Origin: Fimbriimonas sp.
Lineage (GTDB): Bacteria; Armatimonadota; Fimbriimonadia; Fimbriimonadales; Fimbriimonadaceae
Assembly: GCA_031292555.1 (NCBI GenBank)
Contig: JARLGV010000063.1
Location: forward strand, 1 to 64,000
Length of the DNA: 64,000 nucleotides
Direction of reading: 5' to 3'
Positions 1-64,000 of the stretch are shown here, piece after piece. Position numbers and translations under genes: made by a program. A model generated the notes under the pieces. The model was not told the origin of the DNA and did no database searches. It was given only the letters and a program-made list of their open reading frames with translations. The stretch's first letter is position 1; each line of letters starts with the position of its first letter.

Positions 1-45
1 AAGACGACGAACGGAACCACGCAAACCCGAATCGCAAACCCAGAA

Positions 46-137
46 GGTGGCCGAATTCCTTCGGAATAGGTGGCCGGATAACTTTGGAACGGGTGGCCGG
101 ATTAAATTGGAATAGGTGGCCGAATTCGTTGGAATAG
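46..137 (+). repeat. Four tandem 23-bp direct repeats (GGTGGCCG units)
   Basis: The octamer GGTGGCCG begins at 46, 69, 92 and 115, an exact 23-base period. Each unit ends in a TCGGAATA/TTGGAACG-like tail. The array is compact and has no spacers. Several terminal repeats of this kind occur at the ends of IS21-type insertion sequences, where they bind transposase, so this may be an IS end left behind. That assignment is inference, because no istA/istB gene is in view. A degenerate unit (GTGGCCGAATAAATTC) lies at about 383. Confidence 0.8.
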
Positions 138-406
138 CGCACAAAACGAGGATCTGCGCGAACCGAGCCGCCTCTTGTGGATAGAAGTAGCGCAGTCGTT
201 TGAAGGGCTGGATCGCAAGGTAGGGCATTCTATTGTTTAGCACGTCGAATTCTAGCGACCGGACATGTTCGGCCGCCACGGCTAACTTGAATGTGGGTCT
301 ACCGCCGTTTGGCTTCAGAAGGTGGTTTAGAATCTTTTGAGGTCTCTCTAGACTAAGCCCAAAAATGGCGGGAGGAATCGACAGTGGCCGAATAAATTCA
401 GGCCGT
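138..406 (-). pseudogene. Unidentified open-frame fragment
   Basis: Read on the minus strand, one frame is open from a TAA near 406 down through 138 and on across the repeat array to the window edge. It has no convincing start near its upstream end. The translation has a protein-like composition, for example KLAVAAEHVRSLEFDVLNNR followed by a PYLAIQPFKRLRYFYPQEAA stretch. No family is recognised. It could be the tail of a gene cut by the tRNA-linked island on one side and by the 23-bp repeat element on the other, or it could be a chance open frame. Apart from this fragment and the repeats, nothing else is visible in positions 1-429. Confidence 0.3.
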
Positions 407-429
407 TACTTGGGGTTGAGTGCAAAACC

Positions 430-475
430 TGGCACCCCCGGCTGGACTCGAACCAGTGACCCACTGCTTAGAAGG
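430..475. repeat. attachment-site-like copy of the tRNA-Arg 3' half
   Basis: These 46 bp are identical to 6143-6188, the 3' half of the tRNA-Arg gene from the anticodon loop through the CCA end, in the same orientation. There is no 5' half, so this is not a functional tRNA. A duplicated tRNA 3' end at the far side of a DNA segment is the classic footprint of integrase-mediated insertion. This copy marks the left boundary of the island. Confidence 0.88.
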
Positions 476-549
476 GAAAAGAAATCAGGTTCAAATACCC
501 TTCCCTGAGTTCACTGCCGTACGTGATCGTACCAGGTCGTTCGGGGTGT

Positions 550-570
550 AAGAGAGACTTAAGAGAGACC
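550..570 (+). repeat. 21-bp subterminal repeat of the island (left copy)
   Basis: Two AGAGAGAC octamers (551-558 and 562-569) form a 21-bp sequence identical to 6077-6097 near the right end. It lies 75 bp inside the left att-like repeat. A related octamer in the opposite orientation is at 342-349, just outside. Confidence 0.7.
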
Positions 571-682
571 TCGCGTCCCGCATGGCTAGGCCAACCATTT
601 CTCCCACGTGTATGGCCGAACAGCCGACAATTGGCGCGGCATTACGAAGGGCTAACGCAAAATGGCATGCCCACCACCACGT

Positions 683-1102
683 TCACTTTTGTCGCCAGTT
701 TTCGAGTTCGAGGTTGAATCCGACTTTCACAACTGGCAGGTAGTGCTTAGTATTCCCAGTGGCTACCGGCAAGCTCCGGGTTACGGCGCATGCGGCAATA
801 AACGGATCAATTGGGCCGACCGGCTTGCCGACTTTAAGTAGAGCGCCTTCAATCCGAGCGGCCATTCGGAAGTCGTCGGCGTTGGGCAATATCTCGTCAG
901 CTTCCAGAAGAAGGCGCTCGTAGAAACCGAGTTTTTCGGGGAGCTTATGATGGATGCCGCTCAGAACCTCGAAGACTGTCCAGCTAGTAATACTGAGCCT
1001 TCCATGAACAGCAACGTAGGCATCGTGGCGCTTTCCGACTAACTTGTCTTTGCCCTTTATGCACTCTGAAAAGAGATCGGTGTCCAGAATGACCCTACGC
1101 AT
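683..1102 (-). CDS. vapC: VapC-type PIN-domain ribonuclease toxin
   Basis: This 139-residue protein is a single PIN domain, the metal-dependent RNase fold of type II toxins that cleave RNA and stop growth. Visible acidic and polar active-site positions are D7 (ILDTDLF), E45 (WTVFEVL), D99 (GPIDPFIAA) and N117 (TGNTKHYLP), in the order expected for the family. The start overlaps the end of the upstream antitoxin gene by 8 bp, the usual translational coupling that keeps antitoxin in excess. Length is normal and no catalytic residue is missing, so the toxin is probably functional. It sits at the left end of the tRNA-Arg island, where a toxin-antitoxin pair could stabilise the element. The PIN assignment is secure; the target RNA cannot be told. 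Confidence 0.88.
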   Translation of the reverse strand: MRRVILDTDLFSECIKGKDKLVGKRHDAYVAVHGRLSITSWTVFEVLSGIHHKLPEKLGFYERLLLEADEILPNADDFRMAARIEGALLKVGKPVGPIDPFIAACAVTRSLPVATGNTKHYLPVVKVGFNLELENWRQK

Positions 1103-1349
1103 TCAGCCGCCGAGCAAAGCGGTTGCGCCTCTCGGTCATCGCTTCGGATACGATCGCGTCGAGAACATCGGCATCCTCAGCCCCAAGCCCCCATAAGTTA
1201 CCGGGTCTTCCAGGCTGAACCTGTACACGCACGCCGTCATCAAACACCTGCTCAGCGGCTTGCTCCGGCGTTATGTGCTCCTTCTCGGCTACCCGCTGCA
1301 CCGTCTGCCACCTAGAGCTGTTTTCTGGGATGGTGATATGAAGATCCAT
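1095..1349 (-). CDS. VapB-like antitoxin
   Basis: This 84-residue protein lies directly upstream of, and overlaps, the PIN toxin, so by position it is the cognate antitoxin. The N-terminus (LHITIPENSSRWQTVQRVAE) followed by a predicted helix (TPEQAAEQVFDDGV) resembles a small DNA-binding antitoxin. The C-terminus is rich in Arg and Glu (SEAMTERRNRFARRLNA), typical of the toxin-binding tail. A good ribosome site (AAGGAG) lies about 10 bases before the ATG at 1349. Such antitoxins normally autorepress with the toxin. The exact DNA-binding fold (RHH or AbrB-like) was not determined. Confidence 0.75.
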   Translation of the reverse strand: MDLHITIPENSSRWQTVQRVAEKEHITPEQAAEQVFDDGVRVQVQPGRPGNLWGLGAEDADVLDAIVSEAMTERRNRFARRLNA

Positions 1350-1386
1350 TAGCTACTTCTCCTTGGTCATCCAACCATCATTAGGC

Positions 1387-1596
1387 CTAACCTATCTCGC
1401 ATTGCGGGTGACGAACAAACGAATCGTCGGAAATCGCGCCGAACGTGGCGGCAAAGTATCCTTCAGGCCATTCGCCTTCACTTGCTTTAGGGACGCGGAT
1501 GGTGACTTCGACCCGTTTGCCGGCCTTGAACGGTAAGTGGTCGAGATGCAATTTGCCACCCAACTCAATCGTCGCTTCCGCTCGATAGGACTCCAT
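1387..1596 (-). CDS. Orphan antitoxin-like small protein
   Basis: The 69-residue product begins with a strand-turn-strand segment (ATIELGGKLHLDHLPFKAGK, then RVEVTIRV). This matches the short beta-rich antitoxins that usually precede PIN toxins (AF2212/DUF104-like or AbrB-like). No toxin gene follows; the next gene downstream is the vapB of a different pair. It may be a solitary antitoxin, a leftover of a lost pair, or a second regulator for vapBC. A strong TATAAT ends six bases before the ATG, suggesting a leaderless transcript. Family placement rests on the N-terminal pattern only. Confidence 0.6.
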   Translation of the reverse strand: MESYRAEATIELGGKLHLDHLPFKAGKRVEVTIRVPKASEGEWPEGYFAATFGAISDDSFVRHPQCEIG

Positions 1597-1602
1597 AACA
1601 GT

Positions 1603-1608
1603 ATTATA
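1603..1608 (-). promoter_or_regulatory. -10 box, leaderless promoter of the antitoxin-like gene
   Basis: On the minus strand TATAAT occupies 1608-1603 and is separated from the ATG at 1596 by exactly six bases, so transcription should begin at or next to the start codon. No Shine-Dalgarno sequence fits between them. Confidence 0.55.
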
Positions 1609-1837
1609 CGGCAGGGTCGCTTCCGCGCTCTGCCGTTAATGTAGTTTAGAGAACGAACGGATTTTCCTGGCCAAAGAGGCGAAAATTGTCTCGGACCGGC
1701 GTATTTCAGTGTTAGACGTGACGATCCTCCGGAAAAGAAGCTAAGTCAAGTCACTGTGACCGGCGTCTGTGGGATATTTGCGAGGTCCATAAAGGGAGTT
1801 ATGCGCAGCGGCATGGGAAACGTGAAAGCGTACGACA

Positions 1838-2099
1838 TGTCACTTTGCGAATTATTTGGCGTAACTCTTTCGGGATTAGGTGGCGTGTTCGATCAATCCC
1901 CAAAAGTCAGTGCGGTGCCATTTGTTTTGGGACTCTGATAGTGGCACGGGTTGCGGAACGCAAACGGGCTGGATTTCAGGTGCTCCAGTTCTCTTTCAAC
2001 CGCGGCTTACAAAGTGTTCCAGAAACGCTGATTTGTGGGACACTGCCCCTACGCCAGGTAGCGAGCAAACTTTCGCGCCAAATAATTCGCAAAGTGACA
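1838..2099. mobile_element. MITE-like element A with perfect 24-bp inverted ends
   Basis: The 24 bp at 1838-1861 (TGTCACTTTGCG...TTTGGCG) are the exact reverse complement of 2076-2099. Each end also has a second, diverged copy of the 19-bp core one 24-bp period inward (1867-1885 and 2052-2070). The element has TG...CA termini, is 262 bp long and encodes no transposase. Doubled terminal repeats suggest multimeric transposase binding. The 1597-2244 interval holds this element and nothing else I can support; short open frames through it look spurious. Confidence 0.75.
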
Positions 2100-2244
2100 A
2101 CTTGGCTTAGCCTGTCACCAGCACCGCTCACTGCGGTGAGATTCATGTCAATGACGGTGACGATCTTAGACCTATCCTGCCCGACCGTCTCGGCCCACGT
2201 AGGAAGTCGGACAATAATAAAGATGGCCGCGAAAGAGGCACCCT

Positions 2245-3099
2245 ATGATATCGATCGTCGCTACTTTAGTCATATCGATTTTGGTTCAGTCCGGGGCAAC
2301 ACGCGAACCCTGGGTAGCGGATCTGCTCCAAACCAAAGAAGCTCAGGCGATCCTTTCTGCTCACGCAAAACTGCCGACGCCTCCGCCGGGCAGGGCAATC
2401 GAAGTGCCGCCGCAGGCTGGGGAAGACAGTGGCCACCTGAAGTTCTTACCCATCCCAGGATTGGACCGGGCAGAAAAGGAAACGTATGCCTTGATAGAAG
2501 AAGGGCGATTTGAAGATGCGGCGGCCTGCATCTCAAGAGCGCGAAAAGATCATCCCGAATACGAAGCATGGACAATCGACTTGGCCATTGAAGCCGAATT
2601 GCTTGGCAGATCTTACGAGTCGGCTTACAAAGACGCGGTCGTTAGGGTCGCTACGGGTGGGTTCAGCGGAGAGGATCAGAATCTATATCTTTCGCTCGCT
2701 AGCGCGGCTAAAGGTCAGGTCTTTCCGCGGCAAGCGCAGTATTGCGCCACTTGGATCGAGCGCCACCTGGAGAATCATGGCCTGCCTGTACCTACGAAAC
2801 TCACTTTCGAGGCTAGAACTTCACGCGATTTGATGGTCCTGAGCGCCATAGCGTTAGGAACCAAGGCTGAGCCGGGGTTTTTGGAACTGGCCCTTCGTCT
2901 GGACCCGGTAAACGAGTTGGCAGCCCGCCAGGCGATTCGGTATTACGAAGCCAAAGGGCGATATTCGGACCTTCGACGCATTGCGTCGGGTTTAGTGGAT
3001 CGTCCACCGCCCGGCGAGAATCGTGACTTCTATGTCAAAGCGGTTTCCTCAGCCGCTGACCTAAAGGATCGGCCCTTGCATGCAGTCATTAATCCCTAG
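2245..3099 (+). CDS. Secreted or periplasmic helical-repeat protein, unknown function
   Basis: This 284-residue protein starts with a hydrophobic signal-like segment (MISIVATLVISILVQSGA). The rest is alpha-helical, with TPR-like stretches such as ALIEEGRFEDAAACISRARK (about residues 80-100) and a C-terminal pair around LELALRLDPVNELAARQAIR. TPR-type scaffolds bind other proteins outside the cytoplasm, but no specific family is recognised. A GAAAGAGG element lies close before the ATG. It stands alone on the island, downstream of MITE-like element A and upstream of a small RHH-type gene in the same direction. Real coding is supported by the length, signal and amphipathic pattern; function is unknown. 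Confidence 0.65.
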   Translation: MISIVATLVISILVQSGATREPWVADLLQTKEAQAILSAHAKLPTPPPGRAIEVPPQAGEDSGHLKFLPIPGLDRAEKETYALIEEGRFEDAAACISRARKDHPEYEAWTIDLAIEAELLGRSYESAYKDAVVRVATGGFSGEDQNLYLSLASAAKGQVFPRQAQYCATWIERHLENHGLPVPTKLTFEARTSRDLMVLSAIALGTKAEPGFLELALRLDPVNELAARQAIRYYEAKGRYSDLRRIASGLVDRPPPGENRDFYVKAVSSAADLKDRPLHAVINP

Positions 3100-3203
3100 G
3101 GCTCTATGCACGTGAACTGAACCGGCGTTGTCCGACATCGACCGCCGTTCGCGACGCTTGTTCAATCAAGTGTATCGACAATTGGGTGGAACTCTACTCA
3201 GAC

Positions 3204-3222
3204 ATACACACGTATACACACG
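3204..3222 (+). promoter_or_regulatory. Tandem 9-bp direct repeats, possible RHH operator
   Basis: ATACACACG occurs at 3204-3212 and again at 3214-3222, a 10-base period (one helical turn), directly before the ATG at 3224 of a gene for a ribbon-helix-helix-like protein. RHH repressors bind such tandem half-sites and often autoregulate. The role is inferred. Confidence 0.4.
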
Positions 3223-3223
3223 C

Positions 3224-3556
3224 ATGAAGAGATTGAACTTCACAGTAGATGACGAAACTGCAACGCTCCTGGAGTCGCTAGCCGCCCAGCTCTACGGAGG
3301 CAACAAATCGCTTGCGATCCGCTCTGCAGTGGAGTCGCTGGCAGCCCACTCTGGCCATTCTGGCTGGGTGATTTCAGGTTTCACACCGGTCGAACTGAGT
3401 AGAGATACGGCATGTCATTGCTGCCACACGACCTTTGCGGTGGGGCAGACCCTGTTCAAGCCGGTCTTCGAGCGCGGAGTCGCTCAGAACGCCCTCCAAG
3501 AACTGCCAGTTGAACCATGGCTTGATTGCCAACGCTGTGCCCTGGGACACGTTTGA
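3224..3556 (+). CDS. Ribbon-helix-helix-like protein with Cys pairs
   Basis: Starting at the ATG at 3224 the product has 110 residues. Its N-terminus (MKRLNFTVDDETATLLESLA) is the strand-helix pattern of CopG/Arc-type ribbon-helix-helix DNA-binding proteins, followed by a second helix (NKSLAIRSAVESLAAH). The C-terminal half contains CHCC near the middle and CQRC near the end, a spacing that could form a zinc site. A TTG at 3128 would add 32 residues that look unlike a protein of this family, so the ATG is preferred. Two tandem 9-bp repeats just upstream may be its own operator. Partners and targets are unknown; it could be an island regulator or a stand-alone antitoxin. Confidence 0.6.
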   Translation: MKRLNFTVDDETATLLESLAAQLYGGNKSLAIRSAVESLAAHSGHSGWVISGFTPVELSRDTACHCCHTTFAVGQTLFKPVFERGVAQNALQELPVEPWLDCQRCALGHV

Positions 3557-3630
3557 ACTCTGCGCCTTCGATAGCTGCAGGGTAATTCGTTTTCCGTTTT
3601 CGTCTCGGTCTCTTTACAGGAACTCATACT

Positions 3631-4488
3631 ATGGATTCACACAATAGATACCCTTACCCAGTACTAGTATCATTTAAGGTTTGCACACGGCATCCAAAGA
3701 CCGCGCTTGCATTCACCTTGATCGAGCTGCTCGTCGTCATCGCTATCATCGCGGTCCTTGCCGCCATCCTCTTACCCGTCTTCGCTCAGGCGAAGATGGC
3801 CGCAAAGAAGACGGTCTGCATGTCCAACCTCAAGCAGATCCAGACGTCGATCATCATGTACGGCACCGACTTCGACGGCTATTTCCCTCGTGTCCAAGAG
3901 AGCGATGGCAACGGTACTTGGACAGTCGTCAGTTGGTTTGCCGTTCACTTTTACCAAGAAGCCTTGCAGCCCTACATCGACCAGCAGCGAGGCACGACCG
4001 ACAAGTTGAATGTCTGGTGGGACCCGGCAGACCCGTCCAAGAACATGCCGTATATGTGGGGTTCGTTCATCGATAACGGCCTCCTCACCTGCGACAATAA
4101 CGGCGAAGCGAATATCGAGAACCCGTCGAACACCATCTACAGCGGTCTTCGCGCCAAGGACTGGGACGTCCAGTCTGGCACGGCGCCGCTTCCGGTTCCT
4201 GCGCCCCCTCTCAGCGATCAGTTTTGGACTTCCGAATACTTTGACTTTGGGATCGACCCGTACGAGAAAGTCGACAAGACTAGCCCCTATTGGTGGAGCA
4301 ACGGAAAGATCTTCCCTCCTTGTTCACTCTTTCCCAATGATCCGTACTGTGCCGACTGGCAGCCGCTTGTCGACACCCAGCGGTACGCCGGCAAAGCGCC
4401 CTACTCATTCTTCGATGGTCATGTGAAAATTCTGCCGTTTGCCGCTACCTATCGGGCGAGTAACGACAACATGTGGTGGATTCACTGA
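3631..4488 (+). CDS. Type IV prepilin-like secreted protein (DUF1559-like)
   Basis: The 285-residue product carries a class III signal at about residues 27-48 ([14 protein letters not shown]). A prepilin peptidase would cut before F28, and Glu at mature position 5 is present. It is followed by [20 protein letters not shown], the hallmark of the large family of prepilin-like proteins in Armatimonadota and Planctomycetes. The C-terminus keeps the FFDGHV motif typical of that family. The leader before the cleavage site is long (27 residues). The protein is expected to be anchored in the inner membrane and possibly assembled into pseudopili; its cargo or role is not known. The gene end overlaps the start of the MerC-like gene. 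Confidence 0.85.
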
Positions 4489-4922
4489 TGCCGGGAGGAA
4501 TTCAGGGAAACTTAGGAAGTAGCTATCGACCAGTTGGCCGGAGCGCCTGTCACGTGCTTGACCGGACCGGTTCCATCGCAAGTATCGCGTGCGCGATCCA
4601 TTGCGCGCTGATGCCGTTTCTGCTTGCCGTCCTGCCGACCGCCCTCGGGGCAACGCTCGGTTCGGGATGGATTGAGTGGGGCTTGTTTGGATGCTCAACA
4701 GCGATGGGGCTGACGAGCATGCACTGCGGGCGAAGGATTCACCGCAAGAACGCAGGCATCGCCGTCTGCTCGACTGGTCTTGCCATTCTTGCCCTGGGAA
4801 GGATTGGAGAGGACAGGCATTGGGGTTGGTTCTGCGTCCCGACGCTTGTTGTGGGAGGGCTGCTTATGGCTGCCGCACACTTCGTAAATATGTATCATTG
4901 CCGGAAGTGTCCGGCGTGTTAA
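4488..4922 (+). CDS. MerC-domain membrane protein
   Basis: A 144-residue membrane protein with four predicted hydrophobic segments. The motif IACAIHCALMPFLLAVLPTA, with the paired Cys and His in the first segment, and the HWGWFCVP...HFVNMYHCRKCPAC end match MerC-domain proteins, some of which carry mercuric ions across the inner membrane. No merA, merT or merR is nearby, so metal transport is only a family-based suggestion. The start is chosen at 4488 because its ATG overlaps the TGA of the prepilin gene (TGATG), implying translational coupling; a GTG-like start 15 bases upstream is possible. The extra Cys residues at the C-terminus could be a second metal site. Confidence 0.72.
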   Translation: MPGGIQGNLGSSYRPVGRSACHVLDRTGSIASIACAIHCALMPFLLAVLPTALGATLGSGWIEWGLFGCSTAMGLTSMHCGRRIHRKNAGIAVCSTGLAILALGRIGEDRHWGWFCVPTLVVGGLLMAAAHFVNMYHCRKCPAC

Positions 4923-4944
4923 GCTACCTTCGGGGTGGCCCCGA

Positions 4945-5760
4945 ATGAGCACGCTTAGGCTGCAACCGGTCCATACTAGGCGCGTTCTTAGGTGTGCCGC
5001 CGCGCTCGTCTTGTGCCTGTACGTCGGCTACCATTACGCGGGATCCAATCCCCCGCCTCAGCGACCCAATTCACGGCAGGCAGTGGCTAGCGCCGCCTCA
5101 TTTGAACCGTCGCCCTCGTTGCTTAGGCGCGGGAACACGGGCCGTCGCGAGGTGGCGCTGACCATCGACGACGGTCCACACGAGCAATGGACGCCGCAGA
5201 TGCTCAAGGTCTTACGCAATGACCACGTCCATGCCACGTTCTTCGTCGTCGGGCGCAAGGTGCGGGCCCACCCGGATCTCGCGCGGGAAATCCTTGCCGG
5301 CGGAAACGAACTGGGAAACCACTCGATGACGCACAGACGGTTCGACACGCTTACCGTCAAAGAGGTAAGAAAAGAGCTCCAACTGTGCGCCCGGGCGGTA
5401 TTCGACGCCACCGGCGCCACCATGCGGCTCATGCGGCCGCCTGGACTTCGCTACACCGAGGGGATCTTGCGGGTCGCCCGCTCCATGCACTACATAACGG
5501 TGGAGGAGAATATCGCAGTGGGAGATTACATCGTCCCCGGAGATCGGTCGTGGTATCGAGGCAGTCGTCTCTATGCAAGGCATGTTGCGGCGGTCAAGCA
5601 CAATGTCTTCAAGCAGCTGAGTAGTGGGGCGATCATCGTCATTCACGATATGCCGGTGACCGCCGATGCCCTTGATTCAATTCTCAAAGGCATTGCAAAG
5701 CGCGGCTATAAGGTCGTGACCGTTTCCGAGATGCTAACGCACCTTAAGCCATCCACATAA
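4945..5760 (+). CDS. Polysaccharide deacetylase (NodB homology)
   Basis: This 271-residue protein has an N-terminal membrane anchor or signal segment (about residues 14-31) and then a NodB-type carbohydrate esterase family 4 domain. The motifs appear in order: TIDDGPHE with D75 and D76, HSMTH with metal ligands H126 and H130, RPPG at 164-167, and VIHDMP with H234 near the end. Such enzymes remove N-acetyl groups from peptidoglycan or other amino sugars outside the cytoplasm. All catalytic motifs are present. It is the last gene of the tRNA-Arg island, 22 bp after the MerC-like gene, and may be co-transcribed with it. The substrate cannot be predicted. Confidence 0.88.
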   Translation: MSTLRLQPVHTRRVLRCAAALVLCLYVGYHYAGSNPPPQRPNSRQAVASAASFEPSPSLLRRGNTGRREVALTIDDGPHEQWTPQMLKVLRNDHVHATFFVVGRKVRAHPDLAREILAGGNELGNHSMTHRRFDTLTVKEVRKELQLCARAVFDATGATMRLMRPPGLRYTEGILRVARSMHYITVEENIAVGDYIVPGDRSWYRGSRLYARHVAAVKHNVFKQLSSGAIIVIHDMPVTADALDSILKGIAKRGYKVVTVSEMLTHLKPST

Positions 5761-5787
5761 GAGCGGAGTCTCCACGGCTAACCAACC

Positions 5788-5943
5788 TTTCACTCTGCAA
5801 ATTATCTGGCGTAAATATTTGCGCGCTATTTGGCGTAAGCCGAAACGAACAAAGCCTCATTTGAACCTGGCGACTTAGCCCAGTGGTCTGAGTGACGCCA
5901 TTTAATTCGCAAAACATTGCGCCAAATATCTCGCAAAGTCACA
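5788..5943. mobile_element. MITE-like element B, related to element A
   Basis: This is the same architecture as element A in a shorter, more diverged form. Left cores are at 5793-5811 and 5817-5835, right cores in inverted orientation at 5896-5914 and 5920-5938, both pairs with a 24-bp period. It is about 156 bp and has no coding capacity. The 5761-6142 interval contains this element and the hairpin at 6041-6097 and no gene. Confidence 0.7.
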
Positions 5944-6040
5944 ACCGGTCAGTGCTGAGGCAAAACGGATTGTAACGGTATAGACCCACTGCTCACTTGG
6001 GAGTGGGTTAAGCCAGCAACTTGAACCCAAGGCGCCGTTT

Positions 6041-6097
6041 GGTCTCTCTTGAGGTCTCTCTTATCTCCGACAACGAAAGAGAGACTTAAGAGAGACC
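6041..6097. repeat. Long hairpin of AGAGAGAC repeats at the island right end
   Basis: The left arm 6041-6062 and right arm 6077-6097 are complementary over about 21 bp with one bulge, around a 14-base loop. Each arm is itself a doubled octamer (GTCTCTCT at 6042 and 6054, AGAGAGAC at 6078 and 6089). The right arm is identical to 550-570. It lies 45 bp from the tRNA 3' end, so it is a candidate integrase arm-site cluster. Confidence 0.7.
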
Positions 6098-6142
6098 AAG
6101 CCTACGATTGTTAGGCGTTTCCAATTATCTAGGTTCAAAACT

Positions 6143-6218
<76 letters not shown>

Positions 6219-6384
6219 GTGAACACTCTATTTTATCCTGTCTCGACTACTCCGATTGGTCTTTGGGCTCGGCAACTTCCCGGGCAACTCCGGCGAGCGG
6301 GCGCCTTCTAAGTATGTACATGTCGTAGATGGAAGCCACCGAGGCTCCCGCGATTCATATTTGGTCCTGCTTCTGGGAGACGCG

Positions 6385-7071
6385 ATGAGAACAGTGTTGA
6401 GTATCGTCGTTGCCTTGTTGCTTGCCTTTGGCGTTGCCGCGGCTGCGTTACCCCAACTTGCGCGGGCTGCATCACCGCGTGCCGTGCTGCAGGGGTCGCT
6501 GTTCTTGCCTTGGGTCTACAGTCCGATCGCTCCTCCAACGTGCGCAGCATTCTCGCACGACGGTTCAAAGTTTGCGGTTGGGGGCTCGGGAGGTGTGCAG
6601 CTGTTCATGGCTTCGGCGGGCGTGTTGCTCAAGGGCCTTTCTACGGCCGCTCAGACCATTTGCTCGCTTCGCTACTCGCCGAATGGCGCCATCTTGGCGG
6701 TGGGAGGCATCAGCACGACCAACAACCGCGCCGGGGGAGTCGTCGAGTTGTGGAATGTAGACGACGACACGCTCATCGCGTCGCTGCACACGTCGGCCGG
6801 AGGCGTCTTCGGAATCGCCTTCTCGCGAGACGGAACCTTGCTGGCCGATAGCGGTTTCGGCTACGCCAACGGTGGAACGGTCGGATTGATCGAATGCTGG
6901 AACGTCGCAACTCAGCAGCCGGTCGCTTCCATTCAGACGGAAGCGAACAATGTCGTCGATTCCGTTGACTTTGCCCTTGACGGGCAAGCGCTTGCCGCTG
7001 GCGGCGCAATCTACAATGCGAACGGCAACACGCCGGTCGGCGGTTTTCTGGGCTTGTGGTCCATCGCGTAA
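6385..7071 (+). CDS. WD40-repeat protein, N-terminal piece
   Basis: This 228-codon piece starts with a signal peptide (MRTVLSIVVALLLAFGVAAA) and holds the first WD40-type propeller repeats, of the form FSHDGSKFAVGG...VQLF and VELWNVDDDTLIASLHT. Such exported beta-propellers are interaction scaffolds. The frame ends at TAA 7069-7071 inside a repeat, and the same frame continues 12 codons later with more repeats, so this is very probably the 5' part of one gene. If translation ends here, the product would be an incomplete propeller of about three to four blades. A TTG at 6256 would extend the frame upstream, but only the 6385 start gives a signal peptide and ribosome site. Confidence 0.7.
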   Translation: MRTVLSIVVALLLAFGVAAAALPQLARAASPRAVLQGSLFLPWVYSPIAPPTCAAFSHDGSKFAVGGSGGVQLFMASAGVLLKGLSTAAQTICSLRYSPNGAILAVGGISTTNNRAGGVVELWNVDDDTLIASLHTSAGGVFGIAFSRDGTLLADSGFGYANGGTVGLIECWNVATQQPVASIQTEANNVVDSVDFALDGQALAAGGAIYNANGNTPVGGFLGLWSIA

Positions 7072-7107
7072 GGTACGGAAACGAAGTCCCTAAGCACGTC
7101 GTCGTCC

Positions 7108-9573
7108 TTGGGCGTCAGTTCAGTTGCCATTTCGCCAGATGGCACGCTGATCGCCGGGTGCGGTAGTACGTCTGTGTCGGGCATACAGCGCGGTGTGCTC
7201 GAGTTGTGGAATGCCTCATCTGGAACGCTCGTTTCTTCACTTCACACGACTGCCAACTATGCGCTTTGTTCGGTGGTGTTTTCTCCCAACGGCAAACTGC
7301 TGGCGGATGGCGGCGTGGACGGTTCCTCGAGTTCGGGCGTTGTCGAACTGTGGAACGTGTCGAGCAACAGCCTTGCCCAGTCCCTGAGCACCGAAGAAAA
7401 CGGCGGCGTTCGTTCGGTCGCATTCTCTCAAGACGGAAGCGCTTTGGCTGTGGCCGGTCAGAGCTATAACCCAATCACTAGCGGTTTCCGAAACCTTACT
7501 GAGATCTGGAACGCGATGTCGGGCAACCTGCTGAAAACGCTCAACACCCAAACGTCCAGCTGCATCGAAGCGGTAGCTCTATCGCATGACGGTAGGAAGC
7601 TTGCGGTCGGGGGATATACGCTCGACTCGTACAGCGGGACGCAAACAGGATTGCTGCAGATCTGGGATCCCGCAACCGGCACGCCGATTGGAGCATTCAA
7701 GACGGCTGCTCAATATCAGGTCAGTTCGGTTGCGTTCTCTCCCGATGGCACGCTCCTTGCGGTAGGCGGATATTCGTTCAACCCTAATACCTCGGTTGGC
7801 GCCGGCGTTTTGGAGATTTGGGGGGTTGCCAGCAACACTCTGATCAAGAGCTTGCCAACCGGTGCTGGATCGCAAGTGACTTCTGTTCAGTTCTCCCCCG
7901 ATGGCAAGACGCTATGCGATTGCGGAGTCGTGGATTGGATGAGCGGCGTGCTTGAGCTTTGGAACGTGTCGAGTGGAACGTTGTTGACGACTTTGAACAC
8001 GAATGCGAACCCATCGATCGACGCTGTCGCGTATACACCCGACGGTCAGACGATTGCCGCCGTCGTGGAGCAAAGCGACGGTGTGGACATCGAGCTTTGG
8101 AACGTCTCCACGTTGGCTCTGACCCGTACGATTGGATTGGGAGCGTTTCCATCGCCTCAAAGCAGGTTCTCACTCGCCTTTTCGCCCGACGGATTGAAGG
8201 TCGCCTGCGGTGGGAGCATCACGACGGTCAGCGGTGGCCCGAACGGCATCGTCGGACTCTGGAAGGTTTCAACCGGCCAGCAAGTCGCGTTCCTGTCCCT
8301 TGTGCCTGGCACGAGCTACGTAAATTCCGTTTCGTTCTCGCCCGATGGCAAGGTCCTGTTTGCCGGTACATCCGGCTCGATCCTGCAGGCGTTCAGCATG
8401 TCGAACTACAGCTTCCTGTGCGAATATCCTGCCTACACCGCGGGGGACGTGGAAGCGGTTGCCGTGTCGCCGAATGGCTCGTCCCTCGCACTTAGGACCT
8501 CGTCGGGTGTTGTCGAGTATGCCGTGAACCCATACAGCACGGTGGCGGTCAGCAGCCTTGCGATGAATCCGAGTGAGATTGCAGCCGGAACGTCGTCAAC
8601 GGGCACCGTTACTCTTGCGAGTGCGGCTCCGCCGGGCGGGGACGTGGTCATGCTGGCCAGCGGTGATTCGTCCGTCCTCGTTCCTGCCTATGTGGTCGTC
8701 AAGTCTGGTGCTACCTCTGCCACATTCATGGCGATTACCTCTGCGTCGGCTAACGACCTCACTACGACCATCAGTGCAACTTCAGGTGGGGTGACCGCCT
8801 CAGCGTCCTTGAAGGTGATTGACGTCACGCTTTCCAGCCTGCAACTAGATCCGGCCTTCGTCGCTGGAGGGAATCCGTCGACGGCCACTGTGACCTTGGC
8901 AGTCGCGGCGCCGCCGGCCGGATTCACCATGAGCTTTGTTTCGAGCAGCGCGGTGGCCAAGGTGCAGCCAACTGTTACGGTTCCCGCCGGAGCGACCTCT
9001 GCGGCATTCACCGTAACGACAGTTCCTGTTGACTCGCAGACAAACGCGACGATTTCGACCGGTAGCGGAAGTTCGACGTTTTGGTCAACCCTGACCATAA
9101 TGCCAGCCACGGTGGGATCTCTGGTCTTGGTTCCGTCGACGGTAGGCGTTGGCGGTACTTCGACCGGGTCGCTGACGCTCACCGGTCCCGCTGGTCCGAG
9201 CGGGGTTGTGGTTTCTCTGTCCAGCAACAACAATCTGGTCACGGTCCCCAACACAGTGTCAATCGCCGCCGGGCAAACCTCGGGGAGTTTCACGATCAAG
9301 GTCGCGGCCGTGTCCGTGCCTGGTCAATCGACGTCAACGATCGTCGCGAGCTTGAACAGCCAATCCCAGTCTGCCATCCTCACCTTCGGGCCGACATCGG
9401 TGTCGGCCATCACCGTGAACCCGTCGAGTATTGTCGGAGGAAGGGCTGCCACTGGAACAGTGACTTTGACTGGACCGGCCGGCTCCGGCGGTTTCACTGT
9501 CTTGCTCTCGAGCAAGAATTCCGCGGCCAAAGTCCCGGGATCGCTCAAGTTCGGGCCAGGGCAAAGCAAATGA
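7108..9573 (+). CDS. WD40 and Ig-like repeats, middle piece
   Basis: This 821-codon segment continues the same frame after the TAA. It contains about nine further WD40-type repeats with the consensus (V)xSVAFSPDGxxLAxGG...ELWNVSSGTLxxSL, ending near 8540. Then come the first four Ig-like repeats of about 94 residues (LxxNPSxxxGGxxxTGTVTLxxxAPxG...GATSATFTI). The TTG at 7108 is only the first possible start after the stop and has no ribosome site, so independent translation is doubtful. The C-terminal end at TGA 9571-9573 falls in the middle of the fourth Ig-like repeat. It is best read as the central part of one large exported or surface protein. Confidence 0.6.
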   Translation: MGVSSVAISPDGTLIAGCGSTSVSGIQRGVLELWNASSGTLVSSLHTTANYALCSVVFSPNGKLLADGGVDGSSSSGVVELWNVSSNSLAQSLSTEENGGVRSVAFSQDGSALAVAGQSYNPITSGFRNLTEIWNAMSGNLLKTLNTQTSSCIEAVALSHDGRKLAVGGYTLDSYSGTQTGLLQIWDPATGTPIGAFKTAAQYQVSSVAFSPDGTLLAVGGYSFNPNTSVGAGVLEIWGVASNTLIKSLPTGAGSQVTSVQFSPDGKTLCDCGVVDWMSGVLELWNVSSGTLLTTLNTNANPSIDAVAYTPDGQTIAAVVEQSDGVDIELWNVSTLALTRTIGLGAFPSPQSRFSLAFSPDGLKVACGGSITTVSGGPNGIVGLWKVSTGQQVAFLSLVPGTSYVNSVSFSPDGKVLFAGTSGSILQAFSMSNYSFLCEYPAYTAGDVEAVAVSPNGSSLALRTSSGVVEYAVNPYSTVAVSSLAMNPSEIAAGTSSTGTVTLASAAPPGGDVVMLASGDSSVLVPAYVVVKSGATSATFMAITSASANDLTTTISATSGGVTASASLKVIDVTLSSLQLDPAFVAGGNPSTATVTLAVAAPPAGFTMSFVSSSAVAKVQPTVTVPAGATSAAFTVTTVPVDSQTNATISTGSGSSTFWSTLTIMPATVGSLVLVPSTVGVGGTSTGSLTLTGPAGPSGVVVSLSSNNNLVTVPNTVSIAAGQTSGSFTIKVAAVSVPGQSTSTIVASLNSQSQSAILTFGPTSVSAITVNPSSIVGGRAATGTVTLTGPAGSGGFTVLLSSKNSAAKVPGSLKFGPGQSK

Positions 9574-10239
9574 ACCTTCACGATCCAGACCGTTGGCGTT
9601 CCGGTGAAGCGGATTGCCGACATCGTCGCTTCGTGCAAGAGTGGGTCGCAAACCGCGTCGCTAGAGATTGACCCGGCATCTCTCTTGTCGGTGGCAATTA
9701 CGCCTGGTTCGTTGGCCGGGGGCGCATCGGCCACCGGAACGGTCACTCTCACTGGTCAAGCCGGGGCGGGCGGGACGGTTGTCAAGCTCTCGAGCAGCCT
9801 TGGGTCGACGACTTTGCCGGCATCGGTGACGGTTGCAAACGGGAAAACATCGGCCACCTTCACCATCAAGACGACACCTGTTTCCAGGCAGTCGGTTGCA
9901 ACCATGAAAGCAAGCCTGGGAGCAACTTCGGTGACCGCGACGCTTACGGTCAATCCTCCGTTCCTGGTCTCCCTGAGCCTTTCTCCAACGTCGGTCAAGG
10001 GCGGAAAGTCGGCCAGCGGGACGGTGACCATCGGTTCCGCTGCCCCGGTGGGAGGGTTGTCCGTCGCACTTGGAAGCAACCTATCGTCGGCAACGGTTCC
10101 AGCCACCGTCACGATCGCTGCCGGAAAGACATCCGTGAAGTTCACCGTCTCGACCCTTCACGTCACCGCCAAGGTCGCGGCAACGATTACGGCCAATTTG
10201 GGAGGCGCCACCAAGAAGTCGACACTAACGCTAACTCCG
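8548..10239 (+). repeat. Six tandem Ig-like domain repeats of about 280 bp
   Basis: Six coding repeats of about 94 codons each start with V(S/G)SLxxxPSxxxGG and contain TGTVTLxxxA and GxTSxxFT(I/V) at matching positions. Units begin near 8548, 8830, 9115, 9403, 9685 and 9967. The pattern resembles tandem bacterial Ig-like modules of surface proteins. The fourth unit contains the TGA stop. Confidence 0.75.
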
Positions 10240-10242
10240 TGA
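9574..10242 (+). CDS. Ig-like repeats, C-terminal piece
   Basis: The frame continues directly after the TGA with TFTIQTVGVPVKRIADIVAS and then two complete Ig-like repeats (from SVAITPGSLAGGASATGTVT and from SLSLSPTSVKGGKSASGTVT), ending LGGATKKSTLTLTP. A GTG at 9604 is the first start-like codon, but there is no ribosome site and no signal peptide. As a free protein it would be cytoplasmic and odd, so it is best taken as the C-terminal end of the interrupted gene. No sorting or anchoring signal is visible at the C-terminus. Confidence 0.5.
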   Translation, partial: TFTIQTVGVPVKRIADIVASCKSGSQTASLEIDPASLLSVAITPGSLAGGASATGTVTLTGQAGAGGTVVKLSSSLGSTTLPASVTVANGKTSATFTIKTTPVSRQSVATMKASLGATSVTATLTVNPPFLVSLSLSPTSVKGGKSASGTVTIGSAAPVGGLSVALGSNLSSATVPATVTIAAGKTSVKFTVSTLHVTAKVAATITANLGGATKKSTLTLTP

Positions 10243-10258
10243 CTTGCTTGGGACCTGT

Positions 10259-10933
10259 CTACTTCGTCTGGCCATAGCGGTTGTGGTAGCGGTCGTACCA
10301 CTTCTCGGCTTCTTCGGTCGGAATGACCTTGGGGTCGCCGATTTGCATGGCTAGCCATACGGTTTTGGCGACGTCCTCCGTCATGACGGCCGCTTTCAGC
10401 GCCGATTTTGGGGAATCGCCCCAGGCGAATACGCCGTGGTTTCCCATAAGGATGGCGGGGCTGCGGTTTCGGTACTTGAGGATCGCCTCGCCGATATGCT
10501 CGTCCTCGTTGTCGACGTACGGCGCACAAGGGATCTCGGCTCCAAATTCGTCGGCAATAGCCGTCAAGACGAGAGGAACCGGCCTACCGACGGCGGCGAA
10601 TGCGGTCGCATAGTTACTATGCGTGTGAATGATTCCGCGTACGCCCGGCACGTTGCGATACAAATAGAGGTGATGAGGAAGATCCACGCTCGGGCGGAGT
10701 CCGTTGTCGACGATCTCCCCGGTTTCTACGCAAACCTGTACGAGACACTCAGGCGTGATCCGGTCATAGTCCATGCCGCTGGGCTTGATGACCAGCAAGC
10801 CGGATTCCGGGTCGTAACCGCTGGCATTTCCCGAATGCATGGTGACGAGCCCGGTCTCGGGCAAAAGCTTGTTCGCTTTACATACTTCGACGCGCAGGGA
10901 AGAGAGTCTGGCTTCCGTATCCTTGTCTGACAC
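10259..10933 (-). CDS. araD: L-ribulose-5-phosphate 4-epimerase (class II aldolase family)
   Basis: The 224-residue protein belongs to the AraD/fuculose aldolase family, which uses a metal ion to interconvert L-ribulose 5-phosphate and D-xylulose 5-phosphate. Motifs are HSGNAS (33-38, usually GNxS), KPSG (50-53), the metal-binding HTHS (103-106) and a late HG (NHGVFAWG). Length matches bacterial AraD (about 230). No arabinose genes lie nearby, so it could equally act on a related pentose or be a fuculose-type aldolase. The GTG start at 10933 is preceded by TAAACT with a six-base gap, suggesting a leaderless transcript. It is convergent with the WD40/Ig gene and divergent from the methyltransferase. 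Confidence 0.8.
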   Translation of the reverse strand: MSDKDTEARLSSLRVEVCKANKLLPETGLVTMHSGNASGYDPESGLLVIKPSGMDYDRITPECLVQVCVETGEIVDNGLRPSVDLPHHLYLYRNVPGVRGIIHTHSNYATAFAAVGRPVPLVLTAIADEFGAEIPCAPYVDNEDEHIGEAILKYRNRSPAILMGNHGVFAWGDSPKSALKAAVMTEDVAKTVWLAMQIGDPKVIPTEEAEKWYDRYHNRYGQTK

Positions 10934-10939
10934 GGCCCC

Positions 10940-10945
10940 AGTTTA
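10940..10945 (-). promoter_or_regulatory. -10 box, leaderless promoter of araD
   Basis: On the minus strand TAAACT (10945-10940) is followed by the six bases GGGGCC and then the GTG start. No ribosome site is present. Confidence 0.5.
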
Positions 10946-10976
10946 CTGAGATAGGGCGGGAGGTGCGCCGTACGAG

Positions 10977-10982
10977 TACGCT
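10977..10982 (+). promoter_or_regulatory. -10 box, leaderless promoter of the methyltransferase gene
   Basis: TACGCT is followed by seven bases and the ATG at 10990. It lies about 30 bp from the opposite-strand araD -10 box, so the two genes form a very compact divergent promoter pair. Confidence 0.45.
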
Positions 10983-10989
10983 TTATTGC

Positions 10990-11760
10990 ATGCTTGTCCA
11001 AGCTCGTTGGCTCGACCCTCGGGAACACGCTGGCCTGCCGATCGCCGATTCGGTTTGGATTCCTGCATCCGAGTTGCCTAACCGGGTGCTGGAACTTCCA
11101 TCGAAGCGGAACGTGGTCTGGATTGCCGATACCGGAGACGAGGCAAGGGCCGCCCAACGGTTTCTGGAGTCGATCGGGTACCGGGTTGAGTTGGGGACCG
11201 ATTTCGTGTCAGGCGAGCGCTTGCGGACGCGGCTCTGGTCGCCGAGTCCATACTTGGAGTGGATCGTGCCCCAGATTCCGCCCTGCGATTCGCTCGACCT
11301 GGCGTGCGGCTCGGGGCGAGACGTCGTTTTCCTGGCCGATCGTGGGTTCTCGTCGGTCGGGATCGACCATTTGCCGGATGCCCTGGAGATGGGACGCCGC
11401 CTGGCAGATCGATATCTAGACGAACCCGAACGAGCGTCTTTCATCCGGGCCGATCTGGAAACACACGAGCCGCTGCGCACCTACGGGTTGGTGACATGTT
11501 TCTCTTACTTGGATCGCGACCTCCTGGCCCGGATCGACCGGTTTGTGCGGCCGGGCTTCTGGTTCGCAATGGAGACGTTTACGACCGTCCACCGGGAGAC
11601 TTTCGGTAAACCGCGATCTGACAATCACATCCTCTTTCCTGGCGAACTTAGGGGTCTCCTCGATCGCTTCGACCTCATCCACTACGATGAGGACTGGCAC
11701 GGAGACAGGCACACGGCGAGGGCGTGGGTTAGGGTTTTGCGGCAGGACTCCACTACTTAG
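10990..11760 (+). CDS. SAM-dependent methyltransferase with N-terminal rhodanese-like segment
   Basis: From the ATG at 10990 the protein has 256 residues. The C-terminal part has the class I methyltransferase motif I, SLDLACGSGRDVVFLADRG (about residues 101-119), followed by GIDH as motif II, like the TehB/thiopurine methyltransferase group. The first 80 residues (ARWLDPREHAGLPIADSVWI, then VVWIADTGDEARAAQRFLES) resemble a rhodanese-type sulfur-carrier fold, but no active-site Cys is evident there. The substrate is unknown; TehB-like enzymes detoxify tellurite or methylate small molecules. An upstream GTG-type start (10963) is possible, but the -10 box placement favours 10990. It overlaps the next, convergent gene by 4 bp. 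Confidence 0.72.
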   Translation: MLVQARWLDPREHAGLPIADSVWIPASELPNRVLELPSKRNVVWIADTGDEARAAQRFLESIGYRVELGTDFVSGERLRTRLWSPSPYLEWIVPQIPPCDSLDLACGSGRDVVFLADRGFSSVGIDHLPDALEMGRRLADRYLDEPERASFIRADLETHEPLRTYGLVTCFSYLDRDLLARIDRFVRPGFWFAMETFTTVHRETFGKPRSDNHILFPGELRGLLDRFDLIHYDEDWHGDRHTARAWVRVLRQDSTT

Positions 11761-12002
11761 CGTGTGGCGATCGTTAGGGCCAGGAACGGGACGAGGGCGA
11801 ACACGATGATCGCAATTTTGTAGGCGATCAGGCCAGCGAAGTTGATCCCGTCTACCTTCGCACGCGGGACGCCAAACCACTTTGCACAGGTGTCGTAGAG
11901 CCCGTTCCAATGCAGGATCACGGTCAAGACCCAGAAGATCAGGAGACCGTAATTGATCAAGAAGCACCATAGCAGCGTTTCCTTTAGGATTTGGATGCTC
12001 AT
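11757..12002 (-). CDS. Small membrane protein, DUF6868-like
   Basis: An 81-residue protein with two hydrophobic segments (about residues 8-28 and 56-78) separated by LHWNGLYDTCAKWFGVPRAK. The layout and the WFG...VDGINFAGLIAYK pattern match a widespread uncharacterised family of small inner-membrane proteins (DUF6868). Function is unknown. A GAAAGGT ribosome site lies close before the ATG at 12002. It is downstream of cinA on the same strand with about 20 bp between, so it may be the last gene of a cinA transcript. The stop overlaps the end of the convergent methyltransferase gene. Confidence 0.72.
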   Translation of the reverse strand: MSIQILKETLLWCFLINYGLLIFWVLTVILHWNGLYDTCAKWFGVPRAKVDGINFAGLIAYKIAIIVFALVPFLALTIATR

Positions 12003-12021
12003 ACCTTTCTGGACGTCGGCT

Positions 12022-13260
12022 TTAGGCGTCAGAAAGCAGTTTCCAGCGGAGTTGAGATAAAGCCGTCTGGGTTGCCCGGCGCTGAATGTCTTCGCGAAGC
12101 CCTCGGTACTGAGCCTTGTCGACCGTTACTCCATCGGGGCCGGCCACCGCGATGTAGGCCAGTCCCACAGGCTTCCCATCCACGTCCGCCGTAGGTCCGG
12201 CGTTTCCGGTGATGGCGACCCCGTAGGTCGATCCAAGCCGTTCACGGACCGTTTCGGCCATCGCCTTGGCGGTCTCTTCCGAAACCGGGCCGAACTCAGT
12301 GAGCAGGCCAGAATCGATCCCCAAGAGAGTTTGCTTTGCGTCGACCGTGTAGACGATGACGCCGCCCCGAAACGCTTTGGAAGACCCAGGCACCGACGTA
12401 ATCCTCGCCCCAAGCGCACCGCCGGTCATGCTCTCGGCGACGCTGACCGTCTCCCCACGCTCGACCAGAAGGTCCAAGGTTGCCATTTCGATCGTAGTCT
12501 CGTTGAATCCGTATAGGTGGTTGCCGATCCGATTCCTAATCTCATCCACGACGGGGTCGATCATCAACTCCGCCGCCTCGCGGTCAGCCGCTCGGGCGGT
12601 GACGCGAAGATGACATTCGGCGGTCTGCGCGTAGGGTGCGACGGTCGGGTTCTCGCCATCCATCAGGTCGCGAACCCGCTCCTCGACGAGGCTCTCTCCC
12701 AGGCCGATAATGCGCAGCACGCGCGAATGAATCACTTGGCCGCCCTGCAACTGCTCTAGAAACTGTCTGACCGGACCTTGAGCCATCGGGTCGAACTCGC
12801 CCTTCGGGCCGGGCAGGGCGAGGACCGCCTTGCCACCCTTCTGGCATATTAGGCCAGGGGCGGTTCCGTTTGGATTGTCGATCAACTCGGCGCAAGTCGG
12901 CTTCAGCGCCTGCTTGAGGTTTGAATGCGTCATCTGAACGCCCCTCGACTCGAAGAATGCGCGCAGTTTGTGAGCGACTTCTGGGACCTCTTCCAGAGTG
13001 TCGTCGAGCGCAATTGCTATTCCGTCTCGGGTGAGGTCGTCGACCGTCGGTCCGAGGCCACCGATTGTGACGACGACGTCGGCACGGCCCAACGCCTGCT
13101 TGAGGGTGGCCACAAGTCGATCCATGTTGTCGCCGACGGTCGCCCGGTGAGTGCACCCGATTCCGCACTCGGCGAGTATCCGCGCCATCAGGGGCGCGTG
13201 CGTGTCCACGATCTGCCCGAGCAATAACTCAGTACCCACCGAAACGATCTCTGCCGTCAT
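12022..13260 (-). CDS. cinA: CinA, competence/damage-inducible protein and nicotinamide-nucleotide amidase
   Basis: The 412-residue protein has the two-domain CinA layout. An N-terminal MoCF-like domain (AEIVSVGTELLLGQIVDTHA; TIGGLGPTVDDLTRD at about 70-85) acts on ADP-ribose-type dinucleotides, and a C-terminal CinA domain (VSVAESMTGGALGARITSVP; GIAITGNAGP-like segment) deamidates nicotinamide mononucleotide in NAD recycling. The start at 13260 (MTAEIVSVGTELL) is the family-typical one; 40 extra upstream codons are open but not conserved. CATTAT ends six bases before the ATG, close to the leaderless pattern seen elsewhere. It is divergent from the Ig-like membrane protein gene. Confidence 0.92.
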   Translation of the reverse strand: MTAEIVSVGTELLLGQIVDTHAPLMARILAECGIGCTHRATVGDNMDRLVATLKQALGRADVVVTIGGLGPTVDDLTRDGIAIALDDTLEEVPEVAHKLRAFFESRGVQMTHSNLKQALKPTCAELIDNPNGTAPGLICQKGGKAVLALPGPKGEFDPMAQGPVRQFLEQLQGGQVIHSRVLRIIGLGESLVEERVRDLMDGENPTVAPYAQTAECHLRVTARAADREAAELMIDPVVDEIRNRIGNHLYGFNETTIEMATLDLLVERGETVSVAESMTGGALGARITSVPGSSKAFRGGVIVYTVDAKQTLLGIDSGLLTEFGPVSEETAKAMAETVRERLGSTYGVAITGNAGPTADVDGKPVGLAYIAVAGPDGVTVDKAQYRGLREDIQRRATQTALSQLRWKLLSDA

Positions 13261-13349
13261 GCCTACATAATGGCCAATCGCCTGTAATGGGCGCGACTCA
13301 ATCGGGCCAGGGAGGGGCCAAGTCCTGTGAAGATATCGCCATGTTCTGC

Positions 13350-13355
13350 TACACT
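13350..13355 (+). promoter_or_regulatory. -10 box, leaderless promoter of the Ig-like membrane protein/purH unit
   Basis: TACACT is followed by seven bases and the ATG at 13363. No ribosome site is present between. This is probably the promoter for the two-gene unit with purH. Confidence 0.45.
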
Positions 13356-13362
13356 TCAGCCG

Positions 13363-14973
13363 ATGAGTTTCTCCGTCCAACTCACTCCGGACTTCATACC
13401 GGTCGAGCCGGGGGCAACAACTCCGGTATCGGTAGGGGTAGTCAACAAGTCGGACGAGCTAGACCGTTTCGAATTGGAAATCGAGGGCGTGGACCCCGAA
13501 TGGACGGCCGTCCCGGTTCCATCGTTCGCGGTGGACGGGTTGGAAGCCCGCACCGAGAAGATTTTCTTCAAGCCGAGTCGCAGCAGCGAGAGCCTCGCCG
13601 GCAATTACCCTTTCGTCGTTCGGGTTCGCTCATTGATTTCGGGCGAGTCAAAAACGGTCCAGGCGATCCTGCAAGTTAAGCCGTTCAACCACATCTCGAT
13701 GGAGATCAACCCCAAAAAGGGGCATTACTCGGTATGGCGGAAGAGGAACGGGTTCTCCCTGGCCATCATGAACCTTGGCAATACGGACCACGCGCTCCAA
13801 CTGACGGGCGCCGATCCCGAGGATTCATGCGCATTCGAATTCGAGTCGGTTCAGGCAACCGTGGGTCCAGGCGCCCAGCGGGAAATTTACTTCGAGGCGA
13901 CGCCTACCAGCAGTTCGCTATTCTCAGCGGGGCGGCTCATCGGTTTCTCGGTCACCGGCCGCAGCATCGATCACCCTTCGGTCGCCGCAACTGCCCAGGG
14001 CCAATTGGAACAGAGGCCGGTGGTCACCGCTACCGGCATAATCGCCACTGTCGTCATCGCGGTGGTTATCGGCCTTTGGCTGCTGATGATGCCCAAGCCC
14101 CTTCAGATCATCAGTTTTAGCGTCAATCCGCAGTTGGTTCAGCGCGGTCAGCAGGTCACGATCAGTTGGGTCACATCCCAGGCGGATATCGTGAAAGTAC
14201 TGGCCGGGAACGACGTGATTGCAGAAGGGCCGCAGAAGTCGAGCAGCGTCACGTATACGCTTAACTCGGCAGGCGATATTAATTTCAGAATCGTTGCCTC
14301 GCGAGAAGGGCAGGAGAAACGCGAGGACATTCACCTGAATGTCAAAGAGCCGCCGACATCTCCGGACCCCGAGATCATCTCCCTTACGGCAAAGCCGACT
14401 CGGGTCAAGCTGGGCGCCTCGTTCGAGTTGGACTATCAACTGAGCGATGCCGTCGGCAAGGCGGTGCTTGAGCCTACGACCGAAGTCCTTGATACGGCCT
14501 TGAGTCGGCGTGAGATCACGCCGGTTCACTCGGGAGACATCCAGTACACGGTTGTCGCAACGAACAAAGACGGCACGAAATCGGTGTCGAAGAGCATTAC
14601 CGTGACGGTCTATGAAGAAAGCGATGCCACCATCATCGCCTTCACGCCGAGCAACGTTAACGTGCCGCAAAGCGTTGGGCGCGTCACGCTGAGTTGGCAA
14701 GTGAATAACGCGGCGCGTGTTGAACTCACGTCCGGCAATGGCAGCACGGAGATCGTCGAGCCATCCGGCAGCCAAGATCTGCCTTTGACGGCCAAGACTA
14801 CTTACACACTAACGGCCTACGACCAGAAGGGCCGGAAAACATCGCTTTCTAGAACTGTGAACGTCATTCAAGACATCCCCCAAACACCGCCGGTTGACGG
14901 CGGAATTCCTCCCGTTCAACCCGGCGCCGGCGGCACGACGCCCCCGACGATTGCTGGAGGGAACGGCCGATGA
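13363..14973 (+). CDS. Membrane-anchored protein with Ig-like domains
   Basis: From the ATG at 13363 the protein has 536 residues. The first ~210 residues form beta-sandwich domains of the NEW3/FixG-C type (SVQLTPDFIPVEPGATTPVS, then FSLAIMNLGNTDHALQL). A single transmembrane helix lies at about 222-243 (ATGIIATVVIAVVIGLWLLM), and three further Ig-like units follow, beginning IISFSVNP, IISLTAKP and IIAFTPSN. There is no signal peptide, so topology is likely N-in with the C-terminal repeats outside, or the reverse. The C-terminus is Pro/Gly rich. Its ATGA end overlaps the start of purH, so the two are translationally coupled although their roles look unrelated. Function is not known. Confidence 0.75.
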   Translation: MSFSVQLTPDFIPVEPGATTPVSVGVVNKSDELDRFELEIEGVDPEWTAVPVPSFAVDGLEARTEKIFFKPSRSSESLAGNYPFVVRVRSLISGESKTVQAILQVKPFNHISMEINPKKGHYSVWRKRNGFSLAIMNLGNTDHALQLTGADPEDSCAFEFESVQATVGPGAQREIYFEATPTSSSLFSAGRLIGFSVTGRSIDHPSVAATAQGQLEQRPVVTATGIIATVVIAVVIGLWLLMMPKPLQIISFSVNPQLVQRGQQVTISWVTSQADIVKVLAGNDVIAEGPQKSSSVTYTLNSAGDINFRIVASREGQEKREDIHLNVKEPPTSPDPEIISLTAKPTRVKLGASFELDYQLSDAVGKAVLEPTTEVLDTALSRREITPVHSGDIQYTVVATNKDGTKSVSKSITVTVYEESDATIIAFTPSNVNVPQSVGRVTLSWQVNNAARVELTSGNGSTEIVEPSGSQDLPLTAKTTYTLTAYDQKGRKTSLSRTVNVIQDIPQTPPVDGGIPPVQPGAGGTTPPTIAGGNGR

Positions 14974-16505
14974 GCAAACGAGCTTTGATCTCGGTCACCG
15001 ACAAAACTGGCGTCGTCGAATTCGCCAAGGGTCTGGCCGACCTAGGTTTCGAACTTGTCAGCACGGGCGGCACCGCCAAAGCCTTGAGGAACGCCGGCTT
15101 GGCGGTTAAGGACGTCTCGGACATTACGGGCTTTCCTGAGATGCTCGACGGTCGAGTCAAGACGCTTCACCCGATGGTTCACGGCGGCCTGCTTGGCGAC
15201 TTGCGGCAAGATTCGCACGTGGACGCGATGAAGTCGGCTGGGATCGAGCCAATTTCGATCCTCGCCGTCAATCTGTACGCCTTTGAAAAGACGGTAACCG
15301 CCCCCCACACGCTCGAAGAGGCGATCGAGTCGATCGACATCGGCGGTCCAGCGATGATCCGGGCGGCGTCCAAGAACTGGGCGAACGTTGCAGTGGTCGT
15401 CGATCCGGCAGATTACGATTCGGTACTTCAAAGTTTGGCGGATGGCACGATCGGCGATCGGCGCCTGGCCTTGAGCGCAAAGGCGTTCCGCCACACCGCT
15501 TACTACGATTCGATGATTTCGCGGTACCTGACTCGGGCGGCGGGAGAGTCACCCTATTCCGAGAACCTGACGCTCGGATTTCGCCGGGCGGTTGCGCTGC
15601 GATACGGCGAGAACCCCCACCAATCGGGAGCCCTCTTTCACGATCCATTGGGAACACCCGGAATCGCGCAATCAACTCAGCTGTGGGGGCTTGACCTTGG
15701 ATACAACAACTTCAACGACGCAGACGGCGCCTGGGAGTTGGTGGCCGATCTTCCATCGCCGGCGTGTGCGATCACGAAGCACGGAAACCCGTGCGGAGCG
15801 GCGGTTGCCGCGAGCTATGGGCAGGCCTTCCGAATCGCTCGCGACGCGGACCCGATTTCCGCTTTTGGCGGAGTGGTCGCAATCAACGGTCTCCTTGACG
15901 AAGAGGCAGCCGAAGCGATGATTGAGAAGGGCAACAAGCTGGATGTCGTAATCGCGACTGGTTTCACCGAAGGCGCGTTAGCGATGTTCAAAGCGCGCAA
16001 GGGCTGGGGTCAGGAGGTCCGGTTGCTATCAGCGCCGCTTCCGGCTGCCGAAACCGGGCTGATGGTTCGGGCGATCCGCGGCGGCGCCCTCATTCAGGAC
16101 ACGGACGAAGACCCTGGTCGTGAGTGGAGGGTCGTTACCCAACGGCACCCGTCCGACGAGCAGATGGCATCGATGCGCTTCCTCTGGAAAGTTATCCCCC
16201 ACGTCAAGTCCAATGCGATCGTGGTCGGCAACGGGCAGCGGCTCTTGGGAGTGGGAGCGGGACAGATGAACCGTGTCCAGTCGGTGAGGCTCGCCCTCGA
16301 GCAGGCGGGTGAGGCGGCAAAGGGCGCTGCGCTTGCGAGCGACGCATTCTTTCCGTTCCCGGATAGCGTCGAAGCGGCGGCGGCAGCGGGGATCGCATGC
16401 TTGGTCCAGCCTGGTGGAAGCAAGAAGGATCCGGACGTGATCGCCAAGGCCGATGAACTTGGTCTTACCATGTGTTTCACTGGGGTTCGACATTTTCGGC
16501 ACTGA
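14970..16505 (+). CDS. purH: Bifunctional AICAR formyltransferase/IMP cyclohydrolase
   Basis: The 511-residue PurH catalyses the last two steps of purine synthesis, from AICAR through FAICAR to IMP. The N-terminal MGS-like cyclohydrolase domain is clear (KRALISVTDKTGVVEFAKGL, STGGT, GFPEMLDGRVKTLHP). The C-terminal transformylase domain carries RYGENPHQ, TKHGNPCGAA and QPGGSKKDPDVI. Length fits the family (about 510-530). The ATG overlaps the TGA of the preceding gene (ATGA). No other purine gene is adjacent. Confidence 0.97.
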   Translation: MSKRALISVTDKTGVVEFAKGLADLGFELVSTGGTAKALRNAGLAVKDVSDITGFPEMLDGRVKTLHPMVHGGLLGDLRQDSHVDAMKSAGIEPISILAVNLYAFEKTVTAPHTLEEAIESIDIGGPAMIRAASKNWANVAVVVDPADYDSVLQSLADGTIGDRRLALSAKAFRHTAYYDSMISRYLTRAAGESPYSENLTLGFRRAVALRYGENPHQSGALFHDPLGTPGIAQSTQLWGLDLGYNNFNDADGAWELVADLPSPACAITKHGNPCGAAVAASYGQAFRIARDADPISAFGGVVAINGLLDEEAAEAMIEKGNKLDVVIATGFTEGALAMFKARKGWGQEVRLLSAPLPAAETGLMVRAIRGGALIQDTDEDPGREWRVVTQRHPSDEQMASMRFLWKVIPHVKSNAIVVGNGQRLLGVGAGQMNRVQSVRLALEQAGEAAKGAALASDAFFPFPDSVEAAAAAGIACLVQPGGSKKDPDVIAKADELGLTMCFTGVRHFRH

Positions 16506-16582
16506 TCGGTTGTACAATCTGAGGTGCAACCTGTGACATCCGCGGTCACCGGTACCGTCTGTATTTAGTAGGAACTGTTTTC

Positions 16583-16984
16583 ATGAAGAACCAGAACGAC
16601 TTGATTGTCATCGGTGTCTGCAGCGTATTGGCCATCGCCGCCGCTCTGATCATGTTTTTCACCAAGCGCGAGCCGATTGCTCCCGCGCCGGCAACCCCGG
16701 TTGTGACGACCAAGCTCGCCTATCCGTCAGGTGGTGACCCATCATTGGGTCTCGCGCTGCCCGGCGGCGGTGGCGGCGGCGGCGGAATGGGCGGCGGCAT
16801 GATGGGCGGAATGGGCGGCATGATGGGAGGCCCCGGCGGAATGAGCGGCGGCAAACAGGGCATGGGCTTCGGCGCCCCAGGCATGGGCGGCGGAATGCCG
16901 GGCGGAATGCCGGGCATGGGCTCAGGCACACGCGGTCCGAAGATGGGCGCTCCGATGGGTGCTCCGAAGTTGGGCGGCGGCTAA
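16583..16984 (+). CDS. Gly/Met-rich low-complexity protein with an N-terminal membrane anchor
   Basis: A 133-residue protein: residues 8-26 form one membrane helix (VIGVCSVLAIAAALIMFFT), then a short Pro/Ala linker, then about 80 residues made almost only of Gly and Met (GGGMGGGMMGGMGGMMGG-like) with a few Pro and Lys. No known family is recognised. Gly/Met tails of this sort are seen in metal-binding or disordered envelope proteins, but that is only an analogy. GTAGGAA precedes the ATG by 8-14 bases. The gene sits between purH and remA in the same direction, with intergenic gaps of about 77 and 79 bp. Confidence 0.7.
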   Translation: MKNQNDLIVIGVCSVLAIAAALIMFFTKREPIAPAPATPVVTTKLAYPSGGDPSLGLALPGGGGGGGGMGGGMMGGMGGMMGGPGGMSGGKQGMGFGAPGMGGGMPGGMPGMGSGTRGPKMGAPMGAPKLGGG

Positions 16985-17063
16985 TCGTCGTCTAGATACA
17001 GACGTATTGGGCCTTGGGGCCTCTGACGGGTGTAAACTCCACTCTTCAAGGAGTAGATCGTTT

Positions 17064-17330
17064 ATGCCCGTACCCGCAGTTCTCAACGTGGGTTTTTACA
17101 ACTATGTGATGACCGAGAAGATCGTTGCTCTCGTGAGCAGCGAATCTGCCCCCATGCGCCGTTTGGTTCAAACGATGCGTAAGGAGGGAAGCGTCATCGA
17201 CGCCACTCAGGGACGTCGCACAAAATCCGTGATTTTTACGACTGGCTCTGCCGTCGTCCTGTCCGCGATATCACAAGAGACCCTCGCGAAGAGACTCAAC
17301 ACCGGGGAAATCGTAGGCGATGAGGAGTAA
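17064..17330 (+). CDS. remA: RemA/DUF370-family DNA-binding regulator
   Basis: The 88-residue product matches the RemA family: [42 protein letters not shown] and [14 protein letters not shown] align with the usual pattern (IGF..V, SAP.KR, DA..GRRT..VI, LSA...T...R). In Bacillus subtilis RemA forms ring-like octamers that wrap DNA and activate biofilm matrix genes. The ATG at 17064 is chosen because AAGGAG lies 10 bases before it; an open frame reaches further upstream without conserved sequence. The end overlaps mreB by 11 bp, so it is probably co-expressed with mreBCD, linking a matrix-type regulator to cell shape. Confidence 0.88.
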
Positions 17331-18384
17331 CGGTCGTCAGGGCTGGCTCCATGGCCTTAGCAACCGCTTTGGCCGAGATATTGGCATCGATCTAGGTACA
17401 GCCAACACTCTCGTGCATGTCGGTGGTCGCGGCGTAATCCTGCGAGAACCGAGCGTCGTTGCGATCAACAAAGACAACGGCGAGGTGATGGCGGTCGGTG
17501 AAGAGGCCAAGCGTATGCTTGGTCGGACGCCTTCGCATATCGTGGCGACTCGGCCGCTTAAGGACGGCGTCATCGCCGATTTCGAGCAGACGGAACGGAT
17601 GCTCCAGTACTTCATCTCGAAAGTATCCAACCGCTTCCTTTTGCGACGAACCGTTGTCGTTGGCATTCCGAGCGGCGTCACTGAGGTGGAGCGCCGTGCG
17701 GTAATCGAGGCATCTCGAAACGCGGGGGCGACTCAAGCGTACGTTATCGAAGAACCGATGGCTGCCGCGTTCGGCGCCGGATTGCCGGTCGATGAACCGA
17801 GTGGATCGATGATCGTGGACATCGGCGGAGGAACTACCGAAGTCGCCGTTATTTCTCTTGGCGGCATCGTACATTCCCGATCGATTCGTATTGCGGGGGA
17901 TGAACTTGACGAGGCGATTTCATCTTATGTGCGACGAGCCTACAATCTTTACATTGGCGATCGCACGGCGGAGATGACGAAGATCGAGATTGGAAGCGCC
18001 CATGCCCTCGAACAGGAACTTCAGATCACGATCAAGGGGCGTGACCTTGTTACCGGCCTGCCCCGGAGTGCGGTCATCACGAGTGAAGAAGTCCGAATGG
18101 CGATTCAAGAACCCCTAAACGCGATCGTCGAAGCGGTGAAGCTCACACTTGAGGCCACTCCGCCCGAGTTGGCGGCGGATGCTATGGATCACGGAATCGT
18201 GCTTGCCGGTGGAGGAGCACTCCTGCGGGGACTTGATCGTTTGATCTCTGAAGAGACGATGATGCCAGTGCTGATCGCTAAGGATCCCCTTAGTTGCGTC
18301 GTTATTGGGACGGGCATGGTCGTGGAAGCCATGCACGAGAACCCCATGATCCGCAAGATGCTGGAGAAGGCGTCACGTCCCTAA
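17320..18384 (+). CDS. mreB: Rod shape-determining protein MreB
   Basis: A 354-residue bacterial actin that polymerises under the inner membrane and directs lateral cell wall synthesis. The actin-fold motifs are present: phosphate-1 [15 protein letters not shown] (about 22-36), the connect segment, phosphate-2 [20 protein letters not shown] (about 166-185), and the adenosine motif [15 protein letters not shown]. Length is standard. The N-terminus has about 18 extra residues before the usual start, so an internal start is possible. It is followed by mreC and mreD, the standard elongasome order. Confidence 0.96.
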
Positions 18385-18416
18385 AGCGTCGTCGAAAGGA
18401 CGGCCCCGTCGACGCA

Positions 18417-19226
18417 ATGGTCTTGGTTGGCCTGTGCGTCTTCGGTTTCTTGCTCGGAAGCCTCCAAAATAGTTCCCACCTCAAGGACCGGGTCGACCCG
18501 GTCTCTTCAGTTATTCGATCGCTTTTGTCGCCCCTCGGATCGGCTCTCAACGCGTGCGTTCGATCGGTCGGTTCGTTTGCCGAAGGCACGCTTTCATCGA
18601 CGCGCCTGGTTCGAGAGAATCGACGGCTCAAAGCATTGGAGCAGTCCTTCGCCCTGTACTCAGACACGATCGGGCAGGTTCGTGCGGAATGCGAGATGCT
18701 CCGGAAGATGGCTGGGTTTGGACCGCCGGCCGGGAAGGCGCGCGTTCCAGCACTTGTCTACGGTTTTTCGATCAACGAGAACCGCTTGACGATCAACGTT
18801 GGCAGCAACCAGGGGGTGAAAGCAGGTTGTCCGGTGGAAAGCGCGGACGGACTCGTTGGAACTGTTGAAGATGTGGAGGCGAACCGAAGCCAAGTCTTGC
18901 TTCTCACCAGTGCCGGACTGCAACCTAATTCGAATGGTAAGCCGCTCTTGATCGGAGCAATCGATATCAATCGCAATCCGCCCCCTGCCGGTTTGCTTCG
19001 CGGCGAGAATGCGAGCACGCTAACGCTGACGTTCATGGATCCAAAGGCGCCCGTTCAGATTGGCGACACGATTGTCACGTCTGGGTTCTCGGAGAAGATC
19101 CCGAGGGGGCTGGTGATCGGTAAAGTAATTCAGATCGATCCGAGCGAGGAATTCGGAACCCTCAAGGCGCGCATCGACCCGGCGTTCTCGTTGGGCAATC
19201 TGGAGTTCGTATTCGTTCTGACATGA
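18417..19226 (+). CDS. mreC: Rod shape-determining protein MreC
   Basis: From the ATG at 18417 MreC has 269 residues. It has an N-terminal membrane helix (MVLVGLCVFGFLLGSL), a coiled coil (TRLVRENRRLKALEQSFALY, through CEMLRKM), and the beta-rich periplasmic domain with NRLTINVGSNQGVKAGCPV and VGTVEDVEANRSQVLLLT. It scaffolds MreB-linked wall synthesis enzymes in the periplasm. The true start is uncertain: a TTG at 18294 inside mreB is in frame, but the protein would then carry a long charged tail. AAAGGA lies about 18 bases before the chosen ATG. It is coupled to mreD by a 4-bp overlap. Confidence 0.92.
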   Translation: MVLVGLCVFGFLLGSLQNSSHLKDRVDPVSSVIRSLLSPLGSALNACVRSVGSFAEGTLSSTRLVRENRRLKALEQSFALYSDTIGQVRAECEMLRKMAGFGPPAGKARVPALVYGFSINENRLTINVGSNQGVKAGCPVESADGLVGTVEDVEANRSQVLLLTSAGLQPNSNGKPLLIGAIDINRNPPPAGLLRGENASTLTLTFMDPKAPVQIGDTIVTSGFSEKIPRGLVIGKVIQIDPSEEFGTLKARIDPAFSLGNLEFVFVLT

Positions 19227-19705
19227 AGGGCGCCAAAGGGTGGATCATCGCGGCTCTGTTGATGTGGCTCGCCGGGAGCTGCCAGCAATCGATTGCCTAT
19301 CAGTTGGCGTTTGCCGGCTCGCCGCCGGACTTCATTCTGGTCGCGATCGTGACGTTCTCGCTCTTTTCCGATCGCCGTAACGGTGCGGTCATGGGATTCA
19401 TCGGTGGGATCGTTCAGGGAGCAGCCTCGGGCGGGCACATGGCGACGTATGCCTTCACGCGAACGATTCTCGGCTTCATGGTGGGCTGGCTGACCAGCTT
19501 GGAATTCGAGGGAAATGCCGCCGTTGCCTTTATCGTCAACGCGGCGTCGACGTGTGCGGCGCAAGTGGCGTTCCTCCTCCTGAGTCCAAAGGGCGCTATC
19601 GTGCCTTTCCTGTTAGCTACAATAGTATCAGCGGTGTACAACGGTGTCCTCGCAATACCCTTATACGCTCTTCTGAAAAAGGTCTCCGGTCCGCCCCGTC
19701 ACTGA
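19223..19705 (+). CDS. mreD: Rod shape-determining protein MreD
   Basis: A 160-residue membrane protein with five to six predicted helices and the family-typical DFILVAIVTFSLFSDRRNGAVMGFIGGI segment. The size and position directly after mreC (ATGA overlap at 19223) fix the identity. It works with MreB and MreC in the elongation complex. There is no rodA or pbp2 gene after it; glutamate dehydrogenase follows instead. Confidence 0.9.
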   Translation: MKGAKGWIIAALLMWLAGSCQQSIAYQLAFAGSPPDFILVAIVTFSLFSDRRNGAVMGFIGGIVQGAASGGHMATYAFTRTILGFMVGWLTSLEFEGNAAVAFIVNAASTCAAQVAFLLLSPKGAIVPFLLATIVSAVYNGVLAIPLYALLKKVSGPPRH

Positions 19706-19725
19706 GGTGGACCCTTTGATGCCCA

Positions 19726-20979
19726 ATGAGCACACACATTAACGTTCTCGACATGGCCCGCGAGCAACTCGCGGTCGCGGCGAATATTCTGGATCTCGAC
19801 AAGGGACTCCACAACGTCCTAGCACAGCCGATGAGGCAGCTCATCGTCCACTTTCCGGTTGTTCTAGACAACGGAGAGGTGCAGGTTTTCGAAGGTTGCC
19901 GGGTCCAGCACAATGCTGCCCGGGGCCCCACGAAGGGCGGCCTGAGATACCATCCCGATGTCGATGTCGACGAAACCACCGCCTTGGCGATGTGGATGAC
20001 GTGGAAATGCGCGGTCGTCAATATCCCTTACGGCGGAGCCAAAGGCTCTGTGAAAGTCGACATCAAGAAGCTGTCGAAGCGCGAACTCGAAAAGCTAACT
20101 CGTCGATTCGTGACGGAGATCAGTTCGATGATCGGCGAACGCAGCGACATTCCCGCCCCGGACATCGGCACCAACTCCCAGGTCATGGCATGGGTTATGG
20201 ACACCATGTCGATGCAGAAGGGCCATACGGTTCCTGGCGCGGTCACAGGTAAGCCAATCGAACTTGGCGGATCCGAAGGCCGGACCGAGGCAACCGGGCG
20301 TGGCGTTGTCGTGGTCCTCGAGGAGGCGGTACGCGTCCTCAATATGAACCTGGCGAACGCGCGAATCATCGTGCAGGGGTTCGGAAACGTAGGTTCGACA
20401 GCAGCTAAACTTGTCGAGGAGGCGGGGGGAACGGTTGTCGGGATCAGCGATGCCGTCGGCGGCATCTACAACCCAAAGGGCCTTCCGGTTCACGATCTTT
20501 TCAACCGCTATTCGGGCAGGGACGGTGGCATTCGCGAGTTCAAGGATGCCGAAAAAGTCACCAACATGGAGTTGCTCGAAATGCCGTGCGACATCCTGAT
20601 TCCGGCTGCGATTGCGGCTCAGGTCACGAAGGAAAACGCCGACAAGGTCAAGGCACGACTGATCGTCGAGGGCGCAAACGGACCCTGTACGCCGGACGCC
20701 GATCATATCTTCTCGGATAAAGGCGTCTTGGTCGTTCCAGACATCCTCGCCAATGCCGGCGGCGTCATCGTCAGCTACTTCGAATGGGTGCAGGACCTCC
20801 AGAACTTCTTCTGGGAGGAGAACGAGGTGAACATCAAGCTCACCAAGATCATGCGCTCGTCATTCTCTGCGGTGGAGTCGGCAATGATGACCCACAAGAC
20901 GGATATGAGAACGGCAGCGCTCGTCATCGGAGTCAAGCGGGTAGCGGACGCGACGATAAGACGAGGGATCTTCCCGTAG
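19726..20979 (+). CDS. gdhA: Glu/Leu/Phe/Val dehydrogenase (glutamate dehydrogenase)
   Basis: The 417-residue enzyme interconverts glutamate and 2-oxoglutarate with ammonia and NAD(P). The substrate domain carries KGGLRYHPDV, the catalytic-lysine region PYGGAKGSVKVD, and PAPDIGTNSQVMAW. The C-terminal Rossmann domain has VQGFGNVGSTAAKLVEEAGG, a GxGxxG/A-type NAD(P)-binding loop. Its length fits the hexameric small-subunit class. The coenzyme was not determined. It starts 20 bp after mreD in the same direction. Confidence 0.93.
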   Translation: MSTHINVLDMAREQLAVAANILDLDKGLHNVLAQPMRQLIVHFPVVLDNGEVQVFEGCRVQHNAARGPTKGGLRYHPDVDVDETTALAMWMTWKCAVVNIPYGGAKGSVKVDIKKLSKRELEKLTRRFVTEISSMIGERSDIPAPDIGTNSQVMAWVMDTMSMQKGHTVPGAVTGKPIELGGSEGRTEATGRGVVVVLEEAVRVLNMNLANARIIVQGFGNVGSTAAKLVEEAGGTVVGISDAVGGIYNPKGLPVHDLFNRYSGRDGGIREFKDAEKVTNMELLEMPCDILIPAAIAAQVTKENADKVKARLIVEGANGPCTPDADHIFSDKGVLVVPDILANAGGVIVSYFEWVQDLQNFFWEENEVNIKLTKIMRSSFSAVESAMMTHKTDMRTAALVIGVKRVADATIRRGIFP

Positions 20980-21123
20980 GCACCATGCAAAGGTCTGGGT
21001 CTTCCTTATGTGAAGGTCCAGACCCTCGACATCCTCACTCCTACCTTGGCTCCTTGCCGTGCTTTGGCCCCGGCAAAGGCCGAAAGGGTAACCTGCTTGC
21101 TGCGATACGTCGCCGAGGCTCAC

Positions 21124-21564
21124 TTGTTGTTTGATATTGCAAAGATATACGAATTTCTTCCGCATCGGTACCCGATGCTGTTGGTGGACCGGCTCCTGAG
21201 CGTGAGCGAGGACGGGACGAAGTGCCGTGGACTCAAGAACGTGACCATAAACGAGGGCTTCTTCCAGGGCCACTATCCGGGCAAGCCGATCATGCCGGGC
21301 GTTCTGATTCTTGAGTCGATTGCCCAAGTCGGAGGAGCGCTGTTCCTTTCGAAGCCGGAGTACGCGGGCAGGATTCCCCTAATCGGAGCGATCGACGATG
21401 CCAAGTTCAAGAGAATGGTCGTTCCTGGCGATCAGCTGATCGTCGATGTCGAGATCTTGTGGATACGTGGGCCAATAGGCCGCATGCGCGGTGTTGCGAC
21501 TGTCGATGGAGAGGTCGCGGCAAGTATGGAGATGACGTTTAAGTTGGCGACCAAGGAAAGCTGA
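21124..21564 (+). CDS. fabZ: 3-hydroxyacyl-ACP dehydratase FabZ
   Basis: The hot-dog-fold dehydratase acts in fatty acid elongation and supplies acyl chains for lipid A. Catalytic His is in LPHRYPMLLVDRL, and Glu is in GKPIMPGVLILESIAQVGG. The family usually starts with a short segment before the xxLPHRxP motif, so the TTG at 21124 (giving 146 residues, MLFDIAKIYEF...) is preferred. A GTG at 21010 would add 38 unconserved residues. lpxA follows after one base, so fabZ-lpxA-lpxB form one operon. Confidence 0.92.
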   Translation: MLFDIAKIYEFLPHRYPMLLVDRLLSVSEDGTKCRGLKNVTINEGFFQGHYPGKPIMPGVLILESIAQVGGALFLSKPEYAGRIPLIGAIDDAKFKRMVVPGDQLIVDVEILWIRGPIGRMRGVATVDGEVAASMEMTFKLATKES

Positions 21565-21565
21565 T

Positions 21566-22354
21566 TTGGCGAAGATCCATCCACTCTCAAACGTAGACTC
21601 CGGTGCCGAAATCGCGGATGACGTCGTAATCGGCCCGTTCTGCAATGTGGAGACGGGAACTTTCATTGGCGCAGGCTGCCGTCTGGACTCTCACGTCACG
21701 ATCAAACAGGGCACTTCGTTGGGTGTCAATAACTTCATGGGACAGGGCGTTGTTCTTGGCGGCGACCCTCAGGATCGAAAGTACAGGGGCGAACCAACGT
21801 ATTTGAGAGTTGGCAACGACAACACCTTTCGCGAATACGTCACTGTACACCGTGCGACTGGCGAGGGATTGGCGACGGTTATCGGAAACGACAACTTCCT
21901 GATGGCCAACGTTCATTTGGGACACAACGTCACCCTCCACGACCACATTACAATCGCCAACAGCACCGGGATTTCCGGACACGTGACCGTTGAAGACCTC
22001 GTCACGATGGGCGGCATGACGGGCGTGCACCAATTTGTCCGTATCGGCAAGGTCGCTATGGTCGGAGGGTGTATGCGCATCGTCACGGACGTGCCTCCGT
22101 TCATGCTCGTCGGCGGAATCGACGAGGAGATACGCGACATCAACGCTATCGGTCTTCGGCGTTTCGGAATTACGCCGCAATCCCGTCTCGCCTTGCACAA
22201 GGCGTGCAAGCTGCTCTTCAAGTCGCAGTTGGGGCTTTCGAACGCAATTGAGATCGTGCGACGCGAAGTTCCGATGACTGCCGAAGTCGAAGAGCTTCTG
22301 CACTTCGAGGAGCGCAGAAAGAGCGGAAAGAACGGTCGCCAAGATCAGCCATGA
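21566..22354 (+). CDS. lpxA: UDP-N-acetylglucosamine acyltransferase LpxA
   Basis: LpxA (262 residues) adds the 3-O-hydroxyacyl chain to UDP-GlcNAc, the first step of lipid A. The left-handed beta helix repeats are obvious (IGPFCNVETGTFIGAGCRLD and following hexapeptides). The active-site His lies in NVHLGHNVTL. The GGMTGVHQF and VGGCMRIVTDVPPF segments and a helical C-terminus (LFKSQLGLSNAIEIVRREVP) complete the family layout. It starts with TTG one base after the fabZ stop. Its presence argues for an LPS-bearing outer membrane. Confidence 0.95.
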   Translation: MAKIHPLSNVDSGAEIADDVVIGPFCNVETGTFIGAGCRLDSHVTIKQGTSLGVNNFMGQGVVLGGDPQDRKYRGEPTYLRVGNDNTFREYVTVHRATGEGLATVIGNDNFLMANVHLGHNVTLHDHITIANSTGISGHVTVEDLVTMGGMTGVHQFVRIGKVAMVGGCMRIVTDVPPFMLVGGIDEEIRDINAIGLRRFGITPQSRLALHKACKLLFKSQLGLSNAIEIVRREVPMTAEVEELLHFEERRKSGKNGRQDQP

Positions 22355-23469
22355 ACGTGTTTCTCTCCGCAGGCGAAGCCTCCGGGGATGCTTATGCGGC
22401 GGCCCTGGTTTCTGAACTAAGGCTTTTCGAACGTGAGTTGGGAGACGAGCCGGTGTGCTTTGCGGGCATTGGTGGACGACGTCTGGCTTCGGCTGGGCTC
22501 CGCCTGATTGCCGATTCTTCCTCTTGGGGCGCCATCAGCATCTTGGAATCGCTGAAAGTGGTTCCTCGTGTACTGGGGGGATACTACGCGGCGAAAAGGT
22601 TCTTAAAGGCTTCGACGCCCGGCCTCCTGATCCCGATCGACTTTGGCTACGCCAATATCCGCCTTGCCCGGCATGCAAAGAAATGCGGCTGGAAGGTCCT
22701 GTACTTTGTCCCTCCAGGTTCGTGGCGACGCGACCGACAAGGCGGCGATCTTGTGTCCGTTTCGGACGCCGTTTCGACCCCGTTCTCTTGGTCGGCAGAC
22801 ATCCTGAAGGCGAAAGGAGTCGATGCACATTGGTACGGCCACCCGATCAAGCAACTTCTCCGGGACCGAATGCCGTCCAAGGACGGGTCCGAACGGACCC
22901 GAATTGCCGTCCTGCCCGGCAGTCGGCGTCACGAAATCGACCAGAATCTGCCGGTCATCGCCAAGGCGGTTCGCGATCCGATCGAATTCGGCTTGGCGCC
23001 GTCGGTCGACGTCGAGACGTTCCAGCGGGAGTGGAACAGACTTGCTCCGGGCCGGACCGAAGACCGGTTCACTCAAGGCGACATCTATGCAGTGCTGACC
23101 CGGTGCCGGGCGGCGGTGGTCTGCAGCGGTACCGCGACCCTCGAAGCGGCACTGTGTTGGTGTCCGATGGTCGTCATCTACCGGTTTCCGAAGATTGCCG
23201 AATTCGAAGCGAAGCTGGTCGGCTTCAAACGTCCCCAATTCATTTCGCTGCCGAACATCCTTCTCAACCGGTTGGCTGTGCCGGAACTGGTTCAAGAGCA
23301 GGCGACGCCGGAGGCGTTGACAGCAGCCCTGGACCGGCTGTCGGACGATTCCGATGCGCGACAACGGCAGATCGAAGCCTTTGAGGAACTGGACAGCCTG
23401 TTGGGCCCATCCGATGCGATCACTCAAACGGCACAGTTAGCGATCCGCTTGATCAAAGCAGTCCGGTGA
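22351..23469 (+). CDS. lpxB: Lipid-A-disaccharide synthase LpxB
   Basis: A 372-residue GT19-family enzyme that condenses lipid X with UDP-diacylglucosamine to the lipid A disaccharide at the inner membrane. Family motifs include FLSAGEASGDAYAAALV at the N-terminus, the WYGHPIKQLL segment, IAVLPGSRRHEIDQNLPVIA in the middle and CSGTATLEAALC near the nucleotide site. The ATG overlaps the lpxA stop (ATGA). The 3' end overlaps the end of the convergent HAD gene by 17 bp. lpxC, lpxD, lpxH and lpxK are not in this window. Confidence 0.94.
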   Translation: MNVFLSAGEASGDAYAAALVSELRLFERELGDEPVCFAGIGGRRLASAGLRLIADSSSWGAISILESLKVVPRVLGGYYAAKRFLKASTPGLLIPIDFGYANIRLARHAKKCGWKVLYFVPPGSWRRDRQGGDLVSVSDAVSTPFSWSADILKAKGVDAHWYGHPIKQLLRDRMPSKDGSERTRIAVLPGSRRHEIDQNLPVIAKAVRDPIEFGLAPSVDVETFQREWNRLAPGRTEDRFTQGDIYAVLTRCRAAVVCSGTATLEAALCWCPMVVIYRFPKIAEFEAKLVGFKRPQFISLPNILLNRLAVPELVQEQATPEALTAALDRLSDDSDARQRQIEAFEELDSLLGPSDAITQTAQLAIRLIKAVR

Positions 23470-24229
23470 GGTCGACGCTGAAGGATTGCCCTTCGGGCGG
23501 GACAGAGGTTACTCCAGTCAACACCAAATGGGTTGGACATCCAGCTCGTTCGCCGCTGACAAGGTCGGTGTCGACCCGATCTCCAACCACCAGAGCCGAT
23601 GTGGGGGGAAAGCCAAGCTCTTCGAGAATTAACCGAATCAGATACGGGTTCGGTTTACCCACTACGTACGGTTCGGCTTCGCTGCACGCTTGAATACCAG
23701 CCACGACGCTTCCGGCGCCGGGAATAAGGCGACCCTCTTCCATCGGATACGTTACATCCGGGTTCGTGGCGATAAACGGCTGACCAGCGCGGATACGCTG
23801 CATCGCGCCATTCATCAGGTCATAGTTGAAGTGACGACAGATCCCAGCAAGTACGGCATCGGATTCGCTGCCAGCCGACACGGTCAGCAAGTCGCTTCCC
23901 GCGTTGGCCACCTCTAGACCATGGTCGCGCAAGGTCGTGACCAAACCTGGTTCGCCAATTGCGAATACGCGCTTTAGGCCGTTGGCCGCCAGGTAGGATG
24001 CCGAGCCGACTCCCGATGTGTAGATCGCTTCCATCTCGCATGGGAAGCCCATTCGAATGAGCTTATCGAGGAAGAACGCGCGAGTCTGGCCCGAATTATT
24101 GGTGAGGTAACGGATCTTTGCGCCGGATTCGCTAAGGGCACGAACCGTATCCGCCGCGTTCGCGATCGGTTCGTTGCCTCGATAAAGCGTGCCATCCAGG
24201 TCGAAAATGTAGAGCGGGTAGCGCTCCAT
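23453..24229 (-). CDS. HAD-superfamily phosphatase, NagD-like (class IIA)
   Basis: A 258-residue HAD hydrolase. Motif I is IFDLDGTLYRG with D10 and D12, motif II TNNSGQTR, motif III VGKPNPYLIR, and motif IV VVGDRVDTDLVSGERAG. The C2-type cap between motifs II and III and the GKPNP signature place it in the NagD/4-nitrophenylphosphatase/phosphoglycolate phosphatase group. The physiological substrate is probably a small sugar phosphate or nucleotide, but cannot be told. It directly follows the polyprenyl synthetase gene, one base apart, and is the last gene of the menG-polyprenyl synthase unit. Confidence 0.88.
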   Translation of the reverse strand: MERYPLYIFDLDGTLYRGNEPIANAADTVRALSESGAKIRYLTNNSGQTRAFFLDKLIRMGFPCEMEAIYTSGVGSASYLAANGLKRVFAIGEPGLVTTLRDHGLEVANAGSDLLTVSAGSESDAVLAGICRHFNYDLMNGAMQRIRAGQPFIATNPDVTYPMEEGRLIPGAGSVVAGIQACSEAEPYVVGKPNPYLIRLILEELGFPPTSALVVGDRVDTDLVSGERAGCPTHLVLTGVTSVPPEGQSFSVDLTGLL

Positions 24230-25243
24230 CTAGGCCTGTCGGCGAATTCCCTGGTTGGCGACCGTCTCCAGGAGTACGCGGGCTGGAGTCTCGGGCAGCC
24301 TCTCGAGCGTCAGGATCGCCTGAGCGACGTGATCTCTGGCGGCCTGCTCGGCACGTACGAAAGCGCCTCGGATATCCATCCAATCGGCGATCATTCTAAT
24401 TTCATCGTCGTTCACGCCGTTGCCGAATTTGCGCCGAACCATGGTCGACTCGGCCTCCGAAAGAGTTTCCCGCAAGTAGATGAGCGGCAGTGTCGCTTGA
24501 CCTTCGCGGAAATCGGTCGCGATCAGCTTGCCGGTCTTGGCCTGATCGCCGCGATAGTCCAGTATATCGTCGACGATTTGGAACGCCATGCCAACATGGA
24601 ATCCGAAGTCGCGCAAGGCGTGCTGAATTTCCATCGGGGCGCCGGCTACGATTGCACCGACTTCTAGGCAGCATTCGATGAATGAAGCGGTCTTTAGTCG
24701 CAGAACTTCCAGATGGGTGTCTTCATCCAGATCGAACTGACCGCGGGTGGCCAGTTCGCGAACTTCCCCCTCCGCGATCTCCACCGCCGCTTCCGAGATC
24801 GCACGTATAACCTCGAGATCGCCGTCGCGGGACAGCATGACCATGGCTTTCGACAACAGGACGTCGCCGGATAGGATGGCGGCGGTGTTGCCGAACTCCG
24901 CGCTGGCGGTGGTCCTACCTCGCCGCGTGGTCGCATTGTCGATGACATCGTCGTGTATAAGGGTGGCCATATGGATCATTTCCATACAAGCGCCCAGTTT
25001 GCGGGTGCGGTCAATGCTGAATTCGAGCCCGGTTGCCCGGGCGGAGAGTGTGACGAAGGCGGGTCTGAGCCGCTTTCCGCCGGCTTCGAGAGTGTGCCGG
25101 CCAACTTTCTCGACCAGCGTGACCTGAGATCTAACTTGCTGAAGAAGCTCGACTTCGACGGTGGCCACCTCGTCGGTGATTTGTTCGAGAAGGTCTGGGT
25201 CGACGTGGGACAGACCCATGGCGAGGAATGCGGTTGCTGTCAT
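24230..25243 (-). CDS. Long-chain polyprenyl diphosphate synthase
   Basis: The 337-residue trans-prenyltransferase builds the isoprenoid side chain, here probably for menaquinone. It has GGKRLRP (55-61), the first Asp-rich motif DDVID (98-102) with RRGR after it, and the second Asp-rich motif DDILD (225-229). The residues before the first motif (MIHMATLIH) lack bulky stoppers, which fits a long-chain product such as hepta- or octaprenyl diphosphate. Its start overlaps the end of the methyltransferase gene by 4 bp, supporting a joint quinone role. Confidence 0.9.
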   Translation of the reverse strand: MTATAFLAMGLSHVDPDLLEQITDEVATVEVELLQQVRSQVTLVEKVGRHTLEAGGKRLRPAFVTLSARATGLEFSIDRTRKLGACMEMIHMATLIHDDVIDNATTRRGRTTASAEFGNTAAILSGDVLLSKAMVMLSRDGDLEVIRAISEAAVEIAEGEVRELATRGQFDLDEDTHLEVLRLKTASFIECCLEVGAIVAGAPMEIQHALRDFGFHVGMAFQIVDDILDYRGDQAKTGKLIATDFREGQATLPLIYLRETLSEAESTMVRRKFGNGVNDDEIRMIADWMDIRGAFVRAEQAARDHVAQAILTLERLPETPARVLLETVANQGIRRQA

Positions 25244-25983
25244 CTTGTTAGCCCTCCTGGCTTTTGGGCGTAGTGGATACAGATGTTCCCTAGGAAGAGG
25301 TCCTTACAGCGAACGTTCTCAAATCCGGCACTCTCCATCGAGGCGGCTAAATCTTCTCGGGACAAGAATCTTTGCGTACTTTTGGGAAGATAGGTGTATG
25401 CCGTTCCCTTGCCGAAAAGCGCGCCAAGAACTGGGACGAAACGGTTGAATAGAAGTTCCGAAATGAGCCTGAGCAACTTATTTCGAGGTCTTGCCATGTC
25501 GAGCGACGCGAATCGCCCTCCCGGCTTGAGTACGCGGACCGCCTCGCGGTGGGCCTGGTCGATATCCGGCACATTTCGGATTCCCCAACCGACGCTGACC
25601 GCGTCGAATTGGGACGATGCCATCGGCAAGACGCACGCGTCACCCAAGGACAGTGGTTCCCGGACCTTCTCCCGCGCAAGGCCAAGCATTGGGAGACAGA
25701 AATCAACTCCGACGACTTGCCCGGTCTGCCCAACTGCCTTTCGGAGAGGCATGAGAAAGTCACCCGTTCCGCAACAAAGGTCGAGCGCGGCGGTCCCTTC
25801 CTCAAGTTTGAGAGTCGATACGGCGATGCGGCGCCATCGGTGGTGAAGCCTAAGGCTCAGAATCGAATTGAGCCGGTCATAGGTGGGGGCGATTTCGGCA
25901 AACATATGTTGAACAGCCGAGCGCTTTTGGTAGCCCTCTTTCGACCAGATTGCCTCGTCGACCTTCGACATTTCCACCTGCAC
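25240..25983 (-). CDS. menG: Demethylmenaquinone methyltransferase (UbiE/MenG)
   Basis: This 247-residue SAM-dependent C-methyltransferase performs the last step of menaquinone synthesis. Signature segments are HMFAEIAPTYDRLNSILSL near the N-terminus, motif I ALDLCCGTGDFLMPL and VSVGWGIRNVPDIDQAHREA. Length matches UbiE (about 250). The GTG at 25983 and an ATG at 25971 (with AGGTGG before it) are both usable starts; TATAAG lies just upstream of the GTG. The next gene makes the polyprenyl side chain, so menaquinone rather than ubiquinone is favoured by context. Confidence 0.92.
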   Translation of the reverse strand: MQVEMSKVDEAIWSKEGYQKRSAVQHMFAEIAPTYDRLNSILSLRLHHRWRRIAVSTLKLEEGTAALDLCCGTGDFLMPLRKAVGQTGQVVGVDFCLPMLGLAREKVREPLSLGDACVLPMASSQFDAVSVGWGIRNVPDIDQAHREAVRVLKPGGRFASLDMARPRNKLLRLISELLFNRFVPVLGALFGKGTAYTYLPKSTQRFLSREDLAASMESAGFENVRCKDLFLGNICIHYAQKPGGLTR

Positions 25984-26155
25984 GCTCTCTTATACCACCC
26001 CCACGGCCCCAAGTAATCTAACTTTCAGAAAAATGTGAAAACTAAGGAATTTTACTGCCGGGGTCGTTTTTTGAGCTCGATCCGTCAGCCCGGCTATATG
26101 GATCTCCTCCCCCCCGCGACCGGTAGTTCCCAGATCGTGTATCGTGCAAGGGATC

Positions 26156-26812
26156 ATGCTGATTCTTGCCGCATTTTTGCTGGGTTGGCAACGACCTCCT
26201 CCGGAGGATCTGATGAAAGACCTCATCGCCCATTATCGGAAGCTCAAGAGCCTTTCGGCAAAGGTAATGCACCACGGCGACTTTCTTTCAGATGTCAAGG
26301 ACTCGACGGACACCCTGTTATGGATGGCGCCCAAGCGGTTTGATATCGTCTCAAACAAGGAATCGTCGCCGAGACTGACGTCCGACGGCAAGCGATTTAC
26401 GACATATCTGCCTCAACTCCCTCCTATTTCCGAGTCGCTTGACCAAGAGAGGTCACGGGTGCCGACCTGGGAGACGAGGGGTGGCCTACTGCTCTCGATC
26501 CTGATGCGTAGTGAGCTTTCGGAGCAGTTGCTGCATCCGAAGAAGCCGGTTACGGCGAAATTCACCTATGGCAAGGAACTCCGCTGGCACGATGTCTCGG
26601 TGAGCGAGATCTCATCGATCCTAAGCGCTTTGGGGACGGTAGAGACTGTCTCGTACTTCTTGACCCCCGACTGCAAGGGGCTGATCGGAGTGGAGGTGCA
26701 GAGCGGAGGACAGAGCGTCTGGACTCAGTATGCCGAAATCGTTGAGAATCCGGACCTCCCCAAGTCGCTAGGAGAGGTCCCAAAGGGGGGCAAAACCGCT
26801 AACCGCCTTTGA
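26156..26812 (+). CDS. Secreted protein with LolA/DUF2092-like fold
   Basis: From the ATG at 26156 the protein has 218 residues, with a hydrophobic signal (MLILAAFLLGWQ). The mature part reads like a periplasmic LolA- or DUF2092-type half-barrel: LIAHYRKLKSLSAKVMHHGD, then TLLWMAPKRFDI, and later pairs of strands. That fold usually carries lipoproteins or lipids, but no diagnostic residue proves it here. A GTG at 26144 would add four residues. The 3' end overlaps the convergent peptidase gene by 14 bp. The gene stands alone on the plus strand, divergent from menG. Confidence 0.6.
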   Translation: MLILAAFLLGWQRPPPEDLMKDLIAHYRKLKSLSAKVMHHGDFLSDVKDSTDTLLWMAPKRFDIVSNKESSPRLTSDGKRFTTYLPQLPPISESLDQERSRVPTWETRGGLLLSILMRSELSEQLLHPKKPVTAKFTYGKELRWHDVSVSEISSILSALGTVETVSYFLTPDCKGLIGVEVQSGGQSVWTQYAEIVENPDLPKSLGEVPKGGKTANRL

Positions 26813-29336
26813 CGTACTTGTCCAGCCAAGCCACAAACCTAGCCCACTGGTCTAGGATCGTCTCTCGGGCGACTTGGCCGTGATCTTCATAGGGATATTT
26901 GTAAAGTGCGGCATGCTTTCCGAGCGCTTCCAGCGCGTCGAACATCCGCTCCGAGTTGATCGGATCGGTTCCCACGTTCTGGTCCTCCATGCCGTGATAC
27001 ATCAGCAAAGCTCCCGTCATCCGCTCGGCGAAGAGGAACGGCGACATCTCCAGATAGAAGCCGCGTCCGTCCCATAGCTCCCGATCATCGGTCTGGAAGC
27101 CGAAGGGAGTCAGGGTGCGATTGTAGTTTCCGTCTCCCGCGATCCCGGCCTTAAAGAACGGCGTGTTCACCAATGCATTGGCGGTGCTGAACGCTCCGTA
27201 GCTATGCCCTCCGATTCCGAGGCGAGAGCGGTCGATCCAACCTCGCTTGTCCAACTCGTCGATCGTTGCGGCGAGGTTGTTGCGCAGTTGGGGCACGTAC
27301 TCGTCGTTCTTGCGATCTCCCGGTCCGACGATCGGACAGTCCGGCTCGACGAGCGTGTATCCAAGCCGGGTCAGGATCGCTTTGTTACTGCCGCCTATCT
27401 GCTGGAACAGATTCTTGTTGAAGGATCGCTTGCCCTTGTTGTAGGCATCCTGGTTCACGAATTCGGATGGGTAGAACCAGAAGAACGCGGGAGGCTTTGC
27501 GCCGTAAGTGAAGTACTTTGGTAAAGTCACTTTCACCTCGAACTTGAACCCATCTTGTCGGGTGACCGTGATCGTCTCGCGTCGAGCCTGGGTGAGGTCT
27601 GGCACGTAGTCTTTGTTGGAAGTGAGGGCCGTCTCGGATGTGCTTCCGGGCGAAAGGAGGTATGTGTTCGGAACCATTTTCGAGGATTGCCTTATGACGA
27701 GGATTGAGCGAAAGTCGTCATCCAGGAGCGATGGCTGTTCGAAAACATCGGCTTTGCTCTCAAAGACCGTTTCTCGCTTTCCCGTGGTCAGGTCGACTTT
27801 ATCGACGTAGGGTCGAGGAGCTTCCTTCGTTGGGTCTTTAGATGTCTTCGTTCCGGTGAGGTAAGCGAATCGGCCATCGGATGTCGTTCGGACGACGGAG
27901 CCGGTCTTGGGTCCCGCCTTCGTGGCCAATGAAATTGGATCGTCGTCGGTACCGATCTCCGCCAGAGCCACCGGATGGGTAGGGTTGTCGAGCCGAATGA
28001 TCGAGGTTCGTTCCTTACCGGCAACGGTCTGGCCGACGAAGATCGACTTCATATCGCCGGAGTAGGAAAGCGAATCGATGCGCGTCGGCGTTGTAAATAT
28101 GACGTGAACGTCCCTTTCGTCGAACGGAGGAAGCCAGTGAATGACTTCGTCGGGTCGCGTCGGTCCGGCAGTCGCCGATCCCGTTCCTGGCGCTCGACCG
28201 GCTCCGCCCCGCCGGCCCTGCTCGTCATCAGCCCAAGCCTCATCGTCGGCAGGTTGTGCGGGAGCGGGCTGAGTGCGAATGTAGCTCAATCCCGAGCCGT
28301 CTGGGCGCCACGATAGCGATCGCCGTGAGTTAGCTCCTCGGCCCCTTCCACGGGCGGCGCCGGCGGAGGCATCTTCGCTCTGTAAGCTGCGGTGCTGGAT
28401 GAGGGCGCGCTCCTTCCCTGCATCATCCCAGATCGCTTCGCGCTGCCCGAAGCTCGACACCGGGAACGTATAGGAGAAAGGCCTCTCCATGACCGTCACA
28501 TGGAAATACTTGCCATCGGGAGAAGGGTCGACCGACCGAATCATGGCCGGTTTCCCGATGGACTTGACATGTCCAGCCTCGATATCGATGACCGCTAGCT
28601 GACCAGTCGTGTAGTACTCGAGCAGTTCTTCCTCGTACGGGTTCTGGAGCAAGCTCGGGTAGGTTCGAATTGCTGTGACCTTGCCGTCGGAGACCTTCAC
28701 CTTCGGGGTAGTGGCGACGTCCGGTCGTTCCGGTCGAGCAGCTCGGTTCTTTGGCACAAGCACCGAAACGATGCGTCCGTCGTTGGTCCAGAATAGAGAG
28801 GTCACTGTCGTTGCCAGTACCGGCCACGATGTTGCGGGCCGGCATCGGCCAGTCTCCGCGTCAGCCGTCCAAATCTCGGTGCGGTCCAAGAAGTGGGCCA
28901 GAAAGGCGATTCTTTGCGCGTCATGGGACCAGACCACATCGGTTACACGGGCATCCGGGCGAAGGGGCACGACAATTGACTTCGATCTACCGAAATCCGC
29001 GATCCGGATTCTTGCCCCGCTGCGGACAGTCAAGTCCCGCGCGCGATCGGCGGCGATATCAACCTGAAGTCCACCCAGATTGACGTGGTCCTTTCCAAGC
29101 ATCGCAAGGGTGGGCATTCCGTCTCGCTCTATGACCACATACTTGCGGTGGTCGGGGCTGATGTTCGTAACCGAGACGTTTTGGTACCAGGGAGCAAGTG
29201 CGGCATCCTCGACTTCGCGTGGCGGGCGGATGTACCCCTCGGTCGCAAGCGCATCGGTTTTTGCCGACGATTGACCGAATGCGATGGATATGGAAGCGGC
29301 GGCAATTGCCGGCAAGAGAGCACGGACGGAAAACAT
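26799..29336 (-). CDS. Secreted S9-family (prolyl oligopeptidase-like) serine peptidase
   Basis: An 845-residue exported enzyme with a signal peptide (MFSVRALLPAIAAASISIAF). A beta-propeller segment of about 550 residues filters substrates, and a C-terminal alpha/beta hydrolase domain follows. The nucleophile is in GIGGHSYGAFS, the acid in YHGMEDQNVG, and the His in YPYEDHGQV near the C-terminus, so the triad is complete. The overall length and motifs resemble glutamyl endopeptidase-like members of family S9. It likely degrades peptides in the periplasm or outside. It is followed on the same strand, after 56 bp, by sequence downstream of the acyl-CoA synthetase gene. Confidence 0.87.
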   Translation of the reverse strand: MFSVRALLPAIAAASISIAFGQSSAKTDALATEGYIRPPREVEDAALAPWYQNVSVTNISPDHRKYVVIERDGMPTLAMLGKDHVNLGGLQVDIAADRARDLTVRSGARIRIADFGRSKSIVVPLRPDARVTDVVWSHDAQRIAFLAHFLDRTEIWTADAETGRCRPATSWPVLATTVTSLFWTNDGRIVSVLVPKNRAARPERPDVATTPKVKVSDGKVTAIRTYPSLLQNPYEEELLEYYTTGQLAVIDIEAGHVKSIGKPAMIRSVDPSPDGKYFHVTVMERPFSYTFPVSSFGQREAIWDDAGKERALIQHRSLQSEDASAGAARGRGRGANSRRSLSWRPDGSGLSYIRTQPAPAQPADDEAWADDEQGRRGGAGRAPGTGSATAGPTRPDEVIHWLPPFDERDVHVIFTTPTRIDSLSYSGDMKSIFVGQTVAGKERTSIIRLDNPTHPVALAEIGTDDDPISLATKAGPKTGSVVRTTSDGRFAYLTGTKTSKDPTKEAPRPYVDKVDLTTGKRETVFESKADVFEQPSLLDDDFRSILVIRQSSKMVPNTYLLSPGSTSETALTSNKDYVPDLTQARRETITVTRQDGFKFEVKVTLPKYFTYGAKPPAFFWFYPSEFVNQDAYNKGKRSFNKNLFQQIGGSNKAILTRLGYTLVEPDCPIVGPGDRKNDEYVPQLRNNLAATIDELDKRGWIDRSRLGIGGHSYGAFSTANALVNTPFFKAGIAGDGNYNRTLTPFGFQTDDRELWDGRGFYLEMSPFLFAERMTGALLMYHGMEDQNVGTDPINSERMFDALEALGKHAALYKYPYEDHGQVARETILDQWARFVAWLDKYVKGG

Positions 29337-29392
29337 GGTTAAGCGATTCTTACCGGTTTTCGCTCGCTCGATCCTAAGAAGTTGCTTACGAA

Positions 29393-31093
29393 CTAGCGCT
29401 TCATCTCAGCGATAAGGGCGGAGTATTTCTCTTTGACGACCTTGCGCTTGACTTTCAGCGTAGGCGTCAACTCACCGCCATCAATGGTAAACGGGACATC
29501 CAAAATGGCGTGCTTCTTAACGATCTCAAAATTGGCTAACGTCTTGTTCGTTCGGTCGATCTCCTTCTTGATCAGGCTTCGTGCTGCATCATCCTTCGAT
29601 AGGACAGCGTTCTCGCCTAATCCCAGGGTCGATCGAACTGCTTCGAAGTTCGGAACGATCAGGGCGATGCAGTATTCCATGCCGTCTCCCAGCACCACCG
29701 CTTCGGAAATGAAGTGGGAAGCGGTGAGCTTTGTTTCGATCGGCTGGGGAGGCACGTTTTTGCCGTTTCCGAGGACGATCAAGTCCTTTTTGCGGTCCGT
29801 GATCTTGAGATTCTCACCTTCGAACTCGCCAATGTCGCCGGTGTGGAACCAACCTTCGGCATCGATCGCTTGAGCCGTTTCCTCCGGTAAATGGTAGTAC
29901 CCGGTCATCAGAGCGGGACCCTTGACGAGGATCTCGCCGTCGTCGGCGATCTTGATGTCCATGCCAAGGGACTCTCCGACCGTCCAATACTGATTGCGGT
30001 CCGGATGGTTTACACAGGTGCCTCCGCAAGTCTCGGTGAGCCCGTAGCCCTGCAACACCGTCAACCCGGCGCCCATGTAGAACTCTGCCACGTTCTGAGG
30101 CAATGCGGCGCCCCCTGACACGAAGTAGCGCATCCTCCCGCCCAGTCTCTCACGAAGCTTGTACATGACGATTCTGTCGAGCAACCCGGCTAGCGGTGCG
30201 AAGCCGCCCTTTGCCTTTGTCGTGCCTTGGGAGAGTGCGATCTCAAACAGCTTCCTTCGAATCGGAGGCATCTTCTCGACTCCATCCATTACTTTCTCGC
30301 GGAACGAATCGAGGAACCTCGGCACGCACAGCAGCACGGTTGGGCGTGTCTTGACGATGTCGCCGGCGAGCGATGCGAGGCTCTTTGCGTAGGCGATTGT
30401 CGCACCCATACAGATTGGAAGGCATTGTCCGGCAACCCTTTCGTACACGTGTGACATGGGCAGGAACGTCAGGAAGAGGTCGGTTTCGTAGAGTGGTAGC
30501 TGCTGGTGAGCGCATTCGCAAACGTGGATGAACGTTCGGTGGGCAAGCATCGCTCCCTTTGGGATACCGGTCGTTCCGCTTGTGTAGATAATCGTGGCGA
30601 TGTCTTCCAGTCCGGTCGCGTCGATTTCGGCATTCCAAGCGGCAGGATCCAGCCCGGCGCTAGACGTCGACGAACGAGAATCGAGACTGTCGTCCCCTTT
30701 GAGGAGTACCGAATGGACGCCTTCAAGGCGGGCCACTTTGGAGAGTTGCTCGACTCCGCCAGCGACTACCAATTTTGCGTCGCAGTCGTTCACGACGTAG
30801 GCGACCTGATCGGCCGGCAGAGTCGGGTAGATCGGTACCACCGTGATGCCCAGGGTTTGGCATGCCCAATCCGTGAAGGCCCACTCCACGCAGTTTTCGC
30901 TGAGGATGACTAGCTTGTCGCCCCGGTCGACGCCCATCGATCTGATCACGCCCGCGTATCGGCGGACGGTCTCGATCAGATCGCCATATCGAATCTCTCT
31001 GAACCCGGCCTTGTCCGGCGCCAGCATCGCTACCTTGTCCGGTAACCGATTGGCCGTTCGGCGTAACATATCTCCCAGCGACTTTGCTTCCAT
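29393..31093 (-). CDS. Long-chain acyl-CoA synthetase (AMP-binding enzyme)
   Basis: The 566-residue ANL-superfamily enzyme activates fatty acids to acyl-AMP and then acyl-CoA. The P-loop-like motif IIYTSGTTGIPKGAM is present (about residue 167), as are the A4-A5 region LQGYGLTETCGG, YHLPEETAQAIDAEGWFHTGDIG, and the late ITDRKKDLIV hinge. The C-terminus keeps a conserved Lys-rich tail. It is closest to the eukaryotic-type/FadD15 long-chain group by layout. The exact chain length is not predictable. It stands upstream of the peptidase gene in the same orientation. Confidence 0.9.
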   Translation of the reverse strand: MEAKSLGDMLRRTANRLPDKVAMLAPDKAGFREIRYGDLIETVRRYAGVIRSMGVDRGDKLVILSENCVEWAFTDWACQTLGITVVPIYPTLPADQVAYVVNDCDAKLVVAGGVEQLSKVARLEGVHSVLLKGDDSLDSRSSTSSAGLDPAAWNAEIDATGLEDIATIIYTSGTTGIPKGAMLAHRTFIHVCECAHQQLPLYETDLFLTFLPMSHVYERVAGQCLPICMGATIAYAKSLASLAGDIVKTRPTVLLCVPRFLDSFREKVMDGVEKMPPIRRKLFEIALSQGTTKAKGGFAPLAGLLDRIVMYKLRERLGGRMRYFVSGGAALPQNVAEFYMGAGLTVLQGYGLTETCGGTCVNHPDRNQYWTVGESLGMDIKIADDGEILVKGPALMTGYYHLPEETAQAIDAEGWFHTGDIGEFEGENLKITDRKKDLIVLGNGKNVPPQPIETKLTASHFISEAVVLGDGMEYCIALIVPNFEAVRSTLGLGENAVLSKDDAARSLIKKEIDRTNKTLANFEIVKKHAILDVPFTIDGGELTPTLKVKRKVVKEKYSALIAEMKR

Positions 31094-31172
31094 TGATGTG
31101 TGTCGTAGTTTCCCTTGGCAAAACCTCAGCCGAGGGCTGAATTTACTCCGCCCAGACGTGCGGAACGCCGGT

Positions 31173-31655
31173 TTAGAAAGAGTCCTTTATGAATTCGTGT
31201 TTGCCTATCAACCTGCCGATCGTCATCTCCAAGCCGTGCAAAGCCTTGTTATCCTTCGATTCGGTAAGGACGAGTTCACTGCTGTAGGCGTCGCGTAGCT
31301 GGTCGGCAGGAATGTACTTTTTGTTAGGATCTCGAGATTCGGCGCCGCCCATGTCGTCGATGGCGATACTTTTGGGGCTTAGTATGATCCGATTTGCCTT
31401 GTGCGCCCAAGTGCCGTCTACATCGATGGTCTCCTGCTCGCCCTGGAGTTCCATCTTGTAGGAGCGTCCGGTCTCGTAGACCTGTATGTAGCCGTGCATT
31501 TCCTCTCGGATGACGTCCTTGCTGGAACCGCCGCCTTCGATAGAACGAACCTGAAACTTCCCGCTCCACTTGCCCAGGAAGGGCAACAGGTCCTTGTGCA
31601 TGTTGCATCCGGCCGTGCAGCATGCCAAGAGAGTCAAAAAGAGGATGCGCTTCAT
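31173..31655 (-). CDS. Lipoprotein of unknown function
   Basis: A 160-residue protein with a lipoprotein signal: MKRILFLTLLACCTAGC, lipid-modified Cys at 17. The mature part starts with a possible small beta-barrel (FLGKWSGKFQVRSIEGGG, then YKMELQGEQETIDVDGTWAH), as seen in lipocalin-like stress proteins, but no family is recognised. It follows queE by 3 bp on the same strand, so it belongs to the queC-queE transcript although its function looks unrelated. Confidence 0.65.
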   Translation of the reverse strand: MKRILFLTLLACCTAGCNMHKDLLPFLGKWSGKFQVRSIEGGGSSKDVIREEMHGYIQVYETGRSYKMELQGEQETIDVDGTWAHKANRIILSPKSIAIDDMGGAESRDPNKKYIPADQLRDAYSSELVLTESKDNKALHGLEMTIGRLIGKHEFIKDSF

Positions 31656-31658
31656 GGT

Positions 31659-32366
31659 TCAGGTTCCCTTCGTGTTGCCAAAAAGGTCGATGTGTAGGCG
31701 GGGGGTGATCCTCCACCCGTGCTCGATGGCGAATGGCACGAGCATTTTGGATCGACGGTGCAGCGTCTCGCTGTCGGTACCCTCGGCCATCAACAGCACT
31801 CGCGATGCGTCGACGCCATGCAGGCTGCTCAGAAGCCCCTCGATTTCGGCCAGGTCATTGCCTAGCTCCGGATTTACAACGAATTTGAGCTGGTATGTAT
31901 AGCTATCGACCAACCGCTGGAGAACGTCTAGGTTTGTTCTTGTTGCTTCGTGGCGGTCCATCCAGTCGGTGTCCTGAGTCGGCGTCGAATTGGATAGCTT
32001 TGGGCTGATCGACATGAGATCGCAAGGGAGCGACCGGTGGACGGTTCCTGCCGTCTCGATCGTGACAACATGGCCTCGCTCCTTTAGCGCAACCGCAAGC
32101 GGAACGAGGGGATCGAAAAACATGGGTTCGCCACCGGTCAAGACGACGTGGCTGATGTTATACGATTCAACCTGGTCAAGAACATTCTCGATCGGCAGGA
32201 CCGGTCCCTCCGGTCGCCAACTGGCGTAGGGAGTATCGCACCAGATGCAACGCAGATTGCATCCACTGATCCGGACGAATATCGACGGCACGCCGACCCA
32301 AACTCCTTCGCCTTGAATGCTGGCGAAGATCTCGGCGATTCTGAGTCGGTTGGGCTTCTCGATCAT
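31659..32366 (-). CDS. queE: 7-carboxy-7-deazaguanine synthase QueE
   Basis: A 235-residue radical SAM enzyme that makes 7-carboxy-7-deazaguanine in queuosine synthesis. The [4Fe-4S] motif CNLRCIWC (C36, C40, C43) lies in SIFVRISGCNLRCIWCDTPY, followed by the HVVLTGGEPMF segment that binds SAM. Length suits the family. It begins directly after the queC stop, forming a queC-queE pair. queD, queF, tgt and queA are not in this window. Confidence 0.95.
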   Translation of the reverse strand: MIEKPNRLRIAEIFASIQGEGVWVGVPSIFVRISGCNLRCIWCDTPYASWRPEGPVLPIENVLDQVESYNISHVVLTGGEPMFFDPLVPLAVALKERGHVVTIETAGTVHRSLPCDLMSISPKLSNSTPTQDTDWMDRHEATRTNLDVLQRLVDSYTYQLKFVVNPELGNDLAEIEGLLSSLHGVDASRVLLMAEGTDSETLHRRSKMLVPFAIEHGWRITPRLHIDLFGNTKGT

Positions 32367-33080
32367 CTATTGAGCACGAGCGGAATCACGTATTGCGGGG
32401 ATGCACGGATCGACGAGACCGAGCGATTCAAATGCAGCTGAGCGGATCAAGCACGAATCGCAAGCTCCACAGGGGTGACCTCGTTCGTCGGGATCGTAGC
32501 AGGAGTGAGTCAGCCCATAGTCGACGCCGAGTTTCATCCCTTCCTGGATGATCTCTGCCTTCTTCAAATGAATAAGGGGGGCGTGTATATGCATCGCTCG
32601 CCCTTCGACTCCTGCCTTTGTGGCCAAGCCGGCCATCCTCTCGAATGCCTCAACGAACTCGGGACGGCAGTCAGGATAACCGCTGTAGTCGACCGCGTTT
32701 ACGCCTACAAAGATGTCCTGAGCGCCTACTACTTCCGCAAAGCCAAGCGCGATCGCCAGCATGACCGTGTTGCGCGCAGGCACGTAGGTGACGGGAATCT
32801 CTGCGCTCATCTCCAACTCGTTTCGGGACTTCGGCACGTCGATGTCGGCCGTCAACGCCGACCCACCGATCTGTCCAAGGTCGACCGATACGAACCGATG
32901 GTCGGTGACTCCCAACGACGTGGCGACCCTTTTGGCGGCGTCAACCTCAACTCGATGCCGCTGACCGTAAAGGACCGTCAATGCGCAAGGCTCGAATCCG
33001 CGACTTTTCGCGATCGCCAAGCATGTCGCCGAATCCAGGCCGCCGCTCAGCAGGACGACACATTTTCGGAATTCGGGCAT
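32367..33080 (-). CDS. queC: 7-cyano-7-deazaguanine synthase QueC
   Basis: QueC (237 residues from the ATG at 33080) converts 7-carboxy-7-deazaguanine to preQ0 using ATP and ammonia. The PP-loop SGGLDS lies at 12-17, and the C-terminal zinc site uses Cys residues in [19 protein letters not shown]. An open frame extends 26 codons further upstream, but family alignment favours [23 protein letters not shown] ends six bases before this ATG, consistent with a leaderless transcript and with this start. Confidence 0.95.
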
Positions 33081-33086
33081 GCGACC

Positions 33087-33092
33087 ATTATA
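33087..33092 (-). promoter_or_regulatory. -10 box, leaderless promoter of queC-queE
   Basis: On the minus strand TATAAT (33092-33087) is followed by GGTCGC and the ATG at 33080. There is no ribosome site and no room for a preQ1 riboswitch between promoter and start. Confidence 0.55.
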
Positions 33093-33184
33093 CGGCGTTG
33101 CCCTTACCGACGTCTTGGATCGTACGAGATGAGACGAGGTTTGGGAACTGGGCCACAACCCCTTCCCGGTAGAATTCCGACGAG

Positions 33185-33880
33185 ATGATTCCCCTGCGCG
33201 ATAATCAAAAGAGGGAGTCGGTTGCTCTTGTCACGCTGACTCTCGTCGCGCTAAATGTGATCCTGTATTTTTGGGATCGGCAGGGACACGTGTTTGGCCC
33301 AAGCGTCGTGTTTGTCGATCTGCAAATGCGTCCGGGGGAAGTGCTCGCTTCGATCCGCGGAGCCTATCAGCGTGAACCGAACGGCGATGTGTTTCCGGTC
33401 GTGACTCTCTTTACATCGATGTTCCTCCATGGCGGATTCACCCACCTGTTGGGGAATATGATTTTCCTGCTTGTGTTCGGCCCTGGGATCGAGGAAGCGA
33501 TCGGTCCGGTCCGGTATGCGCTCTATTATCTGGCGTGGGGGCTCGCAGCCGCCTTTGCCCAAATCTATGTCTATCCCCATTCGATGGTGCCTGTCCTTGG
33601 CGCGTCTGGAGCGATCGGTGGTGTTTTGGGGTCATACTTCCTCTTGTTTCCAAGCAACAAGATCCAGGTGTACTTCCCCATACTGGTGTTTCTGTCGTTC
33701 GGAATCAGTGCCTGGGTTCTTCTGGGCATGTGGTTTGTGTGGCAGATCCTCGTGCCCCAAAACGGGGTAGCTAACTGGGCGCACGCGGGCGGATTCCTTG
33801 CCGGTATGTTGACCGTCTTGGTAATGGGCGGACGAAGCGCCATACTGGGCGGACCCCATTCGGATATCGAAATCACCTAA
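33185..33880 (+). CDS. Rhomboid-family intramembrane serine protease
   Basis: A 231-residue membrane protease. Catalytic Ser141 lies in GASGAIGG, and the partner His200 in [11 protein letters not shown]. The conserved [14 protein letters not shown] segment (about 82-95) forms the oxyanion-side helix, and six or seven membrane segments are predicted. Rhomboids cut transmembrane substrates within the membrane. TAGAAT lies nine bases before the ATG. Divergent from queC; the next gene, a large DUF5693 membrane protein, follows after 39 bp. Confidence 0.92.
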
Positions 33881-33919
33881 CACGCGAGCCGGATCGCTTG
33901 AACCGATAAACACGTATCT

Positions 33920-35854
33920 ATGAGAAATCCCAAATTGCCGGTTTGGCTGATTGCGGCCATCGTCCTATCCGCCGTCTTTTCTTTGTTTTCCGTTTATAGG
34001 AGATGGCAGGTCGAAAACGCAAATCGTGCGGTGTCGATCGCGGTGGAATATGACGTCGAGGAGGGTTTGGCCTCGGCTCAGGGAGTGCCGATCGAACGCG
34101 GCATCGCCGACCTAAAAGCGCAAGGCGTGAATGCCCTGGTTTTGTCGGAAGGCACTATCGGCGAACTCATCTCTAAAGGGCAGGCGACACTTGAAACCAC
34201 CGCATGGCCAGTCGTCCAAGGCTCCAAGAACACGGTTGTTCCCATGTCGACGCTGAGGTTCAGCGATCTGAGCGTTCTGCCCAGGGCTGAGCGCGGCCTG
34301 CGTATCCGTTTCCAGAACCTCGCGAACCGTCTCAAGGGTCGAACGCCCGATACTTTGGATCTCCCCAATGTGTCGCCGCTGTTGGTTCGTTCCACCCCGA
34401 TCGGTCTGGATCCCAGACAGGTCGAGGTCGCCAACGCCTCGGGCATGCAGGTTGTCGCTCGATGCGCCAACCCTCCGGGCATCAGTGCGAGCGGGGTCAA
34501 GCTCACGCTTGCCTGGGTACACGAAGAGGGAGCCAGAGTTTTCCTTCCGGAGGGCGACCAAGTTCTTGGCCGCCGAGAGTCGATTCAGACTACGATCGAT
34601 ACGCTGAAAGAACTTGGGATGTACTATGCAACTCCGGAGTTCGCGAAGATCGGCGGTGACATCAACGTCGTAGAAAAGGCGCCCGGCATCGTCATTCGCC
34701 TTCACTCGGCACAGGTGGCCGAACTGGACAAGTTAACCGCCGACGATGCCGTCGACCGTTATTCAAAGGCAGCACGCGAACGAAACATGCGGATGCTCTT
34801 GATCCGCCCGCTCAGTTACTCCTCCGACCAGCCCAACAGCTCGCTCTGCGCGTTTGTCAAGGAGATCACCAAGCATATACTCGGCGAAGGATTGGCGATG
34901 GGAACTGCAAAGCCCTATAGCGAGCCGTCGCTTCCGCGTTTCTTTCCGGTGATCTTGGCATTGGCAATTGCACCGGTAGTTTGGTTCTCGGTCGCGATCT
35001 TCGTGACGAACAAGCGTTTGCGTTTGGCTGGCGCCGCCCTGATCACGTTGCTCGCGCTTGCGGCTGCCGTGCGGATCGGGCAGCACGCAATGGCGTTCAT
35101 GGGGTCGGTTGCGTTTCCATTTCTCGGGTTCGTCTTTGCAGAAGATTTGCCGACACCGCGACTTCCTTCTTGGGCTCGGCCCCTTCCCGCGTTACTGCTG
35201 ATCAGCCTATTCAGCCTGATCGGCGGTCTGTGCGTTGCCGGCATGCTGAACGGGCTTTCGTTCTATGTCAAGGCAGATGAGTTTACGGGCACGAAGATCT
35301 CAGTCTTTCTCCCGATTCTGGCGGTTGGCATCTACACGATGACCAAGCTCGGAAACTTCAAGAAGGCGCTTGCCAGCCCGATCAATTGGGGCTCGGTCGT
35401 GCTGGGAGTCGTGATTCTCGGCATGCTAGGGTTGATGATTGCGCGAACCGGCAACGACAACGGGGTCGGGGCGAGCGACGGAGAAGTGGCTTTTCGCGGC
35501 ATTCTGGACAAAGTGCTGTTCGTGCGTCCGCGAACGAAGGAGTTCCTCATCGGCCATCCGCTGCTGATCATCGGCTTCGGACTGCTCTACCACGTGAGAG
35601 GGGCACTCAAGGGTACGGCTGGAGACAATCCCGCCGGCGAGCAAAGTAGCCATCCCCTTGCCGGTTGGGCGGCGCTCGCGATTATGGTTGGCTCAATGGG
35701 GCAGACCGACATAGTGAACACGTTGTGCCATTTACATATACCGGTCGTGTTGAGCGTGGTAAGAATCGGGTTGGGCCTGGTGATCGGGAGTATTATCGGA
35801 TTGGTCGGTTGGCAGGTTGTTTCGTGGCTCTTACCAAAGGCCGAGGCTTCATAG
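33920..35854 (+). CDS. DUF5693 family membrane protein
   Basis: A 644-residue protein with one N-terminal membrane helix (VWLIAAIVLSAVFSLFSVYR). An extracytoplasmic domain of about 320 residues follows (AVEYDVEEGLASAQGVPIER onward, resembling a TIM-barrel-like DUF5693 N-terminus). The C-terminal half has eight or more membrane helices. This family is often found beside csaB, as here, where csaB begins on the next base. A role in export or modification of cell wall polymers is inferred from that link only. Confidence 0.82.
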   Translation: MRNPKLPVWLIAAIVLSAVFSLFSVYRRWQVENANRAVSIAVEYDVEEGLASAQGVPIERGIADLKAQGVNALVLSEGTIGELISKGQATLETTAWPVVQGSKNTVVPMSTLRFSDLSVLPRAERGLRIRFQNLANRLKGRTPDTLDLPNVSPLLVRSTPIGLDPRQVEVANASGMQVVARCANPPGISASGVKLTLAWVHEEGARVFLPEGDQVLGRRESIQTTIDTLKELGMYYATPEFAKIGGDINVVEKAPGIVIRLHSAQVAELDKLTADDAVDRYSKAARERNMRMLLIRPLSYSSDQPNSSLCAFVKEITKHILGEGLAMGTAKPYSEPSLPRFFPVILALAIAPVVWFSVAIFVTNKRLRLAGAALITLLALAAAVRIGQHAMAFMGSVAFPFLGFVFAEDLPTPRLPSWARPLPALLLISLFSLIGGLCVAGMLNGLSFYVKADEFTGTKISVFLPILAVGIYTMTKLGNFKKALASPINWGSVVLGVVILGMLGLMIARTGNDNGVGASDGEVAFRGILDKVLFVRPRTKEFLIGHPLLIIGFGLLYHVRGALKGTAGDNPAGEQSSHPLAGWAALAIMVGSMGQTDIVNTLCHLHIPVVLSVVRIGLGLVIGSIIGLVGWQVVSWLLPKAEAS

Positions 35855-36925
35855 TTGGCAGCACATCTTTTATTGGCAGGCTATATCGGATGCGGGAACA
35901 TCGGCGACGATGCGATCGCACTGGGACTCGTTCATGGTCTGGGAAATGCCGGATATGACATCACGGTGATGACAGGTCGGCCGGAAGAGACGAACCGCCT
36001 ATATGGTTTCTCCGTTGTCGATCGGCGCGATTTCAAGGCAATCGAGATGCAGATGGAGCAGTGCGATGCCCTTGTCTTTCCGGGTGGGAGCATCTTCCAG
36101 GATGTTACAAGCGTCAAAAGCGTCGCCTATTATTCGAAGCTAATTGGCATGGCAAAGAAGGCGAAGAAGAAAGTGCTGCTTCTTGCTCAAGGGGTCGGCC
36201 CGCTTGATTCGTTCTTCGGGAAGCGGATGGCTGCATCGGCGTTCAATGATGCCGACGTCATATCGGTCCGAGACCCGGAATCCATTCAGACGCTTAAGAG
36301 CCTGGGAGTCCGCAAGACGCCGCGTTTGACTGCCGATTCTGCGTTCCTGCTTCCGCCGGTCCAGGCATCGGACGAAGGCCAAGGGTTTACGGTGGCCGGG
36401 ATGAAGTCAGTGGGAATATCGGTGCGTCCGCTCGACCGGAAAATCGATGTCGCCAGCATATTCGGCGACTTCTGCCGCCTGCTTTATCAGTCGGGTTCGA
36501 TGCCGGTGCTGATCGAGATGGATCGAGAAGAGGACGGCCCCCTCATCGCTGAGATCTCGAAGAGACAGGGCGGCAAGATTCCCGATTTACGGAAGTTGAC
36601 GACGCCGATGCAACTTCAGCAACGAATGTCGCGCATGGACAGCATCGTTGGCACACGGCTTCATGCCGGGATCCTAGCTGCAACTGTCGGCATTCCGCCC
36701 TTGATGGTGAACTACGACCCCAAGGTGGCGGCCTTTTCGAAGATGATGGAACTCGGCACGCCACTTGCGGTTCAAGGGTTGACGGCTCAGCGCCTAATGG
36801 ACACGTTCACGAGTTTTCAGAGGGACCGCGAGCGAAACGGACGGATTGTTGAGCGAAAGCGCGAGGAGATGCGCAAACTCGCCCAGCTTAACGTGGAACT
36901 GATCTTCGACGCAGTGCGCGCCTGA
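35855..36925 (+). CDS. csaB: Polysaccharide pyruvyl transferase CsaB
   Basis: The 356-residue CsaB adds a pyruvyl ketal to a secondary cell wall polymer, creating the ligand for SLH-domain surface proteins. The N-terminus has LAGYIGCGNIGDDAIALGLV, followed by FPGGSIFQDVTS and LLAQGVGPLDSF. Near the C-terminus RMDSIVGTRLHAGILAATVG keeps the GTRLHA motif of the family. The TTG start directly abuts the TAG of the DUF5693 gene, so the pair is tightly coupled. It suggests an S-layer held by pyruvylated polymer. Confidence 0.9.
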   Translation: MAAHLLLAGYIGCGNIGDDAIALGLVHGLGNAGYDITVMTGRPEETNRLYGFSVVDRRDFKAIEMQMEQCDALVFPGGSIFQDVTSVKSVAYYSKLIGMAKKAKKKVLLLAQGVGPLDSFFGKRMAASAFNDADVISVRDPESIQTLKSLGVRKTPRLTADSAFLLPPVQASDEGQGFTVAGMKSVGISVRPLDRKIDVASIFGDFCRLLYQSGSMPVLIEMDREEDGPLIAEISKRQGGKIPDLRKLTTPMQLQQRMSRMDSIVGTRLHAGILAATVGIPPLMVNYDPKVAAFSKMMELGTPLAVQGLTAQRLMDTFTSFQRDRERNGRIVERKREEMRKLAQLNVELIFDAVRA

Positions 36926-36931
36926 GCAATA

Positions 36932-36950
36932 CTCCTACTTAGGGGTTTTT
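36932..36950 (+). terminator. Possible intrinsic terminator after csaB
   Basis: CTCCT (36932-36936) can pair with AGGGG (36941-36945) around a 4-base loop, followed by five T. The stem is short, so support is moderate. Confidence 0.4.
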
Positions 36951-36985
36951 CAGGAACATCCGGGGTAGTTGTGCGTACTTCCAGC

Positions 36986-38329
36986 ATGCGCTACCAATAC
37001 GCTTTGTTAGTTGTCATCGCCGTAGGCTTGGCCGGATGCGGTGGTGGTGGAGGAGACGGCGGGTATTCGGTTGGCATTGCCGACGTCTCGGGTGTCGTAT
37101 TCGACCAAAACGGAAACGTCGTCCGTAACGCCCAAGTGTTTTACAGCGATTCGTACTCCGGAGTCTTCCGCCAAACCTTGTCGAACAGCAACGGCGCCTA
37201 TGTCTTGAAGGCGGTGCCTGCACTCGACGATCTGATTCAGTGCCAGTTGCAGAGCAACGGCGTTCAGTATTTCGGCCAGAATCTGGCTCGACTTTACGAT
37301 GGGACGAGGACGATGACGGTGAACATCGCACTCTACCCGCAGACCCAGTTGGCGTCGATCAAGGGTACGGTTGCCGATAGCCATGGCAACTTGCTGGTGA
37401 ACGCCAAGATCTTCGCGATCCCGGCTGCAGGCCCCACGCTAAGCAGTTCCTATGGGATCACCGACAACACTGGTAACTTCTTCATTGGGGGTCTTGTGTC
37501 CGGAACGAAATACAGTATCCAGGTGAATGGTCTCGGTTATAACAGTGCGATCGACACAGAGACCCTGAACGCTGGTCAGGTCCTGACCGTAAACTACAGC
37601 CTCCCTCCGGCCTCGAACACAACCTTGGGGCCCCCTACCAACGTCAACGCGATCGCATACACTTCGCCCGGTGAGGCCACGACCAATCTACGCATGCAGC
37701 GGGCGATTTCGGCGATCAAGAACCTCTCCACTCCGGGCCGATTGGTCAAGCACATGGCGATCGGCAAGAGAACGACGAGCTATGGCGGCACGGTTGAAAT
37801 TGATGTATCGTGGACTCCGATCTCAAATACGTCGTTGCTCGGATACGGAATCTACCAAGCCGTCGGAAACCAAAAGCTGGTGAACGTAGATCTCCTGCGC
37901 GATCCGCTTGCCTCGGTATACGAGGACATGTATGGGGGCTTGGTCAGCGGGCAGACTTACACGTATGCGGTAACCACGGTGAGCACCGGCGCTACCAACA
38001 CGAGTGGAGAAAGCGGTTACAGCAACCTAACCGCGGTCACACCCTTGGGCCCGCTTTCGATTGGGAACGTTGTGACATCAACGCAGCCGACTTTCTCGTG
38101 GTCGCAAGCGTCCGGTGCGGCAAATTACGCCCTAATGCTGTTCAGCCAGTACCCTGACATCGGCGTTACCGACATCTTCGACAACCTGAACAATCCGGTG
38201 ACGGGCACCTCTTACACCTATAGTGGGACCTCCCTAAAGAGTGGACAGACATACTACTATGTCTTGGTCGGCTTTTCGTCGGCGGGAAGCCAGAGCATCA
38301 GCCCGGTCGGCCAGTTCACTGTGCCCTAG
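36986..38329 (+). CDS. Lipoprotein with carboxypeptidase-regulatory-like and Fn3-like domains
   Basis: From the ATG at 36986 the protein has 447 residues. The lipoprotein signal ends in VGLAGC (Cys18) followed by a Gly-rich tether. Two carboxypeptidase-regulatory-like beta domains come next (VSGVVFDQNGNVVRNAQVFY and IKGTVADSHGNLLVNAKIFA). After a linker there are fibronectin-III-like segments (VSWTPISNTSLLGYGIYQAV; TQPTFSWSQASGAANYALML). It should be anchored in the outer membrane or face the periplasm; binding function is likely but the ligand is unknown. A GTG at 36971 is an alternative start. A strong hairpin follows the gene. Confidence 0.75.
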   Translation: MRYQYALLVVIAVGLAGCGGGGGDGGYSVGIADVSGVVFDQNGNVVRNAQVFYSDSYSGVFRQTLSNSNGAYVLKAVPALDDLIQCQLQSNGVQYFGQNLARLYDGTRTMTVNIALYPQTQLASIKGTVADSHGNLLVNAKIFAIPAAGPTLSSSYGITDNTGNFFIGGLVSGTKYSIQVNGLGYNSAIDTETLNAGQVLTVNYSLPPASNTTLGPPTNVNAIAYTSPGEATTNLRMQRAISAIKNLSTPGRLVKHMAIGKRTTSYGGTVEIDVSWTPISNTSLLGYGIYQAVGNQKLVNVDLLRDPLASVYEDMYGGLVSGQTYTYAVTTVSTGATNTSGESGYSNLTAVTPLGPLSIGNVVTSTQPTFSWSQASGAANYALMLFSQYPDIGVTDIFDNLNNPVTGTSYTYSGTSLKSGQTYYYVLVGFSSAGSQSISPVGQFTVP

Positions 38330-38338
38330 CTCCTTCAT

Positions 38339-38360
38339 CGGTGCGGGGCATCCCGCACCG
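38339..38360 (+). terminator. Hairpin terminator after the Fn3-like lipoprotein gene
   Basis: CGGTGCGGG (38339-38347) and CCCGCACCG (38352-38360) form a perfect 9-bp stem with a GCAT loop, 10 bases after the stop codon. There is no T-run, only AAACCTAGTTT, so termination may need other factors. Confidence 0.6.
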
Positions 38361-38420
38361 AAACCTAGTTTGCGCAGTCCGGAACGATCGAAGCCGGTAA
38401 CCTGTTGATGAAAGGTAACG

Positions 38421-39875
38421 ATGGCTTCGGTAGGCATAAAGGCGAAAGGGCGAGTAACGCGGTTGATCAATGCCGGTTGGGTGATCGGCTGCATTGTGGC
38501 GTTGCCACCGGCCTATAACTATCTTAAGGGCTACGTGGCTTCGGACCCGTTCAACACCCTGTTCTCCAAGGGGCCGTCCGACATCGACGACTCTATTGGA
38601 GTGCGAATGAACGGCGTTGAGATGCGTGACTATAGCGGCTCGAGATTGGTGGGGAGTGCCCATGCTCGGAGGGTAGATATCCGCAAGGATCGGCAGTACG
38701 TCGATCTGTATGACGTAACGAACGGCGTCTACCATAGCGACAGAGGGCAGTTCACCTATTCAGCGGTGACTGCCATCTGGAACGTCGGCGCCAGGTTGCT
38801 GATCGTGAACAAGAAGCTGACGGTGCATAACAAGGACATGGACCTCAAGGCGAATGGCCTTACCTTCGAAGGGCATTCCGGCACGATGACCATAAACGGG
38901 GCTGTTTCCGGCCGACTCTACCAAGGACAGATCTTGGCTGCTTCGGTTCGATACAATGTGGACAGTCGTGAAGCCGAAGCGGGCCCGGTCGATTGGGTAG
39001 GCAAAATCGACTTGGGCCAAGAAACGACCGCCCAGTCTGGGCCCCGGCAATGGAAGATACATGGCGCCCACAGCAAAGTGTCGGGCGATATCGCGATCTA
39101 CGAAAAGGCCACTGCGAGCGATGGCGACCTCATCGTAAGCGCGCCGATCGTGGAGCACAACCGTAAGACGGATGTCCTGAACGCAAGCGGTGGCATCCAA
39201 TACTATTCGGCAAAGGCCGATATCTTGGCTGACAAGTGCATCATCTATCGCAAGGAGAAGCGCACGGTCCTATCCGGCCATGTGACGATGTTCGTCAAGC
39301 CGAAGAGCGCTGAAAACGATGAGCCGAAGGTTGAGAAGCTGCCCGATTTCAAGCCGGTCTCTCCGGAACAGGTTGTTGCCTCTCATGTAACGCCCCAGCC
39401 GGACAAGGAAGCACAGAAATCGATGGAGGAGGAGATCCGGTCCAGCAAAAACCTTCGAGAGTTCCCGATGGTCGTCGTTGCTTCGCAGATTGAGTATTGG
39501 TATGCAAAGGGAAGTCGGCACGCTATCATTACCGGCGATCCTCAGGGGCGCCAGACCCTCAAGGGGGACGAATGGCGTCACCTTTGGACTCACGAGGCGT
39601 TTTACGACGGGGAAAACGACAAACTCAAGCTCGTCAGTTCCGAAAGGAAGAAGGATACGTTGATGAAGAACTCGCTGGGAGACTTCACAAAGGCGATCGA
39701 TATCACGGTCTCGACCAAAGAAGACGACGACGAGATGGATTGCGACGATCCAGAGGGAGTCATTAACACGTTCGACGACGAAATCCCTCGGGATGACAAG
39801 AAGCAGGACGGCAAGGGCGTCCCCCCTCCCGTTAAGGGAGGGTCCGGCGGGGGACTCGCTGTTGCCTCAGCCTAA
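38421..39875 (+). CDS. LptC/OstA-like LPS export protein, unusually long
   Basis: A 484-residue protein with an N-terminal membrane helix (about residues 15-32). Long stretches of short beta strands then resemble the LptC/LptA (OstA) jellyroll: [54 protein letters not shown], and a late region with [20 protein letters not shown]. LptC-type proteins hand LPS from the inner-membrane transporter to the periplasmic bridge. Typical LptC has fewer than 200 residues, so this one may combine LptC- and LptA-like domains. AAAGG precedes the ATG. The 3' end overlaps the convergent HD gene by 4 bp. Confidence 0.68.
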
Positions 39876-40432
39876 CCGACGCCAGCGAGCCCGAGGGCCT
39901 CTGCGTTTGCTTGCATCGCCTCGATGAGGTTGGCTATGTGTTCGTCCAGAGGCAGTCCGATCTCCTCAGCGCCTCGGTAGACGTCGTCGCGCTTGACGCC
40001 GGCTGCAAAGGCAGGCGTCTTGAGTTTCTTGGTGACGCTTTTTACTTCCACTTCGTGGATGCTCTTGCTGGGGCGGACGTAGGTGACGGCAGTGATGAAC
40101 CCACTTAGCTCATCGCACGCATAAAGGTATTTCGCCAATTGCGAAGTGCGAGGGACGCCGGTGTAATCCGCATGTCCGGCGATCGCTTCGATCACGTCGG
40201 CGGGCCATCCGGATTGCTCAAGCAGGTTCATGCCCCATTGGGGATGTTCATCGGGATGTGCCTCGTAGTCGAAATCGTGGAGCAATCCCGTTGCTGCCCA
40301 CTTCTCTGCATCCTCCCCCAAGCGAATGGCATACCAGCGGAGACAGGTCTCCACGCCAAGGCAGTGTCGTCGCAACGATTCACTATCGGTGTGCTGGGTT
40401 AGCAGACGCCACGCTTCCTCTCTATTGTGCAT
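39872..40432 (-). CDS. HD-domain phosphohydrolase
   Basis: A 186-residue protein of the HD superfamily. Metal ligands H23, H52-D53 ([11 protein letters not shown]), H87 (AGHADY) and an Asp in YACDEL are all present in the right order. Related proteins are often annotated as HDIG-type metal-dependent hydrolases acting on nucleotides. The substrate is unknown. It stands alone on the minus strand between the LptC-like gene (4-bp convergent overlap) and the M42 peptidase gene (divergent, about 90 bp). Confidence 0.85.
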
Positions 40433-40511
40433 TCCATCATTTTGTCACCCGGAATGCTCAATTTATCGTATATTGGACTCGGTACGATACGGGACGAAAA
40501 GCCTAAGCTGC

Positions 40512-40517
40512 TATTCT
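40512..40517 (+). promoter_or_regulatory. -10 box, leaderless promoter of the M42 peptidase gene
   Basis: TATTCT is followed by seven bases and the ATG at 40525, with no ribosome site between. Confidence 0.5.
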
Positions 40518-40524
40518 GTCATCT

Positions 40525-41601
40525 ATGCGAAGTGAGTCTCTCTCGTTCCTGCAGGACATCGTTAACGCGCCTAGCCCATCCGGCTACGAAGAGAGAGCGG
40601 CCCACGTCTACCGGACGTACACCTCCAGTTTTGCCGACAAGGTGACGACCGACATTCACGGAAGCGTAGCCGCCATCCTCAATCCAGGCGCCGAGATGAA
40701 AATCATGCTCGCTGGGCATATGGACGAGATCGGTTTCATCGTGCATTACATTAGCGACGACGGCCTACTCTATTTCGGCGGCATCGGTGGCCATGACAGC
40801 GTCGTCCCGGTCGGTCAACGCGTATGGATCCACGGCAAGGAGCGTGTGCCGGGTGTCATTGGGCGTAAGGCTATCCACCTGCTCGACGACGACGAGCGGA
40901 AAAAGAAGCCTGAACTCAAGGACCTCTGGATCGATATCGGCGCCTCGACTCGAGCCGAAGTCGAAGCGGTCATCCAACTCGGAGACGTCGTCACTTATCA
41001 GGTCGAATTTCAGAAGCTGATGGGTGATCGAGCTACCGCTCGAGGCTTCGACAACAAGATGGGCAGTTTCATCGTCGCTGAGACCCTCCGACTCCTACAG
41101 GAGGATGGTGGACTACATCCCTCAGTCGGAGTCTACGCAGTGGCCACCGTGCAGGAGGAGATCGGCCTTCGCGGCGCCAGAACCTCGAGCTACTCGATTG
41201 CCGCTCAATCGGGACTTGCCGTGGACGTGAACCATGCGATCGATTACCCTGGAGTCAGCAAGACACGATATGGTTCTCTCGATGTCGGCAAAGGGCCGTC
41301 CGTTATGCGCGGCGCGAATGCGAATCCAATCGTATTCCGAATGATTTGCGACGCGGCCAAAGAGGACGGCATTCCGTTCCAGGTTGATGTCACTCCTGGC
41401 GGAACCGGCACCGATGGAAATGCGATGCAGATCAATCGGGGGGGGATGGCGGTCGGCATTCTTGGCGTTGCTTTGCGGTACATGCACACGCCATGCGAAG
41501 TCCTGTCGCTCGTCGACGTGGAAGACTGCGCGCGCCTGATGGCAGCGTATTGCCGGCGCGTAATGCCAGATACGGACTTTACGCCACGGCTTGGCCTCTA
41601 G
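40525..41601 (+). CDS. M42-family metal aminopeptidase
   Basis: A 358-residue cytoplasmic aminopeptidase of the M42 (FrvX/glutamyl aminopeptidase) family that forms large tetrahedral complexes and trims peptides. Metal-binding and catalytic segments visible are AGHMDEIGFIVHYI (about 59-72), RGFDNKMGSF, ATVQEEIGLRGARTSSYSI and DVNHAIDYPG, and the late HTPCEV provides the last ligand. Length matches the family. A PA-like lid domain lies between. The gene is monocistronic. Confidence 0.93.
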   Translation: MRSESLSFLQDIVNAPSPSGYEERAAHVYRTYTSSFADKVTTDIHGSVAAILNPGAEMKIMLAGHMDEIGFIVHYISDDGLLYFGGIGGHDSVVPVGQRVWIHGKERVPGVIGRKAIHLLDDDERKKKPELKDLWIDIGASTRAEVEAVIQLGDVVTYQVEFQKLMGDRATARGFDNKMGSFIVAETLRLLQEDGGLHPSVGVYAVATVQEEIGLRGARTSSYSIAAQSGLAVDVNHAIDYPGVSKTRYGSLDVGKGPSVMRGANANPIVFRMICDAAKEDGIPFQVDVTPGGTGTDGNAMQINRGGMAVGILGVALRYMHTPCEVLSLVDVEDCARLMAAYCRRVMPDTDFTPRLGL

Positions 41602-42084
41602 CCCAGGCTTTTGCAAGCACATTGATATTTGTCCGGTCCACCACGATGAAGGCCATGCCACTTGGTGCGACCAGAAGCAACTCGCGATCCTAAACACCTC
41701 GAATCCGATGAGTAGAGGGAGTTTCGGTACGAAGCGATGGCACGTACATTGGGCGCTTACTGCGGGCCCCTCTGGCTCCGGCATCGCTCAGCGACTCCAT
41801 TATTGCTCCCCAATAGCCATCTCATCGCCTGGCCAAGCGAGTCACATCACTTTCCGTCTCCCGGGCCGTAGACCAGTGTCTGTCCCAAGATTCGACTACC
41901 CTCGAATGCGTTCACGGAAAAAAGTGACAGATAGGCGATAGGCATCTGTGTGAAGATCTTAACCAGCAAGATACTGGCGCGTGCTTACCTGAACTGTACT
42001 TTGAATTGAGAAGTAGGCTTTTCGAACATTGACGGGTTGTAACGTGCTTCACGGTCCCTGAGTGAGGACATCGTCGCTGAAGCC
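41602..42084. other. Gap of 483 bp without a recognisable gene
   Basis: Nothing with convincing coding character is seen. A minus-strand frame near 41595-41690 reads DRELLLVAPSGMAFIVVDRT but starts directly after a stop and runs antisense into the M42 gene, so it may be chance or a gene remnant. No inverted repeats, tRNA or clear terminator were noticed. Confidence 0.4.
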
Positions 42085-42711
42085 ATGGAAAAATGCGGAT
42101 CTAGAGCCTGTAACAGGGACATTGAAATCGGTTGGAACTTCTGTCCAACTTGTGGAAAGGACAGGCGTCCGGAAGCTTTCCGGCCGACAATCGTCGGATG
42201 CCAGCACCGATTCATACGACAATCCGGGCATTGTGTGATTTGCGGACGGCAGTTCGGCAGACACAACGCAAACGCGGCAAATATTCGATTCGGCGTTGTT
42301 CTATCGCTGGTAGGCGCCTGTGCCGTCGTGCTTTCGTTCGTCTTGAAGGAGGTTGCCTTCGCGGGAGGCGGCTTCGGTTACACGTGGGTGAACTCCTGGT
42401 ATGACCAGGCGGTCGTATTGCCGGGCAATATCGTTCTATACGGAACGGAATCCCCCAAGTATTTGTTGCTTACGGGCGCATTTCTCGCGTTTCTTGGTGT
42501 TGTCGGCACTATGGGAGCCAAACGGGAAAGCAACGCTCGACTCCAGCGAAAGCCGGTCCGGAAACCTCGTCCTATTGTTGCGCCAATGGTTCAAACCAAT
42601 ACGGTGATACAGGAATGCCCTCCCCAAGACTGCCCAATCGAAGCCTTGACGGCATTTGAACAGGAGCCGGCTTGGATGGCTGATCGCGACGCAATGCCTC
42701 ACGTGGCGTGA
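42085..42711 (+). CDS. Double zinc-ribbon membrane protein, paralogue 1
   Basis: This 208-residue protein opens with a zinc-ribbon-like pair of knuckles, CGSRAC...WNFCPTCGKDRRPEAFRPTI, followed by CQHRF and CVICG (a second pair), all in the first 55 residues. Two membrane helices follow (about 69-88 and 127-144), separated by an outside loop YTWVNSWYDQAVVLPGNIVLYG. The C-terminal 60 residues are basic, then acidic. It shares order, spacing and the WVNSWYD/VLYG loop with the next two genes. No known family is recognised; the likely arrangement is a cytoplasmic metal-binding head on a hairpin membrane anchor. Confidence 0.7.
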   Translation: MEKCGSRACNRDIEIGWNFCPTCGKDRRPEAFRPTIVGCQHRFIRQSGHCVICGRQFGRHNANAANIRFGVVLSLVGACAVVLSFVLKEVAFAGGGFGYTWVNSWYDQAVVLPGNIVLYGTESPKYLLLTGAFLAFLGVVGTMGAKRESNARLQRKPVRKPRPIVAPMVQTNTVIQECPPQDCPIEALTAFEQEPAWMADRDAMPHVA

Positions 42712-42806
42712 ACCAGGGCTTTCACCAACCCCAACGTCAACTGAAGATCGACGTCAGGAAGTCGTTCCAGTCTTGGGGCATGGCCTAGTAGGACCGCAAT
42801 AATGAG

Positions 42807-43430
42807 ATGAACACCCCTTTGGTCTCCTGCGATCCGCTACTGGCCAATGCGTACATGGTGGGTAGCAAAACAGCGGCTGGCTCGCGTACCATTACGACGG
42901 TGCCCAAGTGTCTTACGAAGCGTTGCCATCAGGTTGTGCAAGCAGGATGGAGTTTCTGTCCGCTTTGTGGACGTGATAATCGTCCAAACGAGTTTCGTCC
43001 GACGATTCTGAACTGTCCGCATAAGTTCGCCGGTCCGAAGTGCTACTGCGTGATCTGCGGAGATGGATATGGGGGGGCTAAATCGGCAAGCGGGACGCGA
43101 GCGAATATCCGATTCGGCAAACTCCTGATCTTGATCGGAATCGTGTTGGTCGTCTTTGCGGTGGGCATAAAAACCATCGGAACGTCTGGGAAAGGACCCG
43201 GCATCAGTCTCATCCAAGCGATATACAACTGGTCGATCGAGCTACCTGGACCGTTCGTGCTCTACGGCAACAGCCTGCCCGCATATGCCCTGATTGCAGG
43301 GCCGGTGATTGCGATGGTTGGCATCGTCGGTATTGCGGCCGCCAATGCGGCAAAGCCGCGTCCAAGACGCAAGACTGCCCCAAAGCATGCGGCGAAGCCG
43401 GCAGAGACGCAGACCGACGAGCCGTCTTAG
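42807..43430 (+). CDS. Double zinc-ribbon membrane protein, paralogue 2
   Basis: A 207-residue paralogue of the preceding gene. After a 33-residue N-terminal extension it repeats the same pattern: CLTKRC...WSFCPLCGRDNRPNEFRPTI, then CPHKF and CVICGDGYGG, two membrane helices, and the outside loop LIQAIYNWSIELPGPFVLYG. The shared FRPTI and (N/E)LPG...VLYG segments between paralogues 1 and 2 show duplication. The start could also be the internal ATG before VGSKTAAG. The C-terminus is Lys/Arg/Ala rich. Function unknown. Confidence 0.68.
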   Translation: MNTPLVSCDPLLANAYMVGSKTAAGSRTITTVPKCLTKRCHQVVQAGWSFCPLCGRDNRPNEFRPTILNCPHKFAGPKCYCVICGDGYGGAKSASGTRANIRFGKLLILIGIVLVVFAVGIKTIGTSGKGPGISLIQAIYNWSIELPGPFVLYGNSLPAYALIAGPVIAMVGIVGIAAANAAKPRPRRKTAPKHAAKPAETQTDEPS

Positions 43431-43508
43431 GTGGGCATAGCCGCTCGATGCACCCAGAAACGGGTCGGCTGCATCGAAACCTTCACCAAGGCGTATGAAT
43501 GAGAGTAA

Positions 43509-44000
43509 GTGGTTCATTGCGTTTCCGAAACCTGCCGCCGCGAGATTGACGAGGACTGGGATTTCTGCGCCTACTGTGGAGCCGATAACCGGGCCCCGGA
43601 GAAGCGTTACCGGGTTCGATACTGCATTCACCGATATCCGGACAACCAGCATTTCTGCATCTTCTGCGGGGGGAGATACGGCGACCGGTATTGGGAAGTG
43701 CCGGCATGGCAGCGTCGAATCGGTTTTTTGGCGATCGCAGGAGGGGCACTGCTTTGGCTCGCCGCACTCGTGATCTGGCTTGTACATACAAAGGGACAGG
43801 GCGCGCTTTTCCAGTGGGTCAACTCGTGGTACGATGCCACCCACACGGAATACTCGCGCTACTCCGGGCCGCATCAGGTTGCCAACGGGCGTTCGATAAT
43901 CGGTGACCTGTTCCTGGGCGGCATATTTGGGTTCCTTGCCGGCGGTTCGATGGTCTCGACTCCTCGCGCAAAGTTCTATTCGGACGATACGTGGAACTAG
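43509..44000 (+). CDS. Double zinc-ribbon membrane protein, paralogue 3
   Basis: The 163-residue third member is shorter and more diverged: CVSETC...WDFCAYCGADNRAPEKRYRV, then CIHRY and CIFCGGRYGD. It retains the WVNSWYD motif of paralogue 1 in the outside loop (LFQWVNSWYDATHTEYSRYS) between two helices, and lacks the long charged tail. It starts at GTG 43509. The three genes run in the same direction with gaps of 95 and 78 bp and may be separate transcripts. Function unknown. Confidence 0.68.
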   Translation: MVHCVSETCRREIDEDWDFCAYCGADNRAPEKRYRVRYCIHRYPDNQHFCIFCGGRYGDRYWEVPAWQRRIGFLAIAGGALLWLAALVIWLVHTKGQGALFQWVNSWYDATHTEYSRYSGPHQVANGRSIIGDLFLGGIFGFLAGGSMVSTPRAKFYSDDTWN

Positions 44001-44009
44001 GCGACTAGC

Positions 44010-45428
44010 TTAACACTCGCTGACGCTTACGGGGATATAGAGGGCCAAACCTCCTTCAGCAGTTTCTTTGTATTTGGCATTCATGTCGAGGGCGGTCGCC
44101 CACATTGATTGAATGACGGCGTCCAGGGAGACTTTAGCGTTGTCCGGATCGCTGTCCATGGCTATATTTGCCGCCGTGATCGCCTTGATCGCGCCCATCG
44201 TGTTGCGTTCGATGCAAGGAATCTGTACGAGGCCGCCGATCGGGTCGCACGTAAGGCCGAGGTGGTGCTCCATCGCGATTTCCGCCGCCATCAGCACTTG
44301 GTCGACGCTGCCACCAAGGCATTGCGCCAAACCGGCCGCCGCCATGGCCGACGATACGCCAATCTCAGCCTGGCACCCACCCATTGCCGCCGAGATCGTC
44401 GCACCCTTTTTGAAAAGGCTGCCAATCTCGCCGGCGGTGAGCAGAAACTCCTCGACCTTCCTTTGATCGGCATCGCAGAAGCAGGTCAGATAGAGCAAAA
44501 CGGCCGGGATAACCCCGGCTGCCCCGTTCGTGGGGGCGGTGACGACACGTCCGAAGGAGGCGTTTTCCTCGTTTACTGCCAGCGCGAAGCAACTGACCCA
44601 ACGAGAGACGTCCTGGAAGCGATCGGCGCCCGCGCGGATTGCCTCGATCCAGCGATCAGGTGAGTCGTATGAAGTGCCCTCAAGCAGCTTGGCGTTGATC
44701 TGAGCGGCTCGCCGCCGTACTTCGAGTCCTCCCGGCAGCACGCCTTCGGTATGGCATCCCTTGAACACACATTCTTTGAAGGTGCCCCAAAGCAGGGCGA
44801 TGCCGCGATGGATATCCTCAGCCGACCGCCAGGTCAACTCGTTGCGCCAAACGATCTCCGGGATCGTGGAGTTCTGATCGACGCAGTAAGTCGCCAACTG
44901 ATGGGCATGTTCGATGGGAAAAGGGAGGCGCGTCACCTCCGGTCGGTCGTCCGGAACGGACTCCTTGACCACGAACCCGCCACCGACTGAGTAGTAGGTC
45001 TCTTCGAAGGTGCCTCCACTGGCGAGGATAGCCGTAAAGGTCAACCCGTTGGCATGGAACGGAAGCGCCCGATCCATGTGAAATACGATGTCCTCGGCGT
45101 GGTCGTATGGCACGTCGAACTTACCAAGCAAAGGGATGACGCCGCTTGACCTGACGTCTTCCACGGTCTTGTGGATGAGCAACGTGTCACAGGTTGCGGG
45201 ATTCTCGCCCAGCAGGCCATGGACGATCGCAATGTCGGTGCCGTGACCTCGGCCTGTCTTGGCCAGCGAGCCGAATAGGTCGACCCGGACGCGTATCACG
45301 GAGCGTATGAGCGAGCGGTCGACGCATTCGGCAAGGAACCGGCGAGCTGCTCGCCAAGGCCCCATGGTGTGCGAACTGGAGGGTCCGATCCCGATCTTGA
45401 AGATGTCAAAGATGCTGATCGCTTCCAT
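44010..45428 (-). CDS. sdaA: L-serine ammonia-lyase (iron-sulfur type, single chain)
   Basis: A 472-residue enzyme that deaminates L-serine to pyruvate using a [4Fe-4S] cluster rather than PLP. The N-terminal beta domain begins [20 protein letters not shown], and the C-terminal alpha domain includes [34 protein letters not shown] and [19 protein letters not shown], whose Cys residues are cluster ligands. Fusion of both domains matches the Gram-negative type. It starts 8 bp after the lipB stop on the same strand, so the two are probably co-transcribed. Confidence 0.94.
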
Positions 45429-45436
45429 TGCTCGCC

Positions 45437-46087
45437 CTATTTCAATCCCTCAGCGCCGAATACAGTACGAAACGCGTTGACGACGACCGGTTTTGCTTCG
45501 TCGATTGTCACGTCGCGCCCAAGTTCTTTCGAGATCGATGTAACGCCGTGTCCGCGTATGCCACAAGGGACGATCGTGCCGTAGGGGGCCAGATCGGTGT
45601 TGCAGTTGAGCGCAACGCCGTGCATCGAGACCCACTTCCGGATCTTGATGCCGATCGCCGCAATCTTGTTGTCCCCGACCCAAACGCCGGTGTTGATGGC
45701 GCGACGACAACTTTCGATGCCGAAGGACCGAAGGGTCACGATCATCGTCTCCTCAAGGCCCCGAAGCCAGCGGTGAAGGTCCTTTTCGAGTTCAGAGACG
45801 TTGAAGATCGGATAGACGACCAGTTGGCCGGGTCCGTGGTAAGTGACGTCTCCTCCTCGATCGGAACGCACAACCTGGATACCACGCCGCCGGTACTCGT
45901 CCGTTGAGAGCAGCAGGTTCTCCTCGTGAAACGATGCCCCCAGAGTTAGGACCGGGTCGTGCTCGACGAAGTGCAGCGTGTTGGGCTTGGTCCCGGCGAC
46001 GACTTGGTCTAGCAACGTCCGCTGGAGTTCGACGCAAGGCTCGTAGCCCAAGTGCCCCAGGTCGACTACTGTTATTTCCACCGGCAC
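45437..46087 (-). CDS. lipB: Lipoyl (octanoyl) transferase LipB
   Basis: LipB transfers octanoyl groups from ACP to the lipoyl domains of 2-oxoacid dehydrogenases and the glycine cleavage H protein. Motifs are [17 protein letters not shown], the lysine segment [11 protein letters not shown] and the catalytic Cys in [13 protein letters not shown]. An open frame continues upstream through the RNase P RNA gene, so a GTG at 46087 (or 46081) just after GGAG is chosen, giving about 216 residues. It is divergent from rnpB; both promoters must lie in about 70 bp. Confidence 0.93.
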
Positions 46088-46156
46088 CGCACTCCAATAG
46101 TTTACTGCCAAGCGGCTCGGACTCACTGAACCGGCCGCTTGCGCCATACTATCGGC

Positions 46157-46473
46157 GGAGCTGGTCGGACGGCGGCCCGTAAGGGAGGAAAGTCCGGACT
46201 TCACAGAGCAGGGCGCCCAGCAAGACTTCGGTCAAGCTGGGGCGGGGCGATCCGACGGAAAGTGCAACAGAAACATACCGCCGATGCGCAAGCAGGTAAG
46301 GGTGAAATGGTGAGGTAAGAGCTCACCGGCGACGTGGGTAACCACTCGGCCGTGCAAACCCCGCCTGAAGCAAGGCCAAATAGGGAGAGGATGACGCTGC
46401 TCGCCGACTCTCCGGGTTGGCCGCGTAGATAAATCGCCGTACAAACACAGAATCCGGCTTACAGGCCGGCTCC
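46157..46473 (+). ncRNA. rnpB: RNase P RNA
   Basis: The catalytic RNA that matures tRNA 5' ends. Universally conserved blocks are visible in order: GAGGAAAGTCCGGACTTC at about 46185, CAGAGCAGGG, CAGAAACATACCGCC, AAGGGTGAAATGGTGAGGTA with GAGCTCACCG (a stem-loop), and ACAGAATCCGGCTTACAG before the 3' end. The terminal helix P1 is explicit: GGAGCTGGTC (46157-46166) pairs with GGCCGGCTCC (46464-46473) over ten positions including G-U pairs. At about 317 nt it is a compact A-type RNA. The exact 5' and 3' ends may differ by a few bases. Confidence 0.94.
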
Positions 46474-46554
46474 AAGATCTTGCGGGGCGAGGGAAGCGGG
46501 TTGCGGCTCGCTACGGGGCTCGTCACGAGATGTTCCCCGGGCCTACTACCGGCC

Positions 46555-47478
46555 TCAGTTTCCAAGCAGGATCTGCGCATATACGGCGGGGTCTACGTTG
46601 CCGCCGCTAACCACGCAACAAACGGTCCTGCCGGTCATGAAGCGCTCTGGGTTAGCCATAACGGCGGCTACGGCGAGGGCGCCGGTTGGCTCAACCTTCA
46701 GGTTGAGACGTAGGAAAAGGGCTCGCACAGCTTCTCGGATCTCGTCGTCGGTCACCTCGACGATGCCTTGAAGGCCTGTTTCGGAGTGGAGTATCTCCCA
46801 GTTTCGCTTGCCGAGGCTCTTTGTCCGGGCGCCGTCGGCGATCGTGTCTGGTTCGAAGTCGTTCGTCACGAGCCTACCTTCTCGGAAGGAACGCGCTGCG
46901 TCGTTTCCGGCCTTTGGTTCGGCGCCGATGACGTTAACTGGACGGTTGTCTCCACTGACCGCCAGCACGAGCCCCGATGTAAGGCCACCACCGCCGACCG
47001 GGGCCACGATGTTCTCAACGTCTGGATATCGCTCCATGATCTCCACTCCTAGCGTCGAGTTCCCGGAGATAACCCACGGATCATCGAAGGCACTGGAAAC
47101 GTATATGTCGGGGTCGATCGCCGCTAGTTCGGCCACCCTTGCCTCGCGTGTAATTGCCTTCGTGTCGATCAGGTCCGCTTCGGCGCCATACGAGCGTACG
47201 GCGTCGACCTTCACCTGAGCGGAGGTGTTCGGCATCACGACGGTGCAGCGCTTGCCGAATAGGCGGCAGGCGAACGCCAGCGCCTGACCAAAGTTGCCTG
47301 AGGAGGCGGCGATGACGTGGCTTTGGGGGACGTTCATGGCCACCTGATAGGCGGCCCGGAACTTGAAGCTGCCGGTGTGTTGGAACGTCTCCGTCGCGAT
47401 GACGAGCTTGACTTCGGACCTGGGAATCAGGCCGGTCGCATCCAGAAACGTGGTCGGGCGGGGTTCAATCGTGTTCAA
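46555..47478 (-). CDS. Threonine/serine dehydratase, PLP fold type II
   Basis: From the TTG at 47478 the enzyme has 307 residues. PLP lysine lies in TGSFKFRAA, the substrate loop in SSGNFGQALA, and the phosphate-binding glycine loop in VGGGGLTSG. It lacks a C-terminal ACT domain, so it resembles the catabolic threonine dehydratase/serine racemase group rather than IlvA. The frame is open further upstream across the end of the acylase gene, but the TTG overlapping that gene's TGA (TTGA) gives the expected N-terminus. Co-translation with the acylase gene is implied. Confidence 0.88.
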   Translation of the reverse strand: MNTIEPRPTTFLDATGLIPRSEVKLVIATETFQHTGSFKFRAAYQVAMNVPQSHVIAASSGNFGQALAFACRLFGKRCTVVMPNTSAQVKVDAVRSYGAEADLIDTKAITREARVAELAAIDPDIYVSSAFDDPWVISGNSTLGVEIMERYPDVENIVAPVGGGGLTSGLVLAVSGDNRPVNVIGAEPKAGNDAARSFREGRLVTNDFEPDTIADGARTKSLGKRNWEILHSETGLQGIVEVTDDEIREAVRALFLRLNLKVEPTGALAVAAVMANPERFMTGRTVCCVVSGGNVDPAVYAQILLGN

Positions 47479-49496
47479 TAGCTCAGATTGTAGTGCGACA
47501 CTGCGGTCTTCTTGGCGGTGTTCGCTCCGAAATTGGTTGGCTTGTACTTCCCGGCAGCATAGAGTTCCATCTGATCCGTGTAGTGGCTGCTCGTGGGGAT
47601 ATCCGAATTTCCGTACGGCAGCACGCTCCATGACTGGATGCCCTTCGGGTCAACTGAAACGATCATGCGGAAGCTCGATCCGAACGTCGCATGGGATCGT
47701 CCCCCCTTGAGTGTGTCGGCTCCCGCCGATGCCGGGCTCACCGCGGCAAGTGGCGAGCCAGGCAGGATGTAGCCGAATCCTTGAACCGGAACCTTGGTCT
47801 TGCCCCGTTGCATATATTGAACGTCGCCCCAACGGGCAGTGAGCCCGCCCTGTTCGGAGATCATCAGTTTGGCCGCTGCGTCGAGCGAGTCCTTGGCGAG
47901 CTTCTTCTCCTCGGCGGACCACTCCGCCCCTGTGGCTGCCTTGGCGGATAGCCGGGAATTCCGCTTGTCCGCGCGGAGCCAATAGGTGTACAGAACACAT
48001 CCAATCGAGTCGACCTTTGCCTTTTTGTCCCAATGGACCAACACGTCGATGGCGTTGCCGGCTTCGGCAAGCTTCGCGAGCCGGTCGACAGTCTCGGCCG
48101 CATAGGGAACCGTGCAATCGGTGGCGAACTCCATCGCCTTGGTCGGTCCGACTCGCTTTGAATGGGACAGCAGGGAGGAGAGGAGTTCCCAGCGGGTTGT
48201 TGGGCCGTACGTGGTGACGTAGTTCGGCCAGACCTTGGCGATCTCGTCGCCAAGCGGCGTCAACCAAGGCGAGGAGTTGCAGTTGACGAGAATGCCCGAT
48301 TTCGGATTCGTTACGTGAGGAAGTTCGTCGATGGGAAGAGGATCGCCCCATTCCGTCTTTGGGTCATCCCCCGGTTGCACGTTCGCCCAGTTGAATGAGG
48401 GGTCGCGCTTAGGAACGAAGGCGTTGTACTGATAGGCGATATTGCCCGCGACGTCGGCGAATACGAAGTTCCACATCGATAGGCCTTGCATGCCGAGCGC
48501 ATTTCGGAAGTCACTCACGCTTTTCGATTCAAGCATTGCGATCGCTTGCCTGATGGTTTGCGTCGGGTCTGGAACGGAGAGTCGCGCCGCACGATTGCTG
48601 AAGGGGATCATGGGGCCCCAATCGGTGAGCTTGATGTTCGACGTCGTGGTCTTGAGGGTTCCCGCGTCCAAGTACCGCATCTTCTCCGCCTTTGACTTGA
48701 ACGTCCTCCACTGCCCGTGATAGCTGTACTGGCTGTGGTCGTTCGGGTTCACCTTGACGGTATAGAGCGTGTAGAGCGACGGGTCATTGTTCGTCATGGA
48801 CCACGCGACGCGGTCGTTGTGCCCGATGACACCGAGTGGCAAACCTGGGATAGCGATGCCGCGGAACTCGAACATTGGTGTGTACACGGCAAACTCCTGC
48901 CACACGATGCCGCCGTCCTGCCCGTCCCACCCGAGGTGGGGATCGATCGAGAGAATCGGGTGGTGGGTCGAGGTGCGGCCAGGGGCCAGGGCGAATTGAT
49001 TCGAGCCGGCGCCCGGACTGATTCGCGAAGACAGTTCAAGGAGTGGAAACGCGGCGTTAACAAACTGGGTGAACGAGAGCACGTCGACGGCCGAGAACGG
49101 TTCAACCCATTTGGGCAGGCTTCCTGCCTGTTCGGCAAGCGCCTTGTTCGCCCCCGCAACGAAGCTCTCAAGGGCGAGCTTCTCGTCGCCGGTAATTTTT
49201 TGGGCTACGGCGACCGCCTTCTCTTCGAATCCAAGTGCCCGGAGAAACCCGTCTTGGATGAGGGAACTGCGACCGTTGATCTCTGCCATCCGGCCCCTGG
49301 ACAGTTTGTAGTTCTGCGCCATCCGGATCGCGTGGTCCTTCGCTTGAACATATCCCAATGCGTATGTGGCCGACTTAAGATCGTTCGCAAAGATGCTGGG
49401 GACGCCGAACTTGTCCTCATAGACCGAAATGTCGGCTGCTCGGGCACAAAAGGAGGAGGCAAAAGCACAGAGGACTACAACGGACTTTCTGTTCAC
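47475..49496 (-). CDS. Penicillin acylase family N-terminal nucleophile hydrolase
   Basis: A 673-residue exported enzyme with signal peptide MNRKSVVVLCAFASSFCARA. The proenzyme pattern of penicillin/AHL acylases is present: VYEDKFGVPSIFA near the N-terminus, then GAGSNQFALAPGRT at about residues 163-176, whose Ser would become the new N-terminal nucleophile after self-cleavage, followed by PILSIDPHLGW. It hydrolyses amide bonds of acylated amines; homologues include penicillin G acylases, AHL acylases and amino-acid acylases, and the substrate cannot be told here. It begins with GTG, with TAGAAT six bases upstream. Confidence 0.88.
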   Translation of the reverse strand: MNRKSVVVLCAFASSFCARAADISVYEDKFGVPSIFANDLKSATYALGYVQAKDHAIRMAQNYKLSRGRMAEINGRSSLIQDGFLRALGFEEKAVAVAQKITGDEKLALESFVAGANKALAEQAGSLPKWVEPFSAVDVLSFTQFVNAAFPLLELSSRISPGAGSNQFALAPGRTSTHHPILSIDPHLGWDGQDGGIVWQEFAVYTPMFEFRGIAIPGLPLGVIGHNDRVAWSMTNNDPSLYTLYTVKVNPNDHSQYSYHGQWRTFKSKAEKMRYLDAGTLKTTTSNIKLTDWGPMIPFSNRAARLSVPDPTQTIRQAIAMLESKSVSDFRNALGMQGLSMWNFVFADVAGNIAYQYNAFVPKRDPSFNWANVQPGDDPKTEWGDPLPIDELPHVTNPKSGILVNCNSSPWLTPLGDEIAKVWPNYVTTYGPTTRWELLSSLLSHSKRVGPTKAMEFATDCTVPYAAETVDRLAKLAEAGNAIDVLVHWDKKAKVDSIGCVLYTYWLRADKRNSRLSAKAATGAEWSAEEKKLAKDSLDAAAKLMISEQGGLTARWGDVQYMQRGKTKVPVQGFGYILPGSPLAAVSPASAGADTLKGGRSHATFGSSFRMIVSVDPKGIQSWSVLPYGNSDIPTSSHYTDQMELYAAGKYKPTNFGANTAKKTAVSHYNLSY

Positions 49497-49502
49497 AGGC
49501 AG

Positions 49503-49508
49503 ATTCTA
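49503..49508 (-). promoter_or_regulatory. -10 box, leaderless promoter of the acylase gene
   Basis: On the minus strand TAGAAT (49508-49503) is followed by CTGCCT and the GTG start at 49496. Confidence 0.5.
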
Positions 49509-49581
49509 GCAAGTGGACAGGAATGTGGGCTCTCTATTTCAAGAGGTCCACAGGAATTATGATATTCTCGGCTTAACTACC

Positions 49582-50592
49582 ATGGGCACACTGAAGATAT
49601 CCACGTTTGGCATTCTGGCCTTAGCCACGATCCTTGGGTTAACCGGTTGCGGAAGCTCGTCGACCGAAGGCGAAAAGAGCTCGACCGGCGAGGTCGCAAA
49701 GGGGGGCGACACCGGCAAGAAGCAGCTCACGATCGGATTTGCCCAGGTCGGCGCGGAGAGCGGCTGGCGTTCGGCAGAGACGGCATCTGTCCAAGATGAA
49801 GCCAAGAAGAGAGGCATTAACCTAATTTTCTCCGATGGCCAAGGCAAGCAGGAAAACCAGATCAAGGCGATCCACACATTTATCGTGCAGCACGTGGATG
49901 GCATCATCCTCGCCCCGGTAGTGGTGACAGGCTTCGAGCCGGTGCTAAAGGAAGCGAAGGACGCCGGTATTCCCGTCGTGCTCTCGGATCGGGCGGTCCA
50001 GGTGAAGGACGACAGCCTCTATGCGACACTCGTCGGCTCCGACTTCATCGAAGAGGGCCGCCGGTGTGGCGAGTTTCTTGCCAAGAAGCTCAACGGAAAG
50101 GGCAACATCGCCGAGATCGAAGGAAACAACGGATCGGCGCCTCAGCTTGAGCGAAAGAAGGGGTTCGAGGAGGTCATCGCCAAGTACCCGGGCATCAAGA
50201 TCACGAACGACGCCGAAGGGAAATTTGAGTTGGCAAAGGGCAAAGAGGTCATGGAAGCCTTCCTCCGGGCCAACGGCAAGAACATCAATGCGGTGTTCGC
50301 CCACAACGACGACATGGCGCTTGGCGCGATTCAGGCGATCGAAGAAGCCGGCATGAAACCGGGCAAGGACATCCTCGTTGCCAGCATCGACGGTGAGAAG
50401 ACGATGGTCCAGGCGGTCGCCGACGGCAAAGCCAGCCTCTGCGTCGAGTGCAAAGCGCTGCTCGGTCCCGGACTGTTCGATGCGATCGAATCGGCGATTG
50501 CCAAAAAGCCCCTGCCCAAGAAGACGGTGATGCAGGACGACCAATTCGATGACACAAACGCGGCCAAATTGGTCTCAACCCGCAAGTACTGA
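49582..50592 (+). CDS. Ribose/galactofuranose-type ABC transporter substrate-binding lipoprotein
   Basis: From the ATG at 49582 the protein has 336 residues. Lipoprotein signal LGLTGC (Cys23) is followed by a Ser/Gly linker, then a periplasmic binding protein of the RbsB/YtfQ class: LTIGFAQVGAESGWRSAETA, DGIILAPVVVTGFEPVLKEA, and AVFAHNDDMALGAIQAIEEA. The GxESGWR start is typical of YtfQ-like galactofuranose or sugar binders. No permease or ATPase gene lies beside it, so it is an orphan that must use a transporter encoded elsewhere. It is divergent from the acylase gene and is followed by a strong hairpin. Confidence 0.88.
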   Translation: MGTLKISTFGILALATILGLTGCGSSSTEGEKSSTGEVAKGGDTGKKQLTIGFAQVGAESGWRSAETASVQDEAKKRGINLIFSDGQGKQENQIKAIHTFIVQHVDGIILAPVVVTGFEPVLKEAKDAGIPVVLSDRAVQVKDDSLYATLVGSDFIEEGRRCGEFLAKKLNGKGNIAEIEGNNGSAPQLERKKGFEEVIAKYPGIKITNDAEGKFELAKGKEVMEAFLRANGKNINAVFAHNDDMALGAIQAIEEAGMKPGKDILVASIDGEKTMVQAVADGKASLCVECKALLGPGLFDAIESAIAKKPLPKKTVMQDDQFDDTNAAKLVSTRKY

Positions 50593-50599
50593 ACCGTAC

Positions 50600-50620
50600 G
50601 GCCGGACGACTCGTCCGGCC
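50600..50620 (+). terminator. Hairpin terminator after the substrate-binding protein gene
   Basis: GGCCGGACG (50600-50608) and CGTCCGGCC (50612-50620) form a perfect 9-bp GC-rich stem with a 3-base loop, eight bases after the stop. No T-run follows. Confidence 0.6.
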
Positions 50621-50660
50621 CTCACGTGCCCGGCTTGCGTCATTGCGCGGTAGTTAGCAG

Positions 50661-50685
50661 ATCATTCAATATTAAATGATTTAAT
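50661..50685. promoter_or_regulatory. Probable MarR-type operator in the oxidase operon promoter
   Basis: ATCATTCAATATTAAATGAT (50661-50680) is a 20-bp palindrome with a single mismatched pair. It overlaps a second palindrome, ATTAAATGATTTAAT (50671-50685, 7-bp arms). MarR proteins bind AT-rich palindromes of about this size. A TAATAT at 50688-50693 with 17 bases to TTCAAT at 50665 could be the promoter, so the palindrome would cover the -35 region. A MarR gene closes the same cluster (54292-54792). Confidence 0.55.
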
Positions 50686-50782
50686 GCTAATATAAGTGCC
50701 GCCGTATGGGACACAGGCTCGGATGCCATCAAGTAAGGATGGTTTTGGGCGAAAATGTCGTAGTGGCGTGGCGGAGCGCAGC

Positions 50783-51898
50783 GTGACGGAAGTATTTGAC
50801 GGAATTGTAGTGGGAGGGGGCATCGTTGGGTGCGCTTGTGCCTACTACCTTTCAGAGCGCTTCCCGAAGGTCCTGTTGATCGAGAAGGGGCCGGTCGGAG
50901 GAGGTTCGACGGCGGCGGGAATGGGGCATGTCGTTGTAATGGACGACAGTCGCGCGCAATTTGCTCTGACTCAGTACTCGCAACAGCTTTGGAACGAGCT
51001 TTTCCCGCAGCTGGAGCCTTCGTGCGAGCCTCGTTCGACTGGGACCCTTTGGGTCGCGGCCGATGAAGAGGAATTCAGCCACGTCGACGGCAAGCGCAAG
51101 CTTTACGAATCAAACGGCTTGCGCGCCGAAGTCCTGGATACCAAGGCGATTCGAGAAGCCGAACCGCACCTTAGGGAGGGACTGCCGGGAGGGCTGCTCA
51201 TCCCGGGAGACAGCGTGATCTACCCGATGACGGCCGCTGCCTGGTTGCTGGACCAAGCCAGACTACGGGGAGCGAAGCTCCTGCAAGGGCGCGCAGTCGT
51301 GAAGATGGGGCAGGGCAAGACGACCCTTGACGATGGAACTACCCTGGATGCCCACTTTGTCGTCAACGCTACTGGCGATCGCGCCCAAACGCTGACCCCG
51401 GGTCTGCCGATCACGCCTCGGAAGGGGCATTTGATTATCACCGATCGGTATCCCGGATACGTTCGTCACCAACTGGTGGAACTGGGATATCTGAAGAGCG
51501 CGCACGAGATGTCGAACGAATCAGTCGCATTCAACGCCCAGCCGAGGGCGACCGGACAGATCCTATTAGGATCGTCTCGGCAATTCGTGGGTTGGGATCC
51601 AGGTATCGATCGCAACTTGATCGCGAAGATGGTCGCCCGAGCAACGGAATATCTGCCTGGGATCGGCTCGCTTTCGGTCATTCGGACTTGGGTTGGGTTC
51701 CGGGCAACGACTCCGAATAGCCTGCCGTTGATCGGTTCGCTTCAGCACGATCCCGCGACCCTCGTCGCAGCCGGCCACGAAGGTCTTGGCATCACGACGT
51801 CGCTGGCCACCGGCAAGCTGATAGCCGACATCGCGTCCGGCGTCGAATCCAAGATCGATCGCAATCCCTTCGCGGTGAGCGTGGAGGTCAAGAGTTGA
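50783..51898 (+). CDS. FAD-dependent amino/imino acid oxidase subunit (DadA/GlyOx-like)
   Basis: From the GTG at 50783 (GGAG seven bases before) the protein has 371 residues. It starts with the FAD-binding Rossmann motif GIVVGGGIVGCACAYYLSE and has the DAO-fold elements ADEEEFSHVDGKRK, NATGDRA and a C-terminal ATLVAAGHEGLGITTSLATG. It resembles the beta-type subunit of heteromeric hydroxyproline/proline or sarcosine-like dehydrogenases. With the next two genes it would form a three-part flavoenzyme. Alternative upstream starts (ATG 50723) exist. The gene is led by the palindromic operator. Confidence 0.82.
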   Translation: MTEVFDGIVVGGGIVGCACAYYLSERFPKVLLIEKGPVGGGSTAAGMGHVVVMDDSRAQFALTQYSQQLWNELFPQLEPSCEPRSTGTLWVAADEEEFSHVDGKRKLYESNGLRAEVLDTKAIREAEPHLREGLPGGLLIPGDSVIYPMTAAAWLLDQARLRGAKLLQGRAVVKMGQGKTTLDDGTTLDAHFVVNATGDRAQTLTPGLPITPRKGHLIITDRYPGYVRHQLVELGYLKSAHEMSNESVAFNAQPRATGQILLGSSRQFVGWDPGIDRNLIAKMVARATEYLPGIGSLSVIRTWVGFRATTPNSLPLIGSLQHDPATLVAAGHEGLGITTSLATGKLIADIASGVESKIDRNPFAVSVEVKS

Positions 51899-52131
51899 CG
51901 GTGCGCATCAACGGCAAGGAGTTCGAGGTGAGCCCCGGAACCTCGGTAGCGGCTGCGTTGCTCAACATCGGCTATTCTGGCTTTCGAAGGTCGGAGACAG
52001 GTGAGTCAAGGGGGCCCGTCTGCGGAATGGGGATCTGTCTCGAATGCCGAGTTCAGATCGGCGGCGTACGCCATGTACGGGCGTGCATGGTTACTTGCCA
52101 GGATCATATGGAGATCGAGACCGATGCCTGA
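51895..52131 (+). CDS. Small [2Fe-2S] subunit of an amine/proline dehydrogenase
   Basis: A 78-residue ferredoxin-like protein with the cluster motif CGMGICLEC followed by a distal CMVTC, a plant-type [2Fe-2S] arrangement with the spacing seen in the small subunits of D-hydroxyproline, opine and HCN-synthase-like dehydrogenases (HcnA/LhpF group). It starts at a TTG that overlaps the TGA of the preceding gene (TTGA), and ends 8 bp inside the next gene. The tight overlaps argue for fixed stoichiometry in one complex. Confidence 0.85.
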   Translation: MTVRINGKEFEVSPGTSVAAALLNIGYSGFRRSETGESRGPVCGMGICLECRVQIGGVRHVRACMVTCQDHMEIETDA

Positions 52132-53389
52132 ATTGGATCGGTTTGATGTCGTGGTGGTCGGCGCCGGGCCAGCCGGTCTTGCTGCAGCGAACGCTGCCGC
52201 CGGCTTCGGCGCTCGAGTTGCCCTGATCGACGAGAATGAGCTTCCGGGCGGACAGATCTATCGTGCTTCTCGGGGATCGATCAGCGCTTCAGTCAGGGAA
52301 GTGATTGAGGACCTTTCGAAGAAAAGCGTTGTTCGGTTCGATGGCTCGACCGTCTTCGAAGCACCTTCAGACGGTGTTCTCAGGTTGTGGGGTCCTCGCG
52401 GCACTCAGGATATCGGCTATCGGAGTCTTGTGTTGGCGGTCGGCGGGCGAGAGCTATTTCTCCCGTTTCCCGGATGGACGCTTCCCAATGCGATGGGAAT
52501 CGGCGGGCTGCAGGCCCTAGTCAAGGCTGGATTGGACGTTCGAGAGAAGCGCGTTGTGGTCGCCGGCACCGGTCCGTTGCTGTTAGCTGTTGGCGCCTAT
52601 TTGCTGGAGCATGGAGCACGGGTGCCGATTATCCTGGAGCAGGCGCCACTCAAAGACCTTGCGTTGTTCGGCGCCGGCCTGGTCAGGTACCCGGCAAAGA
52701 TCGGTCAAGGGATTAGCCTGGGAAGACACATCGCCACGCGGCTGCGAGCGGGGGCGTGGGTCGAACGTGCGGAAGGTTCTAGAGCGGTTGAATCGGTTAC
52801 CTGGCGGAAGGGGGGCAAGTCCTTCCAGACCGAGTGCGACTTCCTGGCATGTGCCTATGGATTCGTTCCAAACGTCGAACTGCCTCAGCTCTTGGGCTGC
52901 GAGATTCAAGACGGTTTCGTGAAGGTCGACGATCAGCAGTTGACTTCCGTAAAGGGCGTCTTCTGCGCAGGGGAGCCGACCGGCATCGGCGGAGTGGACC
53001 TCTCGCAAGTCGAGGGGCGCATCGCAGGGTTGGTGGCCATCGGTCAAGACGATCAAGCGGAGGCGCTGTTCGGCAAGAGAGAAAGCTGGAAGAGGTTTGC
53101 CCGTTCCATGGACCGAGCATTTGCATTGAGACACGAGTTGATGGAACTGTCGACGCCCGACACGATAGTGTGCCGGTGCGAAGATGTGAGGGCAGGCGAC
53201 CTTGTCGCCTGGGAGTCGTCGAGGACGGCCAAACTGCAGACGCGCTGCGGCATGGGGCCGTGCCAAGGCCGAATCTGCGGTCCTGCTACGCAGAAGCTCT
53301 TTGGGTGGACGCAAGGCTCGGTTCGCCCTCCCCTTTCTCCCGTGCCGCTCTCGGCATTGGGACGGCCTTTGGACGAGATAGAAAACTAA
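52124..53389 (+). CDS. FAD/NAD(P)-dependent oxidoreductase subunit with C-terminal [2Fe-2S] domain
   Basis: From the ATG at 52124 the protein has 421 residues. Two dinucleotide sites are visible: FAD motif VVVGAGPAGLAAANAAAGFG at about 10-29 and a second Rossmann motif RVVVAGTGPLLLAVGAYLLE. The C-terminal domain contains VCRCEDVRAGDLVAWESSRT and CGMGPCQGRICG, a BFD-like iron-sulfur unit. This is the alpha-type subunit of heteromeric D-hydroxyproline dehydrogenase or opine oxidase. It overlaps the ferredoxin-like gene by 8 bp. The operon order FAD subunit, [2Fe-2S], alpha subunit, deaminase fits imino acid breakdown. Confidence 0.85.
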   Translation: MPELDRFDVVVVGAGPAGLAAANAAAGFGARVALIDENELPGGQIYRASRGSISASVREVIEDLSKKSVVRFDGSTVFEAPSDGVLRLWGPRGTQDIGYRSLVLAVGGRELFLPFPGWTLPNAMGIGGLQALVKAGLDVREKRVVVAGTGPLLLAVGAYLLEHGARVPIILEQAPLKDLALFGAGLVRYPAKIGQGISLGRHIATRLRAGAWVERAEGSRAVESVTWRKGGKSFQTECDFLACAYGFVPNVELPQLLGCEIQDGFVKVDDQQLTSVKGVFCAGEPTGIGGVDLSQVEGRIAGLVAIGQDDQAEALFGKRESWKRFARSMDRAFALRHELMELSTPDTIVCRCEDVRAGDLVAWESSRTAKLQTRCGMGPCQGRICGPATQKLFGWTQGSVRPPLSPVPLSALGRPLDEIEN

Positions 53390-53404
53390 CTGAGGAATGA
53401 AACT

Positions 53405-54295
53405 ATGAAGTGGACAGGTGTGATTCCGGCAATAACGACCCAATTCCATGACGACCTCACCGTCGATCATGGGGCAATCGCGAAACATGTGACGTGGCTG
53501 GTCGACAATGGATGTACGGGCATATTAGCTCTCGGCTCCCTTGGCGAAGGAGCGACGCTCCGGCATGACGAAAAGCTCGCGATCCTCTCGACGTGCGTCG
53601 AGACGATCGGAGATCGCGTGCCGGTGGTGGCAGGAATATCGGCTTTGAGCACCGCTGAGTCGATGCAACTGGCAAAGGACGCACAGGCCTTGGGATGTCA
53701 AGGACTGATGGTGCTTCCGGCCTACGTGTACAAAGGTGATTGGCGGGAAACACGAGCGCACTTCAACGCAGTGTTCCAGGCGACGTCGCTATCTTGCATG
53801 CTCTATAACAACCCCATCGCCTATGCAGTCGACGTATTGCCGGAGCAGTTGGCTGAACTGGCCGAGAGCAACGGTAACCTCCATTCGGTGAAGGAGTCGA
53901 GCACCGACGTTCGTCGGGTGACCGCTATTCGACATCTCCTTGGCGACAGGATGGCCATCTTCGTGGGAGTTGACGACCTCATCGTCGAAGCGATCCCAGC
54001 TGGAGCGGTCGGTTGGATTGCCGGACTCGTCAATGCGTTTCCAAAGGAATCGGTCGAGCTTTTCGACTTGTGCACGGAAGGACGCTTCGAGGAAGCATCC
54101 GTCCTCTATAAGTGGTTCCTTCCGCTCCTCAAACTCGACGTCGTCCCCAAATTCGTTCAGTTGATCAAGTTGACGCAGCAAGAAGTCGGGATGGGATCCG
54201 AGCGAGTACGCCCGCCACGATTGGAGTTGGTAGGACAGGAGCGAGAGCAGACGCTCGCCTTGATCCGCGACAGTCGAGCGGCTCGGTCGCTCTAG
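53405..54295 (+). CDS. DapA-family aldolase/deaminase, likely pyrroline-4-hydroxy-2-carboxylate deaminase
   Basis: The 296-residue TIM-barrel enzyme belongs to the dihydrodipicolinate synthase/N-acetylneuraminate lyase family. Schiff-base Lys163 is in SVKESSTD, and Tyr134 is in YNNP. GSLGEG replaces the usual GTTGE motif, which argues against true DapA. In hydroxyproline catabolism a family member deaminates pyrroline-4-hydroxy-2-carboxylate to 2-oxoglutarate semialdehyde, and the three dehydrogenase genes upstream support that role here. No epimerase or semialdehyde dehydrogenase gene is in the cluster. GAGGA precedes the ATG. Confidence 0.8.
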   Translation: MKWTGVIPAITTQFHDDLTVDHGAIAKHVTWLVDNGCTGILALGSLGEGATLRHDEKLAILSTCVETIGDRVPVVAGISALSTAESMQLAKDAQALGCQGLMVLPAYVYKGDWRETRAHFNAVFQATSLSCMLYNNPIAYAVDVLPEQLAELAESNGNLHSVKESSTDVRRVTAIRHLLGDRMAIFVGVDDLIVEAIPAGAVGWIAGLVNAFPKESVELFDLCTEGRFEEASVLYKWFLPLLKLDVVPKFVQLIKLTQQEVGMGSERVRPPRLELVGQEREQTLALIRDSRAARSL

Positions 54296-54792
54296 ATCGC
54301 AGTCGATTCTCGAACGACGGCAGAGGGATCGGCACAAGCCGGTTCCTCTGCCGTCGGGGATAGCGCTTCCAAGAGTTGGATCAGCAAATCGACTTGTCCG
54401 GCGCTAATCCCCCCCATGGCATTTCGGATACGATCGAGATGCGGGCGGTAGAGCTTATCGAACAACTGGTTGCCGTCGGGCGTTAGGTCCACATAGACGA
54501 AACGCCGATCCTCAATGTCTCTCGTGCGCTTTACCAGGCCTTGGCGTTCGAGATTGTCGACGACGATAGTGACGTTGCCTCCCGTCTTCAGAAGGAACTT
54601 CGCGATGTCTCGTTGTGCGAGCGGGCCGTGCAGGCGAAGCACTTTAAGGGTGCTGAACTGACTGGCGGTCAGTCCTTCGACCAACAATCCGCGACTTACC
54701 TCGGCATGGAGTGACTCGGCCGTGCGAATTAGCTTGACGTAAGCTGACACGACGAGGTCTTTTCCGTCTTGATCGGGGCAGTTATTGGACAT
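54292..54792 (-). CDS. MarR-family transcriptional regulator
   Basis: A 166-residue winged helix-turn-helix protein. The LVEGLTASQFSTLKVLRLHG helix, the recognition region QRDIAKFLLKTGGNVTIVVD, the NLERQGLVKRTRDIEDRRFV wing and the final dimerisation helix are typical MarR. MarR proteins usually repress and are released by a small ligand. It is convergent with the DapA-family gene (4-bp overlap), and the palindrome at 50661-50685 in the operon promoter is a likely target. Its own promoter is not obvious. Confidence 0.9.
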   Translation of the reverse strand: MSNNCPDQDGKDLVVSAYVKLIRTAESLHAEVSRGLLVEGLTASQFSTLKVLRLHGPLAQRDIAKFLLKTGGNVTIVVDNLERQGLVKRTRDIEDRRFVYVDLTPDGNQLFDKLYRPHLDRIRNAMGGISAGQVDLLIQLLEALSPTAEEPACADPSAVVRESTAI

Positions 54793-54872
54793 AGAGGTGA
54801 TGCGACGGAACGGTTCGTCTCACGCATTATGCCTCAAGTTCATGGCGATACCGGACCGGCATCGTCAAATCG

Positions 54873-54899
54873 GCGGTCGGATTCGCCGAATCCGACCGC
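54873..54899 (-). terminator. Hairpin terminator of the prepilin-lipoprotein unit
   Basis: GCGGTCGGATTCG (54873-54885) and CGAATCCGACCGC (54887-54899) are perfect 13-bp complements with one central base (physically a smaller loop). It lies 27 bp downstream of the stop of the minus-strand lipoprotein gene. Confidence 0.6.
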
Positions 54900-54925
54900 A
54901 TGCATTCAGGCGCAAAGGGCAGGAG

Positions 54926-55144
54926 TTACTTTTTGCCGCCCGCCTTGTCGACCCCGCCGGCCGTCATCTGGTGACCCTTCATCGCTTCCTTGAACTTGTC
55001 CTTCATTTCAGGGGTCCACCGGGCTGCTGCTTGTTGGGCAGCGTCCCTACTCGCTTGCGATTCAGGCGGGTCTGCAGGTTGGCCGCAGCCAACTAAAAGG
55101 ATGGACAAGGCAACGGGAACCGCGTACCTCAATCCTGCCACCAC
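54926..55144 (-). CDS. Small lipoprotein
   Basis: A 72-residue product with a lipoprotein signal ending SILLVGC (Cys20) followed by Gly and a charged helical stretch (DAAQQAAARWTPEMKDKFKE). It overlaps the end of the prepilin-like frame by 16 bp and is followed by a hairpin terminator. Short lipoproteins after prepilin genes recur in this phylum, in my recollection, but no function is known. Coding is supported by the lipobox and the overlap. Confidence 0.62.
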   Translation of the reverse strand: MVAGLRYAVPVALSILLVGCGQPADPPESQASRDAAQQAAARWTPEMKDKFKEAMKGHQMTAGGVDKAGGKK

Positions 55145-56056
55145 GTCACGCCCAGTGCTTCAGGCGATGCGACCCAGGTTTGGCAAGTGAAGCTCGAACC
55201 CAGAGGGAACCCGTCGCGCGGGAACGGAGCGACCGCCTCGTTCGGATCGGCGCAATAGAGAGCCACGCGATCCGTGAAACTCTTGGGAGAGGCGATGAGC
55301 GGAGTGTCCCCAAGACCGCCATAGCCCGTGTTGACTCCGCCCTTCCAGGCATAGTTCTTGGCACTCGTGTCGGCGTGAACGACAACGACTCGACCACCGA
55401 AGTAGATACTGCTGTTCTGACCCATTCCTGTGGTCGGGTTGACGAGAGAGAAGCTGTCGAAGAACCAGCCGTCGCCGCCACCTATCGTCATACGGGGAGT
55501 GTCGTAGCTATTCCCGAACTCCATCAACGCCGAAGGGTTTACGATCTCGGACTCGGATCGTCCGGTCATATAGCGGACAGCCGTCGAACCGTTATAGCTT
55601 CGACTTCGGCAGCCCTGATCCGAACCACCGTCGATGCACTTCTCGGTCTCGAGCATGGCGCCTCCGGAGCGAATCTCCCAACCCCAGTTATAGCCAAAGT
55701 CCTGCCGGTCGTAGTTCGTTCGGCGTGTTGTAGTACTGGGTGCCACCCGTCATGGCATTCCGATATCCGCCCGCCCAGACCTTGCCGCTCTTGATGTAGT
55801 TTGCCATTGTGCATGGCGGATCGCCTCCACACCCGTTAATGGAGCCGTCGGCGTCGTCGTAGATCGACGGAAAGCGGTCATCGAAGTCAACGACATAGAT
55901 CTGGGAAGCAGTTCCGATCTGTTTTGCGTTGCTGAGACACGCGGTCTTCTTGGCCGCTGCCTTAGCCTGAGCAAATACCGGAAACAAAACGGCGGCGAGA
56001 ATCGCGATTATGGCGATAACGACGAGGAGTTCAATTAGAGTAAACGCTTTACGCAT
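55129..56056 (-). pseudogene. Prepilin-like protein gene with a frameshift
   Basis: The 5' part (from the ATG at 56056) encodes [20 protein letters not shown] and [20 protein letters not shown], the typical prepilin start. It reads to about 55716 ([11 protein letters not shown]). The 3' part lies in another frame, resuming at [20 protein letters not shown] and continuing to GVTWWQD at 55129. The switch falls at the CGAACGAAC sequence near 55713-55722; removing one base restores a 309-residue protein. No slippery sequence or stimulatory structure was noticed, so a recent mutation or a sequence error is likelier than programmed frameshifting. Confidence 0.75.
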
Positions 56057-56326
56057 GGTCAAGTCCTTGAGACCTCGCAACGTAGCAAGCTGTCAGTTTA
56101 TCGATCGTTTATCCACGTTGTTAAGAGATGCGAATCAACCTTTAGTATCTATTAAGGCTCTTATCGATGCCAATAGGAATTCTGTACTTTAGGCTCTTCT
56201 GTCATGAGCATCGGTGAAAACCGTAAAAATGCTTGGTGTATGGTACTTCGTGTCTGATTGGTGGCTGCTACATAGGCACTCCTTCTGGCACGTGCGATCG
56301 TAGCCGTGGGAGGCATAGCTGGGCGG

Positions 56327-56332
56327 TAAGCT
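56327..56332 (+). promoter_or_regulatory. -10 box, leaderless promoter of the aldo/keto reductase gene
   Basis: TAAGCT is followed by ACGGGA and the ATG at 56339. The 56057-56338 gap holds otherwise nothing recognisable. Confidence 0.45.
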
Positions 56333-56338
56333 ACGGGA

Positions 56339-57331
56339 ATGATCCACGAATTTAGCTCGAATCGCTACGAGGGGATGCACTATCGACGATGCGGTCGAAG
56401 CGGCCTAAAGCTGCCGGCCATATCGCTTGGCGCCTGGGAGACGTTCGGAGGATATCGTGATGCAGTTGTGGCGAAGGAGTGCCTGTTCCGAGCGTTCGAC
56501 CTTGGAATCACGCACTTCGATCTTGCCAACAACTATGGGACGCCTCCGGGCAACGCCGAGACGGTTTGTGGAGAGATCGTCAAAGAGATGCCGCGGGATG
56601 AATTGATCATTTCGAGCAAGGCTGGCTACTTCATGTGGCCTGGACCTTACGGCGAGTGGGGTTCGAAGAAATACATCGTAGCAAGCTGCAATCAGTCGCT
56701 GAAGCGGATGGGGCTTGAGTATTTCGACATTTTCTACTCTCACCGCTTCGATCCGGATACGCCACTGGAAGAGACGATGGAAGCACTGAATCTGCTCGTC
56801 CAGCAGGGGAAGGCCCTGTATATCGGCATCAGCAGTTACAGCGGAGCGGCAACCAATGAGTCGGTTGGGATCATGAAAGAGAAGGGATACTCCCCAATCA
56901 CGATCCATCAGCCCTTCTACAATATGTTCGGCCGGGGAATCGAGAAGGACCTTGTGCCAGTGGCCGGACGGCAGGGAATCGGGATAATCCCGTTCTGCCC
57001 ACTCGCGAGTGGTTTATTGACGGACAAATACCTACGGGGAGATATCCCCGCCCATAGCCGGGCCGCCGAGAGATGGGGCGAAGAATGGGTAAGGAAGAAC
57101 CTGAATCCCGAGCGAATGTCAGCGTTGGCCACGCTAAACGGAATGGCGCATGATCGCGAACAGACTCTCGCCCAGATGGCGCTCGCATGGACGCTGCGTC
57201 TGCCCGAGATCACCAGTGCCCTAATCGGCGCCAGTTCGGTGACGCAAATCGAAGAGAACGTTGCCGCACTCAAGAACCTTTACTTCAGCGAAGCCGAGCT
57301 CAAGCGGATCGACGAACTGGTTCCGGCTTAG
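56339..57331 (+). CDS. Aldo/keto reductase, YghZ-like
   Basis: A 330-residue TIM-barrel oxidoreductase using NADPH. The catalytic tetrad is D61 (THFDLANNYG), Y66, K94 (ISSKAGY) and H135 (IFYSHRFDPD). The sequence MHYRRCGRSGLKLPAISLGAWETFGG and the late SSVTQIEENVAAL match the YghZ/L-glyceraldehyde-3-phosphate reductase group, which also reduces methylglyoxal. The ATG at 56339 adds 12 residues to the family start MHYRR; the -10 box supports the longer form. It is a single-gene unit. Confidence 0.88.
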   Translation: MIHEFSSNRYEGMHYRRCGRSGLKLPAISLGAWETFGGYRDAVVAKECLFRAFDLGITHFDLANNYGTPPGNAETVCGEIVKEMPRDELIISSKAGYFMWPGPYGEWGSKKYIVASCNQSLKRMGLEYFDIFYSHRFDPDTPLEETMEALNLLVQQGKALYIGISSYSGAATNESVGIMKEKGYSPITIHQPFYNMFGRGIEKDLVPVAGRQGIGIIPFCPLASGLLTDKYLRGDIPAHSRAAERWGEEWVRKNLNPERMSALATLNGMAHDREQTLAQMALAWTLRLPEITSALIGASSVTQIEENVAALKNLYFSEAELKRIDELVPA

Positions 57332-57534
57332 GCCAATGGATCGCTCGATAGAGATCGCGAACATTCTGGGTCGCTGCTCCCGACGTCTATGCCGCTAAAT
57401 ACCGCCTGCGATTGCGGAGGTTTTGCGGTGGCTGTCCATGCCCATCGGGGGCTTTGAACGGACGTCGTAGCACAGGTCCATAGGTTTGGAAATCCGAATA
57501 CAACTCGATACTTGCGCCAGTTGTCCGATTCGAA

Positions 57535-57540
57535 TACTAT
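57535..57540 (+). promoter_or_regulatory. Promoter of the DUF4287 gene, leaderless
   Basis: TACTAT is followed by GCATCG and the ATG at 57547. A weak -35 match, TTGCGC (57512-57517), stands 17 bases upstream. Confidence 0.5.
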
Positions 57541-57546
57541 GCATCG

Positions 57547-58116
57547 ATGCTCAAACGACCTGAAGAACAGCTTGCTGAGATGATTACGAACCTGAAGGAC
57601 AAGACGGGAAGGACGCTGGACGAGTGGTTCGAGGTGGTGAAAGCGGCCGGCCACGTAAAGCACGGCCAGATAATGGGTTTCGTCAAGTCCGAGTACGGCG
57701 TCAGCCACGGATTCGCAAACCAGATCGCTTTGCGGTGCGTGGAGATGCTGAATCCGGCGTCCTCGGGTGTAGCCGAGGATCCGATTGATGCCATGTTCGC
57801 CGGTCCCAAATCGGCGATGAAGCCGATATACGATGCTGTCTTGGCCAAGATCCAGTCGTTCGGTTCCGATATCGACCTCTCTCCAAAGAAGGGGTACGTG
57901 AGCGTTCGTAGATCCAAGCAGTTCGCGATTTTGCAGCCCTCAACCGCGGCCCGGCTAGATGTCGGCATTAACCTCAAGGGCGTCGAGCCGACCGGGAAAC
58001 TAGAAGCATCGGGCAGCTTCAACGCGATGCTTTCGCACCGGGTCCGCGTAGCCTCGCTGGAAGACTTGGACGACCAACTTGTTGGTTGGCTCAAACAGGC
58101 ATACGACGCGGCATAG
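57547..58116 (+). CDS. DUF4287 and DUF5655 domain protein
   Basis: The 189-residue protein has an N-terminal DUF4287 domain (about 1-60: EQLAEMITNLKDKTGRTLDE, HGQIMGFVKSEYGVSHGFAN) and a C-terminal DUF5655 domain (about 85-188: IYDAVLAKIQSFGSDIDLSP, SVRRSKQFAILQPSTAARLD). Both are common in soil bacteria and their biochemical role is unknown; DUF5655 is often fused to predicted nucleic acid or nuclease-linked modules. It is a single-gene unit with a likely leaderless transcript. Confidence 0.85.
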   Translation: MLKRPEEQLAEMITNLKDKTGRTLDEWFEVVKAAGHVKHGQIMGFVKSEYGVSHGFANQIALRCVEMLNPASSGVAEDPIDAMFAGPKSAMKPIYDAVLAKIQSFGSDIDLSPKKGYVSVRRSKQFAILQPSTAARLDVGINLKGVEPTGKLEASGSFNAMLSHRVRVASLEDLDDQLVGWLKQAYDAA

Positions 58117-58186
58117 GTCGTTCGTGGATATTTGGTGTGCCTAGTGGGCGCACCTGCGAATGAGATAAGTTGAGTTACTCGTGCCC

Positions 58187-60661
58187 ATGAAGTCCCTTTT
58201 ACTTGCCTCCGTTCTCTTTACTTTCCATCCGTTCGTAGTTTTGGCCCAAAGCCTGAGCGATATGACTTCTCCCGAAATCGACGATCCGGCAAAGGAGTGG
58301 TGCTTCCTGGCGAAGTCCACGACCGTTATTGGCGTGCCGTACCAGCCCGACGTCACTCAGGTGACGTTCGATGGGGCTCTCTTCACTCGGTCGGCGGAGC
58401 TTTGCTTCTTCTGGGGCGAGCAGCGTCGGCCGATTCTGGCGCGCCAGAAGACGTTCCTCGACGGCTGGATGCCGATCGTCGAATACGAATGGCAGGACGG
58501 CGACCTGCGCTATGGGTACGAAGCGTTCGCACAGACACTTGAGGGTGAAGACACGTCGAACTCCGTCAATTTCGCGCGTATCCGTGTCACTAACCAAGGG
58601 AAAGAATCCCACTATTGCACCGTCACAGCGGCCCTCCGGCACCGGCTGGACGACTCTCGCTTTGGCGGAGGCGGATTCGACGCCGCAAGCGACTATGTGA
58701 ACAGGGGCTTTGGCGCATACCGAAACGGCGATCTGATCTATTGCTTTCCGTCTCAGGGCTTGCAGTCCCCCAACCCAGAGACGTTCCATCCGAATGACGC
58801 GGCTGCTTTGTTTGGCGGTGCGTCGTACAGGCGGCTGCTCGATCCCGGGCAAGCCACCGAATTCGACTTCACGATGCCCCGGGTTCCGGTTCATCCTGCC
58901 GAAGCCCGATACCTAGCCAAGCTGAAGAAGGCCGATTACGGCACAATGCGCAAACGAACTATCGATTTCTGGAAGCAAGCGGTCATCGGCCACACCGAAT
59001 TCCGGATTCCGGAGGCACGCGTGCAGAACGCTCAGCGGGCCAGTCTTGTGCACATGATGCTGGCCACTCGCGAACGAGACGGGAAGCGTTTCCAAACCGA
59101 CGGTCTTCCTTATCCGGACCTCTTCCTCACTTCCAACGTTCAGGCTGAGATGGCCTATGACTTTCTGGGTCGTCCGCACGACTACGAGGGCTCGCTCGAT
59201 GAGGTCCTGGCTCGACAGGGAACACAAGGGATCTTTATGGATACGAGCCTGCCCCAGAATGCGGAGCCTCTCATCGCAGCCCAAGGGCAAACCCTTCACG
59301 CGCTGAGCTACCACTATCTGCTCACTCACGACGACAAGTTCGCCCGTCGGGTATATCCAGCAGTCGCCAAAGGAGTTCGGTGGATCATCGAGGCCCAACA
59401 CAAGGACAAGTACGGTCTTATGCCTCCCTCATGGCCTTACGACAATGAGATGATCCTGGGCCGGTATACGTCCCACAACCTGTGGTGTCTCTTGGGCCTG
59501 CGGTCGGCCATCCGAATGGCGCGAGACCTCGGTGAGCTAGAGGATGCCGCGGACTGGACGGCATTCGAGGAGCAGTATTCGAAGTCGATCGTAAGAGCGC
59601 TCCACGCTAGCGCTCTGCCGGACGGGTCGGTGCCGCCCGGCCTTTACGACTACAAGACCGGCAACGCGGCGCGTGCGGGGTTCAAGGAGTACCAGACCAA
59701 CCAGGACTGGGAGAACATGCTTCTTGTGGCGCCGACCGAGGTTTTGTCGCCCGACGATCCGCTGTTGGCGGAGACTCTGGATCGGCTGCACCGTGACAAA
59801 TTTCGAGAAGGCGTGATGACCTATCGAAACGGCCAGCACCTTCACCAGTACATCACGACGAACGTGTTGGAGCAAGAGATGGCCATCGGCCGGCAAGAGC
59901 AGGCGCTGATCGACCTCTACCACGTGCTCCTGCATTGCGGGTCGACCCATGAGGGATTCGAGAACTTGGTCGAGCCGTGGACTCGTCAAGTCAACCTGGA
60001 CTGCCCTCCGCCCCACGCCTGGGCAGCCATGAAGACGGCGCTCGTCATTCGCAACGCCCTGATTGTGGAGCGTGGTGGCAAAGCGGGATTGCACGAGGAA
60101 CAACGGGAGTTGCACCTCTTCTCGCTGCTGTCTCCCGCCTGGGTGACACCCGGCACTGAGGTCGGGTTTCGAAACGCTCCTTGCGAGATGGGTTCGTTGA
60201 GTGCCTCGATGAGGTTCACCTCGCATGGGGCGGACTTGAAGCTCGACGCACATTGGAGGAAGGCGCCAAAGGCGGTTGTCGTTCACATCCCTTGGTTCGT
60301 CGAAGCCCGGTCCTATGAGATCGGCGGCAAAATTACGACGGTGAAACCGGCGACCGAGGTGATCCGCCTAGATCCATCCGACCGACAAGCCTATATCGAA
60401 TGGCGCATCAAGCCCGGGCTTGGGATGAACGCATTGCAAAACCTACTTCTTGCCTATCGAAGAGAGCCGGGCTTTAGACTCGTAGACGGCGAAGGATTGG
60501 TGACGCCGGGGCGGGAAGGCATCCTATCTGATGCCGAGAAGGCGTTGCCTCCGTCGCCGCTCAGCTTTACCACGGTATTGAAAGCGTACGAGATCGAGTA
60601 TCGCCGCCGGTTTGATGAGTTCGTCAAGAAAGGAGGCCGTCCGCTAAGGATCGGGAGTTGA
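58187..60661 (+). CDS. Secreted glycosidase-like protein with (alpha/alpha)6 fold
   Basis: From the ATG at 58187 the protein has 824 residues, with signal peptide MKSLLLASVLFTFHPFVVLA. The N-terminal part is beta-rich (IGVPYQPDVTQVTFDGALFT, VNFARIRVTNQGKESHYCTV). The central part is rich in helix pairs with aromatic and acidic residues (YDNEMILGRYTSHNLWCLLG; GLYDYKTGNAARAGFKEYQT; STHEGFENLVEPWTRQVNLD), like the six-hairpin glycosidases that include alpha-L-rhamnosidases and trehalase-like enzymes. The family was not fixed. A GTG at 58181 is possible. It probably attacks plant or bacterial polysaccharide outside the cell. Confidence 0.65.
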   Translation: MKSLLLASVLFTFHPFVVLAQSLSDMTSPEIDDPAKEWCFLAKSTTVIGVPYQPDVTQVTFDGALFTRSAELCFFWGEQRRPILARQKTFLDGWMPIVEYEWQDGDLRYGYEAFAQTLEGEDTSNSVNFARIRVTNQGKESHYCTVTAALRHRLDDSRFGGGGFDAASDYVNRGFGAYRNGDLIYCFPSQGLQSPNPETFHPNDAAALFGGASYRRLLDPGQATEFDFTMPRVPVHPAEARYLAKLKKADYGTMRKRTIDFWKQAVIGHTEFRIPEARVQNAQRASLVHMMLATRERDGKRFQTDGLPYPDLFLTSNVQAEMAYDFLGRPHDYEGSLDEVLARQGTQGIFMDTSLPQNAEPLIAAQGQTLHALSYHYLLTHDDKFARRVYPAVAKGVRWIIEAQHKDKYGLMPPSWPYDNEMILGRYTSHNLWCLLGLRSAIRMARDLGELEDAADWTAFEEQYSKSIVRALHASALPDGSVPPGLYDYKTGNAARAGFKEYQTNQDWENMLLVAPTEVLSPDDPLLAETLDRLHRDKFREGVMTYRNGQHLHQYITTNVLEQEMAIGRQEQALIDLYHVLLHCGSTHEGFENLVEPWTRQVNLDCPPPHAWAAMKTALVIRNALIVERGGKAGLHEEQRELHLFSLLSPAWVTPGTEVGFRNAPCEMGSLSASMRFTSHGADLKLDAHWRKAPKAVVVHIPWFVEARSYEIGGKITTVKPATEVIRLDPSDRQAYIEWRIKPGLGMNALQNLLLAYRREPGFRLVDGEGLVTPGREGILSDAEKALPPSPLSFTTVLKAYEIEYRRRFDEFVKKGGRPLRIGS

Positions 60662-60724
60662 CCGCGTATTGGGTTGATACCGGAATCCGAGTCCGGCCAT
60701 CACCCGGCTTTGCCGCAATTCATG

Positions 60725-60753
60725 TTCCCAATTGGAAAAACCTCCGCTATAAT
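60725..60753 (+). promoter_or_regulatory. Possible sigma-70-type promoter before the ankyrin gene
   Basis: TATAAT at 60748-60753 with TTCCCA at 60725-60730, spacing 17. It lies about 128 bases before the ATG at 60881, so this gene would have a normal leader, in line with its strong ribosome site. Confidence 0.4.
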
Positions 60754-60880
60754 GTCTTTCGGCGCGAAGGGTGCCTCCGGGTCTGCGGAAAGGGTTGAAT
60801 CCACCTCCACATTTTGCTGAACGACGCACGCCTTTGTGCAGCCTGATCGCGGACCTCGGGCGAAATGCATGGAGGTACCT

Positions 60881-62482
60881 ATGAGTCAGTCGTTGCCCGC
60901 CAAGCCTAGCTTGGTCTTTCTCAAGAAGCAGGCCAAAGACCTGCTGGACGCGGTGCGATCCGGTGATCCGGACGCCGTCAAAATCGTCGCCGCCTGTTTC
61001 TCTCCCGCCGAGAAGATCGGTTTGGCCCAAGTTCACCTTGCGCTTGCCCGGGAGTATGGATTCCCGAGTTGGTCCTCGTTAAAGCGTCACGTAGCCAAAG
61101 AAGAGTCGACGGTTGTCGAGTCGTTCATCGACGCAGCTATCGCGGGGCGTCTCGAAGACGCCCGACAGCTTTGGAACGAGAACCGAGAGCTGCTCCGTCA
61201 GAACGTTGCGTCGGCGTCGATCGCCGGAGATGTGGGGGCCGTGAAGGGGATCGTACAAGGGAGTCCCAGCATCGTCAACGAAGGGGTTCCACCCAAGAAA
61301 TCTCCGGTGCTCTGCTATGTCTGCAGTTCACGCCTCGTCGCCGACAGCGAGTTCGAGACCGGAATCCTAGAGACGGTCGCATTTCTCCTTGCATCAGACG
61401 CCGACCCAAACTCGTTCACGTGGTCCGACTGGGGCGGCGAGAAGTGGCGGGAGACCGCCCTATATGGCGCCGCTGGAGTGCTGAACCACGCGGGCCTCAC
61501 GAAATTGCTCCTTCGTGCCGGCGCCGATCCGAACGACGGAGCCATCGACAATGGGGTCTATCGCGGAGAGTCCCTGTACCACGCCTGTGACCATCCTGGT
61601 CACAACGAGTGTCTCCACCTCATCCTGGAGGCAAAGCCTGCTCAACCGGCGCTCGATTACTGCATCTTGCGTAAGCTCGACTTTGAGGACATCGAGGGGG
61701 TCAAGCTTTTCATCGAACACGGTGCCAACCTGAAGGCGGCGAAACCTCGGACCGCCCTGAGCCATGCGATCCTGCGGGGCAGAAGCATCGAAATGCTCAA
61801 GCTACTGCTGGACAGCGGCGCCGATCCGAACACGCCCGACGAGGATGGAACCACCGCCTACGGGCTCTCCCGGAGGCTCGGGAACAGGGAAGCGTCGGCC
61901 CTACTCGAATTGTATGGCGCAGTGGGGAACTTCGGCCCGCACGATGCGATTCTCATCGCGGCAGCAGACGGCGACCGAGAACGGGTCCGCGAACTGAGTC
62001 AGGCTCACCCCGAGATCCTCGAACAGATGTCGGACCTCGGACGGCAGGCCAACGACGGGGCGGCACTCGGCTCGGCGGGCCAAGTGCTTCACGACATGGC
62101 CCGCCTCGGGCACAAGGTTGCGGTGGAAGCTCTCTTGGATCTCGGCTGGAGCCCTGGAGTGACCAATCAATACAACGAGACCCCGCTCCACTGGGCTTGC
62201 GTTGCCGGACGAGCCGAAGTCGCCGAGCTTCTTACAAGTCGAGGAGCCCCGATGGACATCCGGGAAAAAGGTCACCACTGCATTCCTATCGAGTGGATCA
62301 CCTGGGGCTCTTTGTATTGGAACGAACCGTTCGGAGACTATGGCCGCACCATCGAAGTGATGCTCAAGGCCGGGTCGCCGCTCCCGCGAACGTTTGAAGG
62401 TAGCGAACCGGTCCTCGACGCTCTCCGAGCCTACGGGATGGGGGGCGAAGCGGGCCACGGTGCAGGCGACGGAACGGAATAG
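60881..62482 (+). CDS. Ankyrin-repeat protein
   Basis: From the ATG at 60881, preceded by GGAGGT at 60871, the protein has 533 residues. A conserved N-terminal segment, LVFLKKQAKDLLDAVRSGDP with REYGFPSWSSLKRHV, precedes many bacterial ankyrin proteins. It is followed by several ankyrin repeats, for example GGALIEHGANLKAAK-like and MLKLLLDSGADPNTPDEDGT, then NETPLHWACVAGRAEVAELL. Ankyrin arrays bind other proteins; no enzymatic domain is attached. No signal peptide is visible, so it acts in the cytoplasm. Confidence 0.85.
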   Translation: MSQSLPAKPSLVFLKKQAKDLLDAVRSGDPDAVKIVAACFSPAEKIGLAQVHLALAREYGFPSWSSLKRHVAKEESTVVESFIDAAIAGRLEDARQLWNENRELLRQNVASASIAGDVGAVKGIVQGSPSIVNEGVPPKKSPVLCYVCSSRLVADSEFETGILETVAFLLASDADPNSFTWSDWGGEKWRETALYGAAGVLNHAGLTKLLLRAGADPNDGAIDNGVYRGESLYHACDHPGHNECLHLILEAKPAQPALDYCILRKLDFEDIEGVKLFIEHGANLKAAKPRTALSHAILRGRSIEMLKLLLDSGADPNTPDEDGTTAYGLSRRLGNREASALLELYGAVGNFGPHDAILIAAADGDRERVRELSQAHPEILEQMSDLGRQANDGAALGSAGQVLHDMARLGHKVAVEALLDLGWSPGVTNQYNETPLHWACVAGRAEVAELLTSRGAPMDIREKGHHCIPIEWITWGSLYWNEPFGDYGRTIEVMLKAGSPLPRTFEGSEPVLDALRAYGMGGEAGHGAGDGTE

Positions 62483-62499
62483 TGAAGGAGCTTAGGATC

Positions 62500-62638
62500 C
62501 CGTAGCGCGAGGTTCCGTGCGTCGCACAACCCGCCGTCCGAAACGCTGTCCGCGGGGGCGAGGCTCTATTCGCCTTGCCCCCGTTGTTCTGCAATGCCTG
62601 TGATCGTGTAATGCGAGGCACGGAACCTCGCGCTACGG
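62500..62638. repeat. REP-like long inverted repeat between convergent genes
   Basis: The 21 bp at 62500-62520 (CCGTAGCGCGAGGTTCCG...) are the exact reverse complement of 62618-62638, with 97 bp between. It lies in the short space between the convergent ankyrin and phosphoesterase genes and encloses a terminator-like hairpin. It may be a dispersed repeat (REP/REPIN type) or a bidirectional terminator; copy number cannot be seen from one window. Confidence 0.8.
62553..62583. terminator. Hairpin inside the REP-like repeat, probable bidirectional terminator
   Basis: CGGGGGCGAGGC (62553-62564) pairs with GCCTTGCCCCCG (62572-62583), 12 bp with one G-T pair and a 7-base loop, midway between two convergent genes. 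Confidence 0.5.
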
Positions 62639-62645
62639 TTTCATT

Positions 62646-64000
62646 TCAGTTCTGCCCGAATGGGTCGTAGGTGTCTCGCTGGACGGTTGGCATCGTTCGG
62701 GCTTTGACGTAGAAGGGGTCCTTCGGGTCGCGGCTCTTGGGCCAATCGAAGAGTCGGCGATCCACCTTCTCTGCGGCGTACGGAGTGAAATCCGGCTTGT
62801 CGGTGAAGCAGTCCGAGAAGTCGTTCGACAACGCATCGAACAGGTTCAGCGGGGGCAATCCGAAGATCTCGTAGAGGGTTCGGTGCATGCTTGTGATCGT
62901 CGTGTGACGGTGCGACACGAATCCGTGCCTGACCCAGGGGCTGATTGCGAGCAGAACACTTCGCTGGGCGTCGATATGGTCGTTCTCGCCACCTGCGTCG
63001 TCTTGGGTCACGAGAATAAGCATGTTCTTCCAGTACGGCGTGTGGCTCAGGAATTCGACGATCGTGCCAAGCGCGTAGTCGTTGTCGGCCATCCACGAAG
63101 CCCGGTAGGGGTATCCCTTCTTGGCGTTGGGACCGGTGCCGTGATCGTTGCAGATCGCGATGTTCACGAAGGACGGGAACGGCTCGCCTCCCTTGATGAA
63201 CTTCTTCTCGACGTCCTCGGCAAACCACTCGGCCCGGAACATGTCGGGGATATTCATGTTGAAGATCGGAAAGTCGCGGCAGGTGTTGTCATAGAGCGAT
63301 TTGGGCATCGGCATATTGATGACCTCGCGGGCGCCCGTCTGCTCCTCCCTATCGTCCTCGCCCACTCCCGCGAACTCGAAGCCTTCGCCGTAGTTGCGGA
63401 ACTTTACGCCGTGCCGATCAAGGTGCTCCCACATTGCTCCCGCCTCAGGGTAGTCCTCCGGGGCCATCGATCCGTTGCTGCCAAATGATGCGCGACGCCC
63501 GGCGGCGGGTGTATTGAGTTTGAAATTCCATCCGAGCGTATAGAGTAGCTGGCAGAAGTTGTTCGGCTGGATGCCGACCAGCCATCGATGGCCGACGCCC
63601 GATGCCTCGGGCTCCATATAGAAATTGTCCGATACGACGAACTGCCGGGCCAGTTTGTTGTGGTTCTTCATTACCGCGACATGCTCCAAGGTCGGCTGTC
63701 CGGTGGCGGCGATCGTTTGATCGTAGCCCCACTGAAGCAGGCTGGGATCGTTGTTCGAGCCCGGTATCCGATCGAAGATCGTATCGAATGAGTGGTTCTC
63801 CTTGGTGATGAACACGACGTACTTAATCTGCTCGGACCGCTTGCCCGGATCGCTGTTCCAGACTGGCGATTTCAACTTCTCCCGGTCGACAGAAGCGTCC
63901 ACGATCCCGTTGTCCTCGAGTACCTTCGCGGTAAAACCCGGCAGGTCGCGGTCATCCGGCGTCGGAATCGTGTGGAAGGTTCCACGCATAAAGGTGAACG
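62646..64000 (-). CDS. Phosphoesterase-family protein, partial at the window edge
   Basis: The visible part (at least 447 residues, MRGTFHTIPTPDDRDL onward) is a phosphoesterase of the alkaline-phosphatase/phospholipase C type: KYVVFITKENHSFDTIFDRI, SDNFYMEPEASGVGHRWLVG, a central NDHGTG, LILVTQDDAGGENDHIDAQR, and a late HTTITSMHRTLYEIFGLPPL. Metal-binding Asp and His residues are in these segments. The codons before MRGT remain open to position 64000 with no stop, and relatives often carry an N-terminal YVTN-type propeller, so the gene is very probably truncated by the window. It is convergent with the ankyrin gene. Confidence 0.85.
   Translation of the reverse strand, partial: FTFMRGTFHTIPTPDDRDLPGFTAKVLEDNGIVDASVDREKLKSPVWNSDPGKRSEQIKYVVFITKENHSFDTIFDRIPGSNNDPSLLQWGYDQTIAATGQPTLEHVAVMKNHNKLARQFVVSDNFYMEPEASGVGHRWLVGIQPNNFCQLLYTLGWNFKLNTPAAGRRASFGSNGSMAPEDYPEAGAMWEHLDRHGVKFRNYGEGFEFAGVGEDDREEQTGAREVINMPMPKSLYDNTCRDFPIFNMNIPDMFRAEWFAEDVEKKFIKGGEPFPSFVNIAICNDHGTGPNAKKGYPYRASWMADNDYALGTIVEFLSHTPYWKNMLILVTQDDAGGENDHIDAQRSVLLAISPWVRHGFVSHRHTTITSMHRTLYEIFGLPPLNLFDALSNDFSDCFTDKPDFTPYAAEKVDRRLFDWPKSRDPKDPFYVKARTMPTVQRDTYDPFGQN

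Follow-up and report, generated by a model that had tools for sequence, protein, structure and literature searches.

Tandem genes of Fimbriimonas sp. encode a fast-changing family of predicted double zinc-ribbon, two-helix membrane proteins

Three neighbouring genes on the + strand, at 42085-44000 of the window (the whole stretch of 64,000 nucleotides that was analysed), encode homologous proteins, here P1, P2 and P3, in which a predicted N-terminal double zinc ribbon is followed by two hydrophobic helices. The frames are open, in agreement with the preliminary description, and P1 used as a single query retrieved P2 at E 2.9e-37 and P3 at 6e-14, as well as two further copies on two other contigs of this genome, unlinked to the locus (C1 at 1.2e-17 and C54 at 2.8e-9). 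P1, P2 and P3 form a real homologous family, and their similarity is not due to chance. A longer P2 frame opens with ATG at 42807 (42807-43430, 207 aa), but GTG at 42900 is the likelier start because the homologues begin M-x-x-C. The features of the locus are as follows.

42085..42711, + strand: P1, predicted double zinc-ribbon, two-helix membrane protein of 208 aa; open frame, homologues in genome and genus, AlphaFold mean pLDDT 78
42094..42153, + strand: P1 first ribbon, C4-X4-C9-X10-C20-X2-C23; Cys invariant in the alignment of 15
42199..42243, + strand: P1 second site, C39-X-H41...C50-X2-C53; H41, C50 and C53 invariant, position 39 C or H in 15/15
42289..42345, + strand: P1 membrane helix 1, residues 69-87; mean hydropathy 2.62, within the modelled helix 57-92
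42346..42462, + strand: P1 segment between the helices, residues 88-126, containing WVNSWYD and LPGNIVLYG; short helix (97-106) and beta-hairpin (109-119) in the model, conserved beyond hydropathy
42463..42519, + strand: P1 membrane helix 2, residues 127-145; mean hydropathy 1.96, with a basic tail behind it (8 K/R and 1 acidic in the next 25 residues)
42900..43430, + strand: P2, second copy, likely start GTG 42900, 176 aa; homologues start M-x-x-C, 41% identity to P1 over residues 2-160
43509..44000, + strand: P3, third and most divergent copy, GTG start, 163 aa; open frame, homology
40525..41601, + strand: context, M42 aminopeptidase, upstream neighbour (Pfam PF05343, E 2.7e-77); adjoins the family in G019, G005 and G004
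44010..45428, - strand: context, single-chain L-serine dehydratase, downstream and convergent (Pfam SDH_alpha and SDH_beta)

The 480-base gap that separates M42 from P1 contains no remnant of a fourth copy. Long frames on the opposite strand of the P1-P3 stretch (e.g. 43242-43874) gave no useful score with the family profile, and promoter and terminator scans at the locus returned no more signals than in shuffles.

The N-terminal module spans about 55 residues and reads C-X4-C-X10-C-X2-C, then [C/H]-X-H...C-X2-C. The preliminary description had proposed two CxxC-type Cys pairs with a central W-x-F-C-x2-C-G-x-D-x-R; the latter motif is present as given, and the first site does consist of four Cys, whereas the second combines [C/H]-x-H with C-x2-C and is therefore no repeat of the plain CxxC arrangement. 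Seven positions (C4, C9, C20, C23, H41, C50 and C53) are invariant in the 15 aligned members, so that the Cys pattern expected in homologues is retained throughout, while position 39 is Cys in 10/15 and His in 5/15, a switch by which the metal ligand is preserved. All ligands of both sites are kept in 12/12 full-length members, and two putative metal sites with four ligands each, as in DZR, are present as a sequence pattern in all members. When the zinc module of P1 was modelled alone, AlphaFold gave a pLDDT of 88 and a pTM of 0.70; the models were built without metal, and zinc is read from the ligand pattern. A Foldseek search of the PDB with this module returned no match.

Comparison with known families divided the claim of an undescribed family in two. 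No full-length match was found in Pfam, NCBIfam, PHROGs or PADLOC, but the zinc module falls in the Zn_Ribbon_1/DZR group, and at the level of this one domain a named family was matched: P3, and it only among the three copies, passes Zn_Ribbon_1 (PF13240; 27.3 bits over two stretches, gathering score 25), with P1 and P2 below the cut-off (13.3 and 15.0 bits). The gathering score of DZR (PF12773; 27.3 bits) was not reached by P1, P2 or P3 (17.3, 13.9 and 20.8 bits, respectively), and at E ≤ 0.01 DZR was matched by 12/15 members and Zn_Ribbon_1 by 10/15. The likeness to both models lies in the first ribbon, and the family differs from them in its second site, of the form [C/H]-X-H plus C-X2-C, and in the homologous membrane hairpin that follows. 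A further zinc-ribbon model, DUF7575 (PF24460), was matched weakly by P3 over residues 8-25 only (18.8 vs. 28.5 bits, below the cut-off). DUF983 proteins also carry Cys pairs followed by two membrane helices; membership in that family (PF06170) was rejected, P1 scoring 13.2 bits (E 0.12) where the cut-off is 22.6, and P2 and P3 giving no score. As judged from these profile comparisons, the zinc domain is a known one of the Zn_Ribbon_1/DZR group, and only the whole protein would be new, within the libraries searched. The same genome holds at least six other Zn_Ribbon_1 matches, so zinc-ribbon modules are ordinary in it. A limited literature search found nothing linking Fimbriimonas with zinc ribbons, which is weak evidence of absence. 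PADLOC gave no match to anti-phage defence, and among the phage families of PHROGs only phrog_9700 was retrieved, by P3, at E 0.061.

In the membrane half, two hydrophobic helices enclose a segment of approximately 35-45 residues in P1-P3, with the loop words as first reported: WVNSWYD is shared by P1 and P3, and LPG..VLYG by P1 and P2, and in members from genus g17 the inter-helix segment lacks WVNSWYD. A profile of the membrane half that was made from members outside the window scored P1, P2 and P3 at 70, 47 and 34 bits, respectively, against at most 13.7 bits for shuffles (300 per protein, hydrophobic pattern kept), and direct comparison of the membrane halves gave E 6e-20 for P1-P2 and E 4e-5 for P1-P3; these halves are homologous, beyond mere hydrophobicity. 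The model of whole P1 (12-row alignment; mean pLDDT 78, pTM 0.58) comprises a helix at 57-92, a short helix at 97-106, a beta-hairpin at 109-119 and a helix at 120-154. Searched against the PDB, it retrieved generic helix pairs only, with Z under 8; matches to helix pairs of glycosyltransferases and pore proteins, also under 8, were read as common helix hairpins. Basic residues precede helix 1 and trail helix 2 in genus members, which by the positive-inside rule fits both ends lying inside, the signal being weak in P3 and in copies outside the genus.

Zinc ribbons are common in nucleic-acid binders, and this, together with the basic C-terminal tails of genus members, would accord with ribbons that hold RNA or DNA, or the ribosome, at the membrane. 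We consider such tethering improbable: a sequence search of the PDB gave no significant match to a zinc protein (best E 0.064), and no linked translation or DNA genes are common to its loci.

A single local triplication was rejected (P1+P2+P3 clade, p-AU 0.023), whereas a P1+P2 clade was not (p-AU 0.18). With moderate support, P1 pairs with the second copy of G019 and P2 is closest to the first, so the order of the copies may have been swapped, and the highest identity of P3 in the tree set is 34%, to the unlinked C1 copy. A tandem pair is also present in G025. Copies at the genus locus share 28-56% identity between genomes, compared with 81-85% for M42 and 71-78% for the dehydratase, conservation being higher in the zinc module than elsewhere in the protein: the family genes change much faster than their neighbours, metal ligands excepted. 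Low identity, patchy presence and the differing order of apparent orthologues in G000 and G019 are what would be expected of near-neutral lineage genes drifting fast and kept open by chance. We nonetheless regard drift as very improbable, given that eight ligand positions are kept across at least three genera, that the membrane half is conserved too, and that non-synonymous change is well below synonymous change between G005 and G004 (pN 0.29, pS 0.88; no dN/dS ratio is given, owing to saturation at synonymous sites). With ligands kept and frames open, it is plausible that the copies are functional paralogues, as had been suggested.

The family is patchily distributed. Matches at E ≤ 1e-4 were found in 14/85 genomes of the same bacterial family, in 5/32 genera, with full-length forms in three genera (g1, g7 and g17). 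Across the phylum, the ribbon profile matched in 20/291 genomes, the weakest of these matches resembling generic ribbons. A further genome scan relied on the A5 alignment and one peptide pattern, and reaches close relatives only. The plasmid collection yielded no family match, and a single viral-contig match of 24 residues was read as a generic ribbon. Within the genus, the M42 gene is present in 20/20 genomes, with zinc-ribbon genes beside it in four of them (three copies in G000, two in G019, and one each in G005 and G004) between M42 and the dehydratase; G008, of the same genus, is without the family. The L-serine dehydratase is restricted, within the genus, to those same four genomes, and its arrival at the M42 locus together with the zinc-ribbon genes looks like one gain in one clade. 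Their co-occurrence thus counts once and says little in favour of a functional link. Outside the genus the neighbours vary (an apiosidase and sugar-transport genes; ubiE and an AlkZ-like gene; dnaK; hydrolases) and, differing from locus to locus, name no partner. In two genomes of genus g17 (L027:7789-10347 and L062:3399-5935) the zinc-ribbon gene and dnaK (HSP70) point away from each other across a short upstream region common to both, an arrangement that is not seen in G136.

The neighbourhood bears on two further explanations. A zinc- or redox-responsive membrane sensor, in which Cys oxidation or zinc loss would alter the hairpin and signal across the membrane, would be in keeping with a Cys-rich module connected to an ordered segment between the helices and with the several copies per genome; it is unlikely, since no kinase, sigma factor or regulator gene is common to the loci, and the ligands are arranged as in stable structural ribbons, the only variation seen among them, C to H, again giving a ligand. 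An accessory role in envelope assembly or stress, like that of zinc-ribbon proteins near Psp/Lia systems, would suit the upstream block of the genus, with its lipoprotein-like protein, DUF5693 protein and polysaccharide pyruvyl transferase. Zinc ribbons joined to membrane domains are known from Psp contexts, e.g. YdjG and ZnR-PspC near Psp/Lia systems (PMC11237479), and the present proteins resemble these in having N-terminal zinc ribbons joined to membrane segments; unlike them, they matched no PspC, Toastrack or NTF2-like part. Such a role appears quite unlikely, as Pfam detected no PspA, PspC, Toastrack or LiaF domain in the family or in the scanned near neighbours, and the HD and M42 genes separate the block from the zinc-ribbon genes.

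The reading that we favour, with about even confidence, is that of an accessory membrane adaptor, whose predicted cytoplasmic double zinc ribbon would serve as a docking surface and be anchored by the helix hairpin in the inner membrane. The product of each gene would be a small hairpin protein of the inner membrane, its N- and C-terminus both cytoplasmic; the double zinc ribbon at the N-terminus would fold around two structural zinc ions and dock a cytosolic partner, the two helices would anchor the protein in the membrane, and the outward helix and beta-hairpin may contact the envelope side or a second subunit. The family itself, its ligand pattern, the homology of the membrane half and the synteny within the genus are established; that the proteins bind zinc, lie in the membrane in this way, act in docking and have a partner is what we infer. 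Such an adaptor would be accessory rather than housekeeping, present in several copies in some genomes, and its surface would change fast while the metal sites stay fixed.

The docking reading draws on the kept ligands, on the model of the zinc module and its matches to Zn_Ribbon_1 and DZR, on the basic residues flanking the helices in genus members, and on genes that change fast but least so in the zinc module. It also draws on a protein of G042 (L029:4754-5578) that joins the module to an OB-type domain: the same double ribbon is followed by a hydrophobic helix and then by a tRNA_anti-like OB domain (PF12869, E 4.1e-7), a layout that would connect an inner module, across the membrane, with another kind of outer domain. 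Against it stand the varied neighbours, which make no partner evident, the g17 inter-helix segment without WVNSWYD, and the weak positive-inside signal in P3 and in copies outside the genus. A broader version, in which these are lineage-specific trans-membrane adaptors with one conserved double ribbon and interchangeable outward parts (helix plus hairpin, or OB domain), is improbable; if true, it would give these bacteria a set of receptors or docking proteins that evolve fast and vary from copy to copy within a genome. As it stands the family overturns or settles nothing. It adds a real, unmodelled family with a usable profile to a poorly studied phylum, and, as its metal sites stay fixed while the genes change fast, it is a fair subject for studying the role of membrane-anchored bacterial zinc ribbons.

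Several minor observations were made at these loci. A similar ribbon-helix-domain layout occurs at L070:4240-4962, and at L032:7743-8702 a double-ribbon membrane protein shares its frame with a DinB_2 domain (E 1e-7), through a fusion or an overlooked stop. In G019, the L-serine dehydratase (L022:9217-10634) is apparently split into overlapping frames, 9220-10137 and 9930-10634, by a frameshift or an assembly error. The block at 33185-41601 of the window encodes a rhomboid protein, a DUF5693 protein, a polysaccharide pyruvyl transferase, a carboxypeptidase-regulatory-like protein, a 484-aa protein, an HD protein and M42, and is largely retained in G019, G004 and G005; the 484-aa protein (38421-39875), which has no Pfam match, has relatives in the same place in these three genomes.
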